A DNA stretch of 64,000 nt from Pseudobacteriovorax antillogorgiicola (lineage in GTDB: Bacteria > Bdellovibrionota_B > Oligoflexia > Oligoflexales > RGVZ01), in assembly GCA_945865565.1 (NCBI GenBank), contig CAMBEK010000003.1, forward strand, positions 124,001-188,000. The letters run 5' to 3'. Position numbers and translations under genes: made by a program. The notes beneath the pieces are model-generated. The model saw nothing but the letters and a program-made list of their open reading frames with translations, did not search any database and had not been told where the DNA came from. The first letter of the stretch is position 1. The number at the start of each line of letters is the position of its first letter. Shown one piece after another: positions 1-64,000 of the stretch.

Positions 1-450
1 TCCGCTGACGGATTGACGATCATTCCCGTCTCCCCCGGCTTGGCCGGATTTGATGATGGCATCCAAAACACCATTGACGAATGCCCCGGACTGTTCGTTG
101 CCATAGCGCTTCGCCAACTCAACAGCCTCGTTCAATATTACCTTAACCGGGGTATCAAAGGCTTGCAATTCGGCAAGAGCCATTCGCAAAACTGCCCGGT
201 CGGTTACCGAAAGGCGGGTGAGCTTCCAATTTTTGGTGAAAGTCTCAATAAGCGGATCATTGTCATTACGTTTATCGAGGGTTGCGCGAACCAATTCCCT
301 CATCATCTTGAGGGAGCTTTGGGGCACATTGAAATTTGCGGTGAAAGTCTCAAAGTGCGACGGGCTGAAGTAGTAAACCTTCTCCGACTCGCACTGGTAA
401 AGAAACTGGACCGCAAAATCACGGGCAATGGTATTTCGATTGTCGCTCAT
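1..450 (-). CDS. nusB: Transcription antitermination factor NusB (runs off the left edge)
   Basis: NusB binds boxA RNA with NusE (S10) and promotes antitermination of rRNA operons. The frame opens with ATG at 450 and stays open to base 1, giving at least 150 codons with no stop seen. Family features are visible: an N-terminal helix RNTIARDFAVQFLYQCE, a central LSVTDRAVLRMALAEL segment and the C-terminal NEAVELAKRYG and FVNGVLDAI blocks. The start codon overlaps the ribH stop (ATGA), so the two are translationally coupled, as in the classic rib-nusB order. NusB is usually about 140 residues and the conserved part is complete here, so the missing part should be only a short tail. Confidence 0.93.
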   Translation of the reverse strand, partial: MSDNRNTIARDFAVQFLYQCESEKVYYFSPSHFETFTANFNVPQSSLKMMRELVRATLDKRNDNDPLIETFTKNWKLTRLSVTDRAVLRMALAELQAFDTPVKVILNEAVELAKRYGNEQSGAFVNGVLDAIIKSGQAGGDGNDRQSVSG

Positions 451-890
451 GCCTTGCCTTCCAATTGAGCCAGAACCTTGATCATCTCCAGGGCCGCCTG
501 GGCTGCATCGCGCCCCTTGTTGCCCCCCTTGATCCCGCTCCGAGCCAATGCCTGTTCAATAGTGTTTGTGGTCAAAATACCAAAAATAACGGGGACCCCG
601 GTTTCAACCGTGAGGTTCATGATTCCACTGGCAACCGGACCGCAGACATAGTCAAAGTGGGGGGTCTCACCCCGAATAACCGCACCAAGACAGATCACTG
701 CTGAATATTTGCCGCTCCGGACAGCCTTGGCAGCAACCACAGGAATCTCAAAGCTGCCTGGAACCCAGACCACCGAAACCAGGGCATCCTTGATTCCGCT
801 GTCACGCAGACAGTCTGTCGCCCCGACCAAAAGGGAACGGGTGATCATGTCGTTGAACCTTGCCACGACGATTAGAATCTTTTTTTCCAT
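447..890 (-). CDS. ribH: 6,7-dimethyl-8-ribityllumazine synthase
   Basis: RibH condenses 3,4-dihydroxy-2-butanone 4-phosphate with the ribityl-aminopyrimidine to make lumazine, the step before riboflavin. The product is 147 residues, a normal length. Visible motifs are VPGSFEIPVVA in the first third, the active-site segment GAVIRGETPHFDYV with its catalytic histidine, and GILTTNT. The start has a G-rich Shine-Dalgarno (GGGGGTGACGC) directly upstream. The gene lies 36 bases after ribBA and overlaps nusB by four bases, so the three are probably co-transcribed. Confidence 0.95.
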   Translation of the reverse strand: MEKKILIVVARFNDMITRSLLVGATDCLRDSGIKDALVSVVWVPGSFEIPVVAAKAVRSGKYSAVICLGAVIRGETPHFDYVCGPVASGIMNLTVETGVPVIFGILTTNTIEQALARSGIKGGNKGRDAAQAALEMIKVLAQLEGKA

Positions 891-926
891 GCGTCACCCC
901 CGGGGAACAATGCCGCTCAAAAAAAG

Positions 927-2090
927 TCAGACAGGAATCACGACCAAATCGACAATTTCAAGACCGAATCCAGCCAGACCCTTGAGGGAACGCTGGGTGG
1001 AAACATGGGTCCGCATTCTGCGGATGCCAAGTTGGCGCAGGATTTGGGCGCCAATTCCGTAAAGCCGCGGATCCATAGAACGCCAATGGTTCATCCCCGA
1101 AGCGGCGCCAGTGCCTGGTGTCGACTCGTCGGGCCTTTGCATTTCCATCACATCGTCCACGAACGCTTGAGAGCCTCCCGGATGAGACAGGTACAAAACA
1201 ACCGCATGCTCTGAAGATTGGAGCAGCTTGAGCCCATAATCCACCAATCGCCGCCCCGTCTCCCCGCTGCTGAATACATCGATCAGCGGCCGTTGCCGGT
1301 GCACCCGGACATCGACCACCTGTTCGGCTTGAAATGGACCTCCCTTGACCAGGGCGACGTGCTGCGCGCCATCCACAAGGCTTCGGAAGCAGTACGCATC
1401 AAAAATACCGCCCGGCGTTTGAACGGGCTCCATGGCAATTTGGACCACCAGGGAATCGCGCAAAAGTCGAAATTCAATCAGGTCGGCAATCGATACAACC
1501 GGCATGTTATGCCGTTTTGAAAACTGCTCAAGGTCGGGCATCCGGGCCATCGTGCCGTCGTCTTTCATGATTTCGCAGATGACGGCCGCCGGTTTCATTC
1601 CAGCTAGCCGTACCAGATCGACAGACCCTTCGGTGTGGCCAGACCGTTCAAGCACACCGCCATGCTTTGCCTTCAAGGGAAACACATGACCGGGCACCAC
1701 GATGTCATCCGGTGTCGACTTGTCGTCAATGGCCACGCGAATCGTTTCCGCGCGGTCTGCAGCACTGATCCCCGTTGAAACACCGTGACGGGCCTCGATG
1801 GAAACCGTGAATGCCGTCGATCTCGAGCTACCCTGTTTGGCGTTGTCGCCCATCATGGGCAACTGCAGCCGATCGATCATTGCGGGAGCGACGGACAGGC
1901 AAACAAGACCACGTGCCTCGCGCACCATGAAGTTGATCTTGTCTGCCGCAACGTGTTCTGCTGCAAAAACAAGGTCACCCTCGTTCTCGCGGTCCTCGTC
2001 GTCGACCATGATAACCATTTGTCCAGCACGGATCGCGTCGATCGCGTGCAGGACTCTGGTGATGGCTTTTTCTTGAGATTCACTTGTCAT
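927..2090 (-). CDS. ribBA: DHBP synthase with a degenerate GTP cyclohydrolase II domain (RibBA/RibBX type)
   Basis: The N-terminal half (about 1-205) is 3,4-dihydroxy-2-butanone 4-phosphate synthase, with DDEDRENEGDL (30-40), HGVSTGISAADRA and GHVFPLKAKHGG all intact, so it should convert ribulose 5-phosphate to the lumazine precursor. The C-terminal half (about 206-387) aligns in layout with GTP cyclohydrolase II, but the zinc-site segment that normally holds three cysteines reads RVHRQRPLIDVF followed by SSGETGRRL (263-281) with no cysteine. Loss of those ligands predicts no cyclohydrolase activity, as described for RibBX proteins. The total of 387 residues is usual for the fusion. No good Shine-Dalgarno precedes the ATG. 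The gene starts 27 bases after the caspase-like gene. Confidence 0.9.
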   Translation of the reverse strand: MTSESQEKAITRVLHAIDAIRAGQMVIMVDDEDRENEGDLVFAAEHVAADKINFMVREARGLVCLSVAPAMIDRLQLPMMGDNAKQGSSRSTAFTVSIEARHGVSTGISAADRAETIRVAIDDKSTPDDIVVPGHVFPLKAKHGGVLERSGHTEGSVDLVRLAGMKPAAVICEIMKDDGTMARMPDLEQFSKRHNMPVVSIADLIEFRLLRDSLVVQIAMEPVQTPGGIFDAYCFRSLVDGAQHVALVKGGPFQAEQVVDVRVHRQRPLIDVFSSGETGRRLVDYGLKLLQSSEHAVVLYLSHPGGSQAFVDDVMEMQRPDESTPGTGAASGMNHWRSMDPRLYGIGAQILRQLGIRRMRTHVSTQRSLKGLAGFGLEIVDLVVIPV

Positions 2091-2117
2091 AGAGGGAGCT
2101 TCTACAGGTCCGGATGA

Positions 2118-2993
2118 TTATTCGTAAAGGAAGAACTTCTCGCCCAGAATTTGAGCCGATGGAAACGCACTCCAAACCGGGGTGTGGCCACCGACGTCTT
2201 CCGTATCCCGGCGAGTTCTTTGGGAAATTTCGAGAATCGTCGCATCACGGTCGGATGCGCTGGATTCATTGATGACGCCCCGCAAGGACCAAGTAAAGGC
2301 CCCGCCCCGGGTCCGGCCCAGATCTGCCGACGTCTCATTCTTGGTCGAAGAGGCCAAAACGAAGGCCTGGTTGAAGAGGGTTCCCTGGAATTTTCCAATC
2401 TCTGCCATCGCGTCTTCAGAGCTGCTCAAGGCACCAGCCATAGGAATACACTTGCTGCGAACACTGTCACCATCGTTTGACGGAATGATTGGCGTGCGAC
2501 CGTCGACAAAGGATCCACTGTAGCAAGAGTCGATCATCACGACCAGGCGCTCGAGGGGACGGTTATTGCGGGCGGCCATGACGGCATTGGCAACTTCAGA
2601 AAATGTGAAGGACCGGTCTTCGGCCAACATGATGCCAGTATTGCCGTGGCCGGAAAAATACCAGAACAAGGTATCGGCATCAGAGGCTGCATCTGCCGTG
2701 GCAGAAAAAATATCATCGGTGGTCGCCTCGTTGTCCTTCACCACTTCGTCAAATCCAAGATCGACCTGCGTGTTGCGAAACAGCAAATCCAACTCAAGAA
2801 TATCTGTGGGAACGCCCGGCAATCCATTCGGAGAACCCATCAACACGGCGACATTTTTTCCACCATCGCTGTGGGCAAGGCCTTTGAGCGATGTGCCGAG
2901 GTGATTGGACGATCCGCCGCAACCTGCGACCGAGCCAAAAACCAACAGCGATACCAGCGAAAGACGACGACGAACACCATCAAGCAAAAACAT
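2118..2993 (-). CDS. Caspase-like (peptidase C14) lipoprotein
   Basis: The first 25 residues form a lipoprotein signal ending in VAGC, so the protein is probably lipid-anchored in the envelope. The rest looks like the p20 caspase/metacaspase fold: a beta strand NVAVLMGSPN, then WYFSGHGNTG with the catalytic histidine (about residue 116) and VVMIDSCYSGSF with the catalytic cysteine (about 157). I place the start at 2993, not at the in-frame ATG at 3005, because GGGGGA sits at the right distance before the second ATG. The substrate cannot be read from sequence; family members cleave after basic or acidic residues. It lies just upstream of ribBA on the same strand and looks like an insertion into the riboflavin cluster. 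Confidence 0.85.
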   Translation of the reverse strand: MFLLDGVRRRLSLVSLLVFGSVAGCGGSSNHLGTSLKGLAHSDGGKNVAVLMGSPNGLPGVPTDILELDLLFRNTQVDLGFDEVVKDNEATTDDIFSATADAASDADTLFWYFSGHGNTGIMLAEDRSFTFSEVANAVMAARNNRPLERLVVMIDSCYSGSFVDGRTPIIPSNDGDSVRSKCIPMAGALSSSEDAMAEIGKFQGTLFNQAFVLASSTKNETSADLGRTRGGAFTWSLRGVINESSASDRDATILEISQRTRRDTEDVGGHTPVWSAFPSAQILGEKFFLYE

Positions 2994-3229
2994 GAGTTCC
3001 CCCATAAAGGTCTTGAGATACGAAAAAAAATCCGCGGGAATACTTCACCGCAGCTTCAAGCGTATCAACGGGGAAACCAACGTTACGATGGGTACGAATT
3101 GCCCAGTGTGGAGGTCATCTAAATCACGCGATATTTCGGATATTTTTCAAATTGATCGCGGACATCAGATGGGATCAGGTGACAGTGCGGGGATCGTTGA
3201 AATTTAAGAAAAGGATCCTTAGCTGGAGT

Positions 3230-4762
3230 TTACTGGGTCACCTTGCTGATGAACGCGTCGGCAGAAGCCAGAAGCGCCTTCTGCTGTGCGGGAGTCTTCT
3301 TGTTCCACATCGCGACCATCATCGACAGGCGTGGGTTTTTTTGCAGGTACTGGAACTTTTCGGAAACGAATTTCCAGTACAGCCCATCCCACACCTCGCA
3401 CCAAGGGCCCTTTTTCCAGTCGCTCATTTTCAGGATGTAATTTGACCCGCAAATATACGGTTTTGTCGCAAAAATGCCGCCATCGCTGAACTGGCCCATC
3501 CCATACACGTTGGGGCCCATGACCCAGTCGGACGAATCGACATACATCTCCATGAACCAGCGGTGGACATCCTGTGGATGAACTTCGCACAGGAGCATGA
3601 GGCCGTTGATCACCATGAGGCGTTCGATGTGGTGGGCCCATCCGTACTTGATGGATTTGGCGAGCGCGTCATCTAGGGGCGGAATTCCCGTTGAGGCTTC
3701 GTACCACTGAGGGTTCAGACGGCGCGTGTGCTTGAAAAAATTGGTCGTATCCTCTTTCTCGCTGAAGTTCTGGTAAATTCCCCGGATGAATTCGCGCCAG
3801 CCGATCACTTGGCGGATGAAGCCCTCGAGGCTGTTCATTGGGGTCTTGTGGGCTTCTGCGTGCTCCAGCGTCTTTTTTACGATCCCTTCCGGGGTCAACA
3901 ATCCGAGGTTCATCGCCGGCGAAAGGACCGAGTGGAACAAGCTGAAGTGGTGTGGGGTGATGGCGTCCTCAAAACGTCCGAAGTTCGCGAGGCGTTTTTC
4001 GAGAAAATCATCGAGCCACGCATCGGCTTGATCGAGCGTCACAGGCAACCAGAAGTCAGCAGATGATCCAGGATGGTCCGGAAACAACTCGTCCACGGCG
4101 GCACTGACTTCACGGACATGGGAGTTGGCTTTTATCTTTGGCAGGGACGGAATTTTCACATCGGGATCCAGGCGCTCACGGTTTTCCGTGTCAAAACTCC
4201 ACTTGCCGCCGACAGGCTCGCCGGTCTTTGTAACGAGGATCCCCGATTCCTTGCGGCGCTGTTCGTAGAAGGTCTTCATGAAGGGCTTTTTCGTGCGCTT
4301 CAAATAGGCCTGGAACTCGTCGCGCCCCGTGAGGAACATGGGACTCTTCATGGTGAATTGAGGCAGGTTCATGCGCGCGGCGAGTTCATGGATCCTTTGC
4401 TCCATAAACTTGTCCTCGATCTCGAAGTGGACAAGGCCCTTGCCTGGATGTGCCTTTAAAAACGCGCCCAGTTTTTCTTCGAAGGTCTTTCTGCGCGCGG
4501 TGGCGTCCGTGATCTTGACGTAATGGACCTGGTAGCCTGCGTCGCGCGCTGCATCGGCCCAGCTCCTCATCGCGGCGAGGAACAGGATGATCTTGTGTTT
4601 ATGGAACTTGTAATAGGTACAAAGTTCTGGGTCCTCGGCCATGAAGATCGTGACACTTTGCCGAGGAGGCAGGTGCTTCACGGGGAACAGCTGGTTGCCA
4701 AAAACAAGAAGGACGCCTGAAGCGTCCTTCGGGAGAACGGTGTTCGCCGCGTTTGCTTTCAC
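3230..4762 (-). CDS. Photolyase/cryptochrome-related flavoprotein (FeS-BCP-like branch, two cluster cysteines missing)
   Basis: About 510 residues. The N-terminal part (GVLLVFGNQLFP, then HKHKIILFLAAMRSWADAAR) and the C-terminal FAD domain (FIRQVIGWREFIRGIYQ, KYGWAHHIERLMVING, VMGPNVYGMGQFSDGG) match the deoxyribodipyrimidine photolyase-related family, whose studied members repair (6-4) photoproducts and carry a 4Fe-4S cluster. The cysteine in LLCEVHPQ and the late one in GPWCEVWDGLYW are present, but the CxxC pair normally between them is replaced by MSDWKKGPW. The start is uncertain: GTG at 4762 has GAGGA four bases upstream, whereas TTG at 4789 extends it by nine residues with no spaced site. 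The first codons lie inside a 156-bp direct repeat. Confidence 0.82.
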   Translation of the reverse strand: MKANAANTVLPKDASGVLLVFGNQLFPVKHLPPRQSVTIFMAEDPELCTYYKFHKHKIILFLAAMRSWADAARDAGYQVHYVKITDATARRKTFEEKLGAFLKAHPGKGLVHFEIEDKFMEQRIHELAARMNLPQFTMKSPMFLTGRDEFQAYLKRTKKPFMKTFYEQRRKESGILVTKTGEPVGGKWSFDTENRERLDPDVKIPSLPKIKANSHVREVSAAVDELFPDHPGSSADFWLPVTLDQADAWLDDFLEKRLANFGRFEDAITPHHFSLFHSVLSPAMNLGLLTPEGIVKKTLEHAEAHKTPMNSLEGFIRQVIGWREFIRGIYQNFSEKEDTTNFFKHTRRLNPQWYEASTGIPPLDDALAKSIKYGWAHHIERLMVINGLMLLCEVHPQDVHRWFMEMYVDSSDWVMGPNVYGMGQFSDGGIFATKPYICGSNYILKMSDWKKGPWCEVWDGLYWKFVSEKFQYLQKNPRLSMMVAMWNKKTPAQQKALLASADAFISKVTQ

Positions 4763-4873
4763 AGGATCCTCGTCACACGTTAGGGTCAACCTTTTGCAAA
4801 GTTATCCCACGCGAACGCTTCGAATTCAACTGCATGATCGGCGGCACGCGACACGTCCTTGATCCTTTCCAAC
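4718..4873. repeat. 156-bp direct repeat, copy A
   Basis: This segment matches 5911-6066 in the same orientation at 152 of 156 positions by eye, a constant offset of 1193 bases. It covers the first codons of the photolyase-like gene and about 84-110 bases of its upstream region. Three of the four differences cluster next to the predicted translation start (TTTGCAAAG against TTAACAAG). The copies bracket the IS91-type remnant and a small secreted-protein gene, which suggests insertion with duplication or a past tandem duplication. Confidence 0.93.
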
Positions 4874-4917
4874 GTTGTCTTGATATCAGACACTGGCCGT
4901 CTCTCACCAGATGACCA

Positions 4918-5154
4918 ATGATGTCACTTCACACCATGGGCCTTGATGGATTTCTTCGCATGACGTGTGAGGGTTGTGGTCAAGAAAAAGTCGTGCCGTT
5001 TAGTTGTAAGAAACGAGGCTGGTGTCCATCGTGTTACGCCAAACGCCAAACTGAAGCCGCTGATCATCTGGTGGACGACGTGCTGCCGCTGGTCCCCTAC
5101 CGCCAGGCCTTCCCAGATTTTCCCGTTGCAAAATCGGTGGTTCTTATGCCTTAA
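4918..5154 (+). pseudogene. IS91-family transposase remnant (zinc-binding domain only)
   Basis: A 78-codon frame carries the N-terminal zinc-binding domain of IS91-type Y2 transposases: RMTCEGCGQEKVVPFSC, then KKRGWCPSCYAKR and AADHLVDDVLPLVPYRQ. The two Cys pairs and the following histidine are kept. After PYRQ the normal continuation is lost and the frame stops within 15 codons. The catalytic HUH/tyrosine part, several hundred residues in intact members, is absent. It is therefore a dead fragment and not a functional gene. The interval 4763-5240 otherwise contains only repeat copy A and the leader of the next gene. Confidence 0.85.
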
Positions 5155-5240
5155 GGACATTTAACGAATTGTCTGGAATAGATACCATCAGGTTGGTATC
5201 GAATGGCACTGATAATCAGTTACTTAGAAGGAATCAGGTC

Positions 5241-5858
5241 ATGTGGCAAAAACGATTAATTTTTCTTACGGGCATCTTGTTGTTCGCCTCGCAGCGCTCA
5301 ATTGCGCAAATCGTAGCGGAGCCAACATCGTCTCCAAGTGAAGCGCCCTATTCGAGTCTCGCAGTGACCACCAAAGGGGGAGCTACCGTTTTTAGTGGCG
5401 ACCTTACAGCAAATAAAAAAGCATCTTACCATGGCTACGCGTTGGTCAGCTTTTTCCAACGCACGAACTCTCCCCTAATGGCATACATTGGCATGGACGT
5501 TAGTGAGATCAACGGTGCTACTAGCAAGGCTGATGGATTTCCATTTAGTGACGACCGCTCGCTAACGGTGGCTTCAGTGATTTTTCCCGCGGTTGGTGTG
5601 TGTTTTCCGTTGCTGAGTCGCTCTCTAAAGCCTTGCTTTGGCGGCGGAGTAGGTGCCATCGGAATACGAGATAACGACGGAAATGATCAGACATATGGAA
5701 GCGCTATTCTCAATTTGTCGACCGCATATACTCTCGATAGTGGTCTCCAACTTGGTATTGAAAGTCGTTACTTCAACGTTTCGGAGCGAAGAAACAATAT
5801 AAATTCGGAATTTGCAGCGCTGTCATATGGAATAACAGTAGGGTGGGAGATGCGGTAG
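5241..5858 (+). CDS. Small secreted protein, possible outer-membrane beta-barrel
   Basis: I do not recognise the family. The ATG at 5241 follows AGAAGGAATCAGGTC, a good Shine-Dalgarno, and gives a signal peptide (WQKRLIFLTGILLFASQ, cleavage near IAQ). The mature part of about 180 residues alternates hydrophobic and polar residues with many Gly, Tyr and Ser, for example YHGYALVSFFQR, GLQLGIESRYFN and ALSYGITVGWEMR, the pattern of a small barrel of 8-10 strands. The gene is more A/T-rich than the core genes around it and sits between the two copies of the direct repeat, so recent acquisition is likely. Confidence 0.7.
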   Translation: MWQKRLIFLTGILLFASQRSIAQIVAEPTSSPSEAPYSSLAVTTKGGATVFSGDLTANKKASYHGYALVSFFQRTNSPLMAYIGMDVSEINGATSKADGFPFSDDRSLTVASVIFPAVGVCFPLLSRSLKPCFGGGVGAIGIRDNDGNDQTYGSAILNLSTAYTLDSGLQLGIESRYFNVSERRNNINSEFAALSYGITVGWEMR

Positions 5859-5910
5859 AGAGGTTACAAGAAACAGGTATCGCGGGTTAGTGATTGAAAT
5901 GGCCCCCGCT

Positions 5911-6066
5911 TGAAGCGTCCTTCGGGAGAACGGTGTTCGCCGCGTTTGCTTTCACAGGATCCTCGTCACACGTTAGGGTCAACCTTTTAACAAGTTATCC
6001 CACGCGAACGCTTCGAATTCAACTGCATGATCGGCGGCACGCGACACGTCCTCGATCCTTTCCAAC
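5911..6066. repeat. 156-bp direct repeat, copy B
   Basis: This is the second copy of the segment at 4718-4873. It contains a duplicate of the photolyase-like gene's first codons on the minus strand, but the frame has no gene body after it, so it is a stub and not a gene. The 270-base gap between 5859 and 6128 holds this repeat and nothing else I can identify. Confidence 0.93.
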
Positions 6067-6128
6067 TTTAATCTTCTCACAAGCAGATTCCCAATTTCCG
6101 TGGACGGTACATACCCTTTCAAATGGCC

Positions 6129-7337
6129 TTACTGCCATTGGAAGATTTCCTGGAGTCCCGCCATCCAATGAACGATGCGGACACCTTCGCTAACATAGGG
6201 TTTTACGGTGTTGCAAAAGACAAAAGCCTGTGCCCCCTCAGGAAGAGATTGCTGTAATCGCGACAATTTCCGAATATCTGTGATATCGGGATTTTCCGCC
6301 GATTTTATTTCGATTGCGTAAAGACTTTTTCCACGTTTGACCACGAGATCAATTTCGGAACCATCCGCTGACCTGAAATACATGAGTTTTGCGCCAGCTT
6401 CTGATTGATCGTTGAGCTTACTAGCTTCGCCGATCACGAGATGCTCAAAGAGATTCCCGAACTCATAGGTGCTCGCTGAAATCTTTTCATCAAGCATTCC
6501 TGATGCGGCTCGTGCTACGCCGAGGTCAAACCAAAAAAATTTGGGATGCGTTGCTTGCTGCTTGCGTATGGAAAGGTCAAAAGCAGGTAAATAAAATCCT
6601 ACCAGAGTGTCACTTAATATTTGAAAATAGCGTTGGCTTGTTTTCGGATCTAGATCACACTGACGCCCAACTTTGGCGGCATTTAAAATTTTACCGTTTG
6701 TGGCAGCGGCGACTTCAATAAATTTTCGAAAAGGCTCCATATTTCGAACAATCTGTTCGGCTTGTATTTCTTCACGCAAATATGTGTTTACATAAGAGTT
6801 AAGAAATCGGCGCCGCTCGAGCAAATTGTCTTTCAACTGAAAGCTTTCGGGCAATAGTCCAAATGTCATAGCGTCTATAGGATCAAAATCATGCCCAAGT
6901 TCTGTAAATGAAAATGGATGCATCCTAAATTCAGACGCACGACCGGCCAACAGATTTGCGGCACCTCGTTTCAGCTTGCGTGCACTGGATCCAGTTAAGG
7001 CGAATCTCAAACCAAAATCTGCAATACCTTTATGCACGGCATCTAGAATGCGCGGTACTCGTTGGACCTCGTCAATAACAATCCACTTTGACTCTTGGAT
7101 AGCCTTGGGTTGAGCGTTCCACTCCTCCAATAAGCGCTCAGGACGCGCCGCCAGACGCCGCTCTACGTCTGATTCGAGTAGATTTACATAGAAGCAATTT
7201 ATTTCTCGAAAATGCTCACGAAGGAGTGTTGACTTCCCGACCCCACGTGGCCCTAGAAGAAAAAAACTACGTGATTTTGATAACTTATAGTTTCTCTGGA
7301 TTATATGCCAATAATATACCTTTTTTTTGGCACTAAT
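6129..7337 (-). CDS. AAA ATPase with DUF4143 / PD-(D/E)XK-like C-terminus
   Basis: About 402 residues. A Walker A motif LLGPRGVGKST, a Walker B WIVIDEVQRVPRIL and a sensor region FALTGSSARKLKRG are followed by the DUF4143 region and a nuclease-like core, SEIDLVVKRG then LYAIEIKSAEN. No ATG, GTG or TTG occurs between the in-frame stop and the Walker A. The only candidate with a ribosome-binding site is ATT at 7337, seven bases after GGAGG; otherwise the N-terminus is damaged or the gene starts at TTG 7130 without its P-loop. Such ATPases are common cargo of accessory DNA and their cellular role is mostly unknown. The gene is A/T-rich, unlike the rib genes around it. Confidence 0.8.
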   Translation of the reverse strand: MSAKKKVYYWHIIQRNYKLSKSRSFFLLGPRGVGKSTLLREHFREINCFYVNLLESDVERRLAARPERLLEEWNAQPKAIQESKWIVIDEVQRVPRILDAVHKGIADFGLRFALTGSSARKLKRGAANLLAGRASEFRMHPFSFTELGHDFDPIDAMTFGLLPESFQLKDNLLERRRFLNSYVNTYLREEIQAEQIVRNMEPFRKFIEVAAATNGKILNAAKVGRQCDLDPKTSQRYFQILSDTLVGFYLPAFDLSIRKQQATHPKFFWFDLGVARAASGMLDEKISASTYEFGNLFEHLVIGEASKLNDQSEAGAKLMYFRSADGSEIDLVVKRGKSLYAIEIKSAENPDITDIRKLSRLQQSLPEGAQAFVFCNTVKPYVSEGVRIVHWMAGLQEIFQWQ

Positions 7338-7520
7338 GCCGACGCCTCCGAATTGATTGATTTAGATTTGGGGGCAAGGGCCTTGAGGGAAATCCGAAAC
7401 ACGGACGAGCGTTGCCTGAATGCGACTCCCCTTGCAATTCCCAGGGTCTGAAGCTAACTCAACTGGGTCCAGATGCGCTGACCCGGACTCAGACAATGGG
7501 TCAAGAAAATGGGGTAGAGC

Positions 7521-8288
7521 ATGCTTCGCTACAAATCACTGTGTTCATTAATTTTTATTTCTTTGCTGACCCTCCCGGCCTGCGACAGCCGCGACTCCAC
7601 CAGCGTCTTGCAAAACAGGTTTGGTGAGGACAATCGTATCCCCCTGGATCGCCCCGATTACCCCTGGAGGGCCATCGGAAAGGTTTTCGACTCAGGTTGC
7701 ACTGGAACCATGGTGGGCCGGGACATCGTCTTGACTGCCGCCCACTGCGTGGTTGATCCCGCGACGAAGAAAATCGCGAACAACCTGACCTGGTTTCGCC
7801 CCAATTATGTGAACGGTTCGGCACCCGTTGAGTCGTGGATTGAACAGATTTGGACGGGTACCTTTGATCCCGAGGCTGACCGTGGGAACGACTGGGCAGT
7901 CCTTCGCCTGCGGGAACCGATCGGCGACAAAGTCGGGTGGATTAGCGTGAACCCCACGGATTCCATCAATTTCCCCGACGTCGTGACCGTCGCTGGATAT
8001 TCGGTCGATTTCCATGGCGGGGAGATCGCCGGCGCGCACATTGACTGCCACACGCGCAACCGGTTCCATGCCGAGAACTTGATCTTCCACGACTGCGATA
8101 CGGCCCGCGGATCGTCCGGCGGCCCCGTGCTGGCCGTATTCAACGGGAGTGTCGTCGTGGTCGGGGTGAACGTGGCGGAACGCCGCGACAGCAGCGATAC
8201 GTCCTTGGTCCTTTCCAACTACGACGAGCAATACGCCAACATCGCGATTCCTTCGCATGGTTTTTTCAACCTGGTGAGGCAACAGTAG
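7521..8288 (+). CDS. Trypsin-like (S1 family) serine protease lipoprotein
   Basis: The 255-residue product begins with a lipoprotein signal peptide ending in LPAC (Cys21). The catalytic triad is visible: His75 in VLTAAHCV, Asp124 in GNDWAVLRL and Ser199 in RGSSGGPVLAV. The cysteine of the TAAHC motif and those around the serine suggest normal disulphides, fitting a periplasmic or surface location. There is no PDZ or pro-domain, so it resembles short V8/trypsin-like secreted proteases. A strong terminator follows directly. It is transcribed opposite to the rib genes inside the accessory block. Confidence 0.9.
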   Translation: MLRYKSLCSLIFISLLTLPACDSRDSTSVLQNRFGEDNRIPLDRPDYPWRAIGKVFDSGCTGTMVGRDIVLTAAHCVVDPATKKIANNLTWFRPNYVNGSAPVESWIEQIWTGTFDPEADRGNDWAVLRLREPIGDKVGWISVNPTDSINFPDVVTVAGYSVDFHGGEIAGAHIDCHTRNRFHAENLIFHDCDTARGSSGGPVLAVFNGSVVVVGVNVAERRDSSDTSLVLSNYDEQYANIAIPSHGFFNLVRQQ

Positions 8289-8299
8289 GCTGCCCAAAC

Positions 8300-8331
8300 C
8301 CAGTGATCCGGTAAAGGATTGCTGGCTTTTT
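8300..8331 (+). terminator. Rho-independent terminator of the serine protease gene
   Basis: The stem CCAGTGATCC pairs with GGATTGCTGG over ten pairs (two G-U wobbles) around the loop GGTAAA, followed by CTTTTT. It begins 12 bases after the protease stop codon. Confidence 0.85.
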
Positions 8332-8371
8332 CGTTGCTACAGCATTCATAATGGACGTCACGGAGGCCCTT

Positions 8372-8977
8372 ATGATGTTGAGAACGTTAGCACGGTATTT
8401 CACTTTGGGTGCCCTAATCGTCTTGAGTCCGGCTTGCCGCGCCAGATCCAGTTCCACCGGCAAAGGAGTCGTGGGTAAGCCCGGCGCGCTGAGCGGAGAA
8501 ACAGTGGCCCTCGTACTCTATGAATATTCGTTCAATGACCCTGCCTTGGAGCCTATATATTCCTACGACGAGCGAACCCGAAAACAGATCCCGGTTTTGA
8601 ATGGCATGTGTCTCTACCTTGTGGAGTACGATGCGAGGCGGGAGATCACACATGAAGAGGCAGTTGAACTTTTCAAGGCTGCGCGTCCTGTGACGGCCCA
8701 CGCCATCAGTCAGAGTGGTGTGAGTCGCGATACCCAAAGCTTCTGGGAGGGAATGCGGAGCGCTTTGAGCCTGCGCTCGAATCCGGTCTGGGTCGACAGC
8801 GATTTAATGCAAGACGAGATCTATGGGATGCGGGATCCGCTGCGTCAGGCGTCTTTACAGAATACTTCGACGGGAATCCGCACCATGAGACGTTACGTTG
8901 ACGCAGCCATCAAGAATGAGGACCAAAACGGGCGTGAGTGTCCTCTCGTCCATCCGCGGGCGATCCAAAAAATATAA
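8372..8977 (+). CDS. Hypothetical lipoprotein
   Basis: I do not recognise the family. I start it at the first of two adjacent ATGs (8372), because GGAGG lies six bases upstream; an ATG at 8351 lacks this. The signal peptide MMLRTLARYFTLGALIV ends in a SPAC lipobox. The roughly 180-residue mature part is soluble-looking and mixed alpha/beta, with no catalytic motif I can name. It ends five bases before the convergent ribE gene, with no terminator between them. Confidence 0.72.
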   Translation: MMLRTLARYFTLGALIVLSPACRARSSSTGKGVVGKPGALSGETVALVLYEYSFNDPALEPIYSYDERTRKQIPVLNGMCLYLVEYDARREITHEEAVELFKAARPVTAHAISQSGVSRDTQSFWEGMRSALSLRSNPVWVDSDLMQDEIYGMRDPLRQASLQNTSTGIRTMRRYVDAAIKNEDQNGRECPLVHPRAIQKI

Positions 8978-8982
8978 TTGTT

Positions 8983-9600
8983 TCACGACCAGACGGAAGT
9001 CTCCATCTGCCGGGCGGAAAACTTGGCCATCATATCGAGTTCGATGTTCACATGATCTCCGGCTTTGCGCTCAGACAGGTTGGTAATCTGAATAGTGGCA
9101 GGAATCAGCATGACTTCGACCGTGCTCCCGTCCGGTTGATCGGTTACCGAATTGACCGTCAGGCTGACGCCGTCAATGCAGATCGATCCCTTGGAAATCA
9201 CAAAGCGACCCATGGGTTTTTCTAAATGGATTCGAAAGACCCACCCCAGGTTGTTTTTCTCAACCAGCAGAACACGTCCCTTGCCATCCACATGACCGGA
9301 TACGAGATGACCACCAAGGCGGTCGCCAACCTTGAGCGCGCGTTCGAGATTGACCGTTGACCCTTGCGCACCATGACGGCCAAAGGAAGTGCAAGACATG
9401 GTCTCGCTGGTTACATCAAAGGCAAATTGGTGGTTCCTGCGCCCGGCAACCGTCAAGCAGCAACCGTTCACGGCGATGCTGTCGCCATCGGCAGCTTCGA
9501 ATTCCGGACCGACATCAATCCAAAACCGGTAGGGTGCTACGCCGCTGGGCTGAACCACCTCCACCAACGTTCCCGTTCTTTCCACCAGTCCAGTAAACAT
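8983..9600 (-). CDS. ribE: Riboflavin synthase, alpha chain
   Basis: The enzyme dismutates two lumazine molecules to riboflavin. The 205-residue product starts with the invariant MFTGLVE and has the typical tandem lumazine-binding domains. The first carries DGDSIAVNGCCLTV, the second GSICIDGVSLTVN, and VSGHVDGKG marks the first-domain end. It begins immediately after the nrdR stop (TGAATG). In related genomes ribD lies between these genes and ribBA-ribH-nusB follow; here ribD is absent and the downstream rib genes begin 6.9 kb away. Confidence 0.95.
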   Translation of the reverse strand: MFTGLVERTGTLVEVVQPSGVAPYRFWIDVGPEFEAADGDSIAVNGCCLTVAGRRNHQFAFDVTSETMSCTSFGRHGAQGSTVNLERALKVGDRLGGHLVSGHVDGKGRVLLVEKNNLGWVFRIHLEKPMGRFVISKGSICIDGVSLTVNSVTDQPDGSTVEVMLIPATIQITNLSERKAGDHVNIELDMMAKFSARQMETSVWS

Positions 9601-10047
9601 TCAGCTCATGCCCTTAAGTTCTGCTAAAAATTCGTCGGGATCCTTGAAATCCTTATAAACCGAAGCGAACCGCACGTAGGCCACTTTGTCCATCTCGTGC
9701 AGTTTTTCCATGATCATGTCGCCCAACTTCTGACTGGGAACCGTTCGTTCGCCGAGCTCCTGAATGGTCCGCTCGAGCCGGTCGAGCATCTCCTCGATTT
9801 GAACCATGGAGATTGGGCGCTTGCTGCAAGCGATCTGAAGGGATCTGGTGGCCTTTGCCCTCAGGTAAGGCTCGACCCGGCCGTCCTTTTTGATGATCTG
9901 GAAGCTAAATTCTTCTTCCTTCTCATAGGTCGTGAACCTGTGATTGCACTGGATGCAAGAGCGCCGCCTGCGAACACTTCGGCCCTCGTGCGACAGCCGG
10001 CTTTCTAGAACCTTGGTATCTTCAAACCCACACTGCGGACATTTCAC
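9601..10047 (-). CDS. nrdR: Transcriptional repressor NrdR
   Basis: NrdR represses ribonucleotide reductase genes in response to bound ATP/dATP. I use the GTG at 10047, giving a protein that begins with the family-typical MKCPQCGFEDTKVLESR. The longer frame to 10095 would overlap glyA by 38 bases. A four-cysteine zinc ribbon (CPQC and CIQC) occupies residues 3-34 and the ATP-cone follows, with IIKKDGRVEPYLRAKATRSL. Its 148 residues are standard. It starts 11 bases after the glyA stop and abuts ribE. Confidence 0.95.
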   Translation of the reverse strand: MKCPQCGFEDTKVLESRLSHEGRSVRRRRSCIQCNHRFTTYEKEEEFSFQIIKKDGRVEPYLRAKATRSLQIACSKRPISMVQIEEMLDRLERTIQELGERTVPSQKLGDMIMEKLHEMDKVAYVRFASVYKDFKDPDEFLAELKGMS

Positions 10048-10057
10048 AGAAACCCCA

Positions 10058-11326
10058 TCAAGTCCAAATCTTGTAAAGCGGATAATGGCTCGCAAGAGCC
10101 ATCACATCACGGCGCAAAAGGGCCAGTTTTTCATCGTTCTTCACGTGCTCAAATGCCGTCCGCGTAAACTGAGCAATCATTTCCATCTCATCAGGACCCA
10201 TGCCACGGGTGGTCAAGGCTGGAGTTCCCATGCGAATTCCACTGGTCACAAATGGTGAACGCTTCTCATTCGGAACCGTGTTTTTATTGACCGTGATAGC
10301 GGCCTTGCCCAAGGCTTCCTCGAGCTGCTTGCCACTCACCGATACCGGAGAAAGATCAATCAACAGAAGGTGATTGTCCGTTCCACCAGACACGATCTTA
10401 AAATCCAAATTCATCAAGGCTTTTGCCAAGGCTGCCGCATTCGCAACGACCTGCTGCTGGTAGGTGCGGAATTCAGGGCGCAGCGCCTCACGAAAACAAA
10501 CCGCCTTCGCTGCAATGATGTGCTCCAAAGGTCCGCCCTGAATGCCGGGGAACATCGCCTTGTTGAGTTTGATCGCAAGATCGTCGTCATTCGTAAGGAT
10601 CAAACCGCCACGCGGCCCGCGCAGGGTCTTGTGCGTGGTGGTCGTGACAACATGCGCATGGGGAACTGGACTTGGATGAACACCGGCAGCCACAAGACCT
10701 GCAATGTGCGCCATGTCGACCAAAAGATAGGCTCCGACTTCGTCGGCTATGGCACGGAATTTTGCAAAATCAATGACCCGGGAATAGGCGCTGGCGCCAG
10801 CCAATATCATACGTGGGCGGACTTCGAGAGCCTTCTCACGAACCGCATCGTAGTTGATGGTTTCCGTAAAAGGATCGACACCATAAAAATGTGATTCGTA
10901 AAGGATGCCTGAAAAATTAACCTTGGAACCATGAGTCAAATGCCCGCCGTGGGCGAGGTCCAGACCAAGGATTTTTTCGCCGGGCTTTAACAGCCCAAGG
11001 TAGACCGCCGCGTTGGCCTGTGCACCTGAGTGGGGCTGGACATTTGCATGGCGGGCTCCGAACAGGGTACAAGCACGGCTGATGGCCAGGGATTCGACCT
11101 GATCAACAACCTCGCAACCGCCGTAATAGCGTTTCCCGGGAAGTCCTTCCGCATACTTGTTGGTCAAAGGATTTGCGGCGGCAGACAAGACAGCGGGGGA
11201 CGCAAAATTTTCCGAAGCTATGAGTTCAAGACCGTGCCGCTGGCGCTCCAGCTCTTCTTGAATCAAATTAAAAATATCCGGGTCAGACTGTTGCAGGATT
11301 GCCCAAGGCGATTCGCGGTGGCTCAT
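10058..11326 (-). CDS. glyA: Serine hydroxymethyltransferase
   Basis: GlyA interconverts serine and glycine and charges tetrahydrofolate with a one-carbon unit, using PLP. The 422-residue protein has the N-terminal [19 protein letters not shown] block, [19 protein letters not shown], and the PLP-lysine segment [16 protein letters not shown]. The C-terminus shows [19 protein letters not shown]. Length and motifs are complete. It lies between rpiB (48 bases upstream) and nrdR. Confidence 0.97.
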
Positions 11327-11374
11327 CAGTTTTTCCCTTACATGGATTCAAGGCGCGAGGATCAAGGTCGAAGA

Positions 11375-11845
11375 TCAAGGTTCCAGGCGAACTTTGAAAT
11401 TCTTTTTTTCAATTTCGCGAATCTTGTCGCGGCGCATCTTGTGCCGTCCGCCCTCGAATGCAGTCTCAAGCCAAATTTTCAAGAAATCCGCAGCCCGGTG
11501 CAGGTTTGTGGTTCTGGCGCCAAGGCAAATCATGTTGGTATCATTGTGGGCGCGAGACATGCGTGCACTGTACTCATCCCAGACCACGGCGGCGCGGACA
11601 CCCGGAAACTTGTTGCCGGTGATCGCCATGCCAGTTCCGGTGCCACAAATCGCAACCCCGGCCTCGATCTTTCCGCTTGAAATATCCTGGGCCAAAAGCG
11701 CGGCATAGTCAGGGTAATCAACGGATTGTTCATTGGAAACGGCAACACCGTAATCGACCGCCTCGTGGCCAAGGGCCTTGACCAGTTCGAGCATCGCATC
11801 TTTAAGTTCTTTGCCAGCATGGTCTGCCGCAAGTCCGATGATCAT
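11375..11845 (-). CDS. rpiB: Ribose-5-phosphate isomerase B
   Basis: RpiB interconverts ribose 5-phosphate and ribulose 5-phosphate; the latter is the substrate of the DHBP synthase of this cluster. The 156-residue protein has the N-terminal IGLAADHAGKELK, the catalytic cysteine in VAICGTGTGMAITGNK and the phosphate-binding HNDTNMICLGAR. GGAGG lies ten bases before the ATG. It starts only 30 bases after the acpP terminator, so either read-through or a very compact promoter must serve it. Confidence 0.95.
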   Translation of the reverse strand: MIIGLAADHAGKELKDAMLELVKALGHEAVDYGVAVSNEQSVDYPDYAALLAQDISSGKIEAGVAICGTGTGMAITGNKFPGVRAAVVWDEYSARMSRAHNDTNMICLGARTTNLHRAADFLKIWLETAFEGGRHKMRRDKIREIEKKNFKVRLEP

Positions 11846-11874
11846 AAAAGTTTCGTCCTCCGGGTCAGGCCGGG

Positions 11875-11918
11875 AAAAAAAACAGGGGCATCAGGCAGAT
11901 TACCACTTGATACCCCTG
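11875..11918 (-). terminator. Rho-independent terminator of acpP
   Basis: On the minus strand CAGGGGTATCA pairs with TGATGCCCCTG (one mismatch) around a 14-base loop and runs directly into eight T residues. It lies 26 bases after the acpP stop codon. Confidence 0.9.
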
Positions 11919-11943
11919 TGAATCCATTTGCCGGTAGCGGCAA

Positions 11944-12186
11944 TCAGGCTTCTTCAGTCTTCTTGATAAATGCAATCGCATCGTTCACGGTGCGAATGTT
12001 TTCGGCTTCTTCATCGGGGATATCAACACCGAAAGCCTCTTCCATTGCCATAACCAGTTCAACGATGTCCAAAGAATCGGCACCGAGGTCTTCGATGAAC
12101 TTTGCATTGGTGGTCACTGCGGACTCTTCCACACCAAGTTGGCTCACCACGATTTGTTTTACTTTTTCCTCAACGGAAGCGGACAT
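11944..12186 (-). CDS. acpP: Acyl carrier protein
   Basis: The 80-residue acidic protein carries the phosphopantetheine site in [14 protein letters not shown], with Ser38 as the attachment residue, and the typical helix [14 protein letters not shown]. It carries growing acyl chains in type II fatty-acid synthesis; fabI is also in this window. GAGGAG precedes the ATG. It is monocistronic by its own terminator, which fits the high expression expected for ACP. Confidence 0.97.
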
Positions 12187-12292
12187 TCTTACAACTCCTC
12201 AAAATAATCTTCAGGCGGTCATGCCCGACACTCGATGCTGGAAATGGAATCAAAATCAGGAGTTTTTAGCAAGGCGCTTTGCTGGGTGGGAT

Positions 12293-13594
12293 TCAGAAAA
12301 AAATTCTCGAGGACAATAAAAGATTCTCCAAGGCACCCGTCACGCTCTGGATTGCATAGGAATCGGCCACCAATTGGGCTTGCCCAGAACCCTTTTGCGA
12401 GACATAACTTACTGAAATTTCACGGGATTTTTGAATCAACCCAATTCCCCAGGTTAAACCCGAGTAGTCAATTGCTGTTGGCTGGTTGGCCAAATCTTCT
12501 TTCGGGGCAGGAAACAGGCTGGCATTGGAAAAGGCACCTCCGCGCAAGACAAGCCCCCCAAGAGTGACTTCGGCTCCAACCGAGTAGTTATAGGTCGTCT
12601 GCAACCCGCGCGCTTCTTCGGCAGGTCCTGTCGCATGCTTGATCAAATCCGCGGCCACCAGAAGGCGCCCAGGCTCGCGCCAGGCCACGCCCACCTGATA
12701 GGTTCGAATTCCTGGTTCATCCATTTCACTGGATCTACCTTCGGTGGAAGAAAGCTGATTCTCGCTGCCAGGTAATCCATCGGCACCAGGACTTTCCGCC
12801 TGATAGTCCGAGACCGACGTGTTGTTGCTGATGGGAAACGGATATCGCAAACTAAACCCCAAGCGCATACGCCCTGACACGAGCAATGCGCCTGCCGTTC
12901 CAAGCAGGCCCTCATTCAAAGTCTGATACTTGAGGTTTCGCGAAGTGAACGCGCCACCTGTCCCCGACATGATTTGAAAATTTGAAACTGCAGACTGGCG
13001 CCGGTAATAGGCTCCGGAAACCCCCAAGGAAATCCAATCGGCCAACAAATAGGAAATCCCTGCGCCGGCAGATGAAAGTGTCGATGCCTCCTGGTAGGTC
13101 CTGTAGTAATCCACCGACTCACCAGAAACCAATTCAACGCCCATAAAGGAATCATTCTGGTTAACGTTGCGTTCATCCAACGACGCGAAACCATAACCCG
13201 CACCGAAGCGCCCATTGCGCAAACTTGCACCGAAAAATCCAGGCGACAATGACTGTGCCCGTTCGACAAACGGTTCGTCACTGATGGTCTGATCAAAGGA
13301 CGTCGACGACTGGATCAGGCCGATCCCGGAGACGGAAACTTCCGGGCGGTCGATCAAACTGTAGCCTGCTGGATTCCAATAGACGGCAGAAGGGTCGTCG
13401 GCAACAGCCACAAAAGCCCCTCCCATTGCGGCGGCCCGGGGGCCAGGCAGCAAATTTCGTTGATGCGAGAACGTTCCGGAAAGGGCAGGGGACGCGATCA
13501 TCGCGGAGTGCATGGCGGCAAGCCACAGGCAGACGCGCATGGCATGCGCAAGGCTCCGGCGTGGTCCCGGCGAAATTTTTCTGATAGGGAACAT
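12293..13594 (-). CDS. FadL/OmpP1-type outer-membrane protein
   Basis: About 433 residues. After an N-terminal export signal (charged stretch RKISPGPRR, hydrophobic VCLWLAAMHSAMIASPALSG) comes the family block GPRAAAMGGAFVAVADDP then SAVYWNPAGYS. The body has many short amphipathic strands, and the last residue is Phe (LLLSSRIFF), a barrel-assembly signal. FadL-type proteins transport long-chain fatty acids or other hydrophobic compounds. The start is uncertain: ATG 13594, GTG 13624 and a later Met at the hydrophobic core are all possible, none with a strong ribosome site. It is divergent from the LpxH-like gene. Confidence 0.82.
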   Translation of the reverse strand: MFPIRKISPGPRRSLAHAMRVCLWLAAMHSAMIASPALSGTFSHQRNLLPGPRAAAMGGAFVAVADDPSAVYWNPAGYSLIDRPEVSVSGIGLIQSSTSFDQTISDEPFVERAQSLSPGFFGASLRNGRFGAGYGFASLDERNVNQNDSFMGVELVSGESVDYYRTYQEASTLSSAGAGISYLLADWISLGVSGAYYRRQSAVSNFQIMSGTGGAFTSRNLKYQTLNEGLLGTAGALLVSGRMRLGFSLRYPFPISNNTSVSDYQAESPGADGLPGSENQLSSTEGRSSEMDEPGIRTYQVGVAWREPGRLLVAADLIKHATGPAEEARGLQTTYNYSVGAEVTLGGLVLRGGAFSNASLFPAPKEDLANQPTAIDYSGLTWGIGLIQKSREISVSYVSQKGSGQAQLVADSYAIQSVTGALENLLLSSRIFF

Positions 13595-13713
13595 GATAGA
13601 GTCTTCGGCATCCCCAGGCAGCACTGGAGCCAGTCTGGGCGTTGAATGGGGGGCGAATTGGATGCAGCTCCGGCAGGATCCAATAAACTCAGGCTAATTT
13701 CGGGGATCTTTGC

Positions 13714-14514
13714 ATGTTCACCAATGCCGAATTTGTGGCGGTCTCAGACATCCACCTGGAACATCCCGGCGACGACCGGGGCCGGGTTCTTCTGGAAGTC
13801 ATTGACGCCTGTATTTCGTCCAACGTGCAGTGCTTTGCCCTGCTTGGAGATATTTTCGACTTCTGCCTTGGCGGGACAGGTTACTTCTCGAAAAAATTTG
13901 CTGCGGTCGGCGAACGCCTTGAGGCACTGGCCGCAAGCGGAACTCGCGTCGTGTTCATTGAGGGCAACCACGAATTTGCCCTGGCAAAAATGGGCTGGCG
14001 CGGCGTCGAGGTTGTCAGCGAATCCGAACGCGAACGCGGGATGACGTGGCGAAGCGCGTCGGGAAAAAAAATCCTCATGACGCATGGTGATCTTTTTTAT
14101 GCGCCGGACACGTATCTGGCATTTCGCAAACTGATCAAATCACGGCCAAGTTTATTCGCGGTTTCGATGATTCCGGGACTGCTGATGGATGCATACGCAC
14201 TGCGCCATGCTCGCGCATCCCGTTCCCGCGATCCTTACCGGATCATCAATGAGAGCGCGATTCTCGAAGACGCACGAAAATTTGCGGGGGAAAAAGAAGC
14301 CGATCACTTGCTGTTCGGCCACTTTCATATCCCTTGGGCCGAGCCTCTACGCGATAAAAACGGCGAAGGCTCCAGCGATAACCTCCTGCTCTGCATGAAC
14401 TCCTGGGACAAGCCGAACGTCTTGATATTTGACGGCAAGAACTTCCACCGGGGATTCACCACCGCGCCTGGGAAGCCAATGGCTTTTTCGCCTGCGTTTA
14501 AAGCTCAGACCTGA
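13714..14514 (+). CDS. LpxH-like calcineurin-type metallophosphoesterase
   Basis: The 266-residue protein has all five metallophosphoesterase motifs in order: VSDIHL, LGDIFDF, EGNHEF, MTHGDLF and FGHFHIP. This spacing and the GDIFDF form resemble UDP-2,3-diacylglucosamine hydrolase (LpxH), which removes UMP in lipid A synthesis, but LpxH usually has GNRDF and not GNHEF, so another phosphodiester substrate is possible. No membrane segment is seen. The last 17 bases overlap the convergent gene at 14498-16258. Confidence 0.8.
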   Translation: MFTNAEFVAVSDIHLEHPGDDRGRVLLEVIDACISSNVQCFALLGDIFDFCLGGTGYFSKKFAAVGERLEALAASGTRVVFIEGNHEFALAKMGWRGVEVVSESERERGMTWRSASGKKILMTHGDLFYAPDTYLAFRKLIKSRPSLFAVSMIPGLLMDAYALRHARASRSRDPYRIINESAILEDARKFAGEKEADHLLFGHFHIPWAEPLRDKNGEGSSDNLLLCMNSWDKPNVLIFDGKNFHRGFTTAPGKPMAFSPAFKAQT

Positions 14515-16258
14515 TCCCTAGATAAAACTTCGAAGAATCGTAAACCGCTGTTTTGCTGTTACCGAGTTGAAACGAATGGGATTCATACTGCCAGGTCAGG
14601 CCGTATTCTGCGGCGCCTTTTGCATCAGCTGGGCGAAACAGCTTGACCTCGATCCCAGTACCAAGAGCCGAGTCGATCGACTGTTTGACTCCCTTGTACC
14701 CAAAACTGCCAACCGTCAGCGGATATAGGAAAAGATCCCCCTGAACACCCAGCTTCCGGCTATTATCACCAATATTCAAATCACCGCGACCACCGACGAA
14801 TCCACCAAAGAAGAAGGCATCAAGGCCTCCAAACTTTTCTCCCGACACGCTGAGTCCGACCAAACGCCCGACGCCACCGTATCGCCAGCGATGAAACTGC
14901 AGCACGGTGCCTTGCGATTCGGGGGCAACTGGATACTCCAAGTAGCCATTCCCACGCAGATCGTAGCCAGTGAAGCTGCCACTCAAACTTGAACCAAACG
15001 AAAAATCGGCCTCCATATCACCAAAAGCCTCGCGACTCAGGCGACGCGTCCCACGCAGGCCGATGTTATTCACCAACGTATAAGGCGCCGCCGTCGACGC
15101 CGACACGGGTCCGGTCACAGACCAAGACCGCAGTCCTAGTCCAAGCTCTCCTTCAGAGAAAATTCCGGCTGCGACAGAACCAAACCAGGATTCCTTGCGC
15201 CCTCCACCAACACCACCCTCTTCTTCGGCAACGGAAGCCGCGGGCGTCACTTGCTCTTCCGTGGCCACAGGAGAGTCTAACGGAGAAACCGCCGCGGGAG
15301 CTGCTGGAACGGGATTCACGACCGCCGGCTTTTCGTTTGTAGGGTTAAGCTTTTCCGGATTCCCAGCCGCCAACTGCGGCGTCAGGGGTTCCACGGGAAT
15401 TGGGCGGGCTCCTGATCCAAGAACTTCCGGACCATAAGCCGGCACCGCTGCCTCACGGGCAAACCGCGCCCGCGAAGCGATTCGCACCAATTTTACGCCA
15501 TCTCCAACACGGACCGCGCCGGGCTTGATTTGCCCCGTCATCTGCGCAATCGAAGTCCTGTCCTTCACTTCGGCCACTTTGGCGCGACCGAGTGCCTCAA
15601 CGGTAAATTTATTCCAAACGCCAGTTGCAGGGTGCCGAGACGCCACAGCAACACGACTGATGGTGATTTCATCGCCGACCTGAACGCCCTGCTCAAGTCC
15701 CCCGGAAACCACGATGAAGCGTCCTTGCATTGACAGGATCTTGGCATCATAAGGAACCCGGTTGAACAGGCGGTACACCAATCCCTCAATCAGGCTATTG
15801 ACCCCTGTCGCTCCTGCAGATTCCATTTTAGCAGCATCAATAGAATCTGATTCCTGGAGCAAAGGCTCCAATTTCCGGTCAAACAGGCGAACCACAAAAT
15901 CAAACGTGTCGGTCCGGTCCAAAATGTCCAACGATACAAACCCATCCACTTCGAACTGTTCGATCAGCCCCGCGCGAACCTTCTCATCGTTGCGGGCATT
16001 CCTGGTCAATTCAGCATCAATTACCCTGAATCGACCGGAGGACTTCACCGCCTCAGGAAAAGCACGCTGAACCCCGCCACGAAAATCTGCCATGCGGGGA
16101 TTTGAGAGGATGGACTGTGAAAAATCTGGCGCAAATACGACAGCGCGCTCAAGGCGAGGCATATCTGCCGCCGCGAAACCATTGCTTGCAGCTAATGCCA
16201 CCCAGGCAACGAGCATCGCCACTTGAAGAGAAAGGTACTTGATATATTTCCTGGACAT
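14498..16258 (-). CDS. Large secreted envelope protein of unknown function
   Basis: The ATG at 16258 follows GGGGAGCGCATT and opens a signal peptide (KYIKYLSLQVAMLVAWVALA, cleavage near GFA). The first 200 or so mature residues resemble the soluble N-terminal part of FlgT/CsgG-like envelope proteins (FRVIDAELTRNARND, a fold that often binds periplasmic machines). GGLEQGVQVGDEITISR starts a small beta domain. A Pro/Ala-rich linker of about 90 residues follows, then a roughly 220-residue Gly- and Tyr-rich stretch with strands that could be a barrel. The similarity is from pattern only, and no enzyme motif is visible. It is read in the same direction as spoVR but after a 44-base gap. Confidence 0.65.
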   Translation of the reverse strand: MSRKYIKYLSLQVAMLVAWVALAASNGFAAADMPRLERAVVFAPDFSQSILSNPRMADFRGGVQRAFPEAVKSSGRFRVIDAELTRNARNDEKVRAGLIEQFEVDGFVSLDILDRTDTFDFVVRLFDRKLEPLLQESDSIDAAKMESAGATGVNSLIEGLVYRLFNRVPYDAKILSMQGRFIVVSGGLEQGVQVGDEITISRVAVASRHPATGVWNKFTVEALGRAKVAEVKDRTSIAQMTGQIKPGAVRVGDGVKLVRIASRARFAREAAVPAYGPEVLGSGARPIPVEPLTPQLAAGNPEKLNPTNEKPAVVNPVPAAPAAVSPLDSPVATEEQVTPAASVAEEEGGVGGGRKESWFGSVAAGIFSEGELGLGLRSWSVTGPVSASTAAPYTLVNNIGLRGTRRLSREAFGDMEADFSFGSSLSGSFTGYDLRGNGYLEYPVAPESQGTVLQFHRWRYGGVGRLVGLSVSGEKFGGLDAFFFGGFVGGRGDLNIGDNSRKLGVQGDLFLYPLTVGSFGYKGVKQSIDSALGTGIEVKLFRPADAKGAAEYGLTWQYESHSFQLGNSKTAVYDSSKFYLGIRSEL

Positions 16259-16302
16259 AATGCGCTCCCCTACTTGCCACATGGACACCGGAATCACTTT
16301 AA

Positions 16303-17793
16303 CTAGATCTTTTCCACCTGGTGGCTCGATCCATCAAAGGATACCCGGCGCCTTGAATCTTCGACCATCGTCTCAATATGCACCGGCCTGCGCCAGATTT
16401 TAAAAATATTCTTCAGTGTTTCCAGTGCAAAATCATGTTTCAGGTCGACACCCTCATGCTGATGCAAAAGAAGGAGTTCACCACGATTCTTGAAATTCCC
16501 GTCTTTGACGGCGATGACAGGTTGGCCGAAATTCGTCAGTTGCTGCAGAAGGCGCTGTTTAATCTCAGGAAAGTCCCGCCCAGAAATAACGTGCTGACCG
16601 CTCCGGCGATCGAAATCATAAAGAAACATTTTGCTTTCGTGGCAGAAATCCTCATCCAGAAATTCATCAATGAAGGTGATGTCATTGTGAATCTTGCGAA
16701 TTTCAAAAAGCTTCTCACGACCGAGATTGGCCCGGGTATCCCAATCCGAACGTTTTTTTGGGTCATCACAATCCGTGTAATCCTTCCCAAAACGCCCCTT
16801 ATCCCAACGGCGCTCCACATGGCGAAACAGCTCAACACCAAGCTTGTAGGGGTTTAGTTGACCGGAGTGAGAGGCAACAATACCGGCATACTGCTCGCAA
16901 TAGTCAACAATCTCGCTCTCCGTCAGCGGAGCCAGTTTGGTCATCATCTCGCTGTGCCAATATGTGGCCCAGCCTTCGTTCATGATTTTAGTCTGACCCT
17001 GCGGAGCAAAATAATATGATTCATCGCGAATGATCTCAAGGATGCGTTTCTGCCAATGGTCGAAAGGCGCATGATCGATCAAGAATTTCAGAACATCCCG
17101 CTCGGGATTCTCGGGAAAGCCGCGCTGCTTTTCCGCGGCCTCTACCTGCTTTTGAGCCTGGGCATCGAGAAATTCCTTGGGATTCACATACCGGTCCATG
17201 TAGGACTTTGCCCTGATTTTGGCGACTCCCTTTGGCCGGGGAGCCTCGTCGCCAACTTCGGCTTTTTTAAGTGCGGGGCGGAAAGGTGCATGAATATCAA
17301 TCAGGTTTTCAATTGATAAGCAGACATCCACGAACGATTCCACCTCGTCGTGACCAACATCATTGATCACAGACCTGATGTACGCGGCATGATTGGCCAT
17401 TTGATCCAGCATTTTGCGGTTTGTCTTGCTGAACCAGTAATTATTCTTGAAAAAATCGCAGTGTGCATAGACGTGCGCCATGACTGTTTTTTGAGACGCA
17501 AGGCTATTTGCGCGAAGCAAATAGGCGTAACAAGGGTTGGTGTTGATCACCATTTCATAGATTGTTGAAAGGCCGTACGTGTAGCTTTTTGAAAGCCGGT
17601 CGTATTCCATGCCAAAGCGCCAGTGCGGGTATCTTGTCGGAAAACCGCCATAAGCAGCGATTTCGTTGAGCTGTTGATAGTCAATCAATTCAAAGATAGT
17701 CGGAAAAAAATCGAGCCCGGCTCCTCTCGCCACATCGGCAAGTTTTCCGGCCACGTCCCGCAACTCCGGGGTTAACTGGGTTTTAAACTCCAT
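16303..17793 (-). CDS. spoVR: SpoVR family protein
   Basis: The 496-residue protein has the SpoVR hallmark segments: NEIAAYGGFPTRYPHWRFGM, YEMVINTNPCYAYLLRANS, VMAHVYAHCDFFKNN and NEGWATYWHSEMM. Its biochemical role is unresolved; the PrkA-YeaH-SpoVR trio is conserved in many proteobacteria and linked to stress and stationary phase. The ATG at 17793 is one base after the yeaH stop and is preceded by AAGGG. A longer in-frame extension to 17844 would overlap yeaH by 50 bases and is unlikely. Confidence 0.95.
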   Translation of the reverse strand: MEFKTQLTPELRDVAGKLADVARGAGLDFFPTIFELIDYQQLNEIAAYGGFPTRYPHWRFGMEYDRLSKSYTYGLSTIYEMVINTNPCYAYLLRANSLASQKTVMAHVYAHCDFFKNNYWFSKTNRKMLDQMANHAAYIRSVINDVGHDEVESFVDVCLSIENLIDIHAPFRPALKKAEVGDEAPRPKGVAKIRAKSYMDRYVNPKEFLDAQAQKQVEAAEKQRGFPENPERDVLKFLIDHAPFDHWQKRILEIIRDESYYFAPQGQTKIMNEGWATYWHSEMMTKLAPLTESEIVDYCEQYAGIVASHSGQLNPYKLGVELFRHVERRWDKGRFGKDYTDCDDPKKRSDWDTRANLGREKLFEIRKIHNDITFIDEFLDEDFCHESKMFLYDFDRRSGQHVISGRDFPEIKQRLLQQLTNFGQPVIAVKDGNFKNRGELLLLHQHEGVDLKHDFALETLKNIFKIWRRPVHIETMVEDSRRRVSFDGSSHQVEKI

Positions 17794-17794
17794 G

Positions 17795-18898
17795 TCATTT
17801 TCCCTTGCCCAGAAAAACCTTGATGGCATCGATAATGGCATCACGGTCCTTGATCTGTGCGATCGTCACCCGTTCACTTTTTTCTCCGAAATGCTTTTGC
17901 AGATCCCGAAGAAACTGTCCTGATCCGTAACGGGACTCTACTTGCCCGTAGCAAAACAGATTTGAAATCGGGAGCAGGTTACCCTCCAGAATCTTCATGC
18001 ATTCGGCCGTATCATTGCCTGACCAGTTGTCGCCGTCAGAGAAGTGAAACAAATATATATTCCATTCTGCCGGTGGAAAATGATCCTCAATCAATTTCGC
18101 AGCAAGACGGTACGCGGAACTGATCAAGGTGCCACCGGACTCCTTGGTACGATAGAACGTGTCTTGGTCGACCTCACGAGCCGTCGCATCGTGAATGATA
18201 TAACGGCGTTCAATGCCTTCGTATTGCGTCTGCAGCCACGTATCGAGCCAGAAACTGGTCAGCCGGACGATTTCTTTTTGCTCATCACCCATCGATCCCG
18301 AGACGTCCATCATGTAAAGGATCACTGCGTTCGCGACCGGCAGGTTGACGACTTTGTACGAGCGGTAGCGCTTGTCGTCCTTGACGGGAATAATAAGCGG
18401 ATTTTCTGGATTATATGTCCCCGAGGAAATGGAACGTTTCAAAGCCTCGCGGTATGTTTTCTTAAAGTGCCGCAGCGATTCCGGACCCTGCCGCAGAATT
18501 CCGGTGTACTTGTACTGGCGGTCCTTTAGATTCTTTTTGCCCTTGTTCTCAATGTTTGGCAGAGCAAGTTCTTCGCCCAGAATCTGCGCCAATTCCTGAA
18601 GGGGAACATCCACCTCGAGGCTATGTTGCCCTTCTTGATTCCCAGCCTCCCCCTCACCCGGCTCGCCCTGGCCCGGCTGCACTGGATCACCGACCTCGCC
18701 CTTGCCTTGCCCAACGCCACCCTGCTCCTGACTCCCGAACTGGAAATGAGGAATCTCAATCCGCGGCAAGGGGATGGTAACAACCTTCTTCCCCTGTCTG
18801 CCAAGCAAGTCTCCGTTGGCGATGAACCGACGGAGTTCCTGCTTGATTTTGCCACGAACGATTTTGCGGAATCGGTTTAAGTCCGATTCCATCTTCAT
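17795..18898 (-). CDS. yeaH: YeaH/YhbH family protein (DUF444, von Willebrand A-like)
   Basis: The 367-residue protein has a basic N-terminus, a Gly/Gln/Glu-rich linker (about 55-95), then a vWA-like domain whose MIDAS-type segment reads [35 protein letters not shown] and [12 protein letters not shown] are further family signatures. It presumably acts with the kinase PrkA. Its ATG overlaps the prkA stop by one base (TAATG), so the three genes are one operon. Confidence 0.95.
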
Positions 18899-20967
18899 TA
18901 GTGCTTCTCCTTGTCACTCTTCACAATATCTCCGCGCGCGAAGATGCTCGCAACAAAACCAAGGGCATCATTGGCACAAATTTCGCAGTATCCGTAATTC
19001 TTTATCAGACGATTCTTCACGATATCGATTTTGGCTTGTGTTTCGCGATCCACCACGTTCGACACCAGTGTGGTCAATTTAATGGTGTCCTTCTGGTCCT
19101 CAAAAAGCTTGAGCTCAAGGGCCTTGTGCAGCCGTTCGTTGGTCCTGAAGTCAAACGACTTGCCTTCGATGGCCAAGGCGCCGATGTAGTTCATCAACTC
19201 CCTGCGGAAGTCATCCTTGCGGCTCTCGGCGATATCAATTTTTTCCTCGATGGAACGCAGAAGGCGCTCATCCGGCTCCTCGTCCGCACCGGTAAATGGA
19301 TTACGGACCTTTTCGCGCTGGACGTAGGCCTTCAAACTATCGATGTAGTTTCCGCACAGTTTTTGAATAGCCCCTTCATCTGCGGATACGGCGCGCTGAA
19401 CTTCGTGCTTCACGATGTCTTCATATTCACGACGGACCTCGGCGAGGATCTCCCGGTAACGCTTGCGCAATTCCTCGTCGTTGATGAGCGAGTGCGTCTT
19501 CAGTCCCGAATCCAGTTCATTGAGGACAATAAATGGATTGATGCATCCCTCGCCCTTGTCCAAGACGAGTGACTGGGAAATCTTGTCTTGAATATAGCGG
19601 GGACTGATACCATCCATTCCCTCACGAACAGCCTCTTTGCGAAGCTCCTTGATATTATCCTCGGTGAACTGGGCCATGGTCTTGCCGTTGTAGAGTTTCA
19701 TTTTCTGCATCAAGGTCAGATTGGCCTTCTTTGGCTCCTCAAGGCGCGTCAGGATACCCCACATTGCCGCCATCTCAAGGGTATGCGGTGCGATGTGAAT
19801 GTGCGGGACAGAGTGGGCGTTGAAGTCCTTCTCGTAAATCTTGATCTCCTCACTTAGCTTCGTGATGTAAGGGATATCAATTTTCACGGTCCGGTCGCGC
19901 AGCGCCTCCATAAACTCGTTGCTTTGAAGCTTGCGGTATTCCGGCTCGTTCGTGTGGCCGAGAATGACCTCGTCGATGTCGGTCTGGGCAAACTTCTTTG
20001 GCTTGATCTTGTGTTCCTGGCTGGCCGTCAGAAGGTCGTAAAGGAACGCCACATCGAGCTTCAATACTTCAATGAATTCAATCATCCCGCGGTTGGCAAC
20101 GTTGAACTCACCGTCAAAGTTAAAAGCCCGTGGATCTGAGTCGGACCCGTACTCGGCAATCTTTCGGTAATTGATATCCCCGGTAAGCTCCGTTGAATCC
20201 TGATTTTTCTCGTCCTTCGGCTGAAAGGTGCCGATACCAATCCGGTCACGTTCCGACAAGATCAAGCGACGGGTCTGAATGTGATTCTTGACCATCATTT
20301 CCCAGTTTCCGCGGTAGTGATGCATCAGTTCACGAAACACATAACGACATGCAGGACAAACATCGCCTTCGATATGGACGGCTTCTGAGTGATCACGTCC
20401 TTCATTGATCGTTTTCAGCAGTGCCTCGCGGCGCTCCGGCGGAACAAGATGCAATGGTTCTTCGTGGATTGGACACGGCATGGTGTCATCCATGCGAAGG
20501 ATTTCGCGAAGGTTGGTCCAAGTGTAAGTGTAGAGGGGACCCTGCGGCGTTTTGGAGTAAGCTTCAACGCCCTTTTTCAGCAAGCGTGCAATGGTGGATT
20601 TTGACGATCCTACGGGACCATGCAACAAAAGCACGCGTTTTTCAGGACCATAACGATAGGCGGCTGCTTTCAAAACGTTGACGAGTTTCATCAGCTGGAC
20701 GTCCAACCCAAAGATCGCATCGCGACCATTGTCGATTGGATCGTCGAAAAATTTGAAGTGGGTGATTTGCTTTTTGTACTCGGTGTAATTATACGAACCG
20801 TAGCTCGCAATCATGTCGTAGATTCGCTGAAACGCAGTTCGGGCAATCGCCGGGCGCTCCACAACCATGTCGAGGTAATCTTCGAATGTTCCCGCCCAGT
20901 TTAATTCTGCATACTGGCGGTCGAAGTCTGCATTATTAATGACATCCATCAGTCGCTTGCCGTTCAT
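18898..20967 (-). CDS. prkA: PrkA family serine protein kinase
   Basis: The 689-residue protein has an N-terminal AAA-type module with Walker [12 protein letters not shown] and a C-terminal kinase-like PrkA domain. [20 protein letters not shown] and [15 protein letters not shown] are conserved family blocks. Related proteins phosphorylate substrates on Ser/Thr and, in some species, act as ATP-dependent proteases. AAGGGG precedes the ATG. It is first in the prkA-yeaH-spoVR operon. The 183 bases before it (20968-21150) should hold the promoter, but I see no clear sigma-factor consensus there. Confidence 0.96.
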
Positions 20968-21150
20968 ATTGACCCCTTAATGCGGCGATTGGATCTGTGC
21001 GTGAGGCTCCGGCAATACCCGGTGCCTTGATTTTGATTTTAAGGCATTCCGCGTATAAATGCCCGTATTTGGCTGGACACAACTCTAAAACCGGCACTCA
21101 TGGATGTAGGCAGGGTTTGCTAAAAGACAAAACGCGGTTTGGGAAATTTG

Positions 21151-22273
21151 CTATTTAACCGGCTCTTGCCCTTGCTTAAAGGACTCTTCCAGATAGCGAT
21201 TGATGAAAGCATCGAGGTCGCCATCAAGAACTTCAGATGGGGTATGGGACTCAAAGTCTGTCCGGTGGTCCTTCACCAGCTGGTAAGGGTGCAGGACGTA
21301 ACTGCGGATCTGGTGGCCAAATGAGATGTCACTTTTGGCTGCCTCTTGCGCATCTTGGATCTTACGCCGTTCGGCCAGTTCGCGCTCGTAAAGCGCACTG
21401 CGTAAGAGTTTCATGGCCTGATCACGGTTTTGGTGTTGCGATCGCTGGGTCTGGCAGGCCACCACGACACCGGTCGGCATGTGAGTGATCCTGATGGCCG
21501 AGTCTGTCTTGTTGACGTGCTGCCCACCGGCACCGCTGGACCGGTAAGTATCCACCCGCAAATCAGCTGGATTGATCTCAATGACGATGGAGTCATCCAC
21601 CACAGGGGTCACGGATACCGAGGCAAAACTGGTATGACGCCGCGCATTGGAATCATACGGACTGATGCGGACCAGGCGGTGAACGCCACTTTCACACTTT
21701 AAAAGTCCAAAGGCAAAGTCGCCCTGAGCTTCAAACGTCGCATTGCGAATCCCGGCCGTATCCCCATTCAGGATATCGTATAATTCGGTTTTCCAGCCCT
21801 TGCGTTCCGCATAACGCAAATACATCCGAAGGAGCATTTGAGCCCAATCACAGGACTCGGTTCCACCAGCGCCGGCATTGATAGAAACAATGGCCGCATT
21901 GTTATCCAGCTCGCCACTAAGCAGGCTCTGGGCCTCGACCGCAGTGAGTTCCTTTTTTAGTCTGGCGAGCAAAGCCTCTGCTTCGACGCGGTAATCGTCA
22001 TCACCGTCGCCAGCGAGCTCGATCGCGGCATCGAGGTCATCGATGGCACGCTTCAGCCGGTCTGCCGTTCCGAGGCTGATTTCGAGGAGCCGCTTTTCTT
22101 TAATGATTGGTGTCGCTAAATCCGGACGGGCCCAGAAGTCAGGTGTAACTTCAATTTGGATTTCAAGGTCTTCGAGGCGTCGCTTTTTGTTGGCGACGTC
22201 AAAGAAACCCCCATACGCGTTCAAATTTGACGCGCTGATCTTTTGCTTCGCTGGAGATAGAGTGCAAATCCAT
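21151..22273 (-). CDS. prfB: Peptide chain release factor 2, expressed by programmed +1 frameshift
   Basis: RF2 terminates at UGA and UAA. Translation starts at ATG 22273 (MDLHSISSEAKDQRVKFERV then WGFL) and meets an in-frame TGA at 22201-22199. A +1 shift at CTT there continues as DVANKKRRLEDLE, which aligns with RF2 after its known frameshift. The main body has the peptidyl-tRNA hydrolysis motif SSGAGGQHVNK. The anticodon-like tripeptide appears as SPY in RISPYDSN, where most RF2 proteins have SPF. About 374 residues in all. It is divergent from flbD with 41 bases between starts. Confidence 0.95.
22198..22212 (-). promoter_or_regulatory. RF2 programmed +1 frameshift site
   Basis: On the minus strand the sequence is GGGGGTTTCTTTGAC: a Shine-Dalgarno-like G-run, a three-base spacer, the slippery codon CTT and the stop TGA followed by C. 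This is the same architecture as the autoregulatory site in Escherichia coli prfB, where scarce RF2 favours slippage past TGA. Confidence 0.95.
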
Positions 22274-22314
22274 GGTTCAATGGGTCTAACAGAATTTAGC
22301 GGGGAGGTAAACCG

Positions 22315-22503
22315 ATGATCAAGCTGACGAAACTTGATAACAGCTCAATCCTGATCAACATGGAAACGGTCAAATATGCCGAGTCCGTACCGGATACGGT
22401 GCTGCGTTTTCTTAACGGGGACAGCGTGATCGTCCGCGAGTCTCTGGAGCAGATCGAATCCAGCGTGCTAGAATTAAAGCGGAAAATCTTTAAAAACCCC
22501 TAA
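22315..22503 (+). CDS. flbD: FlbD family flagellar protein
   Basis: The 62-residue protein reads MIKLTKLDNSSILINMETV, with VPDTVLRFLNGDSVIVRES later, the layout of the small FlbD family found beside flagellar motor genes. Its role is poorly defined. GGGGAGG sits well before the ATG. No motAB or other flagellar gene is beside it here. It is followed after 29 bases by a large TPR protein gene on the same strand. Confidence 0.85.
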   Translation: MIKLTKLDNSSILINMETVKYAESVPDTVLRFLNGDSVIVRESLEQIESSVLELKRKIFKNP

Positions 22504-22532
22504 GGCCCCGCAAGGGCACAGGAGAGGCCATC

Positions 22533-24926
22533 GTGACTTGCAGCCGGCAATTCGTCTTTTCGCGGCGTGGCATGCGACTCCTGACTGCGTTGGCAACCCC
22601 CGTTGCCATAACCCTCGCCATAACCCTTGCCATCACGTTGCCAGACTTGGCTGCCGCCAAGGCACCTGCAAAGGCCCAGCCCAAGCATAAGCCCAAGCCC
22701 GCCGAACCAAAAAGCATCGAACAGTCCATCCGGGAATTTCGCTTCGTTGCGGATTTCAGCCCGAAGGACCCTGAACGCGAAATATCCAGTGAACTTTTCT
22801 GGCGCTATCCATTGGAATTTCCGAAGGCTGAATTTCCATTTGAACCTAACTTCACCAATCTTGAAACCGAGATGCCACGCACCGACGGAGAAGGTCGGGC
22901 AATCCAACACCTCAATAACGCCCGCCAGGAGTTTATTGATGGCAACTTTGAGGCCGCGCGCAAAAGCCTGCTCTCGGCCAAGGCTCGCTATGGCAAGGGA
23001 TATCCATTTCACCGCCGGACGGACTATTTTCTAGCCTACGTATTCATGAAAGAGGGCTTTGCCGGAATGGCAGACAGGCGAGTCTCCCTTGATGACCCCA
23101 AGACGAAAGGGAACTTCAGCAATGCCGCAACCTTTCTCAGTTGGGCCTTCAACTTAAAAAAGGATGTTCCTGATCCTGTGGTAGACCGGGTGACACCAAA
23201 AGGACTCTATAACCTCGCGGCGATTTATTTCCGCTACGACCGTTTCGCAGCATCATTCGCTGCCGCAGAACTTGGGCTGGATTTTCTGCGGGCGAGCGGG
23301 CGGACGGACTACCGGATGTCCTTCCGCCGGATCAACGCAGAAAACTACATAAAAAACGGCACTTTCCTTGAGGCGATCCAGGAAATGGATCAAGCCCTGC
23401 GTCAGGACTACAACAAGGCCGAGGCGGCAGCGATCATGCACCGCGCCGGGGACATCTATTTCAACCTGAACAACTATGAGCTAGCGGAGGAGGCCTATGA
23501 GCTGGGGGCCCGGGCAGACGAATCATTGCGGCAAATCAGCCCAGCCCAGCTCATGCTGCGCGCAGAATCCCTGTTCTGGCTGAAACGCTTTCGGGAAGCC
23601 CAAATGTTCTTGCACAATGCGATCGAAGGCGTTTCCTTCCGGAAGGAAAAAAATCCACCGTCACTAGCCTCGGCATCATGGGCAAGCCTTCGGTTTGCCG
23701 ACATCCACCTTGCGCTCAACGACCCAGCGAAGGCCAAGCTGGCGTATTTCAAAATGGAACATGAATTCCGTGGCTCCCCGGCTGCAAAGGTGGCCAAGGT
23801 CAGGCTGGCCTGCCTGGAGTTGCCCTATTACGAAGGCAACAACATCAACCACGCCAGAAGCGATCTTGAGAAACTGCGAATGGATCCGGACCTGCCGCCC
23901 CCGGCAAAAGAGCTGGCCTGGGCGTGCCATACGGCATCATTTGCGACCAGGGAACGGACCACTCAGATGCTGGACAAAGTTCGGGCATTTGCGAAGGCCC
24001 ACCCAGAATCACGGTTTCTCAAAGCCATGGCCGAACCGGTGCGCGAGACCCAAGCCCTGTCCATCGAAAATTTCTTCACCAAAGATGATGACTACGGTGC
24101 CGTCGCTTTTTTTGAGGAAAACCGCAAACGGCTGTTCACCAAAGGCGTCCCGCCCAAGATTGCAAGCCAATTATTTCGATCGTACAGCGACATTGGAAAG
24201 GCAGCTAAAGCCAAGGAATTCCTTTCTTCAATAATCTCTGACAAGACCGAAACGGCTTCCCTTAAACGCCTGGGCGATCTCGACGTCCTTCGTGTCGCCA
24301 CCGTCTTGGCCGAAACAAAAGACAACAAGAGAATGGCGAAATTAACGGTGCCCTTAACTGCACGCGTGTGGAAGATCGAACGCTCGCCTGCGGCAGACCA
24401 ACTTGCGACCCGAATCATCGAATCCAACATGGAACGCACTGCTCTGCCTTGGCTCCTGCCCCTCTATGAACACTGGGCAACGACAGACGAATCCCTCATC
24501 TGCGACGCACAGCTTTCCCTGCTGACAAAAGCAGCGGCGTTGTCTGAAAAAGCAAAAAAATCTATGAAGCTTGATGAGCGGATCACGTTGGCCATCGATG
24601 ACTATATGCCTGACCTGCAGGATGACGATCCGTCTTGCGCCGCCACCCTGCTCGACATGGAATACAATCTGATGGTGCGCAAACCCGAGCTTCTTGCAAA
24701 ACGTTACCTGGAAAGGAAAGAGTGGAGCGTAACGCCGGAAACAGTAACCCACGCATGGTCTGTCTCGGAAAACCTTTCCCAAAAAACCCCGTCGGCTCCT
24801 CCTGCTGCGGCAAAGGAATTATGGAAATTCATCGTTGCCAAGGGAGACTCACGCAGCCCCGAAGTCACCTTTGCAAGGTCAAGACTGGATCCGAATGCAA
24901 CCGAATTTGAAAAAATCTGGAAATAA
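22533..24926 (+). CDS. Large secreted TPR-repeat protein
   Basis: I start at GTG 22533 because GGAGAGG lies seven bases upstream; an ATG at 22572 is the alternative. A twin-Arg-less signal peptide with the simple repeat AITLAITLAITL ends near LAAAKA, followed by a Lys/Pro/Ala-rich linker. The remaining 740 or so residues are almost all helical, with tetratricopeptide-like units such as NNYELAEEAYELGARADESL and NDPAKAKLAYFKMEHEFRG. Such proteins act as periplasmic scaffolds. It sits between flbD and a membrane coiled-coil gene in what looks like one operon, so a link to the cell envelope or flagellum is possible but unproven. Confidence 0.75.
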   Translation: MTCSRQFVFSRRGMRLLTALATPVAITLAITLAITLPDLAAAKAPAKAQPKHKPKPAEPKSIEQSIREFRFVADFSPKDPEREISSELFWRYPLEFPKAEFPFEPNFTNLETEMPRTDGEGRAIQHLNNARQEFIDGNFEAARKSLLSAKARYGKGYPFHRRTDYFLAYVFMKEGFAGMADRRVSLDDPKTKGNFSNAATFLSWAFNLKKDVPDPVVDRVTPKGLYNLAAIYFRYDRFAASFAAAELGLDFLRASGRTDYRMSFRRINAENYIKNGTFLEAIQEMDQALRQDYNKAEAAAIMHRAGDIYFNLNNYELAEEAYELGARADESLRQISPAQLMLRAESLFWLKRFREAQMFLHNAIEGVSFRKEKNPPSLASASWASLRFADIHLALNDPAKAKLAYFKMEHEFRGSPAAKVAKVRLACLELPYYEGNNINHARSDLEKLRMDPDLPPPAKELAWACHTASFATRERTTQMLDKVRAFAKAHPESRFLKAMAEPVRETQALSIENFFTKDDDYGAVAFFEENRKRLFTKGVPPKIASQLFRSYSDIGKAAKAKEFLSSIISDKTETASLKRLGDLDVLRVATVLAETKDNKRMAKLTVPLTARVWKIERSPAADQLATRIIESNMERTALPWLLPLYEHWATTDESLICDAQLSLLTKAAALSEKAKKSMKLDERITLAIDDYMPDLQDDDPSCAATLLDMEYNLMVRKPELLAKRYLERKEWSVTPETVTHAWSVSENLSQKTPSAPPAAAKELWKFIVAKGDSRSPEVTFARSRLDPNATEFEKIWK

Positions 24927-24950
24927 GACCGCCACAACGGAGATGATCCA

Positions 24951-26201
24951 TTGCCTAGCCTCATCATTTTTTTAGCCGCCGCCGTCACCGCGATCGCTGG
25001 CCCCTGGGTCGATGCTCCGGCAATAATGAGCACCCTATCTGGATGCATTGCTATCGTCGTTGCGTGGATTTCAATAACATCACTGCGCCGGAGCCTGCAC
25101 GAGGCGCAAGACACAAAACAACCGGACCCCACTGAAATCGAACCCACCCAAAGCCCAGATAGTTCGATGCTTCAAAGTCGTCTTCAGGTCGAATCCATGC
25201 GCATTCAAGCCCTCGAGAGCGAGCTCCGTGAAACGAAAAAAAAGCACGACGAACTCTTGCATGAAAGGATTGAGTTGCTAAGGCGCAGCGCACCAATCGA
25301 ACCCATCCATTCCAGAACAGGTGTGCTCAATCAATTGCAAGGCGGACGCGAGGCCGCCCAGAGCATTCGACAGCGCGATCTCTGGATTCAAGCCCAGCAG
25401 GCCTCACTCGGGGAATTCAAATCCGGCTTAAATCAAGTCACAACTAGCCTGCAGCAAAGCCTTGCCCTGCTCAATTCAATCTCGCTGGCCAGCCTCAATG
25501 AAGGTGCCAACGAAAGTAAATCTGGCATCCAACTGAAGGCGCTTCTAGGACGCTGTGCCGCTGCCTTCCAAAAGGAAACCAATGAGAACCAGACGTCATT
25601 GGCCATGATGGAACTTAAAGCCACGGACTCAATTGATGGAATTTGCACTGGCTTTCTGTCGCTGAAAAATCGGCTAGGAGAGATTGCTGATCATGCCAGG
25701 GTCGCTGCCATGAATGCGCGTTTGCTCAAGGACCGCCCAACAGAGGCAGATGCATTGGAAAGCCTCGACAAAGATATAGAAAATATCTCCAGCGGATTAA
25801 AGGATTTGGTAAAAATTTCAGGACCATTTGTACCGGACCTCGAACGGGCGCATCAACAGATCGAGCACAACAGAAAAGCCCTTACAGGCAGGGCTGATAA
25901 TTTAATGGAAATGCAAAACGTATTAGAGCATCGGATGGAGCGAATAACAGCGGAATTATATGAAGGGCAGCACGGGCTCGAAAAGATCATGAGAAGTGAT
26001 GTCGAGTCAAAAGAAAGAAGAAGAATCGATCTGGATCGGATTGAGGTGTCCGTTGAAAACACGACGGAGGCTCTTACCAACGCCTGCACCATTGCGCATT
26101 CGCTGGACTTGACCATAGAACGAATGGTTGAGGTCTCGAAAATAGCTACCGGACGTTCAGACGCGATCAAGATGCCGCAGGAAACTTCTGCGAACGATTG
26201 A
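24951..26201 (+). CDS. Inner-membrane coiled-coil protein
   Basis: I do not recognise the family. TTG at 24951 is the only start that keeps the N-terminus, and CGGAG lies eight bases before it. Two hydrophobic segments (SLIIFLAAAVTAIAGPW and LSGCIAIVVAWISI) are followed by about 350 residues of heptad-rich helix. The C-terminal half (DHARVAAMNARLLKDR, ISSGLKDLVKIS, NTTEALTNACTIAHS) resembles the signalling coil of methyl-accepting chemotaxis proteins, but the conserved MCP hairpin tip is not evident. It follows the TPR gene by 24 bases and overlaps the convergent ChaN-like gene by 35 bases. Confidence 0.7.
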   Translation: MPSLIIFLAAAVTAIAGPWVDAPAIMSTLSGCIAIVVAWISITSLRRSLHEAQDTKQPDPTEIEPTQSPDSSMLQSRLQVESMRIQALESELRETKKKHDELLHERIELLRRSAPIEPIHSRTGVLNQLQGGREAAQSIRQRDLWIQAQQASLGEFKSGLNQVTTSLQQSLALLNSISLASLNEGANESKSGIQLKALLGRCAAAFQKETNENQTSLAMMELKATDSIDGICTGFLSLKNRLGEIADHARVAAMNARLLKDRPTEADALESLDKDIENISSGLKDLVKISGPFVPDLERAHQQIEHNRKALTGRADNLMEMQNVLEHRMERITAELYEGQHGLEKIMRSDVESKERRRIDLDRIEVSVENTTEALTNACTIAHSLDLTIERMVEVSKIATGRSDAIKMPQETSAND

Positions 26202-27939
26202 GTTCCCGTGACTCGCGAGCATCCTTGTTGCCTGCAAGAAGCAATGTGTTCACAACCCTGACAAAATCGCAAAGAAACCCGGTCGCTGGCAGGGTTTCTG
26301 AAAATTCACAAAGAAAAAGTTTCTTGATCCAATCCGCCGGGATCCGGTTGCGCATGACTCCGGCATAAAGTCCGGCACCAAGCAAACGACCAAAATCTGC
26401 GCTAACTTCACCGCGAGACATGTTTTCTGTCTTCACGAGAGAGGAAACCTCACGGGACGGCCGGCCCGACTCCCACATGCCCAGCAGCGATTCAAATGAA
26501 TTGAGGGCATTCAAGACCTCGCGACTGACCAGCCGCCGGATCCGTGCGTAACCAAGCAGGCGGCGGCGAACCGTTTGATCAAGATAGTTGATGTGAAACG
26601 CATGGTCCTTTGTTTTACGGCGCGGATTCAGAATTTTTGACCCGATAATTCCAGCAGCGTGTTTCATGGAATTGCGGGCAAACTGTTCCGCGGCGGCACC
26701 CCCTCGCTCAACAAACCCAGAACTCATTGCCAACAAATACTGACCGGCTGCTTCTGCAAGGTTGTTGATCGAGACGGTCGTAATCAGCAGTGTCCTCGTT
26801 TTGCAATCAAAGTAATATCCTTCCAGGGCTGCACGCTCCACCATCAAGGCAACATCACTTTTCGAATGCCCGGCTGCACGTAATGCACCCGTTGAAAATT
26901 CGGCCGCAGGCGAAAACTGCGAATGAAATTTTGCGAGTTCTTTTTTTGAGATATCCAGACCAAGAAAAGATGACAAAGTTTGGGTCAGGCCGAGAAACTG
27001 AAAATCAAGATCGAATGCATCGTCATCGGAGTGATCGTCGTCCCCCTCCATACCGGAATCCGCGTGTTCGACAGACCCGGGGAATCCAGTGCGCATTTCT
27101 TCCCACAGGGCAAATGACTGCCATTTCATCCAGGGTGGCGAGTTCAGAATGCAATAAAAATCGCGTTTTAATCGCAGAACTTCCGTGGACCCCAGGGATT
27201 TTCTAACCCCTTCGAGATCAAAATAGTACCGATCAACATTGCACAAGATTCGCATCAACGGAGTTGCGGCATCAGAGTCACGTCTCGCCAGCTCATTCCA
27301 AAGCGTCGCGGGCAGGTGGTTGTCCGCCAGATGATATTCCCCGATCAGGCAAAACACGATGTGATCGGGATGTTCTTCACTTGCATTGGCGAGCAATCTG
27401 GCACAGGTCTGGTCGCGCAACTCCAGGCTCCTGGGACCCGGGTGATCACTATTGACGCAAACGACAGGAATCATGTGATCGCGGGCAAGTTCTATCAGCG
27501 GTTTGTAATGGGCCCAAGGAAAGCCCCACTCACGACTGTAATTTACCGACTGAAGAAACTGTTCTTCCGATGTCTCGCCCGCCATGTAGGATTCAAGCTG
27601 CTTCTGGTAGCGGTTCTTCAGCAATTCAAGGGCCAAGACAATCTTCGGTCGCGGCGCAAGAGAAAGTATATCCCGCAAGAGGCGAAGGAGCGCCCGTTGC
27701 GTTTGCTTGAAGGTATGGAAGTCACCAAAAAGAACAATCCGTCGCCGCAGAATCGTCTCAATCAAATGAGAATTGTCGACCCGCGTAAAAGATGGAGAAA
27801 GGCTCCGTTCAAAATCACCAGCATAGCGGAGAAGCTTCCCGCTTGGACCAGCCCCCAAAGCATTCGCATCGGCATGAGCGCGCCGATACAGGGACTCATG
27901 AAGTTTCTGCAGCTGGCGTGCCGCAGTGACCTTCTTCAT
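26167..27939 (-). CDS. ChaN-like (Tiki superfamily) protein
   Basis: The N-terminal 300 residues carry the ChaN/DUF399 pattern: RRIVLFGDFHTFKQTQRALL, KIVLALELLKNRYQKQLE, SREWGFPWAHYKPLIELAR and FCLIGEYHLADNHLP. Family members bind heme or act as metal-dependent enzymes, and the glutamates and histidines of these motifs are kept. The C-terminal 280 residues, including an acidic stretch DDDHSDDDAFDLD, are unfamiliar. There is no signal peptide, unlike the ChaN lipoproteins, so it is probably cytoplasmic. Total length of 590 residues is about twice a simple ChaN. Confidence 0.82.
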   Translation of the reverse strand: MKKVTAARQLQKLHESLYRRAHADANALGAGPSGKLLRYAGDFERSLSPSFTRVDNSHLIETILRRRIVLFGDFHTFKQTQRALLRLLRDILSLAPRPKIVLALELLKNRYQKQLESYMAGETSEEQFLQSVNYSREWGFPWAHYKPLIELARDHMIPVVCVNSDHPGPRSLELRDQTCARLLANASEEHPDHIVFCLIGEYHLADNHLPATLWNELARRDSDAATPLMRILCNVDRYYFDLEGVRKSLGSTEVLRLKRDFYCILNSPPWMKWQSFALWEEMRTGFPGSVEHADSGMEGDDDHSDDDAFDLDFQFLGLTQTLSSFLGLDISKKELAKFHSQFSPAAEFSTGALRAAGHSKSDVALMVERAALEGYYFDCKTRTLLITTVSINNLAEAAGQYLLAMSSGFVERGGAAAEQFARNSMKHAAGIIGSKILNPRRKTKDHAFHINYLDQTVRRRLLGYARIRRLVSREVLNALNSFESLLGMWESGRPSREVSSLVKTENMSRGEVSADFGRLLGAGLYAGVMRNRIPADWIKKLFLCEFSETLPATGFLCDFVRVVNTLLLAGNKDARESRELNRSQKFPAAS

Positions 27940-28054
27940 AGCCGCCCTCTTCCAAGTTGTGGCGTTTAAGCTATTTTAACCTGAAAAACGGCGTCTAGCT
28001 TGCTTTCCCCGGCCAGACTTGCATTGGATTTATCGGGATCAAATTGGCAGGGAT

Positions 28055-29131
28055 TTAAAAAGGAACAAAAAGACCACCGGTGACGCTATCTTTGAGCAAG
28101 GATTCGCCTGGCCGGTAATACGCGCATCGAATGCCAGAGAGGCCTTCAGACAACTTCGCCTGTGTCAAAACTTTGGCGATGCCCTTGCAGTGCCCCTGGA
28201 TCTCCACCGTCGACAATTCCTTCACGAGGCGAAGTTTGAATAGAACTCCGGCGCCCCGGGGAACCAAAAGGGAGACCGCATCTTCCAGTCGCAGGCCTTC
28301 AGAATATTTTCCGGTCTCGGCCAGCCAGTCCTTTGCACTCATGATGCTGTCGCGTTCGGCAATGACGGATTCATGTGCGGCATAAGATGCAAAGCCATTG
28401 CTGCGCAAAAGTTTTTCAGCAACATCAAATTGAACCCAAGACGCATAGGGATGTTTCTGATTGAGGGCGGCGCGAGCAGTTTGAATCCAGGCCAAAGGAT
28501 CCTTTCCGGCATGGGTCCACTGCTGGGAATAAAAATATCCGATCTTCCACCCACCGACGCCTTTATTGTCACGATCCGGCATCGGTACGAGTCCGATCAT
28601 GATGCGGGCTATGTCGAGTTGGCCTGATGCCTGAAACAGGATAGAGGCCTGATTCTTGTATCCATAGAGCGGATTCACTACTGCTGCGTCAAAATCACAT
28701 GGAATTGCTGCCGGATCCCCATCCACTGTGTCGAGCCACAACAGTTTCAAGGGTGAAATGTCCATTGGTTCAACATAGCGGGCACGCAACTCTGCCAACT
28801 GATTTGCGACAACAGCTGCCGTCATCTTCAAGCGAGGATGGAACATGGCGGCTAAAGCCTGGCTGTCGCCCTTGCGAAATGCCGTGACCAGGGACTCCAC
28901 TGCCTTTTCAAAATCTTTTAAATCATCGCCCTTTGAATGATCTTGCAACGGCAGGCGATCGATCAGCTTTCCGGCCGGGGAGACCGTCAAGACCTGACAG
29001 GACTTTTGTTGAGATGCTTTGTCATTTTTACTGGATTTCGCGGCAAAAACGGCCTCAGGGGTCAGACCACTGCATAGCATCACAGCCAAAGAGAAGCTTT
29101 GGATCCCGCGACGAGCCAGGCGGCGGAGCAA
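28055..29131 (-). CDS. Hypothetical secreted protein
   Basis: I do not recognise the family. The frame is open back to 29194, but a start at TTG 29131, eight bases after the upstream stop, gives an ideal signal peptide (LLRRLARRGIQSFSLAVML, cleavage near VFA). GTG 29158 is an alternative. The mature part of about 325 residues has an SnoaL/NTF2-like feel in its first half (VESLVTAFRKGDSQALAAMF, GGWKIGYFYSQQW), but I would not assign it. Two cysteine pairs could form disulphides. It follows the small gene at 29139-29441 in the ispA-fmt strand. Confidence 0.65.
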   Translation of the reverse strand: MLRRLARRGIQSFSLAVMLCSGLTPEAVFAAKSSKNDKASQQKSCQVLTVSPAGKLIDRLPLQDHSKGDDLKDFEKAVESLVTAFRKGDSQALAAMFHPRLKMTAAVVANQLAELRARYVEPMDISPLKLLWLDTVDGDPAAIPCDFDAAVVNPLYGYKNQASILFQASGQLDIARIMIGLVPMPDRDNKGVGGWKIGYFYSQQWTHAGKDPLAWIQTARAALNQKHPYASWVQFDVAEKLLRSNGFASYAAHESVIAERDSIMSAKDWLAETGKYSEGLRLEDAVSLLVPRGAGVLFKLRLVKELSTVEIQGHCKGIAKVLTQAKLSEGLSGIRCAYYRPGESLLKDSVTGGLFVPF

Positions 29132-29138
29132 GCGGCGT

Positions 29139-29441
29139 TCAGTTGCCCTTTGCCACACAGCTGCCACAACCTTGTTTGGCGGAAAGATCGACAAGTTCCC
29201 ACGCCCCGAATTCGTTGTTGATCACTTCCAATGCGTCATCAAGGAATTCATACTCGCACGAGAACAGCTCGGTGAGAAGCTTCGTCTCGATGCAATAAGC
29301 ATTGTAATTGTAGGTATTGGACTCGGGGTCGAACACCAATCCAATTCCCGCCTGGCGTTCGCGGAATTGTAGGATCTTGTACTCAAAATTTTCCCCGGTG
29401 ATCTTCCAACCATTTTCCGGCGTTGGGGCAGCAGCACTCAT
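29139..29441 (-). CDS. Conserved-looking small protein ending in a CGSC motif
   Basis: I start at ATG 29441, just after the ispA stop. The 100-residue protein is acidic, with NYNAYCIETKLLTELFSCEY in the middle and a tail KQGCGSCVAKGN. The CxxC-type cysteines could bind a metal. No export signal is seen. Its tight spacing behind ispA (two bases) suggests shared transcription; function unknown. Confidence 0.65.
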   Translation of the reverse strand: MSAAAPTPENGWKITGENFEYKILQFRERQAGIGLVFDPESNTYNYNAYCIETKLLTELFSCEYEFLDDALEVINNEFGAWELVDLSAKQGCGSCVAKGN

Positions 29442-29443
29442 GA

Positions 29444-30370
29444 CTAAAATTTCCTCCGGCACAGGGCCGCGGCGAACTCTTCAAAATCGGGTGTCAGGAT
29501 CCCCACCTCCTTCAAACCCTGCAATGCCTCGGACGTCAAGCCCTGAACGAGTTCAAGGCCGGCAGAACGACCCAATAGATTGAGGTACGTTTGTTTTCCC
29601 TCTGCGGCATCTTTTCCCTTTGTTTTCCCCGTATTAGGGGAATCATCCAGAAGATCGTCCATCACTTGGAAGGCGACCCCAATTTGCACCCCAGCAAACC
29701 GAAAGGCGTCGATCACCTTTTTGGAACCACCGGCCGCGGCGGCCCCCAAGGCACAAGCTGCACCGAGCAATGCCCCCGTTTTAAGGCGATGGATCTGTTC
29801 AAGAATTTTGAGTGCCGATCCGCTGTCTTGCATACTCCCCGCGGCATTGGCCAAGTCCTGGGCCTGGCCAAGAACCATGCCCTCACCGCCAGCGGCAGTG
29901 GCAAGCTCCCGAATACAAGCCATCGCATCCGCAGCATGTTCGGGTGGAACAGGAACAGCTGCGATGATGGCAAAGGAATCGGTAAGCAGCGCATCGCCGG
30001 CAAGCAAGGCCGTCGCTTCCCCGTAGGCTTTATGAAGGGTCGGCCGGCCTCGTCGCATATCGTCATTGTCCATGCACGGCAAATCGTCGTGGATCAGGCT
30101 GTAGCTGTGAATCATTTCCACGGCGATCGCCGCGGCAACCACCAAATCTTTTCTCCACGCTGAGGTGGCGGAGTTATCTTTGGACCAGTCCGGTAAGACG
30201 GCAGAGGCAGAAATCACACAAAGTTTTGGCCGGACCATCTTCCCGCCGCCGTCCATGGCGTACGCAAGCGCTTCGCCAAGAACACCGCCCATTCCAGCAT
30301 AGCCGTCGCGGGTTGCGCGCCACTTTGAAAGGGCCGCATTAAAACCATCTGGATCTGTGGCTTTGCTCAT
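29444..30370 (-). CDS. ispA: Farnesyl/geranylgeranyl diphosphate synthase
   Basis: The protein elongates isoprenyl diphosphates from IPP and DMAPP. Its 308 residues include the first aspartate-rich motif in SLIHDDLPCMDNDDMRRG, KAYGEATALLAGDALL, and the second in FQVMDDLLDDSPNTGK. The residues before the first DDxxD and the lysine-rich KGKDAAEGKQTY match the short-chain IspA type. Its ATG directly follows the fmt stop (TAAATG), so fmt, ispA and the small gene after it form one unit. Confidence 0.93.
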   Translation of the reverse strand: MSKATDPDGFNAALSKWRATRDGYAGMGGVLGEALAYAMDGGGKMVRPKLCVISASAVLPDWSKDNSATSAWRKDLVVAAAIAVEMIHSYSLIHDDLPCMDNDDMRRGRPTLHKAYGEATALLAGDALLTDSFAIIAAVPVPPEHAADAMACIRELATAAGGEGMVLGQAQDLANAAGSMQDSGSALKILEQIHRLKTGALLGAACALGAAAAGGSKKVIDAFRFAGVQIGVAFQVMDDLLDDSPNTGKTKGKDAAEGKQTYLNLLGRSAGLELVQGLTSEALQGLKEVGILTPDFEEFAAALCRRKF

Positions 30371-31348
30371 TTATCCTCCGGCCACAAAACGGCAATCAGA
30401 GCGGTCCTTGATACCGTTCCAAAAGGCCGCCGCGTCCACTGGCTTACCGCCTTCACTTTGAAGTTTTGTCACGGCGAGAAAACCATCACCGCAGCCCACG
30501 AGGATCGCCTTGGCGGGTTTCGAAAAAACAAACGCGCCCGGCGAAAGTGATGGGCCGCTAAACCCAGTTCCATTCGCAAGATCGGCCGCTGAAGCCGCGC
30601 GAACTTCCAGCAAGCCGACGCGCTTGCCGTTAAAAAAAGAAAAGGAACCCGGCCAAGGCTGAAAGGCGCGGTAGCGATTCAAGTTGACGTCAGCCGGCAA
30701 AGCCCAGTCGACCGCACCATCTGATTTTTCAATCTTGCCGCAATACGTTGCAGCGCGATCGTCTTGAGGCTGCCCCACAAAATTTGGGTCGCGAAGCCTC
30801 TCAAGGGCCTGGATCAAAAGTGGCCCACTAAAATCAAACATTCGTTGCGTTAAGGTGCCGGCGGTTTCATCGGGAGCAATTGGAGACTCTGCGGCACAGA
30901 TGATGGCACCGGCATCCAATGCCTTCACAGTGAATAACACCGAGACACCAGAGTTTACTTCACCTTGGAGAAGTGCAGCTGGCACTGGCGTCGCCCCCCG
31001 GTATTTCGGCAGCAACGAAGGGTGAATGTTGATCGTCGCCCGTTTGGGTATGGCGAGAAATTTTTTCGACAGGATTTGTCCATATGCAGCCGTCACAATG
31101 ACATCGACATTGAGACCGCTAAGTTGCTCGAGGAATTCAGGATCACGTGCCGACTCAGGCTGCAGGGTCAAAATCCCCTTGGCCTTGGCAAATTCTGCCA
31201 ATGGCGGGTCCTGCAACTTCCCCGATCGTCCCACCGGACGGGCCGGTTGGCTGACCACAGCAATCACATTAAAATCACCATCCGCAGCCAGCAATTGTTG
31301 CAACGGCGAGACGACTTCCTGCGGCGATCCCATGAACACAATGCGCAA
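30371..31348 (-). CDS. fmt: Methionyl-tRNA formyltransferase
   Basis: Fmt formylates initiator Met-tRNA. I start at TTG 31348, preceded by GAGGG, because it yields the canonical MRIVFMGSP. The catalytic segment ATINIHPSLLPKYRGATPV includes the Asn and His, and the essential Asp is in APDETAGTL. The C-terminal tRNA-binding domain is present (RYRAFQPWPGSFSFF). Length of 325 residues is usual. No def gene lies beside it in the window. Confidence 0.94.
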   Translation of the reverse strand: MRIVFMGSPQEVVSPLQQLLAADGDFNVIAVVSQPARPVGRSGKLQDPPLAEFAKAKGILTLQPESARDPEFLEQLSGLNVDVIVTAAYGQILSKKFLAIPKRATINIHPSLLPKYRGATPVPAALLQGEVNSGVSVLFTVKALDAGAIICAAESPIAPDETAGTLTQRMFDFSGPLLIQALERLRDPNFVGQPQDDRAATYCGKIEKSDGAVDWALPADVNLNRYRAFQPWPGSFSFFNGKRVGLLEVRAASAADLANGTGFSGPSLSPGAFVFSKPAKAILVGCGDGFLAVTKLQSEGGKPVDAAAFWNGIKDRSDCRFVAGG

Positions 31349-31466
31349 GATCAAGACCCTCAAATAGGCGACATAAACCGGTTCTTGGTTGTCGCAAAAC
31401 TGAAGCCCAATTGCTAGGCTTGTTGTGCCGCTGGAGCAACAACAACTAAACAGAGGCTAGAACGCC

Positions 31467-32993
31467 ATGGCATCATATATTCTAGGGCTGGATCAGGGAA
31501 CCACGGGCTCAACCGTTCTGGTCATCAGCGTTGGCAATCCGGCAAACCCGGTGCTGATCGGCAGGTCGACAGTGGATTTCCCGCAGCACTATCCAAAGGA
31601 AGGCTGGGTCGAGCACGATGCTGTGGATATCTGGGCCTCCATGCGCGAGGCCTGCCAGAATGCCCTTCGCGCCGCAGCCGGCAACGAACGGGATTTTGAT
31701 GTTTCGAAAATAAAAGCCATCGGGATCAGCAACCAGCGTGAAACGGTTGTTGCCTTTGACCGGAAATCCGGCAAGCCACTGGCCAATGCGATCGTCTGGC
31801 AATGCCGGCGCACCGCGGCCGCCTGTGATGCCCGCCGCAAGCGAGGCCTGGAAAGTGAAATTCGCAAGAAAACCGGCCTGGTCCTGGACCCATATTTCTC
31901 GGCATCAAAAATGGAATGGCTATTGGAAAATAGCGCTGCTGTTAAATCCGCTGCAAAATCCGGCAGCCTTGCCTTTGGAACCATCGACACTTATTTGCTT
32001 CACCGCCTGACCAACGGCGTTGCCTACGCAACCGAACCAAGCAATGCGTCTCGCACCATGTTGTTTAATCTGGTCAACCGTTCGTGGGACGACGCCCTGC
32101 TTGAAGAGTTCAAGATTCCGTCGAGGGCATGCCTGCCAGAAATAAAAGACAGCGCCGGCGTTTTTGGCAAAACGAGCGGCCTTGATTTTCTGCCGGATGG
32201 AATTCCCATCTCTGGTATTTTGGGGGATCAACAAGCGGCCCTGGCCGGACAAGCCTGTTTCAGCCCCGGGCAAGCCAAATGCACTTATGGCACGGGGGCA
32301 TTTCTTTTGTTGAACACGGGAGACCAACCAAAATTGTCGTCTGCCGGAATGCTGACGACGGTGGCATGGTCGCTGAACGGAAAACTGACGTACGCCCTTG
32401 AGGGCTCGGCCTTCGTTGCTGGGGCTGCCATTCAGTTTTTGCGTGATCAATTAAAATTCGTCCCGAGCGCTGCGGCATCGGAGGCCTTCTCGCAAAACGC
32501 AACCGCCGCGCCCAGTGTTTACTTTGTTCCCGCCATGGTTGGGCTTGGGGCTCCCTGGTGGGACGCCCAGGCACGCGGTGCATTCTTCGGGTTAACCCGG
32601 GGCACCACGACGGCTCAACTCGTGCGGGCCGCCCTTGAAAGCATTGCCTTTCAAGTCACCGATTTGCTCTCCGCCATGGGCGAAGACCTTGGAATGCCCA
32701 TTGGAATTGTACGTGCCGATGGCGGCGCCGCCGCCAACAACTTGCTCATGCAAATGCAAGCCGACTATACGGACACGCGGGTGGACCGGCCCCGGAATTT
32801 GGAGACTACGGCATTTGGTGCGGCAATGTTCGCCGCGCTTGGAGCCGGAATCTACGGCAGCATCAATCAACTGGAACAAGCCCGCATTTCAGACCGGATT
32901 TTTGAACCGAAACATTTCGCGGATCGCGAACTTCACATGGCGGGATGGCACCGCGCAATTCATGCTACGCAGGTTTTCGCGGGCACAAAATGA
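31467..32993 (+). CDS. glpK: Glycerol kinase
   Basis: GlpK phosphorylates glycerol to glycerol 3-phosphate. The 508-residue FGGY-family protein has LGLDQGTTGSTVLVI, KAIGISNQRETVVAFDRKSG, AIVWQCRRT, ISGILGDQQAALAGQACF, CTYGTGAFLLLNTG and ADGGAAANNLLMQMQAD. GAGG precedes the ATG. Its stop overlaps the start of a permease gene (ATGA). No glpD or glpF is adjacent. Confidence 0.95.
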   Translation: MASYILGLDQGTTGSTVLVISVGNPANPVLIGRSTVDFPQHYPKEGWVEHDAVDIWASMREACQNALRAAAGNERDFDVSKIKAIGISNQRETVVAFDRKSGKPLANAIVWQCRRTAAACDARRKRGLESEIRKKTGLVLDPYFSASKMEWLLENSAAVKSAAKSGSLAFGTIDTYLLHRLTNGVAYATEPSNASRTMLFNLVNRSWDDALLEEFKIPSRACLPEIKDSAGVFGKTSGLDFLPDGIPISGILGDQQAALAGQACFSPGQAKCTYGTGAFLLLNTGDQPKLSSAGMLTTVAWSLNGKLTYALEGSAFVAGAAIQFLRDQLKFVPSAAASEAFSQNATAAPSVYFVPAMVGLGAPWWDAQARGAFFGLTRGTTTAQLVRAALESIAFQVTDLLSAMGEDLGMPIGIVRADGGAAANNLLMQMQADYTDTRVDRPRNLETTAFGAAMFAALGAGIYGSINQLEQARISDRIFEPKHFADRELHMAGWHRAIHATQVFAGTK

Positions 32994-33721
32994 TCGAAAC
33001 CGCTGCCGACAAGATCACTGAATGGGCACAAGGCTTTGTTCTTGATGGTGCGCTGACGACGGCATTAATTTTGGGCTGGCTTGCTGTTTTTACTTTGGCT
33101 GTGACCTTGGTTGGGATTTTCATTCACGGTCAGACTGGTCGCAATCCTGACGACAAACCCGTTCGTCGAGTCAAATCTGAATCATCTGCCATTCCCTTTA
33201 TTGTTCCCTCCCTGGCCCTCGCACCGCTTGCGATTTTTTCGGCGTGGGCTGCGGCGCGGATCAATTTAATTTTTCCTGTTTTTGAATTCTCGGGCCTGTC
33301 GGATATCGCAATAGCCAGCATCGCACCGGCCCTCCTTCTTTTTATTGGCAGCGGACTTTTAGGACGGATCATCACCCTGAGCCGCAGCGAATGGTCTTTT
33401 TGGTCGGAAAAACCGTTTGTCAGGGTTGATCGAGCCTTTGGTAAAAATATCCGGAGCCGTTTGGCGCCGATGGTCGCCAGCAGAATTCTGCTGCAGTCGA
33501 CTTCCGATTGCTTACCGATGGTCTTTTCGGAATTGATCATCATTGAATCCATCTTCAATGCTCCAGGACTGGGATTCTGGTCGTGGGAGTATGCAAAAAC
33601 GCGCGATGTTGAATCGGCTGCAAAGTCTATTGCTGTCCTGTTTTTTATTTATGGCCTGATCAATCTTACGATTTACTTCGCCAACAAAAACCTCGGCAAA
33701 AAACTTACGGGGTACGTCTGA
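32990..33721 (+). CDS. Dpp/Opp-type ABC transporter permease (DppB-like)
   Basis: The 243-residue protein starts with an ATG overlapping the glpK stop. Four or five membrane segments are visible (ALILGWLAVFTLAVTLVGIF, ALLLFIGSGLLGRIITL, SIAVLFFIYGLINLTIYF). The EAA-type cytoplasmic loop is ELIIIESIFNAPGLGFW, where Dpp/Opp permeases contact their ATPase. It is shorter than a usual DppB (about 330), with a reduced N-terminal part. It forms a pair with the next gene. Confidence 0.8.
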   Translation: MIETAADKITEWAQGFVLDGALTTALILGWLAVFTLAVTLVGIFIHGQTGRNPDDKPVRRVKSESSAIPFIVPSLALAPLAIFSAWAAARINLIFPVFEFSGLSDIAIASIAPALLLFIGSGLLGRIITLSRSEWSFWSEKPFVRVDRAFGKNIRSRLAPMVASRILLQSTSDCLPMVFSELIIIESIFNAPGLGFWSWEYAKTRDVESAAKSIAVLFFIYGLINLTIYFANKNLGKKLTGYV

Positions 33722-34480
33722 ATGGATTCCGCCATTTCCCAGATCGATCTCGGCGAGGCCTACCTGGCACCCAGTGCAACACATTGGCTGGGAACCGACT
33801 ACCTTGGACGCGATTTGCTGGCACGCATTGCCGCTGCGATCATTGAGGCAAGCCTGCCAGTCATGGCCACGGTCACCATTGGATTCGTGATCGCCGGGAT
33901 TTTCTTTTTAGCCTGGTTGCCGCGCCGGTTTCCGCTTCCCTTGATTACCGGGACTGCGGTGATCCGTAGTCTTCCGGCAGGACTTCTCGCCTTCGGCGTC
34001 CTCTTGCTAGCCGGCGGTCAGCAGCGTTTTGAATTTGTTCTTCTCGTGATCGGAATGACGGCAACAGCGGGTGCCTTGGATCACCTGGTCAATTGCTGGG
34101 AGCGGGATCGTCATCTTGGCTACTGGGATGCCCACAATGCGATGGGAGGTTCCGCGCGACGTCGGGCCCTTCAGCTTGGAATGCAGCAAGGGTGGCGCCA
34201 GTCGATCCTGCAACTCTTTGGCCTGACCATTCAGACCAGTCTGGCCATCGAAGCCACACTTGGATATTTGGGATTGGGAATTCAGGAACCGCGGGCCTCA
34301 CTGGGTAACATCATCGCCGCGCACTACGACCGCGCCCTGAAAGGATATCCCATCCCGGCACTATCGGCCGTTGCCGCCCTGCTCATCATCAGCATGCTGC
34401 CCCGTTTGTTGACCGCGCAACCTATTGGCCGAAGGAAGCCCGCATGGCTACCACGGCCAGCATCAACCAACCAAAAATGA
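33722..34480 (+). CDS. Dpp/Opp-type ABC transporter permease (DppC-like)
   Basis: It starts directly after the previous stop. PSATHWLGTDYLGRDLLAR near residue 18 is a hallmark of DppC/OppC permeases. Five hydrophobic segments follow, and the EAA loop is AIEATLGYLGLGIQEPRAS. The usual N-terminal membrane segment before the PSATHWLGTD block is missing. No ATPase or binding protein for the pair is in the window. The last 59 bases overlap the convergent DUF423 gene. Confidence 0.82.
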   Translation: MDSAISQIDLGEAYLAPSATHWLGTDYLGRDLLARIAAAIIEASLPVMATVTIGFVIAGIFFLAWLPRRFPLPLITGTAVIRSLPAGLLAFGVLLLAGGQQRFEFVLLVIGMTATAGALDHLVNCWERDRHLGYWDAHNAMGGSARRRALQLGMQQGWRQSILQLFGLTIQTSLAIEATLGYLGLGIQEPRASLGNIIAAHYDRALKGYPIPALSAVAALLIISMLPRLLTAQPIGRRKPAWLPRPASTNQK

Positions 34481-34805
34481 GCAGTGCGCCCCCAATCGGA
34501 GTGATCGCCCCCAAACTGCGATTGCCGGTCAACACAAGCGCATAAAGACTTCCAGAAAAAATCATGGTCCCGGCAAGAAATGAAAAGCCAGAAACTTGAA
34601 TCATGGATTGATCGATCCGGCTCGCCAGCAAACCAAGACAAACGACGGCCATGGCATGGTACATCTGGTAACGCGCTGCGGTTTCAAACACGACCAGCAA
34701 ATCAGCATCCACACGGGTCTTGAGTGCGTGGGCGCCAAAAGCACCCGCAGCAACACCGGTCATTCCCATGAGGCCACCCAACGAAATCCATGTTGTCCAA
34801 AGCAT
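34422..34805 (-). CDS. DUF423 (YgdD/TMEM256-like) membrane protein
   Basis: The 127-residue protein has four hydrophobic helices and the family signature GAFGAHALKTRVDADLL then YQMYHAMAVVCLG. SLGAITPIGGALLIFGWLML ends the fold. Function is unknown. It shares 59 bases with the convergent permease gene and lies six bases from the CDF transporter stop-to-start junction on the same strand. Confidence 0.9.
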   Translation of the reverse strand: MLWTTWISLGGLMGMTGVAAGAFGAHALKTRVDADLLVVFETAARYQMYHAMAVVCLGLLASRIDQSMIQVSGFSFLAGTMIFSGSLYALVLTGNRSLGAITPIGGALLIFGWLMLAVVAMRASFGQ

Positions 34806-34811
34806 TGTGAA

Positions 34812-35684
34812 TCAGCCCTCAAATGGTTCCATGTGAATCAACACGTTTGCAACTCGCGGAACTTTCGAGCGAATCGCACCCTTTACCTTGCCGCTCAAAA
34901 TGTGTGCATCATGCAGGGTGAGCAATGGATTAGCCTGGACATGAAGATCAACGTAGTAATCCGCGCCGTGGCGCCGGATTGCCATTTTTTCGGTGTGATG
35001 AACTCCCTCGACCGATCGCGCCGCCGCATCCACATCAGCAACAAGTTCCGAGGAAGGCATGCGGTCCATCAAATCATTGACCACGCCGCGTAATAATATC
35101 GCCCCATTCATGGCGATGATCCCGGCCGCGAGCAGCGCCGCCCAGTCGTCTGCTGACTCCCACCCTGGCCCACCAACAAGAGCGATACCAATACCCACAA
35201 ATGCAGCAGCAGAAGTGATGGCGTCGCTGCGGTGGTGCCAGGCATCGGCATTGACTGCCCCACTGCCTGTTTGTTCGCCTACTTGAAGGACACGCCGGAA
35301 CAATAATTCTTTGACCAGAATCACGCCCGGGATGACGGCCAGAGTAAATGGCGAAGGCAGGTGGTGCGGGGTCAAAATTTCGTGAACTGCAGCAACGGCA
35401 ATACCAACACTGGCACCAAGCAGCATGAATGACACCACGGCCGCTGCAAGGGCATCGGCCTTGCCAAACCCATAGGGAAAATCTTCACTTGCCGGGCGAT
35501 TTGATATTCTGACCCCGGCCCAGACCACGATCGATGAAAAAACGTCCAAAGACGACTCAACGGCATCAGCCACCAGAGCGTAGGAATGCCCAATAATTCC
35601 AGCAGCGAGTTTCACCAGAACCAGCACCAGATTGACCAACAGGCCGGTTTTCACTGCTTTAATGGCAAGGCCTTGACGGTCCAA
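34812..35684 (-). CDS. Cation diffusion facilitator (CDF) transporter
   Basis: A 290-residue antiporter-type metal exporter of the inner membrane. Six hydrophobic segments are visible, with the metal-site residues in ALVADAVESSLDVFSS (transmembrane 2) and NADAWHHRSDAITS (transmembrane 5). The C-terminal cytoplasmic domain carries GVHHTEKMAIRRHGADYYVD. The start is TTG at 35684 with GAGGA nine bases upstream. The metal (Zn, Fe, Mn or Co) cannot be read with confidence; HHRSD fits the broader Zn/Fe CDF group. Confidence 0.9.
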   Translation of the reverse strand: MDRQGLAIKAVKTGLLVNLVLVLVKLAAGIIGHSYALVADAVESSLDVFSSIVVWAGVRISNRPASEDFPYGFGKADALAAAVVSFMLLGASVGIAVAAVHEILTPHHLPSPFTLAVIPGVILVKELLFRRVLQVGEQTGSGAVNADAWHHRSDAITSAAAFVGIGIALVGGPGWESADDWAALLAAGIIAMNGAILLRGVVNDLMDRMPSSELVADVDAAARSVEGVHHTEKMAIRRHGADYYVDLHVQANPLLTLHDAHILSGKVKGAIRSKVPRVANVLIHMEPFEG

Positions 35685-35799
35685 AAGCTTAAATCCTCGC
35701 GTTCCTCAGTTGAGTCCAGACCACATCCTACGGTATTCTCGCCCTCGTTTCCACGAACTCTGACGATCCCGATACCTGATGACACCCGCAGGAGATTCC

Positions 35800-36627
35800 A
35801 TGCCCGATCAATCCAAACTGTTTGCCGGAAAAAAAGGCGTTATCATGGGCGTCGCCAACGAGCGCTCTTTGGCCTCTGGAGTCGCCTCATTCTTGAGCGC
35901 ACAGGGTGCCGAGCTGGCCTTCTCCCATTTGCCGGACAAGGACGGTCGCGATCGCAACGAAAAACGTGTGCGGCAGGTGACCGACGGCCTAAACACCAAA
36001 CTCGTCGCCCCCTGCGACGTTTCTTCCAACGACGACATTGTTGGCTTCTTCAATAAAGTTGGCGAGGCCTTTGGTTCTATTGATTTCTTCGTTCACTCGG
36101 TGGCCTTCGCGCCGGTCGAGGACATCCGTTGCCAAACAGTGGCGGCGTCTCGTGCCGGCTTTCTGACGGCGATGGACATCAGCGTCTATAGCTTCATTGC
36201 AACAGCTCGTGCGGCCAGCGAACTCATGACCAACGGCGGCAGCATGGTGACCATGACTTACTTTGGAGCTGAAAAGGTTTTGGCTGGTTACAACATGATG
36301 GGTGTCTGCAAGGCTGCCCTTGAAGCCTCGGTCAGATACATTGCCCACGACCTGGGGCCTAAAAACATTCGTGTCAACGCCCTGAGCGCCGGTCCCGTGA
36401 AAACCCTGGCTGCATCTGCCGTCGGTGATTTCTCTTCAATGCTCGGAATGAATGCGGCGATCGCGCCCCTTGGTCGCAACGTGACCAACGATGACGTTGG
36501 CCGCAGCACGGCAATGCTATTGAGTGATTGGGCTTCATCGGTGACAGGAGAAACACTTCATGTCGACTGCGGCTACAACATCATGGGCAGCCCAGGACAC
36601 GCGCTCGAACGGCTCGGAAAAAAATAA
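35800..36627 (+). CDS. fabI: Enoyl-[acyl-carrier-protein] reductase (FabI)
   Basis: FabI reduces trans-2-enoyl-ACP with NAD(P)H in fatty-acid elongation. AGGAGA lies six bases before ATG 35800; a seven-residue longer frame lacks it. The 275-residue protein has the FabI nucleotide-binding start KKGVIMGVANERSLASGVA, DFFVHSVAFAP, and the catalytic YNMMGVCKAALE with Tyr and Lys six residues apart. A candidate promoter (TTGAGT, 18 bases, TATTCT) lies at 35710-35739. Confidence 0.94.
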   Translation: MPDQSKLFAGKKGVIMGVANERSLASGVASFLSAQGAELAFSHLPDKDGRDRNEKRVRQVTDGLNTKLVAPCDVSSNDDIVGFFNKVGEAFGSIDFFVHSVAFAPVEDIRCQTVAASRAGFLTAMDISVYSFIATARAASELMTNGGSMVTMTYFGAEKVLAGYNMMGVCKAALEASVRYIAHDLGPKNIRVNALSAGPVKTLAASAVGDFSSMLGMNAAIAPLGRNVTNDDVGRSTAMLLSDWASSVTGETLHVDCGYNIMGSPGHALERLGKK

Positions 36628-36663
36628 GACCGCCATCCTGAGGTAACTTCCTCTGGACGGCGG
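36618..36663 (-). terminator. Terminator of the 36678-37223 lipoprotein gene
   Basis: On the minus strand CCGCCGTCCAGAGG pairs with CCTCAGGATGGCGG (two mismatches) around a six-base loop, then a TTATTTTTTT tract follows. The T-tract lies inside the last codons of the convergent fabI, so the element is shared space between the two genes. It may also stop fabI transcription, though no T-run follows on that side. Confidence 0.8.
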
Positions 36664-36677
36664 CCTTGCAATGCAGA

Positions 36678-37223
36678 CTAGTAAATGTAGGTAACCGTGC
36701 CAGCCATGCGCGGGTAGTAGTAGTAGGTGTAGCCCACAACTACCGTTGCATAAATCGGCTGAACCACGACCGGGGTGTAGTAGTAAACTGGCGCTGCGTA
36801 GGTGTAGGCAACGGGACCAATGTAGTAGGTCGGGCTGTAAACAACACCGCAACCAACCGAACAACGGTAGGCCCGGCGACGCCAGCCCCATGATTCCGTC
36901 GCTGTGTCGCGGTCGAGTTCGTCAACAACAACATTTTCAACGACATTCTTGGGTGCCACAGCGCTCTCGAACACTTGAGCTGCCGCAGTGCCATCCTTCA
37001 CTTCGACCGATGCGTTTGCATCAACAACGCGAAGCTCGGCCTGGTCGGCAATCTGATTGCCGCTAGCGTCAACCGGCACGCGCACAATGGCGGCCGACGG
37101 CAGCTTGGAAGCATCGAAAGACCCGGCACCAGCAAGTTTAGAAACCGTCAGCACGTCCTGGTTGCCACAGGCGGAAGTCGCCAAAAGAGCGGCAGCCATA
37201 AAGCCTGCTTTAATCATTTTCAT
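36678..37223 (-). CDS. Tyrosine-rich lipoprotein
   Basis: The ATG follows GAGGAGAATCCCTG. The signal peptide MKMIKAGFMAAALLATSAC ends in a lipobox. The middle of about 75 residues is acidic and Val-rich. The last 60 residues are unusual: two to three cysteines (YRCSVGC) then a stretch with about 18 Tyr mixed with Val, Pro and Gly (YYIGPVAYTYAAPVYYYTP, VVVGYTYYYYP). Such tails could be cross-linked or embedded in an envelope layer, but I know no assigned family. It has its own terminator. Confidence 0.72.
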   Translation of the reverse strand: MKMIKAGFMAAALLATSACGNQDVLTVSKLAGAGSFDASKLPSAAIVRVPVDASGNQIADQAELRVVDANASVEVKDGTAAAQVFESAVAPKNVVENVVVDELDRDTATESWGWRRRAYRCSVGCGVVYSPTYYIGPVAYTYAAPVYYYTPVVVQPIYATVVVGYTYYYYPRMAGTVTYIY

Positions 37224-37338
37224 CAGGGATTCTCCTCAAACGGGGTTGATACGGTCCATCAAGACCCTAAGCCCTATGCAAGGAGCGGGAGAAAATCAAT
37301 GCAAACATTCTAATGAATCGGTTGAAAAATTCTGTTTC

Positions 37339-38232
37339 TTACGGAATTCGCTCGGTTTTTTGGCACACGGCCAAAAATCCGGAACAAATTCCATACTCCG
37401 CCGGTGGGGTCACGCCCTGACCAACCCCGCAATCGGGGATGACGCCAACCGCAGCCCACTTGAAGGCACCGGCCGGATCGCTGGCTGGACAGCGCTGGGC
37501 CTCAGGAGGCGGCGTTTTCAGCCGCTGGCCTGGAGTCATAAACTTGATATCGGTCACGAGGTAATCGCCAGACTTCACTTGCGCCGCTGGCTTTGTCCGT
37601 TTGCATAGCCTGACCGTTGAGAACGTCGTATTCGAATTGTCAGCGCTCAGCCTCGCCAATCCGAGGACATGGTAATTGCCGCCTACCGGACCGGCAGGGA
37701 CGAATCCTGGGGTTGGGCACGCCGCATCGAACGTCAAGTGCAGCTGCAAGGTCACATCTTTGGCGGTCTGACTGACGTCGGTGCAGACCGCCCTGTTTCC
37801 GTTGCAACGGTGATCCCTGCTCCAGTTAGGGCATTTGCCGGGAAACGATGCGCATGCAAAGCAGTCGCCTTGCATGGCAGCCGACTCAAGTTTAACGGCC
37901 GGTGCAATGCAGGCAGGGGCCTCCGGGACGCAATTGGCAGCGCCACCGCACGAGCCTGGACCATTGCCACTAAAATAAATGCTTTTGATGTTCCGATTCC
38001 GGATTCCTCCCTCCGTAATGTCAATAATTGGATTGGGAGAGTTTGAAGGGACCGAGCCAGGGACAGGCAAAGGCAAAGGCAAAACGTCGCCACTCCGGGC
38101 CGGGTTCTGTTTCGAGCCCGCCTTGAAGGAAACCGCCTTGAAGGAACTGTCCGAGCAAGCGGCGCTCAGGGCCATCACAGCCAACAGCGCAGCACCGATA
38201 GAAAAAGACTTTTTCTTAGCGAGCGAAAACAT
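37339..38232 (-). CDS. Cysteine-rich lipoprotein, function unknown
   Basis: AGGAGG sits six bases before the ATG. The signal peptide ends in ALSAAC. A low-complexity stretch LPLPLPVPGSVPSNSPNP follows. The remaining 230 residues hold about 15 cysteines (for example QGDCFACASFPGKCP and NGNRAVC), suggesting a disulphide-stabilised extracytoplasmic fold. No known domain recognised. It is separated from the next lipoprotein gene by 115 bases. Confidence 0.72.
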   Translation of the reverse strand: MFSLAKKKSFSIGAALLAVMALSAACSDSSFKAVSFKAGSKQNPARSGDVLPLPLPVPGSVPSNSPNPIIDITEGGIRNRNIKSIYFSGNGPGSCGGAANCVPEAPACIAPAVKLESAAMQGDCFACASFPGKCPNWSRDHRCNGNRAVCTDVSQTAKDVTLQLHLTFDAACPTPGFVPAGPVGGNYHVLGLARLSADNSNTTFSTVRLCKRTKPAAQVKSGDYLVTDIKFMTPGQRLKTPPPEAQRCPASDPAGAFKWAAVGVIPDCGVGQGVTPPAEYGICSGFLAVCQKTERIP

Positions 38233-38300
38233 CCCGACCTCCTAAGAGCCCCTTATCGGACTCAAACAGAATGGACTTGATGATAGGGATAATAATTCAA

Positions 38301-39017
38301 TTAGATCGGGCAGTTAGAATCGCGACGTCGCTCCAGGTCGGCCACCACACGTTTTTTGAACGAACGATATTCGTCCTCGCTCAAATTTGCCGGAGCGCCC
38401 CCGGAAAGCCCCATCGCCTTCCGATAATCCTGCAAATTCATCAATTCAAAATTTGCCCTGGCCGTTTGAAAGAGCGTTGGAAAGCGCTGCCCCGGCGAAT
38501 GAATGTGATGAAGGCCCCCGCTGTACACGAACATGACCAATCCATCCCATGTCATCCCGGCCAAAATATCTGCCACGCCGCCGCGCACGGTCATCGGCTG
38601 CCCGTGCTTGTCCAGCCCATCGGGACGCTTCATACGACCCTCTGGCGCGATCAAGATCACGGACTCGGGATTGCACGTCTTCAAAAAATCGGTCCACGTG
38701 CCGTCGCGACTGCGTGTGATGGAAACAACACTAGGGGCAAGGAAGCGAAAAAAATTGCCCAAAAGGGGGCGATTAAAGGTGATATCGGCGGCGGGAAAAG
38801 TCGCACCCTTGGCGAGAGCCCAGACAAAGGCCCACGGCAGACCACCCATGTAAATCGGTTCAAACAAGCTCGTGTGATTCAAGACAATGACAAGCCTGAC
38901 ATCCCGGACCTGACTGGATGTGATCTTGTTTCCAATCCACCGGACTTCGAAACGACAAAACAAACCGGCCATGATTTTGACCGAGGACAGCAACCATGCA
39001 GAAATCAAAGTCCGCAA
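38301..39017 (-). CDS. PlsC-like acyltransferase
   Basis: The protein resembles 1-acyl-sn-glycerol-3-phosphate acyltransferases: a membrane-proximal N-terminus, then VIVLNHTSLFEPIYMGG (the NHxxxx acid motif, with Glu instead of the usual Asp) and ILIAPEGRMKRPDG (the PEG motif). I start at TTG 39017, eight bases after AAGGGG; ATG 38972 is possible, while the frame back to 39107 runs into the gpx promoter. About 238 residues. It would act on lipids at the inner membrane; substrate unknown. Confidence 0.78.
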   Translation of the reverse strand: MRTLISAWLLSSVKIMAGLFCRFEVRWIGNKITSSQVRDVRLVIVLNHTSLFEPIYMGGLPWAFVWALAKGATFPAADITFNRPLLGNFFRFLAPSVVSITRSRDGTWTDFLKTCNPESVILIAPEGRMKRPDGLDKHGQPMTVRGGVADILAGMTWDGLVMFVYSGGLHHIHSPGQRFPTLFQTARANFELMNLQDYRKAMGLSGGAPANLSEDEYRSFKKRVVADLERRRDSNCPI

Positions 39018-39089
39018 TCTCGAATCCCCTTGCCCATCCGTAGAACTGGAACAAGAATACCATGAATGAACTTTCAGGAGACGCAAGCC

Positions 39090-39596
39090 ATGACAAAATC
39101 CGGCCATGAATCAACTCATGAATCAATTTACAACATTCCGGTTAAAACCATCGACGGCAAGGAAATCACCCTTGCCCAATTCAAAGGCAAGGTCCTGCTC
39201 ATCGTCAACGTGGCGAGCAAGTGTGGCTTTACGCCTCAGTACAAGGGACTTGAAGAACTCTATGAGCATTTTCACAAAAAGGGCCTCGAAGTGCTCGGCT
39301 TCCCATGCAATCAATTTGGCTCACAAGAGCCTGGTACTGAAAAAGAAATTAAGGAATTCTGTTCGCTGACCTACAACGTTACGTTTCCAGTTTTTGCGAA
39401 AGTTGATGTCAACGGACCTGCAACCCATCCGCTTTATGCACATTTGAAAAAAGCAGAGCCTGGCATACTTGGCACTGAGGGCATCAAGTGGAACTTCACC
39501 AAGTTTTTGGTCAATAAAGAGGGCGAGGTCGTGAAGCGTTATGCATCCGCAACGACCCCGGAGGCTTTGAAATCAGAGATTGCGGCGCTGCTTTAA
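39090..39596 (+). CDS. gpx: Glutathione peroxidase family protein (cysteine type)
   Basis: The ATG at 39090 follows GGAGACGCAAGCC. The 168-residue protein has VNVASKCGFTPQYKGLEELY with the peroxidatic cysteine (not selenocysteine), LGFPCNQFGSQEPGT and the WNFTKFLVNKEGEVV block, which complete the Cys-Gln-Trp/Asn site. It detoxifies peroxides, probably with thioredoxin as reductant as is usual for bacterial members. No signal peptide is seen. Its end overlaps hrpB by 24 bases, convergently. Confidence 0.94.
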   Translation: MTKSGHESTHESIYNIPVKTIDGKEITLAQFKGKVLLIVNVASKCGFTPQYKGLEELYEHFHKKGLEVLGFPCNQFGSQEPGTEKEIKEFCSLTYNVTFPVFAKVDVNGPATHPLYAHLKKAEPGILGTEGIKWNFTKFLVNKEGEVVKRYASATTPEALKSEIAALL

Positions 39597-42116
39597 GTGA
39601 ATCTTGGCCTCGGCCGTCAATGGATCCTCGGGCCAGAAATGACGTGGATAGTCCCGTGACAACTCCCGGCGCAATGCCGGGTAGTGGTTTTTCCAGAATC
39701 CTGCCAGATCGCCAGTGACTTGAACGGGCCGGTTGTTGGGCGCCAGTAAATGAACCACCATCGCCACGCGGCCTTGCACCAGGCGCGGTAAGTTTTGAGT
39801 GCCAAAAAATTCCTGCATTTTGCCTTCCACCCACGGCGGCTGCCCGGAACGGTAATGAATGGGAGCCATGCGCCCCGATGCCAACTTCATTTGATCGGGA
39901 CAGGCAGCGTTGATTTTTGCCGCATCAGCATAACCAAGAAGGTCTTCTATGTAGGCCCGCAGTGGCCGCGCGGTAATTTCGGCAAAGGAGGCTTTACCTT
40001 CAGCCATCGCATCCAGCAAAAAATCAAAGTCCGCCCCACACAAGTCGATGATTGGGTCCTCATTCATCGCACCGGCAAAAATAAGAAGGCGCTGCTGCCA
40101 GCCGTGCAACTCGGAATCATCTTCAAACGGTTTGGGCCACGCCTTGCGAAGCTCTTCGCGCAGGCGCACCCCGGCCAATTCCGGGTCAACCGGGGCCGAA
40201 GTTTCTTTAAGGACCAGGGCTCCAAAACGGACTCGAGCGAAACCACGCACTCGGCCACCAGAGCCACTTTGGCCGGTATCCCATTCAACTTCTGGACCTT
40301 CTCTCCACATGGAATCCACAGCCTTCAACGCCGAAAAATCCGGTGTCAAATCCAGCGCCATCCAATTTCTTGCCATGATCCGGGAAGGATCTGCGGCGCT
40401 GACGTCGGCATCGATCAAACAAAGCCACTCCGGCAACGCAGAATCTGATTTGCGCAAAGCAACGGTCCGGCCGTCAACCAGGCGATACGATCCTGCTGCC
40501 TCCAGGCGCGCGACGCGGTCAGCGTAACCAGCAAGCATCAATGCCGTCATTTGGGCGGACGATTTTCCTGCCGCCGTCAAGTCTGCCGGCTCAAGGTTTT
40601 TCTCGCCGGCAATTCGGGAAATCTGGGAAAACGTCTGATTAAAGCCAAACCCGGTCGTCTTACCTGACTGGGCCTCTTCACTGACGCGAGCCGCAAAGGT
40701 CACAGCATGAGCGAGGGCATTTAAGCGTTTGCCCTCTTGGACAATCCTGGCCAGCCGGGGATGCAGGGGATAACGTGCCATTTCGCGACCAATTCCGGTC
40801 ACGTGACCGACTGCGTCCACAGCGCCCAAAGAACGCAAAAGGGCAGCACTGCCAGCAAAGCGCACGGGTTCCGGAGGATCCACCCACGGAAGTTCACGCA
40901 CAACATCAAGGGCCGGTTTGATGTCATCCTTAATCGAAAGCCTGGTGTCAGGAACATCAACAACACAGGCCACTTCCAAAAGGGTCTGACTCAAATCAAG
41001 GCGCAAGATTTCAGGGATTTCAAAACTGGCACGGCTGCGAAAATCTGATTCAGAATACAAGCGCACGACGGTCCCCGGTCCGCGTCGGGCCGCGCGTCCG
41101 GCCCGTTGGATGCATGACGCCTGACTGACGCGCTGCAGCTTCAAGGTTGGCAATCCCGCCCAACTGGAAAAGGAGGGCACCTTGGCCAGACCGGCATCGA
41201 CGACGAGGTTCACCCCTTCAATCGTGAGCGAGCTTTCGGCGATGTTGGTGGCCAGGATTATTTTTGGACGCGTCGACGGTTCAAAAACCGTGCGTTGATC
41301 CTGCGGCGAAAGAGAGCCGTGCAGTTTGCAAATCAGTTCATCTTGAAATTGACCTGTCCGTGCCAGGTGATCAGCACAACGATCAATCTCCGGAGCGCCC
41401 GGCAAAAAAACCAGTGCATGACCAGGAATAATGCCAGATTCCGCCAGGGATTTTTTACCAGATAAAAGCGCGACCGCGACACGCTCATTGATACGCGCCG
41501 CGAACATCTCGACCGATTCCGACTGCGTCGCACTAACCTCATGGATCACGGTCATCACATGATTCACTGCCGACGTCGAAACCAAAGGCGGCGCACCGAG
41601 TTTTTCCGAAAGGCGGGCCGTGTCGAGTGTGGCCGACATAACAATCAGCTTCAAGTCCGGGCGCGAAGTCGCCTGCAACCTGCGGATGGTCGCCAGGGCA
41701 ACATCGGTGTGCATGTGGCGTTCATGGAATTCATCAAGAATTACAGCTCCGGCCTTTTTAAGATCCGGATCCGCGATCAAGTATCGGAGCAACATTCCCT
41801 CAGTCATAAACAGGACGCGCGTTTCCACGCTAAATTCCTGTTCAAAGCGAATGTGATACCCGATCGTTTTGCCGCAAGGCTCTCCGCACTCAAACGCAAC
41901 GCGTTGGGCTGCGAGCCGGGCCGCGAGGCGCCTGGGTTCAAGAACAATAATTTGAGATCTTGGAGGTACAACCTCCAACAGCGCCGGCGGAACACGCGTT
42001 GTTTTGCCGCTGCCGGGCGTAGCCTGGACGATAAGCGTGTTGGACTCCAAAAGAGCCTGCTTGATCTCAGGCAAGCAAGCATCCACGGGCAGGGAAATGC
42101 GACCTTGCGGATTCAT
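39573..42116 (-). CDS. hrpB: ATP-dependent helicase HrpB
   Basis: A DEAH/RHA-type helicase of 847 residues. Walker A is QATPGSGKTTRVPP, the DExH box reads ILDEFHERHMHTDVAL, then MSATLD, LATNIAESSLTIEGV and the arginine-finger QRAGRAARRGPG. The C-terminal HrpB-specific region (HYRSGQPPWVEGKMQEFFG, RVAMVVHLLAPNNRPVQVTG) is present. Its cellular role is not settled in bacteria. The ATG overlaps the tdk stop (ATGA). Confidence 0.95.
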   Translation of the reverse strand: MNPQGRISLPVDACLPEIKQALLESNTLIVQATPGSGKTTRVPPALLEVVPPRSQIIVLEPRRLAARLAAQRVAFECGEPCGKTIGYHIRFEQEFSVETRVLFMTEGMLLRYLIADPDLKKAGAVILDEFHERHMHTDVALATIRRLQATSRPDLKLIVMSATLDTARLSEKLGAPPLVSTSAVNHVMTVIHEVSATQSESVEMFAARINERVAVALLSGKKSLAESGIIPGHALVFLPGAPEIDRCADHLARTGQFQDELICKLHGSLSPQDQRTVFEPSTRPKIILATNIAESSLTIEGVNLVVDAGLAKVPSFSSWAGLPTLKLQRVSQASCIQRAGRAARRGPGTVVRLYSESDFRSRASFEIPEILRLDLSQTLLEVACVVDVPDTRLSIKDDIKPALDVVRELPWVDPPEPVRFAGSAALLRSLGAVDAVGHVTGIGREMARYPLHPRLARIVQEGKRLNALAHAVTFAARVSEEAQSGKTTGFGFNQTFSQISRIAGEKNLEPADLTAAGKSSAQMTALMLAGYADRVARLEAAGSYRLVDGRTVALRKSDSALPEWLCLIDADVSAADPSRIMARNWMALDLTPDFSALKAVDSMWREGPEVEWDTGQSGSGGRVRGFARVRFGALVLKETSAPVDPELAGVRLREELRKAWPKPFEDDSELHGWQQRLLIFAGAMNEDPIIDLCGADFDFLLDAMAEGKASFAEITARPLRAYIEDLLGYADAAKINAACPDQMKLASGRMAPIHYRSGQPPWVEGKMQEFFGTQNLPRLVQGRVAMVVHLLAPNNRPVQVTGDLAGFWKNHYPALRRELSRDYPRHFWPEDPLTAEAKIHLKQRRNL

Positions 42117-42700
42117 CTGGAGGCGGACTCTAAAATTTTCGCGTCGTAACAACCGGCACAGGAGGGCAGGTACTTTTCTTCACAGCCAAGTTCCACAACC
42201 GGCCCCTGGGAATCTGGACCTACTGCAAAACCATCCACCATTTTTAAATTGTAGACGGCCTTTTTGTTGCAGAAGGCACAAGTTGTTTTGACTTCTTCGA
42301 TCGCGTCAGCCAGTTCAAGAAGCCTTTGGCTGCCTGAAAAAAGCCGCCTTTTAAAATCGGTACGCAGGCCATAGCAGATAACAGGAACACGATATTCCGT
42401 CGTGATGAAACGCAACTGATCAATCACCCTGGATTCCAAAAACTGACACTCGTCGACGAGCAGGCAGTCAACCCCGGCGAGTTTTGTTTCATCGATCATG
42501 TCGTTGGAACCGAGCACAATATCGGCTTCTTGCTCCAAACCAGCACGCGACCGGACTTGATTGGCGCCAAACCTGGTATCCAAAGCAGGCTTCAAGATTA
42601 AAATCCGTTTGTTTTGCTGGCGGTAATTATGGGCCACAGCAAGCAGGTTGAGGGTCTTAGCACTACCGACTGCGCCATAGCGGAAATATAGTTTCGCCAT
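42113..42700 (-). CDS. tdk: Thymidine kinase
   Basis: Type II thymidine kinase for the dTMP salvage route. The ATG at 42700 gives MAKLYFRYGAVGSAKT, with AGGG just upstream; an ATG at 42718 overlaps the preceding stop and is an alternative. The P-loop reads GAVGSAKT instead of the common GxMxSGKS, a notable change. VDECQFLE is the Walker B, and two CxxC pairs (CAFC and CAGC) form the zinc lasso. About 195 residues. Confidence 0.92.
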   Translation of the reverse strand: MAKLYFRYGAVGSAKTLNLLAVAHNYRQQNKRILILKPALDTRFGANQVRSRAGLEQEADIVLGSNDMIDETKLAGVDCLLVDECQFLESRVIDQLRFITTEYRVPVICYGLRTDFKRRLFSGSQRLLELADAIEEVKTTCAFCNKKAVYNLKMVDGFAVGPDSQGPVVELGCEEKYLPSCAGCYDAKILESASR

Positions 42701-42714
42701 AATACCCTGTTCGT

Positions 42715-44064
42715 TCATGATTCAACAATGAACGGCGCAAGCCCGCCGCCCGTACCGATATTGACCACAGGCCCCGATGCAAAGCGCGAGACGCCGCCCC
42801 CACAAAGAGGCTCCGTTCCTGTATTCAAAAACACAGATGCATCAGCATAGCCATCAATTTCGGCAAGTTCGCGACCCTCGATCAGAACCTTGCTTTTATG
42901 GCGTCGTCCGGACATCCGCTGCTGAATCACCCAAGTGTCCTGTGATTCTGTCCTGACCCAACGCCAAAAAAGTGCGGGACTCACCTGGCTATTCATTTTC
43001 AGAAGACCTTTAAGTCGAGCTTGCGTGGCGTCCTGATGCCATTCGCTGCCGACAAAAACAAGATGACCACCGTAGCCCAATGAGTTTTTGATCACGTAAT
43101 CGTCGCAGTGGCCGGCAAAGTTAAAATCAGAGTCAGAATCAAAGTCAGAATCGCTAGCAAAATCAATATCTGTCCTTGAACCGAATGCCTCGCGCACCAC
43201 GTTCACTTGATATTTCTCCGACGGAATAATCCGCGTCCATGGAACGCGCCGTTGGGTTGCCTCACGTTGATCAGCAGAAAGGCCAACGGTGGCTGCAAGT
43301 TGGTCGTTGCTGGCGACCACGGATACCATGGCCAGAAACGCCTTCACTTCATAATGCGCGCTGACCGGATTATAAATCCTTGAACGGCGAGAATCATGAA
43401 GGGCCGTCAGTAATTTTGGTTCCTGCGATAGTCGTGACGCAAATACATGACGGTAAACAAGATCGAAGGACTGTTCCGCCCATTGGGACGGGGTAACACG
43501 GACCGCTTCGACCCGGTCCTGCCAATGCTGCGCCAAATATTCCAGTTCAGCGAGTTGGGCATCACCTTCACGGTGCAGAATCGCAAGGCGCGGGCGCTGC
43601 GCTTGGCCACCATCACGGCGATAAAGCGCCAGAAGGCTGTCCAGCAAATCGTCACTGTTGCCGCGCGGAGGAACGGCAAACCCGCGGGATTCAGACCACG
43701 CCGCGAGCACCATGTCGCTATAGGCCTGCATCGCTGGAATGGTGCAATTGGCCTCGATCAGTTTCAATTCAGCGCCGTGCCAAAACAAGTCGAAACGGAT
43801 CGTGGCGTGTCCCCAAGTTTCAGCCGGATTGCGGCGCGCCGCATCGGCCTCGATTCCTGTCATCCCGCCAAAAAGAATCTGCCAAAGGCTTTGATTTTCT
43901 TTGCGCTGAATCCAGGCGAGGGTCTGTGGAAAACACGACAAAACCATTCGCGCATCTTGCACCATCGGATCCCAATCCGATCGTTTTACGATGACCGGAT
44001 TCTGGGCCATGGGAATGGGCTGCCATGTTCCCAGAGATTTCTGCCAGATCGAAAGGTTGCGCAT
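42715..44064 (-). CDS. ATP-grasp-like protein
   Basis: The 449-residue protein shows ELKLIEANCTIPAMQAYSDM, NPVSAHYEVKAFLAM, DYVIKNSLGYGGHLVFVG and VVNIGTGGGLAP, which together resemble circularly permuted ATP-grasp enzymes that make peptide-like bonds. I give this from pattern, so the substrate is unknown. A simple Asp/Ser repeat (ASDSDFDSDSDFNF) at about residue 305 comes from a short DNA repeat and looks like an insertion loop. It starts three bases after the DUF3025 stop and overlaps tdk by four. Confidence 0.6.
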   Translation of the reverse strand: MRNLSIWQKSLGTWQPIPMAQNPVIVKRSDWDPMVQDARMVLSCFPQTLAWIQRKENQSLWQILFGGMTGIEADAARRNPAETWGHATIRFDLFWHGAELKLIEANCTIPAMQAYSDMVLAAWSESRGFAVPPRGNSDDLLDSLLALYRRDGGQAQRPRLAILHREGDAQLAELEYLAQHWQDRVEAVRVTPSQWAEQSFDLVYRHVFASRLSQEPKLLTALHDSRRSRIYNPVSAHYEVKAFLAMVSVVASNDQLAATVGLSADQREATQRRVPWTRIIPSEKYQVNVVREAFGSRTDIDFASDSDFDSDSDFNFAGHCDDYVIKNSLGYGGHLVFVGSEWHQDATQARLKGLLKMNSQVSPALFWRWVRTESQDTWVIQQRMSGRRHKSKVLIEGRELAEIDGYADASVFLNTGTEPLCGGGVSRFASGPVVNIGTGGGLAPFIVES

Positions 44065-44067
44065 CGT

Positions 44068-44811
44068 TCAGCCCGGTGAGTTATGAATGTTCCGCTCTTC
44101 GAGAAACAATTTAAACACGATATCCAATCGTAGAGATGGAAAAAGAGCCGGATGAAGGGCGAGGGATCTTGTCTCAAGAAACTCTGCCAATAATGCATCT
44201 GCCGTTTCCGAGCCCCTTCGAGGCAAAATCAGAGCAAAGGCGCCAACTTTGGACAGGGTCTCCGGACGCAGCACTAGCGATTCAAAAAGAGCGTGGCCAA
44301 AAATCGTCAATTGAGTCCCAGTCATCGCTAAAAGACGCTGGACTTCATCCGGGTAGTCCGCCGGATCGCCCTGACGAATCCTACGAATTTCTGCCGCCAT
44401 GCGCTCTGCGGATTTTTGATCCTGTACCAAAACAATGACGCCGGCCTCATCAACAAGCGTGAGAAAATCACGGCAGCGACCACGTTTTCCCGGCAGTTCC
44501 GTGGCCATGGCATCCTTGTGGATGCGGTTGATGGCCGCCTTGGCGCGGGGAAAGGTGCGCCAGGCCAAGACATTGAACAGGTCGTGAAGGGATTTTTTGC
44601 GCACCGGAAGGACACCTTCGTCGAAAATCCGGGCCTCGTAATTGCCGCGGCTTTGAGCAAAATCAACCAGAAGGGATTTTAAGTTTGGGTCCGGATTTCT
44701 CAAAAAATCATTCAGCGCCGCTGCGTCACCAATCTCAAAAGCAGGCCAAAGAGAGGAGGGGGCCGCCGCCAAACCGTCAAACTCGTGTCGATGTGCCAAC
44801 AAATTAAGCAT
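44068..44811 (-). CDS. DUF3025 family protein
   Basis: The segment VRKKSLHDLFNVLAWRTFPR then AKAAINRIHKDAM, and GTQLTIFGHALFESLV, match the DUF3025 family of unknown function found in proteobacteria. The 247-residue frame begins at ATG 44811 (TTG 44814 is also possible) with no clear ribosome site. It heads the operon with the ATP-grasp-like gene, tdk and hrpB. Confidence 0.8.
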   Translation of the reverse strand: MLNLLAHRHEFDGLAAAPSSLWPAFEIGDAAALNDFLRNPDPNLKSLLVDFAQSRGNYEARIFDEGVLPVRKKSLHDLFNVLAWRTFPRAKAAINRIHKDAMATELPGKRGRCRDFLTLVDEAGVIVLVQDQKSAERMAAEIRRIRQGDPADYPDEVQRLLAMTGTQLTIFGHALFESLVLRPETLSKVGAFALILPRRGSETADALLAEFLETRSLALHPALFPSLRLDIVFKLFLEERNIHNSPG

Positions 44812-44903
44812 CAATAAAAAAGAATTTTTTCCAACAATTTCAGTAGGCAGCAGCGAATCGATCAGATAGTTTCACAGTTCACTTTTTGCAGGAGAACAGG
44901 GTC

Positions 44904-45122
44904 ATGGATCAACCGGAACTTTGGTGGAGCAAGGTTTTTGGACCTGCTGATCCCGACACCATCTTAAACCGCGTCGATGAATCCATCGAGCTGGAAGATT
45001 ACTGCGACCGCGCAGAAGGCTTCATGGATCTCGTCGAAGAAGCCCTCGGCAAAGGCGTCCCGGCCACTCAGGTCAAGGACATCGCCCTCGGCCTTCTGGC
45101 TTGGGCTGAAACCCAAGAATAA
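44904..45122 (+). CDS. Small acidic hypothetical protein
   Basis: AGGAG lies ten bases before ATG 44904. The 72-residue product is acidic and helical (ELEDYCDRAEGFMDLVEEAL), with Trp-Trp near its start. No family recognised. It stands alone, divergent from the DUF3025 operon, and ends 15 bases before the convergent lipoprotein gene. Confidence 0.65.
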   Translation: MDQPELWWSKVFGPADPDTILNRVDESIELEDYCDRAEGFMDLVEEALGKGVPATQVKDIALGLLAWAETQE

Positions 45123-45137
45123 TTTTTAGAGACGATT

Positions 45138-45995
45138 TCAGCACGCATTTGGATCGCGCGGTCGGCAAGACCACCCTCTCCAATAGCGACTGTCGGGGCA
45201 GCCAACGATGCCGCCCCCGCGCGTCCATTGGCAATTCCCAAAGAAGAACACTCCCGGCCGGGCGGTGGGAACTCTGAAGTAAACCGTGCACACGTCGGCA
45301 AGTGCGCCTGCCCCATTGGCAACATTGCAGCATCGGCCTCCGATTCCAAACTGAACACAAAATTGAAATGGCTGGGCCGGTTTTCCGCCAACGCCAATAT
45401 CACCACCATTGATTACAATTGGGGGCCTTGCCGCAGGGACTGCGGGCTGCGCAGGCGCAACGGGACCGACCACAGGGTCCAGTTTGTCTTTGTTCAGTTC
45501 TTCGACCAGTTTGAACCACCAGTCAACAACGACACCTGCCCAAGCGGGGGGCGGCTGGCTTGCTTCGCAATCAATGCATGGTGGTGCCTCAATTGTGGCA
45601 GTGTCCAAGCGTTTCGAGACAACCGGCCCATCATCAATGAGAGAGGCAACTTGGGCATTTTCATCGGGCGAGGCCAGACCAAACGTCTCGGGTAAACCGA
45701 CAAGTCGATCACGAATCTCCTTCGAGGAGAGCTTTCCCGCGGGCTTCTCTTGGATTAGCTTTGAGACCGACGCCTCCAGGTCTTTCTGATACTGCGCCAC
45801 GGCTTCGACGTTGTTCTCACCAATGGTCACCACATTTCGTCCCGCCATCGGCGAGTCAACCACCTGAACCGGATTTGCGTCGGCCTGCCCTGTCGATTTT
45901 TCTTTTGACTTGCCGGCAGAGCAACCAGCTAAGGCTGCCGCCGCGATGGAAAGCATCACCAAGCATTTGATATGGAAGCCCAACGGACTGCCCAA
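45138..45995 (-). CDS. Cysteine-rich lipoprotein, function unknown
   Basis: The frame is open back to 46172, but that extension translates a dispersed repeat (46091-46162) into a HPERTRHPERKR-type string and is not coding. I start at TTG 45995, where AAAAGG lies ten bases upstream; the signal peptide then runs through IKCLVMLSIAAAALAGC. The mature part has a Pro/Ala-rich linker (VVGPVAPAQPAVPAARPP) and a C-terminal domain with nine cysteines, including GGRCCNVANGAG and SCRPRDPNAC at the end. No domain recognised. Confidence 0.68.
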   Translation of the reverse strand: MGSPLGFHIKCLVMLSIAAAALAGCSAGKSKEKSTGQADANPVQVVDSPMAGRNVVTIGENNVEAVAQYQKDLEASVSKLIQEKPAGKLSSKEIRDRLVGLPETFGLASPDENAQVASLIDDGPVVSKRLDTATIEAPPCIDCEASQPPPAWAGVVVDWWFKLVEELNKDKLDPVVGPVAPAQPAVPAARPPIVINGGDIGVGGKPAQPFQFCVQFGIGGRCCNVANGAGALADVCTVYFRVPTARPGVFFFGNCQWTRGGGIVGCPDSRYWRGWSCRPRDPNAC

Positions 45996-46090
45996 ATGAT
46001 CACGAACCTTTTGACCATGATTTTCCAATTGTCGCGCCCTCCGCGAAAACCTCGGGGCGTTTCGGAAATTGAGCCAAAAATCTTGAACAG

Positions 46091-46162
46091 AAAAGATCCT
46101 TCGCTTTCGCTCAGGATGACGGGTTCGCTCGGGGTGACGAGGTTGCTCAGGATGACGGGGTT
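46091..46162. repeat. Dispersed repeat with three 18-bp tandem units
   Basis: It opens with AAAAGATCCTTCGCT and continues with three tandem 18-base units starting GCTCAGGATGACGGG, GCTCGGGGTGACGAG and GCTCAGGATGACGGG (46109-46126, 46127-46144, 46145-46162). A related copy lies at 61081-61130. Similar repeats encoding HPERSE-type strings are scattered through many bacterial genomes. The gap 46163-46359 is A/T-rich up to about 46250 and should hold the promoter of the next gene. Confidence 0.85.
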
Positions 46163-46359
46163 GCGAAGGCAAGCGGACGGGTGCTTTGCACGCGCAAATA
46201 ACTAATTTTATTGTATTTTTTTATATTTATTAATGGTTTTAAAAAAACCACCGAATAACTCTATATCGAGGTTCGGTTTGCCCCGGTCGGGTGGGTTTTT
46301 GCACCTGCCACAATCGGACAAAGGCTTCCGGGTCCTCTTTAAAGGAGGCATCGCACAGT

Positions 46360-46665
46360 ATGAAGAAACCGCTGACGTATAACGAGAATGTGTACTTCTT
46401 TCAGCGCGACCGCGAGCTCATCCACGAGATGGATGAAAAACGGCGCCAGGTGGAGCACAGGCGTGAGATGCACAATCACGTCGGTCACTGCACTGCCTGC
46501 GGAGAAGACACCATCGAGGTGACATTGGAGACGGCGCATATGCACGTCTGCCCGTGCTGCCACGGTGTGTTTCTGGAGGGTGAGGCAGTGTCGGATCTGC
46601 TCCGGCGCGACGCCGTCAACATGGTGACGGGAGGCAAGCGAAGGAGACGAAACAATGCCGCATAA
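46360..46665 (+). CDS. TFIIB-type zinc-ribbon protein
   Basis: AAAGGAGG precedes the ATG at 46360. The 101-residue protein has a basic helical N-terminus rich in Glu/Arg/His (IHEMDEKRRQVEHRREMHNH) and a zinc ribbon with GHCTACGED and MHVCPCCHGVFLEGEAV, followed by a basic tail GGKRRRRNNAA. The CxxC...CxxCHG(V/I)(F/W)L form matches the zf-TFIIB family. Nucleic-acid or protein binding is likely, but the target is unknown. Confidence 0.85.
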   Translation: MKKPLTYNENVYFFQRDRELIHEMDEKRRQVEHRREMHNHVGHCTACGEDTIEVTLETAHMHVCPCCHGVFLEGEAVSDLLRRDAVNMVTGGKRRRRNNAA

Positions 46666-46706
46666 GGTTTTTGTATCGAGAATCTTTTAGAATCGGTCAA
46701 AATCGG

Positions 46707-47765
46707 TCAGAATCCATGATCAACGAGCGTCTGACGCAGACAATGCGCCAGACGCTCGTCGGCGTTTGGCACCCCGACACGATGCCAGCCCGAAAAGCCA
46801 GCCTTTGCGGCATCAGCCTTGTAGGTCACATCCATTTCATAGAGGGTTTCAATGTGATCTGAAACAAAACTCACCGGCACCATGACCAGCTGTCCGCCGC
46901 GCTCGCGACCAAGGCGGGCAATCATTTCTTCCGTATAGGGCTTCAACCATTCCACCGGACCGACTCGCGACTGAAAAGAAAGTTCAAAGGCCACGTCGAC
47001 ATCGCGAGGGACCCACTTCAAGGTTCGCGCGCGCAATTCAGCAAAGTGGGCGCGGATTTCGTGAGGATAGGGATCCGCACGGCGGATGTATTTTGCTGGC
47101 AATCCGTGGGCGGAAAAAAGAACGGTAATGCGCTTGTTGTCAGATTTTTTTGCCGCCGCCAAAGCTGGCTCCATAGAGGCCTTCAAAAGGTCCCAGGAAT
47201 AATCCAGATAATCACGCTGAAACCACCAGGACGGAATGCGGGTCATCGCCATTCGTCCCTCATGTTCGTCCCCGTGACAAAGGCGCCATGCCTTGTCAAA
47301 ATCGAACATGGAACTGCCGGCCGTTGCATGGGAAAAATGCGGATAAAGCGTCAGCAAAAAAACCCGCCGGGATTCCCGGGGATCAAAATGACGAACGACT
47401 TCACCGGCACGCGGTGCCGTGTAGCGGTTGATCACGTGAACTCGCGTCTTGGGGCGGATTTCGCGTAATTTTTTTTCTAAAAGCCGCGCCTGGATTTCCG
47501 TATATCGATTGATCGGCGAATAGCCAATGGCGCGGTACTGCGCGTCAGACTTGGGCACGCGACGGCGCGCAATAAATCGGCCAAGCATTTTGCGCAAAAA
47601 CTCTGGAAGTAAAACGCGCAGGATAAAGGGATCTTCAAAAAGTTCGGTCAAAAAAGGTTCGACTTCTGCACTCGACGTTGGACCACCAAAGTGCAATAGG
47701 AAAACGTCGTTTTGAGTGTCGTCCCAATGATCGTTGCGAAGATTGTTTCGAGGATCATCCGCCAT
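46707..47765 (-). CDS. hemH: Ferrochelatase
   Basis: HemH inserts ferrous iron into protoporphyrin IX, the last step of heme synthesis. The 352-residue protein has VFLLHFGGPTSSAEVEPFL at its start, the catalytic TVLFSAHGLPAKYI, LTLYPHFSHATAGS, and SFQSRVGPVEWLKPYTEEMI. Its ATG lies within the last codons of the [2Fe-2S] protein gene (11-base overlap). The 3' end contains a strong inverted repeat (46723-46759). Confidence 0.94.
   Translation of the reverse strand: MADDPRNNLRNDHWDDTQNDVFLLHFGGPTSSAEVEPFLTELFEDPFILRVLLPEFLRKMLGRFIARRRVPKSDAQYRAIGYSPINRYTEIQARLLEKKLREIRPKTRVHVINRYTAPRAGEVVRHFDPRESRRVFLLTLYPHFSHATAGSSMFDFDKAWRLCHGDEHEGRMAMTRIPSWWFQRDYLDYSWDLLKASMEPALAAAKKSDNKRITVLFSAHGLPAKYIRRADPYPHEIRAHFAELRARTLKWVPRDVDVAFELSFQSRVGPVEWLKPYTEEMIARLGRERGGQLVMVPVSFVSDHIETLYEMDVTYKADAAKAGFSGWHRVGVPNADERLAHCLRQTLVDHGF
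46723..46759 (-). other. Long inverted repeat in the hemH 3' end
   Basis: ACGAGCGTCTG and CAGACGCTCGT pair perfectly over 11 bases, and three more pairs form inside after one mismatch, leaving a seven-base loop. No T-tract follows, so it is not a standard terminator; it could protect the 3' end of the mRNA or stop transcription by Rho. Just beyond the hemH stop the octamer AATCGGTC occurs twice in ten-base phase. Confidence 0.6.
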
Positions 47766-48066
47766 TGGAACCCACCGTCACAGCATCGGTCAGAGCCTGG
47801 GCAAGCAGCGCGTGGTCGTCCTGCTTGAGCTGGGTGAACCAGCGACCTTCCGGGTAAAGAACTGCGGTGATCCCGCGCTTGCAATGGCCCAGGCAACCAG
47901 ACGAATTGACGCGGACGCGACCCTTCCATTCCGGATGGGTTTCCTTGGCCCAATTTTTCAGGCCGTCACGCAATTTCTGGGAATCCTTACTGCCGCAATT
48001 CTCGCCAGTGCCCTTTTGATTGGTGCAGACGAATAAATGGGCTTCGAGTTTGTTTTCAGAATTCAC
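47755..48066 (-). CDS. [2Fe-2S] thioredoxin-like ferredoxin
   Basis: GTG at 48066, overlapping the merR stop and preceded by GCGGAG, gives a 103-residue protein. Four cysteines sit as in thioredoxin-like ferredoxins: HLFVCTNQKGTGENCGSK and VNSSGCLGHCKRG. The fold binds one 2Fe-2S cluster and shuttles electrons. Its placement between the B12-type regulator and hemH suggests a link to heme or porphyrin metabolism, though no partner enzyme can be named. Confidence 0.88.
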   Translation of the reverse strand: MNSENKLEAHLFVCTNQKGTGENCGSKDSQKLRDGLKNWAKETHPEWKGRVRVNSSGCLGHCKRGITAVLYPEGRWFTQLKQDDHALLAQALTDAVTVGSNGG

Positions 48067-49088
48067 ATCAACTCCGCGAGTTTGCCTTTGACTGCCTGCG
48101 AACAATTATTGAGCTTCTGCAAGTGGCCGTCGAGGTCCTGTAGGCTCCGGATATACCTGATCGTCCTGGCGCCGTCATCTTGTGCCACCTGCTTGAGGTC
48201 GCATTCCAGGGCCCCGCCAACCCAAAGCTCAATCCCAGCGGGCATCAAGCGGTCAAGTTCACGCAGGTATTCTGCTTGTTCCGAGCCTTTCATGTTGCGG
48301 CTCAACACGGCCGTGCGTCCGACAAGAACTGCCGAACTCCGCAGGATCCCGGCGGCTTCAGCCAAGGGTTTTGCGGGCAAGTTAGGTCCCAGGTACTGAC
48401 ATCGAACCCCGTAGGCAGAACATAAAACCGCACTCATGAGGATGCCAAACTCGTGCAGGTCCCCATCTTGAGTCGCCAAAGTCACGGTATAATCACCCCC
48501 GGTTGCCGCGTCTGAAAGACCGCCGCCGTTTCGCAGGGAAAAAATAATTTCGCCCAGCTGCAACTTCAAGATCGCTGAAAAGGCATGCTCCTGGGCGATA
48601 GAGAGCTTTCCCGCCAACACGCGCTCTCCGACCATCACAACGAGGGGTAAGGCCACATCGAGGACAAAGGACCTGGCACTGTGCTGGGCCTTGGCCCGGA
48701 GGAGCTCGGCGTGAAGCTTTTCCAATTCAAAGTTAGACAAGACATCAAGAACTCGAGCGCAACTTTCGGAAATGGCCTCAGGCGTCGTGACCAGCTTTCG
48801 AGTTTTAGTGGCCACGGACTTTTGCTCGTCTGATGGAACCTTGCCAAGTCGCCAGAGGAGAGAACGAAGGTCTTCCTCACTCATGCGCGCCAAGTTACTG
48901 ATCGTATGGCCATGGGTGACGAGTTGGCCGAGGATCCTGAGGCGTTCTGCCTCTTGAACGCTGTACATCCGCCGGCCGCTGGTCCCCCGAACTGGCTTGA
49001 TGACCCCGTAACGCCTCTCCCAAGCACGCAGGGTATGGGCATTGATACCCGAAAATTTCACGACGGCTTTAATGTTGAAATGTTCCAA
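48063..49088 (-). CDS. MerR family regulator with a B12-binding domain (CarH/LitR-like)
   Basis: The 341-residue protein has an N-terminal MerR helix-turn-helix (FNIKAVVKFSGINAHTLRAW, then GRRMYSVQEAERL), a helical cap (about 105-185) and a cobalamin-binding domain. The B12 motif DxHxxG is DLHEFG (210-215), and EH (167-168) of the CarH Wx9EH motif is present. The Trp of that motif is Val157 and the next residue, the upper-ligand histidine of Thermus CarH, is Leu158. Both are needed for light sensing through adenosylcobalamin, so it may bind another cobalamin or be light-independent. It heads the operon with the ferredoxin and hemH and is divergent from a secreted-protein gene. Confidence 0.9.
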   Translation of the reverse strand: MEHFNIKAVVKFSGINAHTLRAWERRYGVIKPVRGTSGRRMYSVQEAERLRILGQLVTHGHTISNLARMSEEDLRSLLWRLGKVPSDEQKSVATKTRKLVTTPEAISESCARVLDVLSNFELEKLHAELLRAKAQHSARSFVLDVALPLVVMVGERVLAGKLSIAQEHAFSAILKLQLGEIIFSLRNGGGLSDAATGGDYTVTLATQDGDLHEFGILMSAVLCSAYGVRCQYLGPNLPAKPLAEAAGILRSSAVLVGRTAVLSRNMKGSEQAEYLRELDRLMPAGIELWVGGALECDLKQVAQDDGARTIRYIRSLQDLDGHLQKLNNCSQAVKGKLAELM

Positions 49089-49102
49089 CGGGCGAACCTC
49101 CG

Positions 49103-49174
49103 TCTGTCTAATATTCAGTAAAATTTGTTAGACAGATCAGGTTTTTTATAGACAAGACACCCGAATTTGTCTAA
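49103..49174. promoter_or_regulatory. Operator array in the merR / 49199 divergent promoter
   Basis: Four half-sites alternate in orientation: TCTGTCTAA (49103), TTAGACAGA (49128), TAGACAA (49149) and TTGTCTAA (49167). The first two form a 9-bp inverted repeat. A promoter for the plus-strand gene can be drawn as TTGTTA, 16 bases, TATAGA (49125-49152), so half-sites two and three lie on its -35 and -10 regions. This fits repression and autoregulation by the adjacent MerR protein. Confidence 0.75.
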
Positions 49175-49198
49175 CTCTTTTTGAAAGGAGGATTCTTC

Positions 49199-49738
49199 AT
49201 GAAACCCAGAATTTTCAAAAGTTTTGCATTTGCGGTGATCGCTTTTTTTGCGGTTGCAGGATCTCAGGCCATGGCCACCCCACCGGCTGAAGGCAGTGTC
49301 GTTGCGCAAGGGGGCGTATTCTACAAGATGCCGTCTGGCGAGATGGTTTTGCGTGATGCAACATTAGAAGTACCAGCGCGCGGCGAGGGCAAGGTTGTCC
49401 TGCGTAGCGGCCTGATTGAGATGACAGCCCACGGCTTCAAAACGGTGCACAGCCACGGCCGTGCGATTTTCTACGTCGTGTTCCTTGATCCTCCGGGAGC
49501 TCCAGAAAATACAGCCGTTGTGTACCGCGGTTCGTACCTCCGCGGCAGCAACGCGGCGAACTTCTGGGGTGATGTCTTCATCCAGACCTTCAGCACGAGC
49601 GCGGAGCTTTCTGCCTTGACCAAAAATCCAGGCGTTGACGTCCTCGTTTCTGACCTTGAAAGCAGCAACGACGACGGCAAGGATTGGAAACACGGCGGCG
49701 GATTCTGGTTTAATACCAAAATCGGCGAAGCCAACTGA
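49199..49738 (+). CDS. Hypothetical secreted protein under the B12-MerR operator
   Basis: AGGAGG lies just before ATG 49199. The signal peptide KPRIFKSFAFAVIAFFAVAG is cleaved near AMA. The mature part of about 150 residues is beta-rich and has no cysteine, with HGFKTVHSHGRAIFYVVFLD (two histidines close together) and NSN/Gly turns. I do not recognise the family; histidines could bind a metal or heme, which would suit the regulator and hemH next door. It has a strong terminator. Confidence 0.78.
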   Translation: MKPRIFKSFAFAVIAFFAVAGSQAMATPPAEGSVVAQGGVFYKMPSGEMVLRDATLEVPARGEGKVVLRSGLIEMTAHGFKTVHSHGRAIFYVVFLDPPGAPENTAVVYRGSYLRGSNAANFWGDVFIQTFSTSAELSALTKNPGVDVLVSDLESSNDDGKDWKHGGGFWFNTKIGEAN

Positions 49739-49774
49739 TAATTACGTAAGTAATTGAAATAAAAGTAATTTTTA

Positions 49775-49804
49775 ACGGGAGGCTTCGGCCTCCCGTTTTT
49801 TTTC
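49775..49804 (+). terminator. Rho-independent terminator
   Basis: ACGGGAGGC pairs perfectly with GCCTCCCGT around a TTCG tetraloop, followed by eight Ts. It lies 37 bases after the secreted-protein stop. Confidence 0.95.
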
Positions 49805-49880
49805 TCCAGTGTTTTCAGGACGTACCGATGGCCTCCCGTGTGGTGAAAAACCCCCAATGGTTCAAATCCGGAGCGAGATC

Positions 49881-52079
49881 GTGGCCTCAACTTCCGCCCA
49901 GTCGCAGCATCAAAATCCTTGGCCAATGTCCCTCTCCGGGACAGCCCACGTTCGCCCGTGCGTTGTCATAGCCCGCGACCCGCAGGCTGACACATTCGCC
50001 GTAAGGGCAGCTGCAGGCGGCCCGGTTACTGACTTAACCAAATCGGAAGCCTTCTTGTTTGAACAGATACGGACCAATGGAGTTCAAGTGGTCCTGCAGT
50101 CAAAATTTGGGTCCGCCAGCGGCATCCAAAGCATTGAGACAACAATGGCTCTCACACTTCGGCTTCATGAAAACGGACTACTGGAACCCCTCAGCAATCA
50201 AGACCTCATGAAGAGCCTTGAGATGCTCGCCTCCCGGCATCAACACCGCGCTCCATCCATCACAACAAGGAGCACACCAGGGAACACACAAGGGAGCACC
50301 GCCAACCATTCCATGGGCCTCGCCAGAATCGCCGGACATCCCGCTTTTTCTCTACTCATTCTGATCTCAGTTTTCGCTGTATTCACTAATCCAGTCACCC
50401 GCTCAAACTTGAGCGTCGATAGTGTCATCCGTTTTTTAGAGACACCAGCCATTGCCCTTGCAGGCCTATGGTTCTGTCTGCTTATTGCATCGACCCTCTA
50501 CGGCCTTTGCGCTCATGCCGTCACCCAGGGAGCATTACCGCCTTCGCTGCAAAGCCCAAGCTCCCTGAAATTCCAGTGGCGTGGGGTTTTTTTCCTGATG
50601 GCAGAATTTGAGACAACACCAATTGACATGCTGACGCGCATGGAAGAAATCCGCGTGCGCGCCACGCTGCTGATCCTGCCTTGGCTCGCAGCAGGGTGCG
50701 TCGCGATGCTTGTTAATTCCACCTCTGAGGTTGGAACTGGAACAATGCTGTCCGCGCTGGCCATCGCATTCGCACTGGTGGGACTTCGCGAGACCTCGCC
50801 CCTGGAGCGCAGGCAGCTCGTCGCGCTGCTCGAGGCCTATTCCAACCGAACAGACTTGTTGGAAAGCACCGGCCATTTTTTGAGGAAGGGCCTCTTCCGG
50901 TTTGATCAGAAATCCGCTGCGGGCGAAGGCATCCTTGCCAGTACGATGATCGCTTGGCTGGCCGGTCTGACCATCTATGGTTCTGAAATTTTGATCTCCA
51001 GCGTTTACGGACTCGGAAATCAAGTTGCTGCCTTGGCTGCCGACACCGGTGCTGCGGCCCATGTGACGAACGCCATCGCATCAGCTGCGTGGCTGTTGAT
51101 GTTGGCCACCATCGCAATTGGAGGGGCCGCAAGGCTGATCTCCATTCCATTTGAAAATGCCTTTAGCCTGGCTGCAATTCCAATCAGAGCACTACGTCCA
51201 AAGGCCCTTTTGGCCTTGAATAAAAACTTGACGCCGCAAGCCCTCCAGCAGGCTTTAAACAATCTGCCGATTTTTGCTGACTTGCCTGACACGGTAATCT
51301 TGCGGGCCATCCAAATTTCAAAAATACAGCAGACGTCTCCGGGAGAGGTCATCATCAACCAAGGTGAAAGTGGAAGAGACTTTTACGTGATCCTTGAGGG
51401 AAACTTCCTGGTTGAGGGGTCCGATGAAAGTCAAAAGGTCATCGTCTCTGAAAAACTGATCGCTGGTGATTCGTTCGGCGAGATGGCCTTGATCCAAAAT
51501 CGTCCGCGAGCAGCCACGGTGAAATCTACATCTCGCGGCCTCCTGATCAAGATCCCTCAGGAAGGTTTTGATTCTCTATTTCCAAATAAATCCGGGGCCA
51601 GGGAAAACCTGACGATGATCGTCCGGGCCGTAAAATTACTTCAGGAAACCGAAGCCCTCTCTTATTTGACCCCTGCACAGACCCTTGGCATTGCACGGGC
51701 GATGCAGCCACGCGTGGCCAAGGCGGGTGATGTCCTCATCCGCGAGGGTGACTCCAAAGCTGATTGCGCCATTTTGATCGAATCGGGATCGGTCAACGTC
51801 ACCCTGCGTGGCCGGACACTCGCTGAAAATCTGACCCGGGGAAACCTTTTAGGCACAACGGCCCTGATGAATGACTCCGCCCGGACGGCAACCGTCGTAT
51901 GCACATCAGACACGGTTTACCTTGAAATCTCACGAGCCGACTTTTTGAGCGCGTGCAGCAGCAATGCCGTCATTGCGATCTTGCTGGGCACACGGACGCA
52001 AACGCAAATCAAGGCCAACACCGAGGTTGTCACGGAGCACGTAAACGACCCAGCTCAGAGCAGGAGGATGGCATCATGA
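49881..52079 (+). CDS. Degenerate M50-like membrane protein with two cyclic-nucleotide-binding domains
   Basis: I start at GTG 49881 because CGGAG lies eight bases upstream. Order of parts: a PqqD-like N-terminal domain (about 20-105, GGPVTDLTKSEAFLFEQIR), then six or more hydrophobic helices (about 150-440) that resemble M50/YydH-type site-2 proteases in layout. Where these have HExxH this protein has LYGLCAHAV (206-214), so the first zinc ligand and glutamate are gone. Two cNMP-binding domains follow (about 455-575 and 590-700), with SPGEVIINQGESGRDFYVIL, GDSFGEMALIQNRPRAATV and KAGDVLIREGDSKADCAIL. The second lacks the FGE/RxA pattern. Likely a nucleotide-sensing membrane scaffold; no known function. 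Confidence 0.72.
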   Translation: MASTSAQSQHQNPWPMSLSGTAHVRPCVVIARDPQADTFAVRAAAGGPVTDLTKSEAFLFEQIRTNGVQVVLQSKFGSASGIQSIETTMALTLRLHENGLLEPLSNQDLMKSLEMLASRHQHRAPSITTRSTPGNTQGSTANHSMGLARIAGHPAFSLLILISVFAVFTNPVTRSNLSVDSVIRFLETPAIALAGLWFCLLIASTLYGLCAHAVTQGALPPSLQSPSSLKFQWRGVFFLMAEFETTPIDMLTRMEEIRVRATLLILPWLAAGCVAMLVNSTSEVGTGTMLSALAIAFALVGLRETSPLERRQLVALLEAYSNRTDLLESTGHFLRKGLFRFDQKSAAGEGILASTMIAWLAGLTIYGSEILISSVYGLGNQVAALAADTGAAAHVTNAIASAAWLLMLATIAIGGAARLISIPFENAFSLAAIPIRALRPKALLALNKNLTPQALQQALNNLPIFADLPDTVILRAIQISKIQQTSPGEVIINQGESGRDFYVILEGNFLVEGSDESQKVIVSEKLIAGDSFGEMALIQNRPRAATVKSTSRGLLIKIPQEGFDSLFPNKSGARENLTMIVRAVKLLQETEALSYLTPAQTLGIARAMQPRVAKAGDVLIREGDSKADCAILIESGSVNVTLRGRTLAENLTRGNLLGTTALMNDSARTATVVCTSDTVYLEISRADFLSACSSNAVIAILLGTRTQTQIKANTEVVTEHVNDPAQSRRMAS

Positions 52080-52471
52080 TCGAACGATTGCTGCCAATCG
52101 CACTGATGGGATCAATGGGCTATAAAGGTGTAGAAAAAAAAGAAGTTGTGACCGACAAAATCAAGGACTTTATCCACAGTGTTGAAAGCGTCGTCAACTA
52201 TCAGCGCATTTCCACCGTCGCCCATGCGATCGAGTTGGCGATGATCGACGAGCATCCACCGAAAATCGCAGACCCGAAGGTTTTCAAAGCGACCGTCAAA
52301 AAACTTGTCGGCATTGGCAAGAAAGGCAAAGGCGACGCCTCAAAGGATTTCTGGGGGACTGAACTTCGACTGACCGTCAAAGGAAATACTTTCGTAGTGT
52401 TTTCTGCCGGGCCAGACATGAAATGGCGCACCAAGGATGACCAGTCCGTTCTTGCTGAAATCATCAGATGA
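52076..52471 (+). CDS. Small protein with a GspG-like C-terminal motif
   Basis: ATG 52076 overlaps the previous stop (ATGA) and follows GGAGG. The 131-residue product has a short hydrophobic start (RLLPIALMGSMG), a helical middle and the tail FWGTELRLTVKGNTFVVFS then AGPDMKWRTKDD. That tail is like the calcium-binding C-terminus of type II secretion major pseudopilins, but there is no prepilin cleavage site or pilin helix. The role is unknown; coupling to the cNMP-binding protein suggests they work together. Confidence 0.68.
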   Translation: MIERLLPIALMGSMGYKGVEKKEVVTDKIKDFIHSVESVVNYQRISTVAHAIELAMIDEHPPKIADPKVFKATVKKLVGIGKKGKGDASKDFWGTELRLTVKGNTFVVFSAGPDMKWRTKDDQSVLAEIIR

Positions 52472-52488
52472 CCAATGGCTAAATCTTT

Positions 52489-53901
52489 ATGACCAACAAG
52501 CATTTTGAAAAGGCCGGGTACGGCATTGCTGAAACCGGACTCACTGCCAGTGAAGTCCTGATCCGACTTTACCTCTTGATCTTCTATACGGATATCGTCG
52601 GTCTTGAACCCAAACTAGCAGGTTATGCGGCCGCGATTGCCATTGTCTGGGACGCGATCACCGATCCTCTGATGGGAAACGTGAGCGACCGCACGCGCAG
52701 CCGTTTTGGGCGCCGCCGCCCCTACATTGCCATTGGTGCCGTTTTGCTGGCCGGATCCATCATTTATTTGTTTTCACCGCCGGACCTTGCCACTCAGTCC
52801 GGTAAATTCTGGTTTCTGTTACTTTCTTACATGCTCGTGAATACGGCAACGACAGTGATTGCCATCCCACATGCGGCCCTTGGTAGTGAACTCACTCCTG
52901 ATCGCAGTGAAGTGACCGAAATTTACGCCTGGCGCCTCATCTCCGGAAACATGGGCGCTATCCTGGGCACGATTGTTCCCGGCATTATTTTAACCCGCAT
53001 GGCTGCGGAGCCAGGCATTCAAGACACCGTCGCCAAGGCCGGAGCTCACGCCACTGCGGCGGCCGTGGTCGCAGCCGTTATCTTGGTCACAGCCTGCATA
53101 ACCTTCTTTGCCACACGGCGCGCAGACAAACCCACTGCCGGTATCGCCAGCCAAAAAAAGGCAATGGCCGAAACAGCCCCTGCGTCCCATGCGCCTTTGG
53201 GGCACTTCCAAGGTTTGCGTTCGATGGTGCAGAACAAGCCGTTCGTGATTTTGTTTGTCGCCTATCTGATCGCGACGATTGGCGTGAATATCAATTCAAG
53301 CTTTGCTTTTTTTTACTACAAATACCGCCTTGAACTGACGGAAGCCGACACCCAGAAAGTGATCGCCTTCTTCATGGTGGTTTTCACTCTGGCCCTGATT
53401 GGCTGGATCGCCCTGGCCAATCGCTTTGGAAAAAAAATCCCACTCTTTGCCGGCACCATGCTGCTGGGAATCATGACCGCAATTGGCTACCCGCTATTTC
53501 CGGCAGGCAGCCTGGCAGGGCCGGCCGTTGCGGCGATTTTCGGCGGATTGTTCGTCGGATCGATCTTGCTCCTTGATGCCTGGCTCGTTGATGTCATTGA
53601 TTACGACGAGGTGAAAACAGGACATAGCCGGCCCGGACTTTACTTTGGCATCTGGAAAATGGGTTCAAAGGCGGCCCGGGCAATCGCCGTCGCCCTGTCG
53701 GGGATCATCCTGTCGGCGATCGACTTCCAACCCAACGCCACGCAAACTCCCGAAGTTTCCTTGCGCCTGGCGCTGGTCTTCGGACCTGGAGTTGCCGTTT
53801 TCTTCATCCTTGGCGCACTTCTCACACTCGCCATCAAACTAGACGAGCCCCGCATTGCGAAAGTCCGGCGGATTTTAGCCCAAAGAAATCGCCTACGGTA
53901 A
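52489..53901 (+). CDS. GPH-family (MFS) cation symporter
   Basis: The 470-residue protein has about 12 membrane helices. GYGIAETGLTASEVLIRLYL and WDAITDPLMGNVSDRTRSR, with FGRRRPYI after it, match the glycoside-pentoside-hexuronide:cation symporter family (MFS_2). The substrate is not visible. It starts 17 bases after the small gene, so it belongs to the same operon. Its end overlaps the convergent ATPase gene by nine bases. Confidence 0.9.
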   Translation: MTNKHFEKAGYGIAETGLTASEVLIRLYLLIFYTDIVGLEPKLAGYAAAIAIVWDAITDPLMGNVSDRTRSRFGRRRPYIAIGAVLLAGSIIYLFSPPDLATQSGKFWFLLLSYMLVNTATTVIAIPHAALGSELTPDRSEVTEIYAWRLISGNMGAILGTIVPGIILTRMAAEPGIQDTVAKAGAHATAAAVVAAVILVTACITFFATRRADKPTAGIASQKKAMAETAPASHAPLGHFQGLRSMVQNKPFVILFVAYLIATIGVNINSSFAFFYYKYRLELTEADTQKVIAFFMVVFTLALIGWIALANRFGKKIPLFAGTMLLGIMTAIGYPLFPAGSLAGPAVAAIFGGLFVGSILLLDAWLVDVIDYDEVKTGHSRPGLYFGIWKMGSKAARAIAVALSGIILSAIDFQPNATQTPEVSLRLALVFGPGVAVFFILGALLTLAIKLDEPRIAKVRRILAQRNRLR

Positions 53902-55041
53902 ATTCAGCTCGTTGCAAAACTGTGTAAATGGCATGACAGAGATATTGCCACGACCGTAGTTTGCCTCACCCCTGTGGACCTGATAAAACTTTGGAATTTT
54001 GGTCCTTTCGGAAAAGTAGGAAAGATGCGGGCTCATTTGTTTTTCGCCCGACTTGCATTCGACAGCGAATAACGGCTTAGAGTCTTTCAGGACCACAAAA
54101 TCCACTTCACGTTTATCCGTGTCCCGTAAAAATCGTAACTCCATGGCGTATCCTTCCGTATCCTCAATAAAATGGCAGTACTTCAGAAGCTGCGACGCGA
54201 CGAGATTTTCAAAACGAGCTCCAGGATCGCTCACTTGAGACCAATCCCATAAAAACAACTTCTTTTCTTTTTTTACCGCGCGAATCTTGGGCGAACCAAA
54301 TGGCAGTATCCGAAAGCAGTAATATAAATTCTCAAGGATCGTAATCCAACGCTCAACAGATTTATGATCAACCTGCAGGTCCTCCCGCAAACTATTGACT
54401 GACAGCACTGATCCGACGCGTCCAGGCAATAAATCCACCAATTGCTCAATCAAAGAAATTTCGCGAACGTATTCCAAGTCGCGTAAATCTTCTTTCACCA
54501 CGCGCGCGATACGATCGCGCTGCCAAATTCGATGCATTCGCTCATCTTGGGCAAAAAGTGGTTCCGGAAATCCTCCGAATTTCAAAAGTTGATCGACGTG
54601 CGCCGCCGTGGGACTTGAATTCAGCTCTCGGAGTGAGAACGGATGAAGGCGAAAGTACCGGTAACGATTTGCCAGAGATTCTCCACCTTTCCGGTAATAG
54701 TCTAGTCGCGCGGATCCGGTAACCACGATACGACGGAACGACTTCTCGGTGTCGTAGAGGCCTTTGACCAGCCCGCGCCATCGCGCGAACTTATGGATTT
54801 CGTCTAATATGATTATTGGTTGCTTTTGAGGAAGGATTCCCCGCCGTAGATTTGCGGCCATTTCGGGGCGATCCCAGTTCAAATATCCTGGATGAGTCTC
54901 GTTCGCCTCAGGCCCTAAAAGCTGAAGGGCTAGCGTTGTTTTACCCACCTGTCTGGGACCACCAATGAATACCATTTTCTTCTGTAGAGCCTCGCAAATG
55001 GCTCCCATCAGGTACCGTTCTGATGTTTTTGGCCTATCCAT
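53893..55041 (-). CDS. AAA ATPase with DUF4143 / PD-(D/E)XK-like C-terminus
   Basis: The 382-residue protein has Walker A VFIGGPRQVGKTTLALQL, Walker B PIIILDEIHKFARWRGL, sensor RIVVTGSARLDYYRKGGES and a winged DUF4143 region (LIEQLVDLLPGRVGSVLSVN). The C-terminal core EVDFVVLKDSKPLFAVECKS has the D-x-ExK spacing of PD-(D/E)XK nucleases. It is the same family as the ATPase at 6129-7337, but complete with an ATG start. The gene is A/T-rich. A palindromic array lies 25 bases upstream of its start. Confidence 0.88.
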   Translation of the reverse strand: MDRPKTSERYLMGAICEALQKKMVFIGGPRQVGKTTLALQLLGPEANETHPGYLNWDRPEMAANLRRGILPQKQPIIILDEIHKFARWRGLVKGLYDTEKSFRRIVVTGSARLDYYRKGGESLANRYRYFRLHPFSLRELNSSPTAAHVDQLLKFGGFPEPLFAQDERMHRIWQRDRIARVVKEDLRDLEYVREISLIEQLVDLLPGRVGSVLSVNSLREDLQVDHKSVERWITILENLYYCFRILPFGSPKIRAVKKEKKLFLWDWSQVSDPGARFENLVASQLLKYCHFIEDTEGYAMELRFLRDTDKREVDFVVLKDSKPLFAVECKSGEKQMSPHLSYFSERTKIPKFYQVHRGEANYGRGNISVMPFTQFCNELNLP

Positions 55042-55065
55042 TCATTGCCCCCTCTTTTTTATTAT

Positions 55066-55131
55066 ATGAGTATTTTTGCCTTAAAGCAAAATAACTCATG
55101 AGTGTTTTGGCATGAAGGCATAAATACTCAT
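55066..55131. promoter_or_regulatory. Four-copy palindromic array between the ATPase and kaiC
   Basis: A 14-15 base unit occurs four times in alternating orientation: ATGAGTATTTTTGCC (55066), GCAAAATAACTCAT (55086, reverse), ATGAGTGTTTTGGCA (55098) and GGCATAAATACTCAT (55117, reverse). Copies two and three share two bases. The array fills the divergent intergenic region and reads as a multi-site operator for a dimeric regulator. Confidence 0.8.
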
Positions 55132-55215
55132 AATTGTTCAGAAAGGAACCAACGGCAGGCATCCGAATTGCACCATCTCCCATCGGCTGCGCAAACTTTT
55201 CCCGATGGCGGACCC

Positions 55216-56985
55216 ATGAGCAAGACTACGACCACAAAACAAACCCCACAAAACCCGGCCCAGCGAATCCAAAAGCCCGATAAATCAGGTATTGAAAAAG
55301 CCGCGACTGGTATTGCCGGTTTTGACGATATAACCTTCGGAGGGCTGCCCCGAAATCGTCCAACCCTCATTTGCGGCGGACCGGGATCTGGAAAAACCTT
55401 GTTCGGATTGGAATTCCTCGCGCGGGGCATTACAGAGCATGGCGAGCCGGGCGTGTTCGTGTCGTTTGAGGAAACGGAAGAAGAACTCGCAAAAAACGTC
55501 AAGTCTTTGGGTCTGGACCTGCCAGATCTGATCGCCAAAAAAAAACTTGTCATTGATACTTTGCGGGTCGACCGTGAAGATTACCTGGAAACGGGTGACT
55601 ACGATCTCGGCGGCCTGTTTATCCGCGTTGGCTGCGCCATTGATTCCATCGGCGCCAAACGGATCGTTTTGGACTCGATGGAAGCGCTGTTTTCTGGCCT
55701 GACCGATCACATGCGGCTGCGCAGCGAAATCCACCGCCTGTTCCTTTGGCTGAAAGACAAAGGCGTCACAGCCATTGTCACCGGCGAAAGCATTGAACCA
55801 TCCGGCAAAACCCGCGAGGGTCTGGAAGAATTTATTTCCGACTGCGTGGTTTATCTGGACCATCGCGTCAACGACACCATCAGCACCCGCCGCCTCAGAA
55901 TCACCAAGTACCGGGGTTCGTTTCACGGTACAAACGAATACCCTTTCATGATCGATGAAAGCGGAATCTGCGTCCTCCCTGTGACGTCGCTGAACCTGAC
56001 TTACAAGGCATCCACGGAACGGGTGAGCACAGGCATAGCCAGCCTTGACGGGATGCTTGGTGGCAAAGGCTATTACCGTGGATCCTCCGTTCTGGTAACC
56101 GGCACGGCAGGATCGGGTAAGACCAGCGTTGGCGCCCATTTCATCCATGCGGCATCCCGACGCGGGGAGAGGTGCCTGATGTGGTCCTTCGAAGAATCAG
56201 AATCCCAAATCGTGCGTAACATGCGTTCCATTGGGATCGACCTTGAGCCGTCAATCAAAGCTGGGTCGCTAAAGATCCTTACCAGTCGTCCTCAGATTTT
56301 CGGCCTCGAAATGCATCTAGGCATCATCCATAAGGAGATCAACGCCTTTGCTCCAAAGTGCATTTGCATTGACCCCGTAAGTAATTTCATCGGCGCTGGA
56401 ACGGTGAGCGAAACGAAGGTCATGCTGACACGTCTAGTTGACCTGACGAAATCAAAAGGAATCACGACCATCATGACGTATCTGATTCGCGGCGGGATGC
56501 CCGCGGAAACAACAGATGCGGGTGTCAGTTCACTGATGGACACTTGGATTGTGTTGACTGACCCCGAATTTAATGGCGAGCGGAACCGGATCCTTTCAGT
56601 CTTGAAATCCAGAGGCATGCCACACTCGAATCAAATGCGAGAGATGTTGTTGACATCCCACGGCGTGGAACTGATTGACCCCTATCTGGGCCCATCTGGG
56701 GCCGTTACGGGTGCCGCACGAAAATCCCTCGAAGCGAGTGAAAAGGCACTCGCCGTTGAATGGGAAATCAAATTATTGAGAAAGAAAAAAGATCTTGAGA
56801 ACAGCCGGGACCTGACTGAGGCCAGGATCAAGATGCTGAGGTCACGCCTTCAAACCCAAGAGCAGTCCCTCCAACTCGAAATCTCACAGGCCAAGTCGCT
56901 AGAACAGGTGAAAGTGGAAGACAGGACAAGAATGGGAGCAACCCGGTCGTCTGCGCCTGATCATAAACCCCAGGAGCAGCGATGA
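55216..56985 (+). CDS. kaiC: KaiC-type double-domain ATPase
   Basis: I start at ATG 55216 (GGCGGA upstream). The 589-residue protein has two RecA-type domains. CI: Walker A GGPGSGKT (54-61), the catalytic glutamate pair in [12 protein letters not shown]: Walker A GTAGSGKT (296-303), WSFEESESQ, and the segment [11 protein letters not shown] in which S438 and S439 occupy the two autophosphorylation positions (Ser-Thr in cyanobacterial KaiC). The last 90 residues are charged coiled coil ([20 protein letters not shown]), in place of the short KaiA-binding tail. It heads a tightly coupled operon with two kaiB-like genes and a kinase; no kaiA is nearby. Confidence 0.93.
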
Positions 56986-57320
56986 AGCCTGGCAGCGACA
57001 GATCAGAGGTTTGGGAGCTTTTTCTTTATATCGCGGGGGAAACTCCCAGAAGCGTCATCGCATTTCAAAATCTAAAGGATATTTGTAACACTCACCTTGC
57101 TGGTCGCTACACCATTGAAGTCATTGATCTGGTGAAAAACCCAACTCTGGCTGAGATCGATCAGATCGTCGCGATCCCGACATTGGTTCGAAAACTACCG
57201 AAACCCGTGCGCAAGATCATCGGTGACCTGTCCAACACCGAGAAAACCTTAATTGACCTTCAAGTTCGTCCGGCCAAGCTTAAAAACGCGACTCAAAAGG
57301 ACCATCGAGACGCGTCATGA
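56982..57320 (+). CDS. kaiB: KaiB-family protein 1
   Basis: Its ATG overlaps the kaiC stop (ATGA). The 112-residue protein has the thioredoxin-like KaiB fold: [38 protein letters not shown] and [20 protein letters not shown]. The conserved IVAIPTL with cis-proline is kept. KaiB proteins bind the CI ring of KaiC. The basic tail ([14 protein letters not shown]) extends beyond the usual end. It also overlaps the next gene by four bases. Confidence 0.92.
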
Positions 57321-57688
57321 AAAAAAGCACCCCTACACCGATAACGGCCACCGATAAATTCGAGGCCCTCGATAAAGGCCCAGATAATCACGTTTACGTC
57401 CTTCGACTGTACGTCTATGGCATGTCTCAGAAATCGAGCGATGCCATCGCTGCGATTGAAAAAATCTGCCGCGAACACCTGCCCGGACGCTTTACACTCG
57501 AAGTTATTGACATCACCAACGACCCAAATATCGCGATGGATGACGATATCGTTGCCATTCCCATGCTGGAGAAAATCCTTCCCTTGCCAAGGCAACGCAT
57601 GATCGGTGACCTGTCGGACCAAGAAAAAGTCCTGAGCCTGCTAGATTTGAAAAAGCCGTCACCATTATCCCCTAAGGGAAAATCATGA
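57317..57688 (+). CDS. kaiB: KaiB-family protein 2
   Basis: The 123-residue protein has the same fold as the previous one: [40 protein letters not shown] and [20 protein letters not shown]. It has a 25-residue N-terminal extension ([20 protein letters not shown]) that the first lacks. The two share perhaps a third of their residues, so they are old paralogs and not a recent duplication. It overlaps both neighbours by four bases, so all four genes are translationally coupled. Confidence 0.92.
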
Positions 57689-60456
57689 CCTCTGAAGAAT
57701 CGAGATTGAGGGGCGAAATAGATCAACTCAAGGCAAAGATTTGCGAGATGACTGAGATCATCGACGCCATCACCACAGGATCTGCCGACGCGTTGGTCGT
57801 CAAACACCCCACCGGCACGCACATCTATACCATTGAAGCAGCCGCTGATGCGTATCGGATCATGGTCGAAGAAATGAGTGAAGGCGCTTTGTCCCTGAGC
57901 AAAGACGGCATCATTTTATACTGCAACGGCCAATTCTCTGAGATTCTTCAAATTCCACCGGCACACCTGATTTCGAAAAAGATGAATGCTCTGCTTGATC
58001 CCGCGACCGCACCAATTTTCACTGCCCTTTTAGAGGACCACCGAGACAAAGGCGGCCAGGGGGAAGTCGTTCTTCTTGCTTCAGATGGCCGTAAAATTCC
58101 GGCACTTCTGTCTTTGCGGCATGCCTCTCGCGATTCAAGAGAAGTGATCTCTGTCATCATCACCGACCTGACGGCTCAAAAGCGAAACCGGGAGATTGAA
58201 GCCGCGGCCTCCATGACCAATGTCATTCTGGATCAAGCCGGCGATGCCGTACTGGTGTGTGATCCAGAAGGCGTGATCATTCGGGCCAATCAGGCCGCCC
58301 AAAGGCTGGCCAAAAAAAACCCGCTTTTCAAAAACGTCTCAGAGGTGTTCGCTCTGGGCGTGAAGCATACGGATTTCGTCCGTGGCCTGCAGATCGAGAT
58401 TCCAACAGGAGAAGGCGATTTGCCGGGCCACATGCTGGTGTCTGTTAGCCCTTTGACAGACCCTGATGATCATTCGAAGAACGTTGGGTCCGTCATCACA
58501 TTGACCGACATCAGTAAGGTAAAAATCCACGAAATCGAGACGCGGAAAAGCCGGGATTTCTTGCAGACGACCCTTGGAAGCATTGGTGATGGGGTGATTG
58601 CTACCAATGCCGCGGGGATCATAACTATAATCAATCCCGTCGCTGAAAAAATATGTGGTTATAGACTCGACGACGCGCTGGGCATGCCTTTTACCGATGT
58701 CTTTAAAATCAGATCCTATTCTGGCGAGACAGCCGTTGAGGACATTGTTACCCAGGTTCTCCACAGTGCGTCTGTTATGACCTTGCCCGACAACTCTGAA
58801 CTTCTCCTACGGGATGGCACCCTCGTACCAATCGAGGATCACGCTGCACCAATTTTAGACGACTCTGGTAAAATCACCGGTGTCGTACTGACGTTCAGGG
58901 ATGTAACAGAAAAGCGAAAATCATTCTTATGCCTCGCAAAAAGTGAGGAACTTCTCAATCACGCCCAGCATATCGCCCAGATTGGAAGTTGGCACTGGGA
59001 GGTCAATACCCAGACGTTTACTTCATCCAAAGAATTCCAACGCCTATTTGGAATTAACCCTGAGGTGCAAGAGCCACAGGGAATCTGGGCTCAACTGGAG
59101 GTTTTAAGAAAGAAGTCACTGGAGAGCGGAGAGGGCTACGCAACTGAATTAGAAGGCACGCCCGGCGATAGCCGTGGTTCCGAAACCTCAATTTGGGTGA
59201 AGTGCCACGGCGAGGTTGAGCGAGATATTTCTGGCCGAATCATTGGCATGAGCGGAACGGTGCATGACATTACACCACTGAAAAAAATCGAGATTGAATT
59301 AAGTCGAGCCAAAAAAGAAGCCGAGGATGCCAATAGATTGAAAAGCGAATTTCTGGCTCTGATGAGCCATGAGATCAGGACTCCCGTAACTGCAATTTTA
59401 GGGTTCTCAGAACTCGTGACGAATCCAGAAGAGAATTTAGATGACAGGAAATCTTACAGCGAACGGATTCGTCGAAATGGCGAACACCTTTTGCGCCTTA
59501 TCGACGATATCCTTGACCTTTCTAAAATCGAGGTTGGCAGGATGGAGTTCGACAGTGTTCCAGTCAACATCCATGAAACTGTGGGTGATGTTTTTACAAC
59601 AATGCTTTCATTGGCCAGCGCAAAGCGCCTTCAGCTGAGCCTGGCGATGGGCCAGTTTTTGCCGGTATCTATAATGACTGACCGGACTCGACTCCGTCAG
59701 ATTCTGACTAACATAATCGGAAACGCGATTAAATTTACCCATGCCGGTTCAGTGAGAGTGAGGGTATCTGCCAGCGATGCCGACAAAAAGCTGCACATCA
59801 TTGTGACCGACACTGGAATTGGCCTTACGGACGCGCAGGCACGGGGTATCTTTCAATTGTTTATTCAGGGCGATTCGTCAATCACCCGGAAATACGGCGG
59901 TACAGGCCTTGGCCTGGCTCTCTCCAGGAAACTGGCCCAGGCACTTGGCGGTGACGTCATCTTGGCTGAAAACCGCGGAGTTGCGGGGCCAAATCACGGA
60001 TGTACCTTTGAGATCACCATTGCCATGACCGACGCAACGTACCAGGAGAAACCTGTCCCAGTGAGTGCAGACAATCAGCCATCGGCAAACCTTGACGGGA
60101 TCAAAGTGCTCGTCGTCGAAAGTAACCCTGAACTGCAATACTTGATTAACAGGTATGTAACATCTTCGGGCGGAAGTGTGGATCTCGCCTCCAGTGGCGA
60201 GGACGGCGTGGTCATGGCTTTATCCGGTAATTATGATGCCGTGCTGATGGATATCTGGCTGCCCGTCATGAATGGGCGCGAAGCGACTCGGACCCTTCGA
60301 GCAAAGGGCTACAAAACACCCATCGTTGCGTTGACCAATCACGCCATGCAGGATGAGGTGAAACTCTGTGAGGATGCCGGGTGCACTGCCTACCTGCCAA
60401 AACCAATAAATAGAACGGATCTGGTGAGCATGATCTCGAAAATCGTTCACCATTAA
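57685..60456 (+). CDS. Multi-PAS hybrid histidine kinase of the Kai operon
   Basis: The 923-residue protein lacks membrane helices. Order: a coiled N-terminus with DAITTGSADALVV, a PAS (YRIMVEEMSEGALSLSKDG), a second PAS (about 170-290), a third (about 295-410, GVIATNAAGIITIINPVAE), a fourth degenerate one (about 420-535), then HisKA with His562 in LMSHEIRTPVTAILGF, HATPase (NIIGNAIKFTHAGS, GTGLGLALS) and a receiver domain with Asp856 in LMDIWLPVMNG. The receiver's acidic pair reads VVESNPE where DD is usual, and its invariant lysine is in LPKPIN. It is likely the output or input kinase of the Kai proteins. Confidence 0.93.
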   Translation: MTSEESRLRGEIDQLKAKICEMTEIIDAITTGSADALVVKHPTGTHIYTIEAAADAYRIMVEEMSEGALSLSKDGIILYCNGQFSEILQIPPAHLISKKMNALLDPATAPIFTALLEDHRDKGGQGEVVLLASDGRKIPALLSLRHASRDSREVISVIITDLTAQKRNREIEAAASMTNVILDQAGDAVLVCDPEGVIIRANQAAQRLAKKNPLFKNVSEVFALGVKHTDFVRGLQIEIPTGEGDLPGHMLVSVSPLTDPDDHSKNVGSVITLTDISKVKIHEIETRKSRDFLQTTLGSIGDGVIATNAAGIITIINPVAEKICGYRLDDALGMPFTDVFKIRSYSGETAVEDIVTQVLHSASVMTLPDNSELLLRDGTLVPIEDHAAPILDDSGKITGVVLTFRDVTEKRKSFLCLAKSEELLNHAQHIAQIGSWHWEVNTQTFTSSKEFQRLFGINPEVQEPQGIWAQLEVLRKKSLESGEGYATELEGTPGDSRGSETSIWVKCHGEVERDISGRIIGMSGTVHDITPLKKIEIELSRAKKEAEDANRLKSEFLALMSHEIRTPVTAILGFSELVTNPEENLDDRKSYSERIRRNGEHLLRLIDDILDLSKIEVGRMEFDSVPVNIHETVGDVFTTMLSLASAKRLQLSLAMGQFLPVSIMTDRTRLRQILTNIIGNAIKFTHAGSVRVRVSASDADKKLHIIVTDTGIGLTDAQARGIFQLFIQGDSSITRKYGGTGLGLALSRKLAQALGGDVILAENRGVAGPNHGCTFEITIAMTDATYQEKPVPVSADNQPSANLDGIKVLVVESNPELQYLINRYVTSSGGSVDLASSGEDGVVMALSGNYDAVLMDIWLPVMNGREATRTLRAKGYKTPIVALTNHAMQDEVKLCEDAGCTAYLPKPINRTDLVSMISKIVHH

Positions 60457-60457
60457 G

Positions 60458-61063
60458 CTACGGCGAAAGCAGGGTAGTTTTCCAAGAGGCGTTGGCATCA
60501 GCCGATTCCGAATTCAACGTGTAAACCAGTCGTTCGTGAAGACGACTTGGTTTGCCTGTCCAAAATTCGATGCGCGACGGCGCCACTCCAAAACCGCCCC
60601 AGTGTGGGGGGCAGGGGACCGGCGCGTCTTTGAATTTGGCTTCGAATTCGGCCACGCGTTTTTCCAAATCCAAATGGGACGAAATCTCGCGACTCTGGTT
60701 TGACGCCCATGCCCCGATTTGGCTGCCGCGCGGGCGAGTTGCAAAGTAGGCTTCCGAACGATCACGGGAAAGTTTTTCCACCCGGCCTTCGACGCGGACC
60801 TGACGATTTAGGGTTGGCCACAAGAATACAAGTGTGGCGAACGGATTGGCGGTGAGTTCGCGAGATTTGCGGCTTTCGTAGTTGGTAAAAAAGCAGAATC
60901 TTCCGCCTTCGACGGCTTTTAATAGAACAATCCGGGCCGAAGGTTTGCCATCAAGGCCGATCGTGCACAGAGTCATTGCGTCGGCGTTGTCGAGGTTTGT
61001 TTTGAGGCCGTCCTTGAACCAGGCGTCAAACCACTCAAATGGATCGCGGATTTTATGGGACAT
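60458..61063 (-). CDS. pdxH: Pyridoxamine 5'-phosphate oxidase
   Basis: PdxH oxidises PNP/PMP to PLP with FMN. The 201-residue protein has PSARIVLLKAVEGGRFCFFT, NYESRKSRELTANPFATLVF, SRDRSEAYFATRPRGSQIGA, and the C-terminal HWGGFGVAPSRIEFW then WKTTLLSP. AAGGA precedes the ATG. It converges on the kinase gene with one base between their stops. Confidence 0.95.
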   Translation of the reverse strand: MSHKIRDPFEWFDAWFKDGLKTNLDNADAMTLCTIGLDGKPSARIVLLKAVEGGRFCFFTNYESRKSRELTANPFATLVFLWPTLNRQVRVEGRVEKLSRDRSEAYFATRPRGSQIGAWASNQSREISSHLDLEKRVAEFEAKFKDAPVPCPPHWGGFGVAPSRIEFWTGKPSRLHERLVYTLNSESADANASWKTTLLSP

Positions 61064-61080
61064 GGGGGAATTCCTTAAAG

Positions 61081-61130
61081 AAAAGATCCTTCGCTGCGCT
61101 CAGGATGACGACACACTCGTCAGGATGACG
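61081..61130. repeat. Dispersed repeat, second copy
   Basis: AAAAGATCCTTCGCTGCGCT then CAGGATGACG repeats the family seen at 46091-46162 and is followed by a partial second unit (CGTCAGGATGACGACTAG). It sits in the 68-base gap between pdxH and the flavoprotein gene. Confidence 0.8.
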
Positions 61131-61131
61131 A

Positions 61132-62799
61132 CTAGTTGATCCACAGCGGCAAGGCAACGGAATCCCGGGCGGAGTCGTCAAGGACCGCACGGCCAATGCG
61201 GACCCCGTCCAGTGCAGCACTCACGATGCCACCGGCAAAACCAGCGCCTTCACCGGCAGGAAAAATGCCGGGATGGCTGACGGATTGCAGGGCGCGATCT
61301 CGAACCATGGAAACCGGCGCCGAGGTTTTCGATTCAAGGCCGACGACAACGGCTTCGGGAGAAATATATCCGCGCATGGTCTTGTTGTAATCGTGCATCG
61401 CGCCGCGCAAGGCCTTGACGATGAAATCGGGAAGAACTTGATCCAAACGGGCATTGGTGATGCCAGGCTTGTAGGTTGAGGTGATGGTGCCTTTGGAGTC
61501 ACGGCCCTTCATGAAATCAATCAGGCGTTGGGCCGGGGAGTTGTAATTGCTGCCACCGGCTGCAAATGCCTGACGTTCCAAAGCGGCTTGATAGTGCATG
61601 CCGTCCAGAACGTGACCCTTGAAAAAGTCCTCGCGCAAAACATTCACCACAACTGCGGCATTGGCAAAACCACTTTTGCGACCATGGTAACTCATTCCAT
61701 TGATGGCAAGATGGCCGGGCTGGGCGCCGGTTGGCATCAGATGGCCGCCGGGACACATGCAAAACGTCCAGATGCCGCGCGAAGTCGACGTCGGATTAAG
61801 TCCGCCAGCGGAGTGGGGCGTACTTTCCACTTGAGAGGCGAGCTTGTACTCGGCGGCTGCCGGCAGGGAACAGGAGCCAAACTGGATGCGATTGATCTGA
61901 TCTTGGGGATGTTCAATACGGGCGCCCATGGCAAACGGTTTGGGCACCATGGCAAGGCCCTTGTCAAAGAGCATCTGGTACGTGTCGCGCGCAGAATGAC
62001 CAATGGCGATGATGAAATGATCGGTCGCAAGTTCGCGGCCGTCGTCGAGTTTGACGATCCAACGCGCTGTGGGGCCGCCATCAGAAAAATCAGTAAAGCG
62101 GTGTCCAAAAATAAATTCTGTGCCGAGGGACTTCAGGTACTGGCGCATGTTGTAGGCAATGCGCATCAGAAAATCGGTTCCGATGTGCGGCTTCGCATCG
62201 TAAAGGATGTCAGCCGGTGCACCGTGGCGAACAAATTGTTCAAAGACGTGGCGGATCAAGGGATGGTTTTTGCCGCAGGTTAGTTTGCCGTCCGAGAAAG
62301 TTCCGGCGCCACCTTCCCCAAAGCAGTAGTTGCTCTCGGCCTTAAAAGTGGCAATCCGACGGAGGTTATTAACCGTCCGCATCCGGCCTTCCACGGGCTC
62401 GCCGCGTTCGACGATGATGCACGGCTGTCCGGCTAGGGCCATCGTCAGGGCCGCGAAAATTCCGGCCGGGCCAGAGCCGACGATGACGGGTTTGTGGCGC
62501 ACGCGGATGGCGGCGGGATCAAGGCCGGCCAAAGGGTCCGCAATGTTGATGCCGGGAGATTTTTCCGCAATGGCCTGGTTGCGCGAGAGGACTTGATCCT
62601 CGTCCTCAAGGTCAACGTCGACTTGATATTTATAGACGATGGCGGACTTGCGCCGGGCGTCGAGGGATTTCTTGAGGATCGTCATCGCCTTGAGGTTCGC
62701 CTGCGGCACACCCAGCATGCTGGTGACAGCCTGTTGCAGGGCATCCGGCGGAACGTCGGTTCCAACAGGAATCACAACCTCTTTGAGGCGCAGGGTCAT
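61132..62799 (-). CDS. FAD-dependent dehydrogenase (COG2509-like)
   Basis: The 555-residue protein has an N-terminal alpha/beta domain of about 100 residues, then the FAD-binding motif PVIVGSGPAGIFAALTMAL, CFGEGGAGTFSDGKLT, HFIIAIGHSARDTYQML, and a C-terminal VSHPGIFPAGEGAGFAGGIV. Length and motifs match the widespread uncharacterised FAD-dependent dehydrogenase family (COG2509). AAGGA precedes the ATG. Substrate unknown. Confidence 0.88.
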   Translation of the reverse strand: MTLRLKEVVIPVGTDVPPDALQQAVTSMLGVPQANLKAMTILKKSLDARRKSAIVYKYQVDVDLEDEDQVLSRNQAIAEKSPGINIADPLAGLDPAAIRVRHKPVIVGSGPAGIFAALTMALAGQPCIIVERGEPVEGRMRTVNNLRRIATFKAESNYCFGEGGAGTFSDGKLTCGKNHPLIRHVFEQFVRHGAPADILYDAKPHIGTDFLMRIAYNMRQYLKSLGTEFIFGHRFTDFSDGGPTARWIVKLDDGRELATDHFIIAIGHSARDTYQMLFDKGLAMVPKPFAMGARIEHPQDQINRIQFGSCSLPAAAEYKLASQVESTPHSAGGLNPTSTSRGIWTFCMCPGGHLMPTGAQPGHLAINGMSYHGRKSGFANAAVVVNVLREDFFKGHVLDGMHYQAALERQAFAAGGSNYNSPAQRLIDFMKGRDSKGTITSTYKPGITNARLDQVLPDFIVKALRGAMHDYNKTMRGYISPEAVVVGLESKTSAPVSMVRDRALQSVSHPGIFPAGEGAGFAGGIVSAALDGVRIGRAVLDDSARDSVALPLWIN

Positions 62800-62883
62800 T
62801 GGCGAAGGATCCTTTTTATTGAAATCCGCGCCAATTATTAGAATGATGCTTGAAACAGGTCAAGGTATTAATGAAGGTAGCCT

Positions 62884-63957
62884 CTACAGGCAGGCTTTGG
62901 CTTCAAAATTGACGGCCGCTGGACGCAGGGCATAGGCCGCGCAGGTGCCCCCTGGCCCATTAAAATTAGCAGTTATATTAGCATCTTGCGTTGAAAATTG
63001 GGTTGCTGCCGACCAGCCGTTCATCTGAATGCTCAGATTGCCGTTGTCGAACAATCTCCCATTTTTCATTCGGGCGGATGCGGTTGCCGTCAGCAGGCGG
63101 CCTTTTTTTGAGTTGTCCACCAGGTTGGTCGATTCCGAGCGTTCGAAAAGCCGGCAAGCACCGAGGAGGTCTCCCGCGGATTCCAAGTTAGATCCAGAAC
63201 TGGAGCTTCGGCTGATCACACAGGGGGCGCCCGAGGAGCCGTCATCGTAACCACGCCAAAAACGCTGCTCGACCGGAACCTCACTGCGTGGGCCAACATA
63301 GCGCCCCTTCACCAACCCGGCAAAACGGTAGGCCCGGCCAGTGACCGACTTGCCTGCGCCGTTGGCGGGACAGGAGAATGCCGCTGTCGTCGCCATCACC
63401 GTGCTGGCCTTACCATCAGTAATCAGCGTCGACAGATCGCGGGAGCTACATTCAAAAGTCAGAGAAAATGCCGAGGTCTGACGGTCGATGATCAAGGGAT
63501 CCGCAGCCAAAGCCAAACTAGAAGCGTCTGCCGAAGCCTCTGCCGAAGCCGGCTTCGTCACACAGGCCGTCACGTCCGCCTCGTAAGTTAATTTCACCTT
63601 GCCAGATTCAAAGCGCGCCGTGTCTATCATAGGCATTTCGCCATCGCAGAAAACAGATTCTTGAGGGGCCAGTGAAAGTTTTTTTCCGAAATGGGTAAAA
63701 GCGCCATCATCGAAATCAAACATCCGCCCAAGAGACAAATCAGCAAGGGCCATTGAATTGACCACCACAGCATCCAGCTCGCCCTTGGAGGCCACGGCAA
63801 ACCCCGTCGCATCGAGAACATTGCTGCCGTCATTCAAGATGCTGGGGGAGTCGTGTTGACCACGCCCCGATGCGACATCTTTTCCACAAGAACTCACCAT
63901 GGCGGCCTCGAAAGAAACCACCAATACCATCGCAAACCGCTGATAATTTGCCATCAT
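62884..63957 (-). CDS. Hypothetical lipoprotein
   Basis: ATG 63957 follows AGGTGGCTTGATC. The signal peptide MMANYQRFAMVLVVSFEAAM ends in VSSC. The mature part of about 330 residues is rich in Ser, Gly and Ala, with a PASAEASADASSLALAADP linker and scattered cysteines. No domain recognised. The remaining 43 bases to the window end hold nothing I can assign. Confidence 0.7.
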   Translation of the reverse strand: MMANYQRFAMVLVVSFEAAMVSSCGKDVASGRGQHDSPSILNDGSNVLDATGFAVASKGELDAVVVNSMALADLSLGRMFDFDDGAFTHFGKKLSLAPQESVFCDGEMPMIDTARFESGKVKLTYEADVTACVTKPASAEASADASSLALAADPLIIDRQTSAFSLTFECSSRDLSTLITDGKASTVMATTAAFSCPANGAGKSVTGRAYRFAGLVKGRYVGPRSEVPVEQRFWRGYDDGSSGAPCVISRSSSSGSNLESAGDLLGACRLFERSESTNLVDNSKKGRLLTATASARMKNGRLFDNGNLSIQMNGWSAATQFSTQDANITANFNGPGGTCAAYALRPAAVNFEAKACL

Positions 63958-64000
63958 GATCAAGCCACCTGGGAAAGTTCACCAAGAAATTTTCGATAAT

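Follow-up and report, generated by a model that had tools for sequence, protein, structure and literature searches.

A KaiC-KaiB-KaiB-kinase operon in Pseudobacteriovorax antillogorgiicola, its two KaiB clades and a kai-linked kinase segment

The four-gene operon

The window, a stretch of 64,000 nucleotides from an uncultured Oligoflexales bacterium listed as Pseudobacteriovorax antillogorgiicola, carries four genes on its forward strand: kaiC (55216..56985; 589 aa, KaiC2-type by open reading frame, Pfam and PDB match), kaiB1 (56982..57320; 112 aa, first-position KaiB clade), kaiB2 (57317..57688; 123 aa, second-position clade) and a hybrid histidine kinase gene (57685..60456; 923 aa). The sequence reads as an ATGA overlap at each of the three junctions, and all three overlaps are conserved in a sister species, the Oligoflexales MAG L004, which is the nearest named relative (KaiC 93% identical, operon coding DNA 88% identical). 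Pfam assigns two KaiC/ATPase domains to KaiC (E 1e-105), a KaiB domain to each KaiB (E 1e-26 for KaiB1 and 2e-22 for KaiB2; 92.5 and 79.1 bits against a curated cut-off of 27), and PAS repeats, HisKA, HATPase_c and Response_reg domains to the kinase. The window genome (2.5 Mb in 44 contigs, about 90% complete) contains one full KaiC and only these two KaiB proteins. KaiA, the component that marks a KaiABC circadian oscillator, gave no match to PF07688 in this assembly, while a Synechococcus control was positive. The operon is thus real and of a known kind, a KaiA-less KaiBC unit with a kinase, in a two-KaiB variant. The preliminary description of this DNA had the gene content, the four-base start/stop overlaps and the KaiA-less unit with its co-encoded kinase right; a kaiA elsewhere in the genome, which it named as one of two findings that would overturn it, did not turn up in the PF07688 search.

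The 177 bp preceding the ATG at 55216 are identical to L004 at 176 of 177 positions, as opposed to 88% identity in coding DNA. This stretch therefore behaves as a conserved non-coding leader, which makes ATG 55216 preferable to the alternative KaiC start, GTG 55102. The upstream neighbour of kaiC is a divergently transcribed AAA_14/DUF4143 ATPase gene, and the intergenic region between them holds a 68-bp inverted repeat (55065..55132) built of two adjacent 32-bp TGAGT...ACTCA dyads. The repeat partly coincides with a promoter-like site (55107-55134) directed towards kaiC and, judged by its sequence and position, is a candidate operator. A structured leader RNA was considered and rejected, given that the fold is no better than that of shuffled sequences (z 0.17). 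Rfam matches upstream of kaiC were also dismissed; they are to microRNA families, lie far below the cut-offs and are caused by the inverted repeat.

KaiC comprises two RecA-like domains, CI and CII, with intact Walker A motifs (residues 54-61 and 296-303) and intact catalytic Glu pairs (85/86 and 326/327). Its phosphosites are Ser438-Ser439, as in the SS site of Rhodobacter (Cereibacter) sphaeroides KaiC (GLSSLMD / GVSSLMD), and a coiled-coil tail of about 100 residues is predicted at the C-terminus. Among solved structures, its closest relative is R. sphaeroides KaiC (8dba; residues 24-577 aligned, 587 bits, E 2e-175), and the alignment runs through the C-terminal coiled coil; cyanobacterial KaiCs score about 320 bits. 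The KaiC2/KaiC-RS subgroup is characterised by two phosphosite serines and a C-terminal coiled-coil extension of about 50 residues (PMC10076222), and the window KaiC has both by sequence, with SS at 438/439 and a tail aligned to 8dba up to residue 577. In KaiC-RS, the tail stands in for KaiA and KaiC autophosphorylates alone; experiments have established a KaiA-independent hourglass driven by the ATP/ADP ratio (PMC10076222). The window KaiC may well behave in the same way, given these shared sequence features.

The kinase consists of an N-terminal segment, several PAS domains, HisKA (His562), HATPase_c and a REC domain that keeps Asp856, Thr884 and Lys906. Phosphotransfer to REC is only putative, since its acidic pair reads Glu-Ser both in the window species and in L004. 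No Hpt or response regulator gene lies within the operon, and Pfam finds no KaiB match in the kinase, i.e., no counterpart of the N-terminal KaiB-like thioredoxin domain of SasA. The cyanobacterial KaiABC-SasA system resembles the present one in its KaiC and KaiB homologues and in using a kinase as output; it differs in that the window genome yields no KaiA and has the genes in a single operon, with a kinase lacking this domain by Pfam. A close known system is the R. sphaeroides kaiC-kaiB-HWE kinase operon (the KaiBC-RS hourglass), which likewise combines a KaiC2 having SS sites and a coiled-coil tail with the absence of KaiA, and in which KaiB is followed by a PAS kinase opening with the same N-terminal segment. 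However, R. sphaeroides has one KaiB and an HWE kinase without receiver, whereas the window encodes a pair of KaiBs and a hybrid kinase of the HisKA type that includes REC.

Distribution of the operon layout

We surveyed the layout by scanning genome contigs, named plasmid records and six-frame annotations. The order kaiC-kaiB-kaiB followed by a PAS kinase was found in Acidobacteriota (L007), Myxococcota (L005), Desulfobacteraceae (L010), Mucilaginibacter (L011 and L022), Verrucomicrobiales (L012), Telmatospirillum (L014), Omnitrophota (L023) and Pararhizobium (L082), and it spans the phyla Acidobacteriota, Myxococcota, Desulfobacterota, Bacteroidota, Verrucomicrobiota, Omnitrophota, Pseudomonadota and others. 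The kinases of L005, L012, L023 and L082 are hybrids. Thirteen of 199 Acidobacteriota genomes contain a KaiB over the cut-off, and nine of these carry two adjacent KaiBs. The window operon belongs with these loci, having kaiC, both KaiB clades and a segment-bearing kinase in order, and an operon unique to the window genome is ruled out.

Among named organisms, Pararhizobium qamdonense p3 shares the annotated order kaiC-kaiB-kaiB-response regulator/kinase, both KaiB clades and a segment-bearing hybrid kinase, but the locus lies on a plasmid and its kinase is shorter than that of the window. Two further systems were compared by description. Thiodictyon syntrophicum has a cluster named 'kaiCBB' adjoining a signalling gene, although the reported neighbour is a diguanylate cyclase (PMC5944118). 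Rhodopseudomonas palustris, a proto-circadian timekeeper, has a KaiA-less three-gene unit with a PAS kinase, but with a single kaiB as described (PMC4794148).

These comparisons shift where the interest of the locus lies. The preliminary description had proposed a gene-order search in related genomes and had placed the novelty in the double KaiB and in the kinase's fusion of sensor and receiver. The search showed that the order recurs widely, so that the double KaiB loses its novelty to many phyla, to P. qamdonense and to Thiodictyon (PMC5944118). The adjacent kinase was anticipated by published kaiC-kaiB-kinase contexts: in most non-cyanobacteria, kaiBC was reported in 2011 to lie beside a kinase or a GGDEF/EAL protein (PMC3164672), and the kaiC-kaiB-PAS kinase unit of R. 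palustris was described in 2016 (PMC4794148). The kinase itself is an ordinary hybrid kinase. What comparison exposes instead is that the two KaiBs are conserved as a pair and that the kinase has a segment linked to kai genes. The two KaiB clades, the segment and the coiled-coil tail of KaiC go without mention in the preliminary description.

Within the phylum of the window, KaiB occurs in four of 58 genomes, and the paired form is found only in the window's genus, where three of four members have the operon or part of it. One of these, G003, yielded no KaiB, but true absence was rejected because its contig breaks off within the kinase gene, which is 97% identical. In G002, the operon is missing at the syntenic site, which holds a different gene together with ATPase fragments that resemble DUF4143 by eye. 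This patchiness is compatible with either horizontal acquisition by the genus or a local loss.

Two KaiB clades

The two KaiBs, called divergent in the preliminary description, are 44% identical and fall into separate clades. In a tree of 62 KaiB domains, which offer few alignment columns, a single branch (support 62/97) splits all first-position from all second-position KaiBs. A single change suffices to map position onto 100% of the 200 bootstrap trees, and none of 500 shuffles scored as low. The pair, with one member of each clade, is kept across about ten phyla, which argues for an ancient origin, and loci with a single KaiB carry one type or the other. The KaiB pair looks as if it arose by a single ancient duplication and has since been retained or transferred as a unit, rather than as a recent tandem copy. 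KaiB2 might alternatively be a redundant or decaying duplicate without a separate role, considering that in the Oligoflexales lineage it sits on a long stem (0.83) that only L004 shares, and that comparable loci with just one KaiB occur. Retention of both clades as a pair across these phyla speaks against this, as do the ATGA coupling and open frames kept by both kaiB genes in L004, and we consider this explanation improbable.

Structural models offer a hint at how the two proteins might differ. AlphaFold2 was run with clade-specific, shallow alignments (20 and 16 rows), and the state that it chooses for KaiB is known to vary with the alignment (PMC10808063). KaiB1, whose nearest solved relative is R. 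sphaeroides KaiB, was modelled with a beta-alpha-beta then alpha-alpha-beta order and a pLDDT of 48-69 in the switching half; its best matches are the ground-state KaiB structures 1vgl/2qke. With low confidence, KaiB1 may hence be the one closer to the ground-state fold. The KaiB2 model best matches KaiC-bound KaiB (8fwj_M), 5jyt and 4kun and, lower down, the SasA N-domain, and KaiB2 is predicted to adopt the fold-switched, thioredoxin-like fold that binds KaiC. KaiB-RS can be pushed to the switched fold by three mutations, at I68, V83 and N84, I68R among them (PMC10808063). At the equivalent of I68, in a numbering offset by one relative to the annotated start, KaiB2 has Arg (LPRQR), KaiB1 has Val (KPVRK) and R. 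sphaeroides KaiB has Ile (VPIRK). First-position KaiBs are hydrophobic at this site and the KaiB2 of L004 has Lys; most other second-position KaiBs carry an uncharged residue there, Leu or Ile, and the charge may therefore be specific to this lineage. The clade pair is a natural experiment on one KaiC keeping two KaiBs, and it comes with an explicit prediction of fold state.

The kai-linked kinase segment and a possible signalling route

The kinase opens with a segment of about 60 residues (57694..57879, forward strand; kinase residues 4-65) that precedes the first PAS domain. It has no Pfam, NCBIfam or PDB family match, with only weak chance matches returned, and it follows a recognisable pattern, in which a short helix of coiled-coil-like character leads into the motifs AIR-x-GEVDALVV and VYTL-x-GAD-xx-YR. 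The segment opens kaiB-adjacent kinases of the HisKA, HWE (R. sphaeroides) and HisKA_3 types as well as one HD domain protein. Among whole genomes with kai loci, 15 of 16 contain it, 14 as a single copy and one in two copies, and all 16 copies lie at a kai locus. In the 199 Acidobacteriota genomes, 12 of the 13 with KaiB have the segment, compared to none of the 186 others (E < 1e-6; Fisher 2e-18), and 12 of the 13 copies in these 12 genomes are directly beside kaiB. Another 694 genomes, from Pseudomonadota and Bacteroidota, hold 30 copies (E <= 1e-5), all directly after kaiB, with a gap of about 250 bp between kaiB and the segment gene in L168 and L169. Over the three phyla (893 genomes), 42 of 43 copies come directly after kaiB, in a search that capped the candidates scored in each genome, so that weak copies may be missed, and whose recall was determined in a single phylum. 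The sole exception is a clear copy without adjoining kai gene in an Acidobacteriota genome (L105) that also has a kai-linked copy. The segment was not found at the cyanobacterial and divergent Rhodospira-type KaiB loci of the survey. A strict partnership between the segment and the KaiC tail was considered as well; it is weakened by four segment-bearing loci at which KaiC apparently lacks the long tail, so the two are not strictly coupled.

Given this near-exclusive linkage to kaiB, whatever output domain follows, we infer that the segment contacts Kai proteins. The linkage is genetic and does not establish that the proteins touch; a role of the segment in dimerisation is an alternative. Direction is a separate matter, as the kinase could provide input, with its PAS domains sensing redox or light and setting KaiC. 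Several PAS domains do lie ahead of HisKA, and an input role has been suggested for the R. sphaeroides kinase, as quoted in two papers (PMC5520375; PMC10931921). However, the same segment precedes differing outputs (HisKA, HWE, HisKA_3 and one HD protein), and such a fan of outputs fits better than a common input enzyme; we regard the input role as rather unlikely.

Overall, we favour, with moderate confidence, a KaiBC system that works without KaiA as a timer or energy-state sensor, in the manner of R. sphaeroides, and is coupled to a kinase of its own. By homology to KaiC-RS, KaiC hexamers would probably be paired via the coiled-coil tail; high ATP would drive KaiC autophosphorylation on Ser438/Ser439 and, as ATP/ADP falls, KaiC would become unphosphorylated again, with KaiB bound to CI. 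KaiB1 would act as the slow fold-switching partner, like R. sphaeroides KaiB, and KaiB2 might be an additional partner for CI, binding quickly or constitutively and either competing with KaiB1 or modulating it. The N-terminal segment would let the kinase read the Kai state, as its genetic linkage to kaiB suggests, and the signal could then pass from His562 to Asp856 and from there reach an Hpt or regulator. An hourglass or stress timer, as proposed in the preliminary description, is plausible.

A stress or energy switch without any timing role is a rival reading. Legionella kai genes have been proposed to act in stress responses. Here, KaiC would inform the kinase of ATP/ADP and so direct stress responses, in line with the dependence of KaiC-RS on this ratio (PMC10076222), with the presence of Kai systems in many non-phototrophs of the survey and with the patchiness of the operon in its own phylum. 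KaiC nevertheless retains the full double-domain, dual-phosphosite machinery, and the sequence itself fits timer and switch alike; we give the switch without timing a distinctly limited chance.

The papers that we found give no settled account of how KaiA-less KaiBC systems inform the cell of their state. It is possible, if somewhat short of an even chance, that KaiBC timers outside cyanobacteria have a general readout, in which the segment would dock HisKA, HWE and HisKA_3 kinases and an HD protein onto Kai and thereby do the job of SasA without a KaiB-like domain. On this reading, many of them would also share an ancient two-KaiB design, with one KaiB metamorphic and the other kept in the fold competent for binding. 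The segment offers a handle on this problem: it predicts a partner protein, it can be deleted or transplanted, and it makes the question of input versus output testable.

The kaiC upstream region

Upstream of kaiC, a 68-bp inverted repeat (window 55065-55132) composed of two adjacent TGAGT-n22-ACTCA dyads is flanked by kaiC and by the divergently oriented gene of an AAA_14/DUF4143 ATPase (53893-55041). The repeat occurs at only one place in the genome and constitutes a candidate operator. Compared with the sister species, the non-coding stretch upstream of kaiC is 99% identical, and coding DNA is 88% identical. Apparent DUF4143 ATPase fragments are also present at the syntenic site of a kai-lacking genome of the genus (L175, 9167-10787), and the kai/DUF4143 ATPase site looks as if it were a variable locus.

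The receiver domain and a locus with three KaiB genes

In both species, the acidic pair of the hybrid kinase receiver domain is Glu-Ser (window 60112-60123) rather than two acidic residues. A Phycisphaeraceae kai locus (L026, 8593-10618) carries three KaiB genes, and a short PAS-only protein bearing the kai-linked N-terminal segment of the kinase is encoded between them; the third KaiB clusters with Synechococcus KaiB in the tree of 62 KaiB domains.

The kai-linked segment on other proteins

At a Myxococcales kai locus (L016), the segment is found on two proteins (3834-6335 and 9174-9995), one upstream on the opposite strand and the other downstream. The sole clear copy without an adjoining kai gene (L105, 1393-3177) is on an open frame of 1776 residues that includes PAS domains; the genome, a member of the Acidobacteriota, has a kai-linked copy as well. 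At L008 (2677-4833), the protein headed by the segment is not a kinase but a PAS-GAF-HD (HD_5) protein, which suggests that a non-kinase output may exist.
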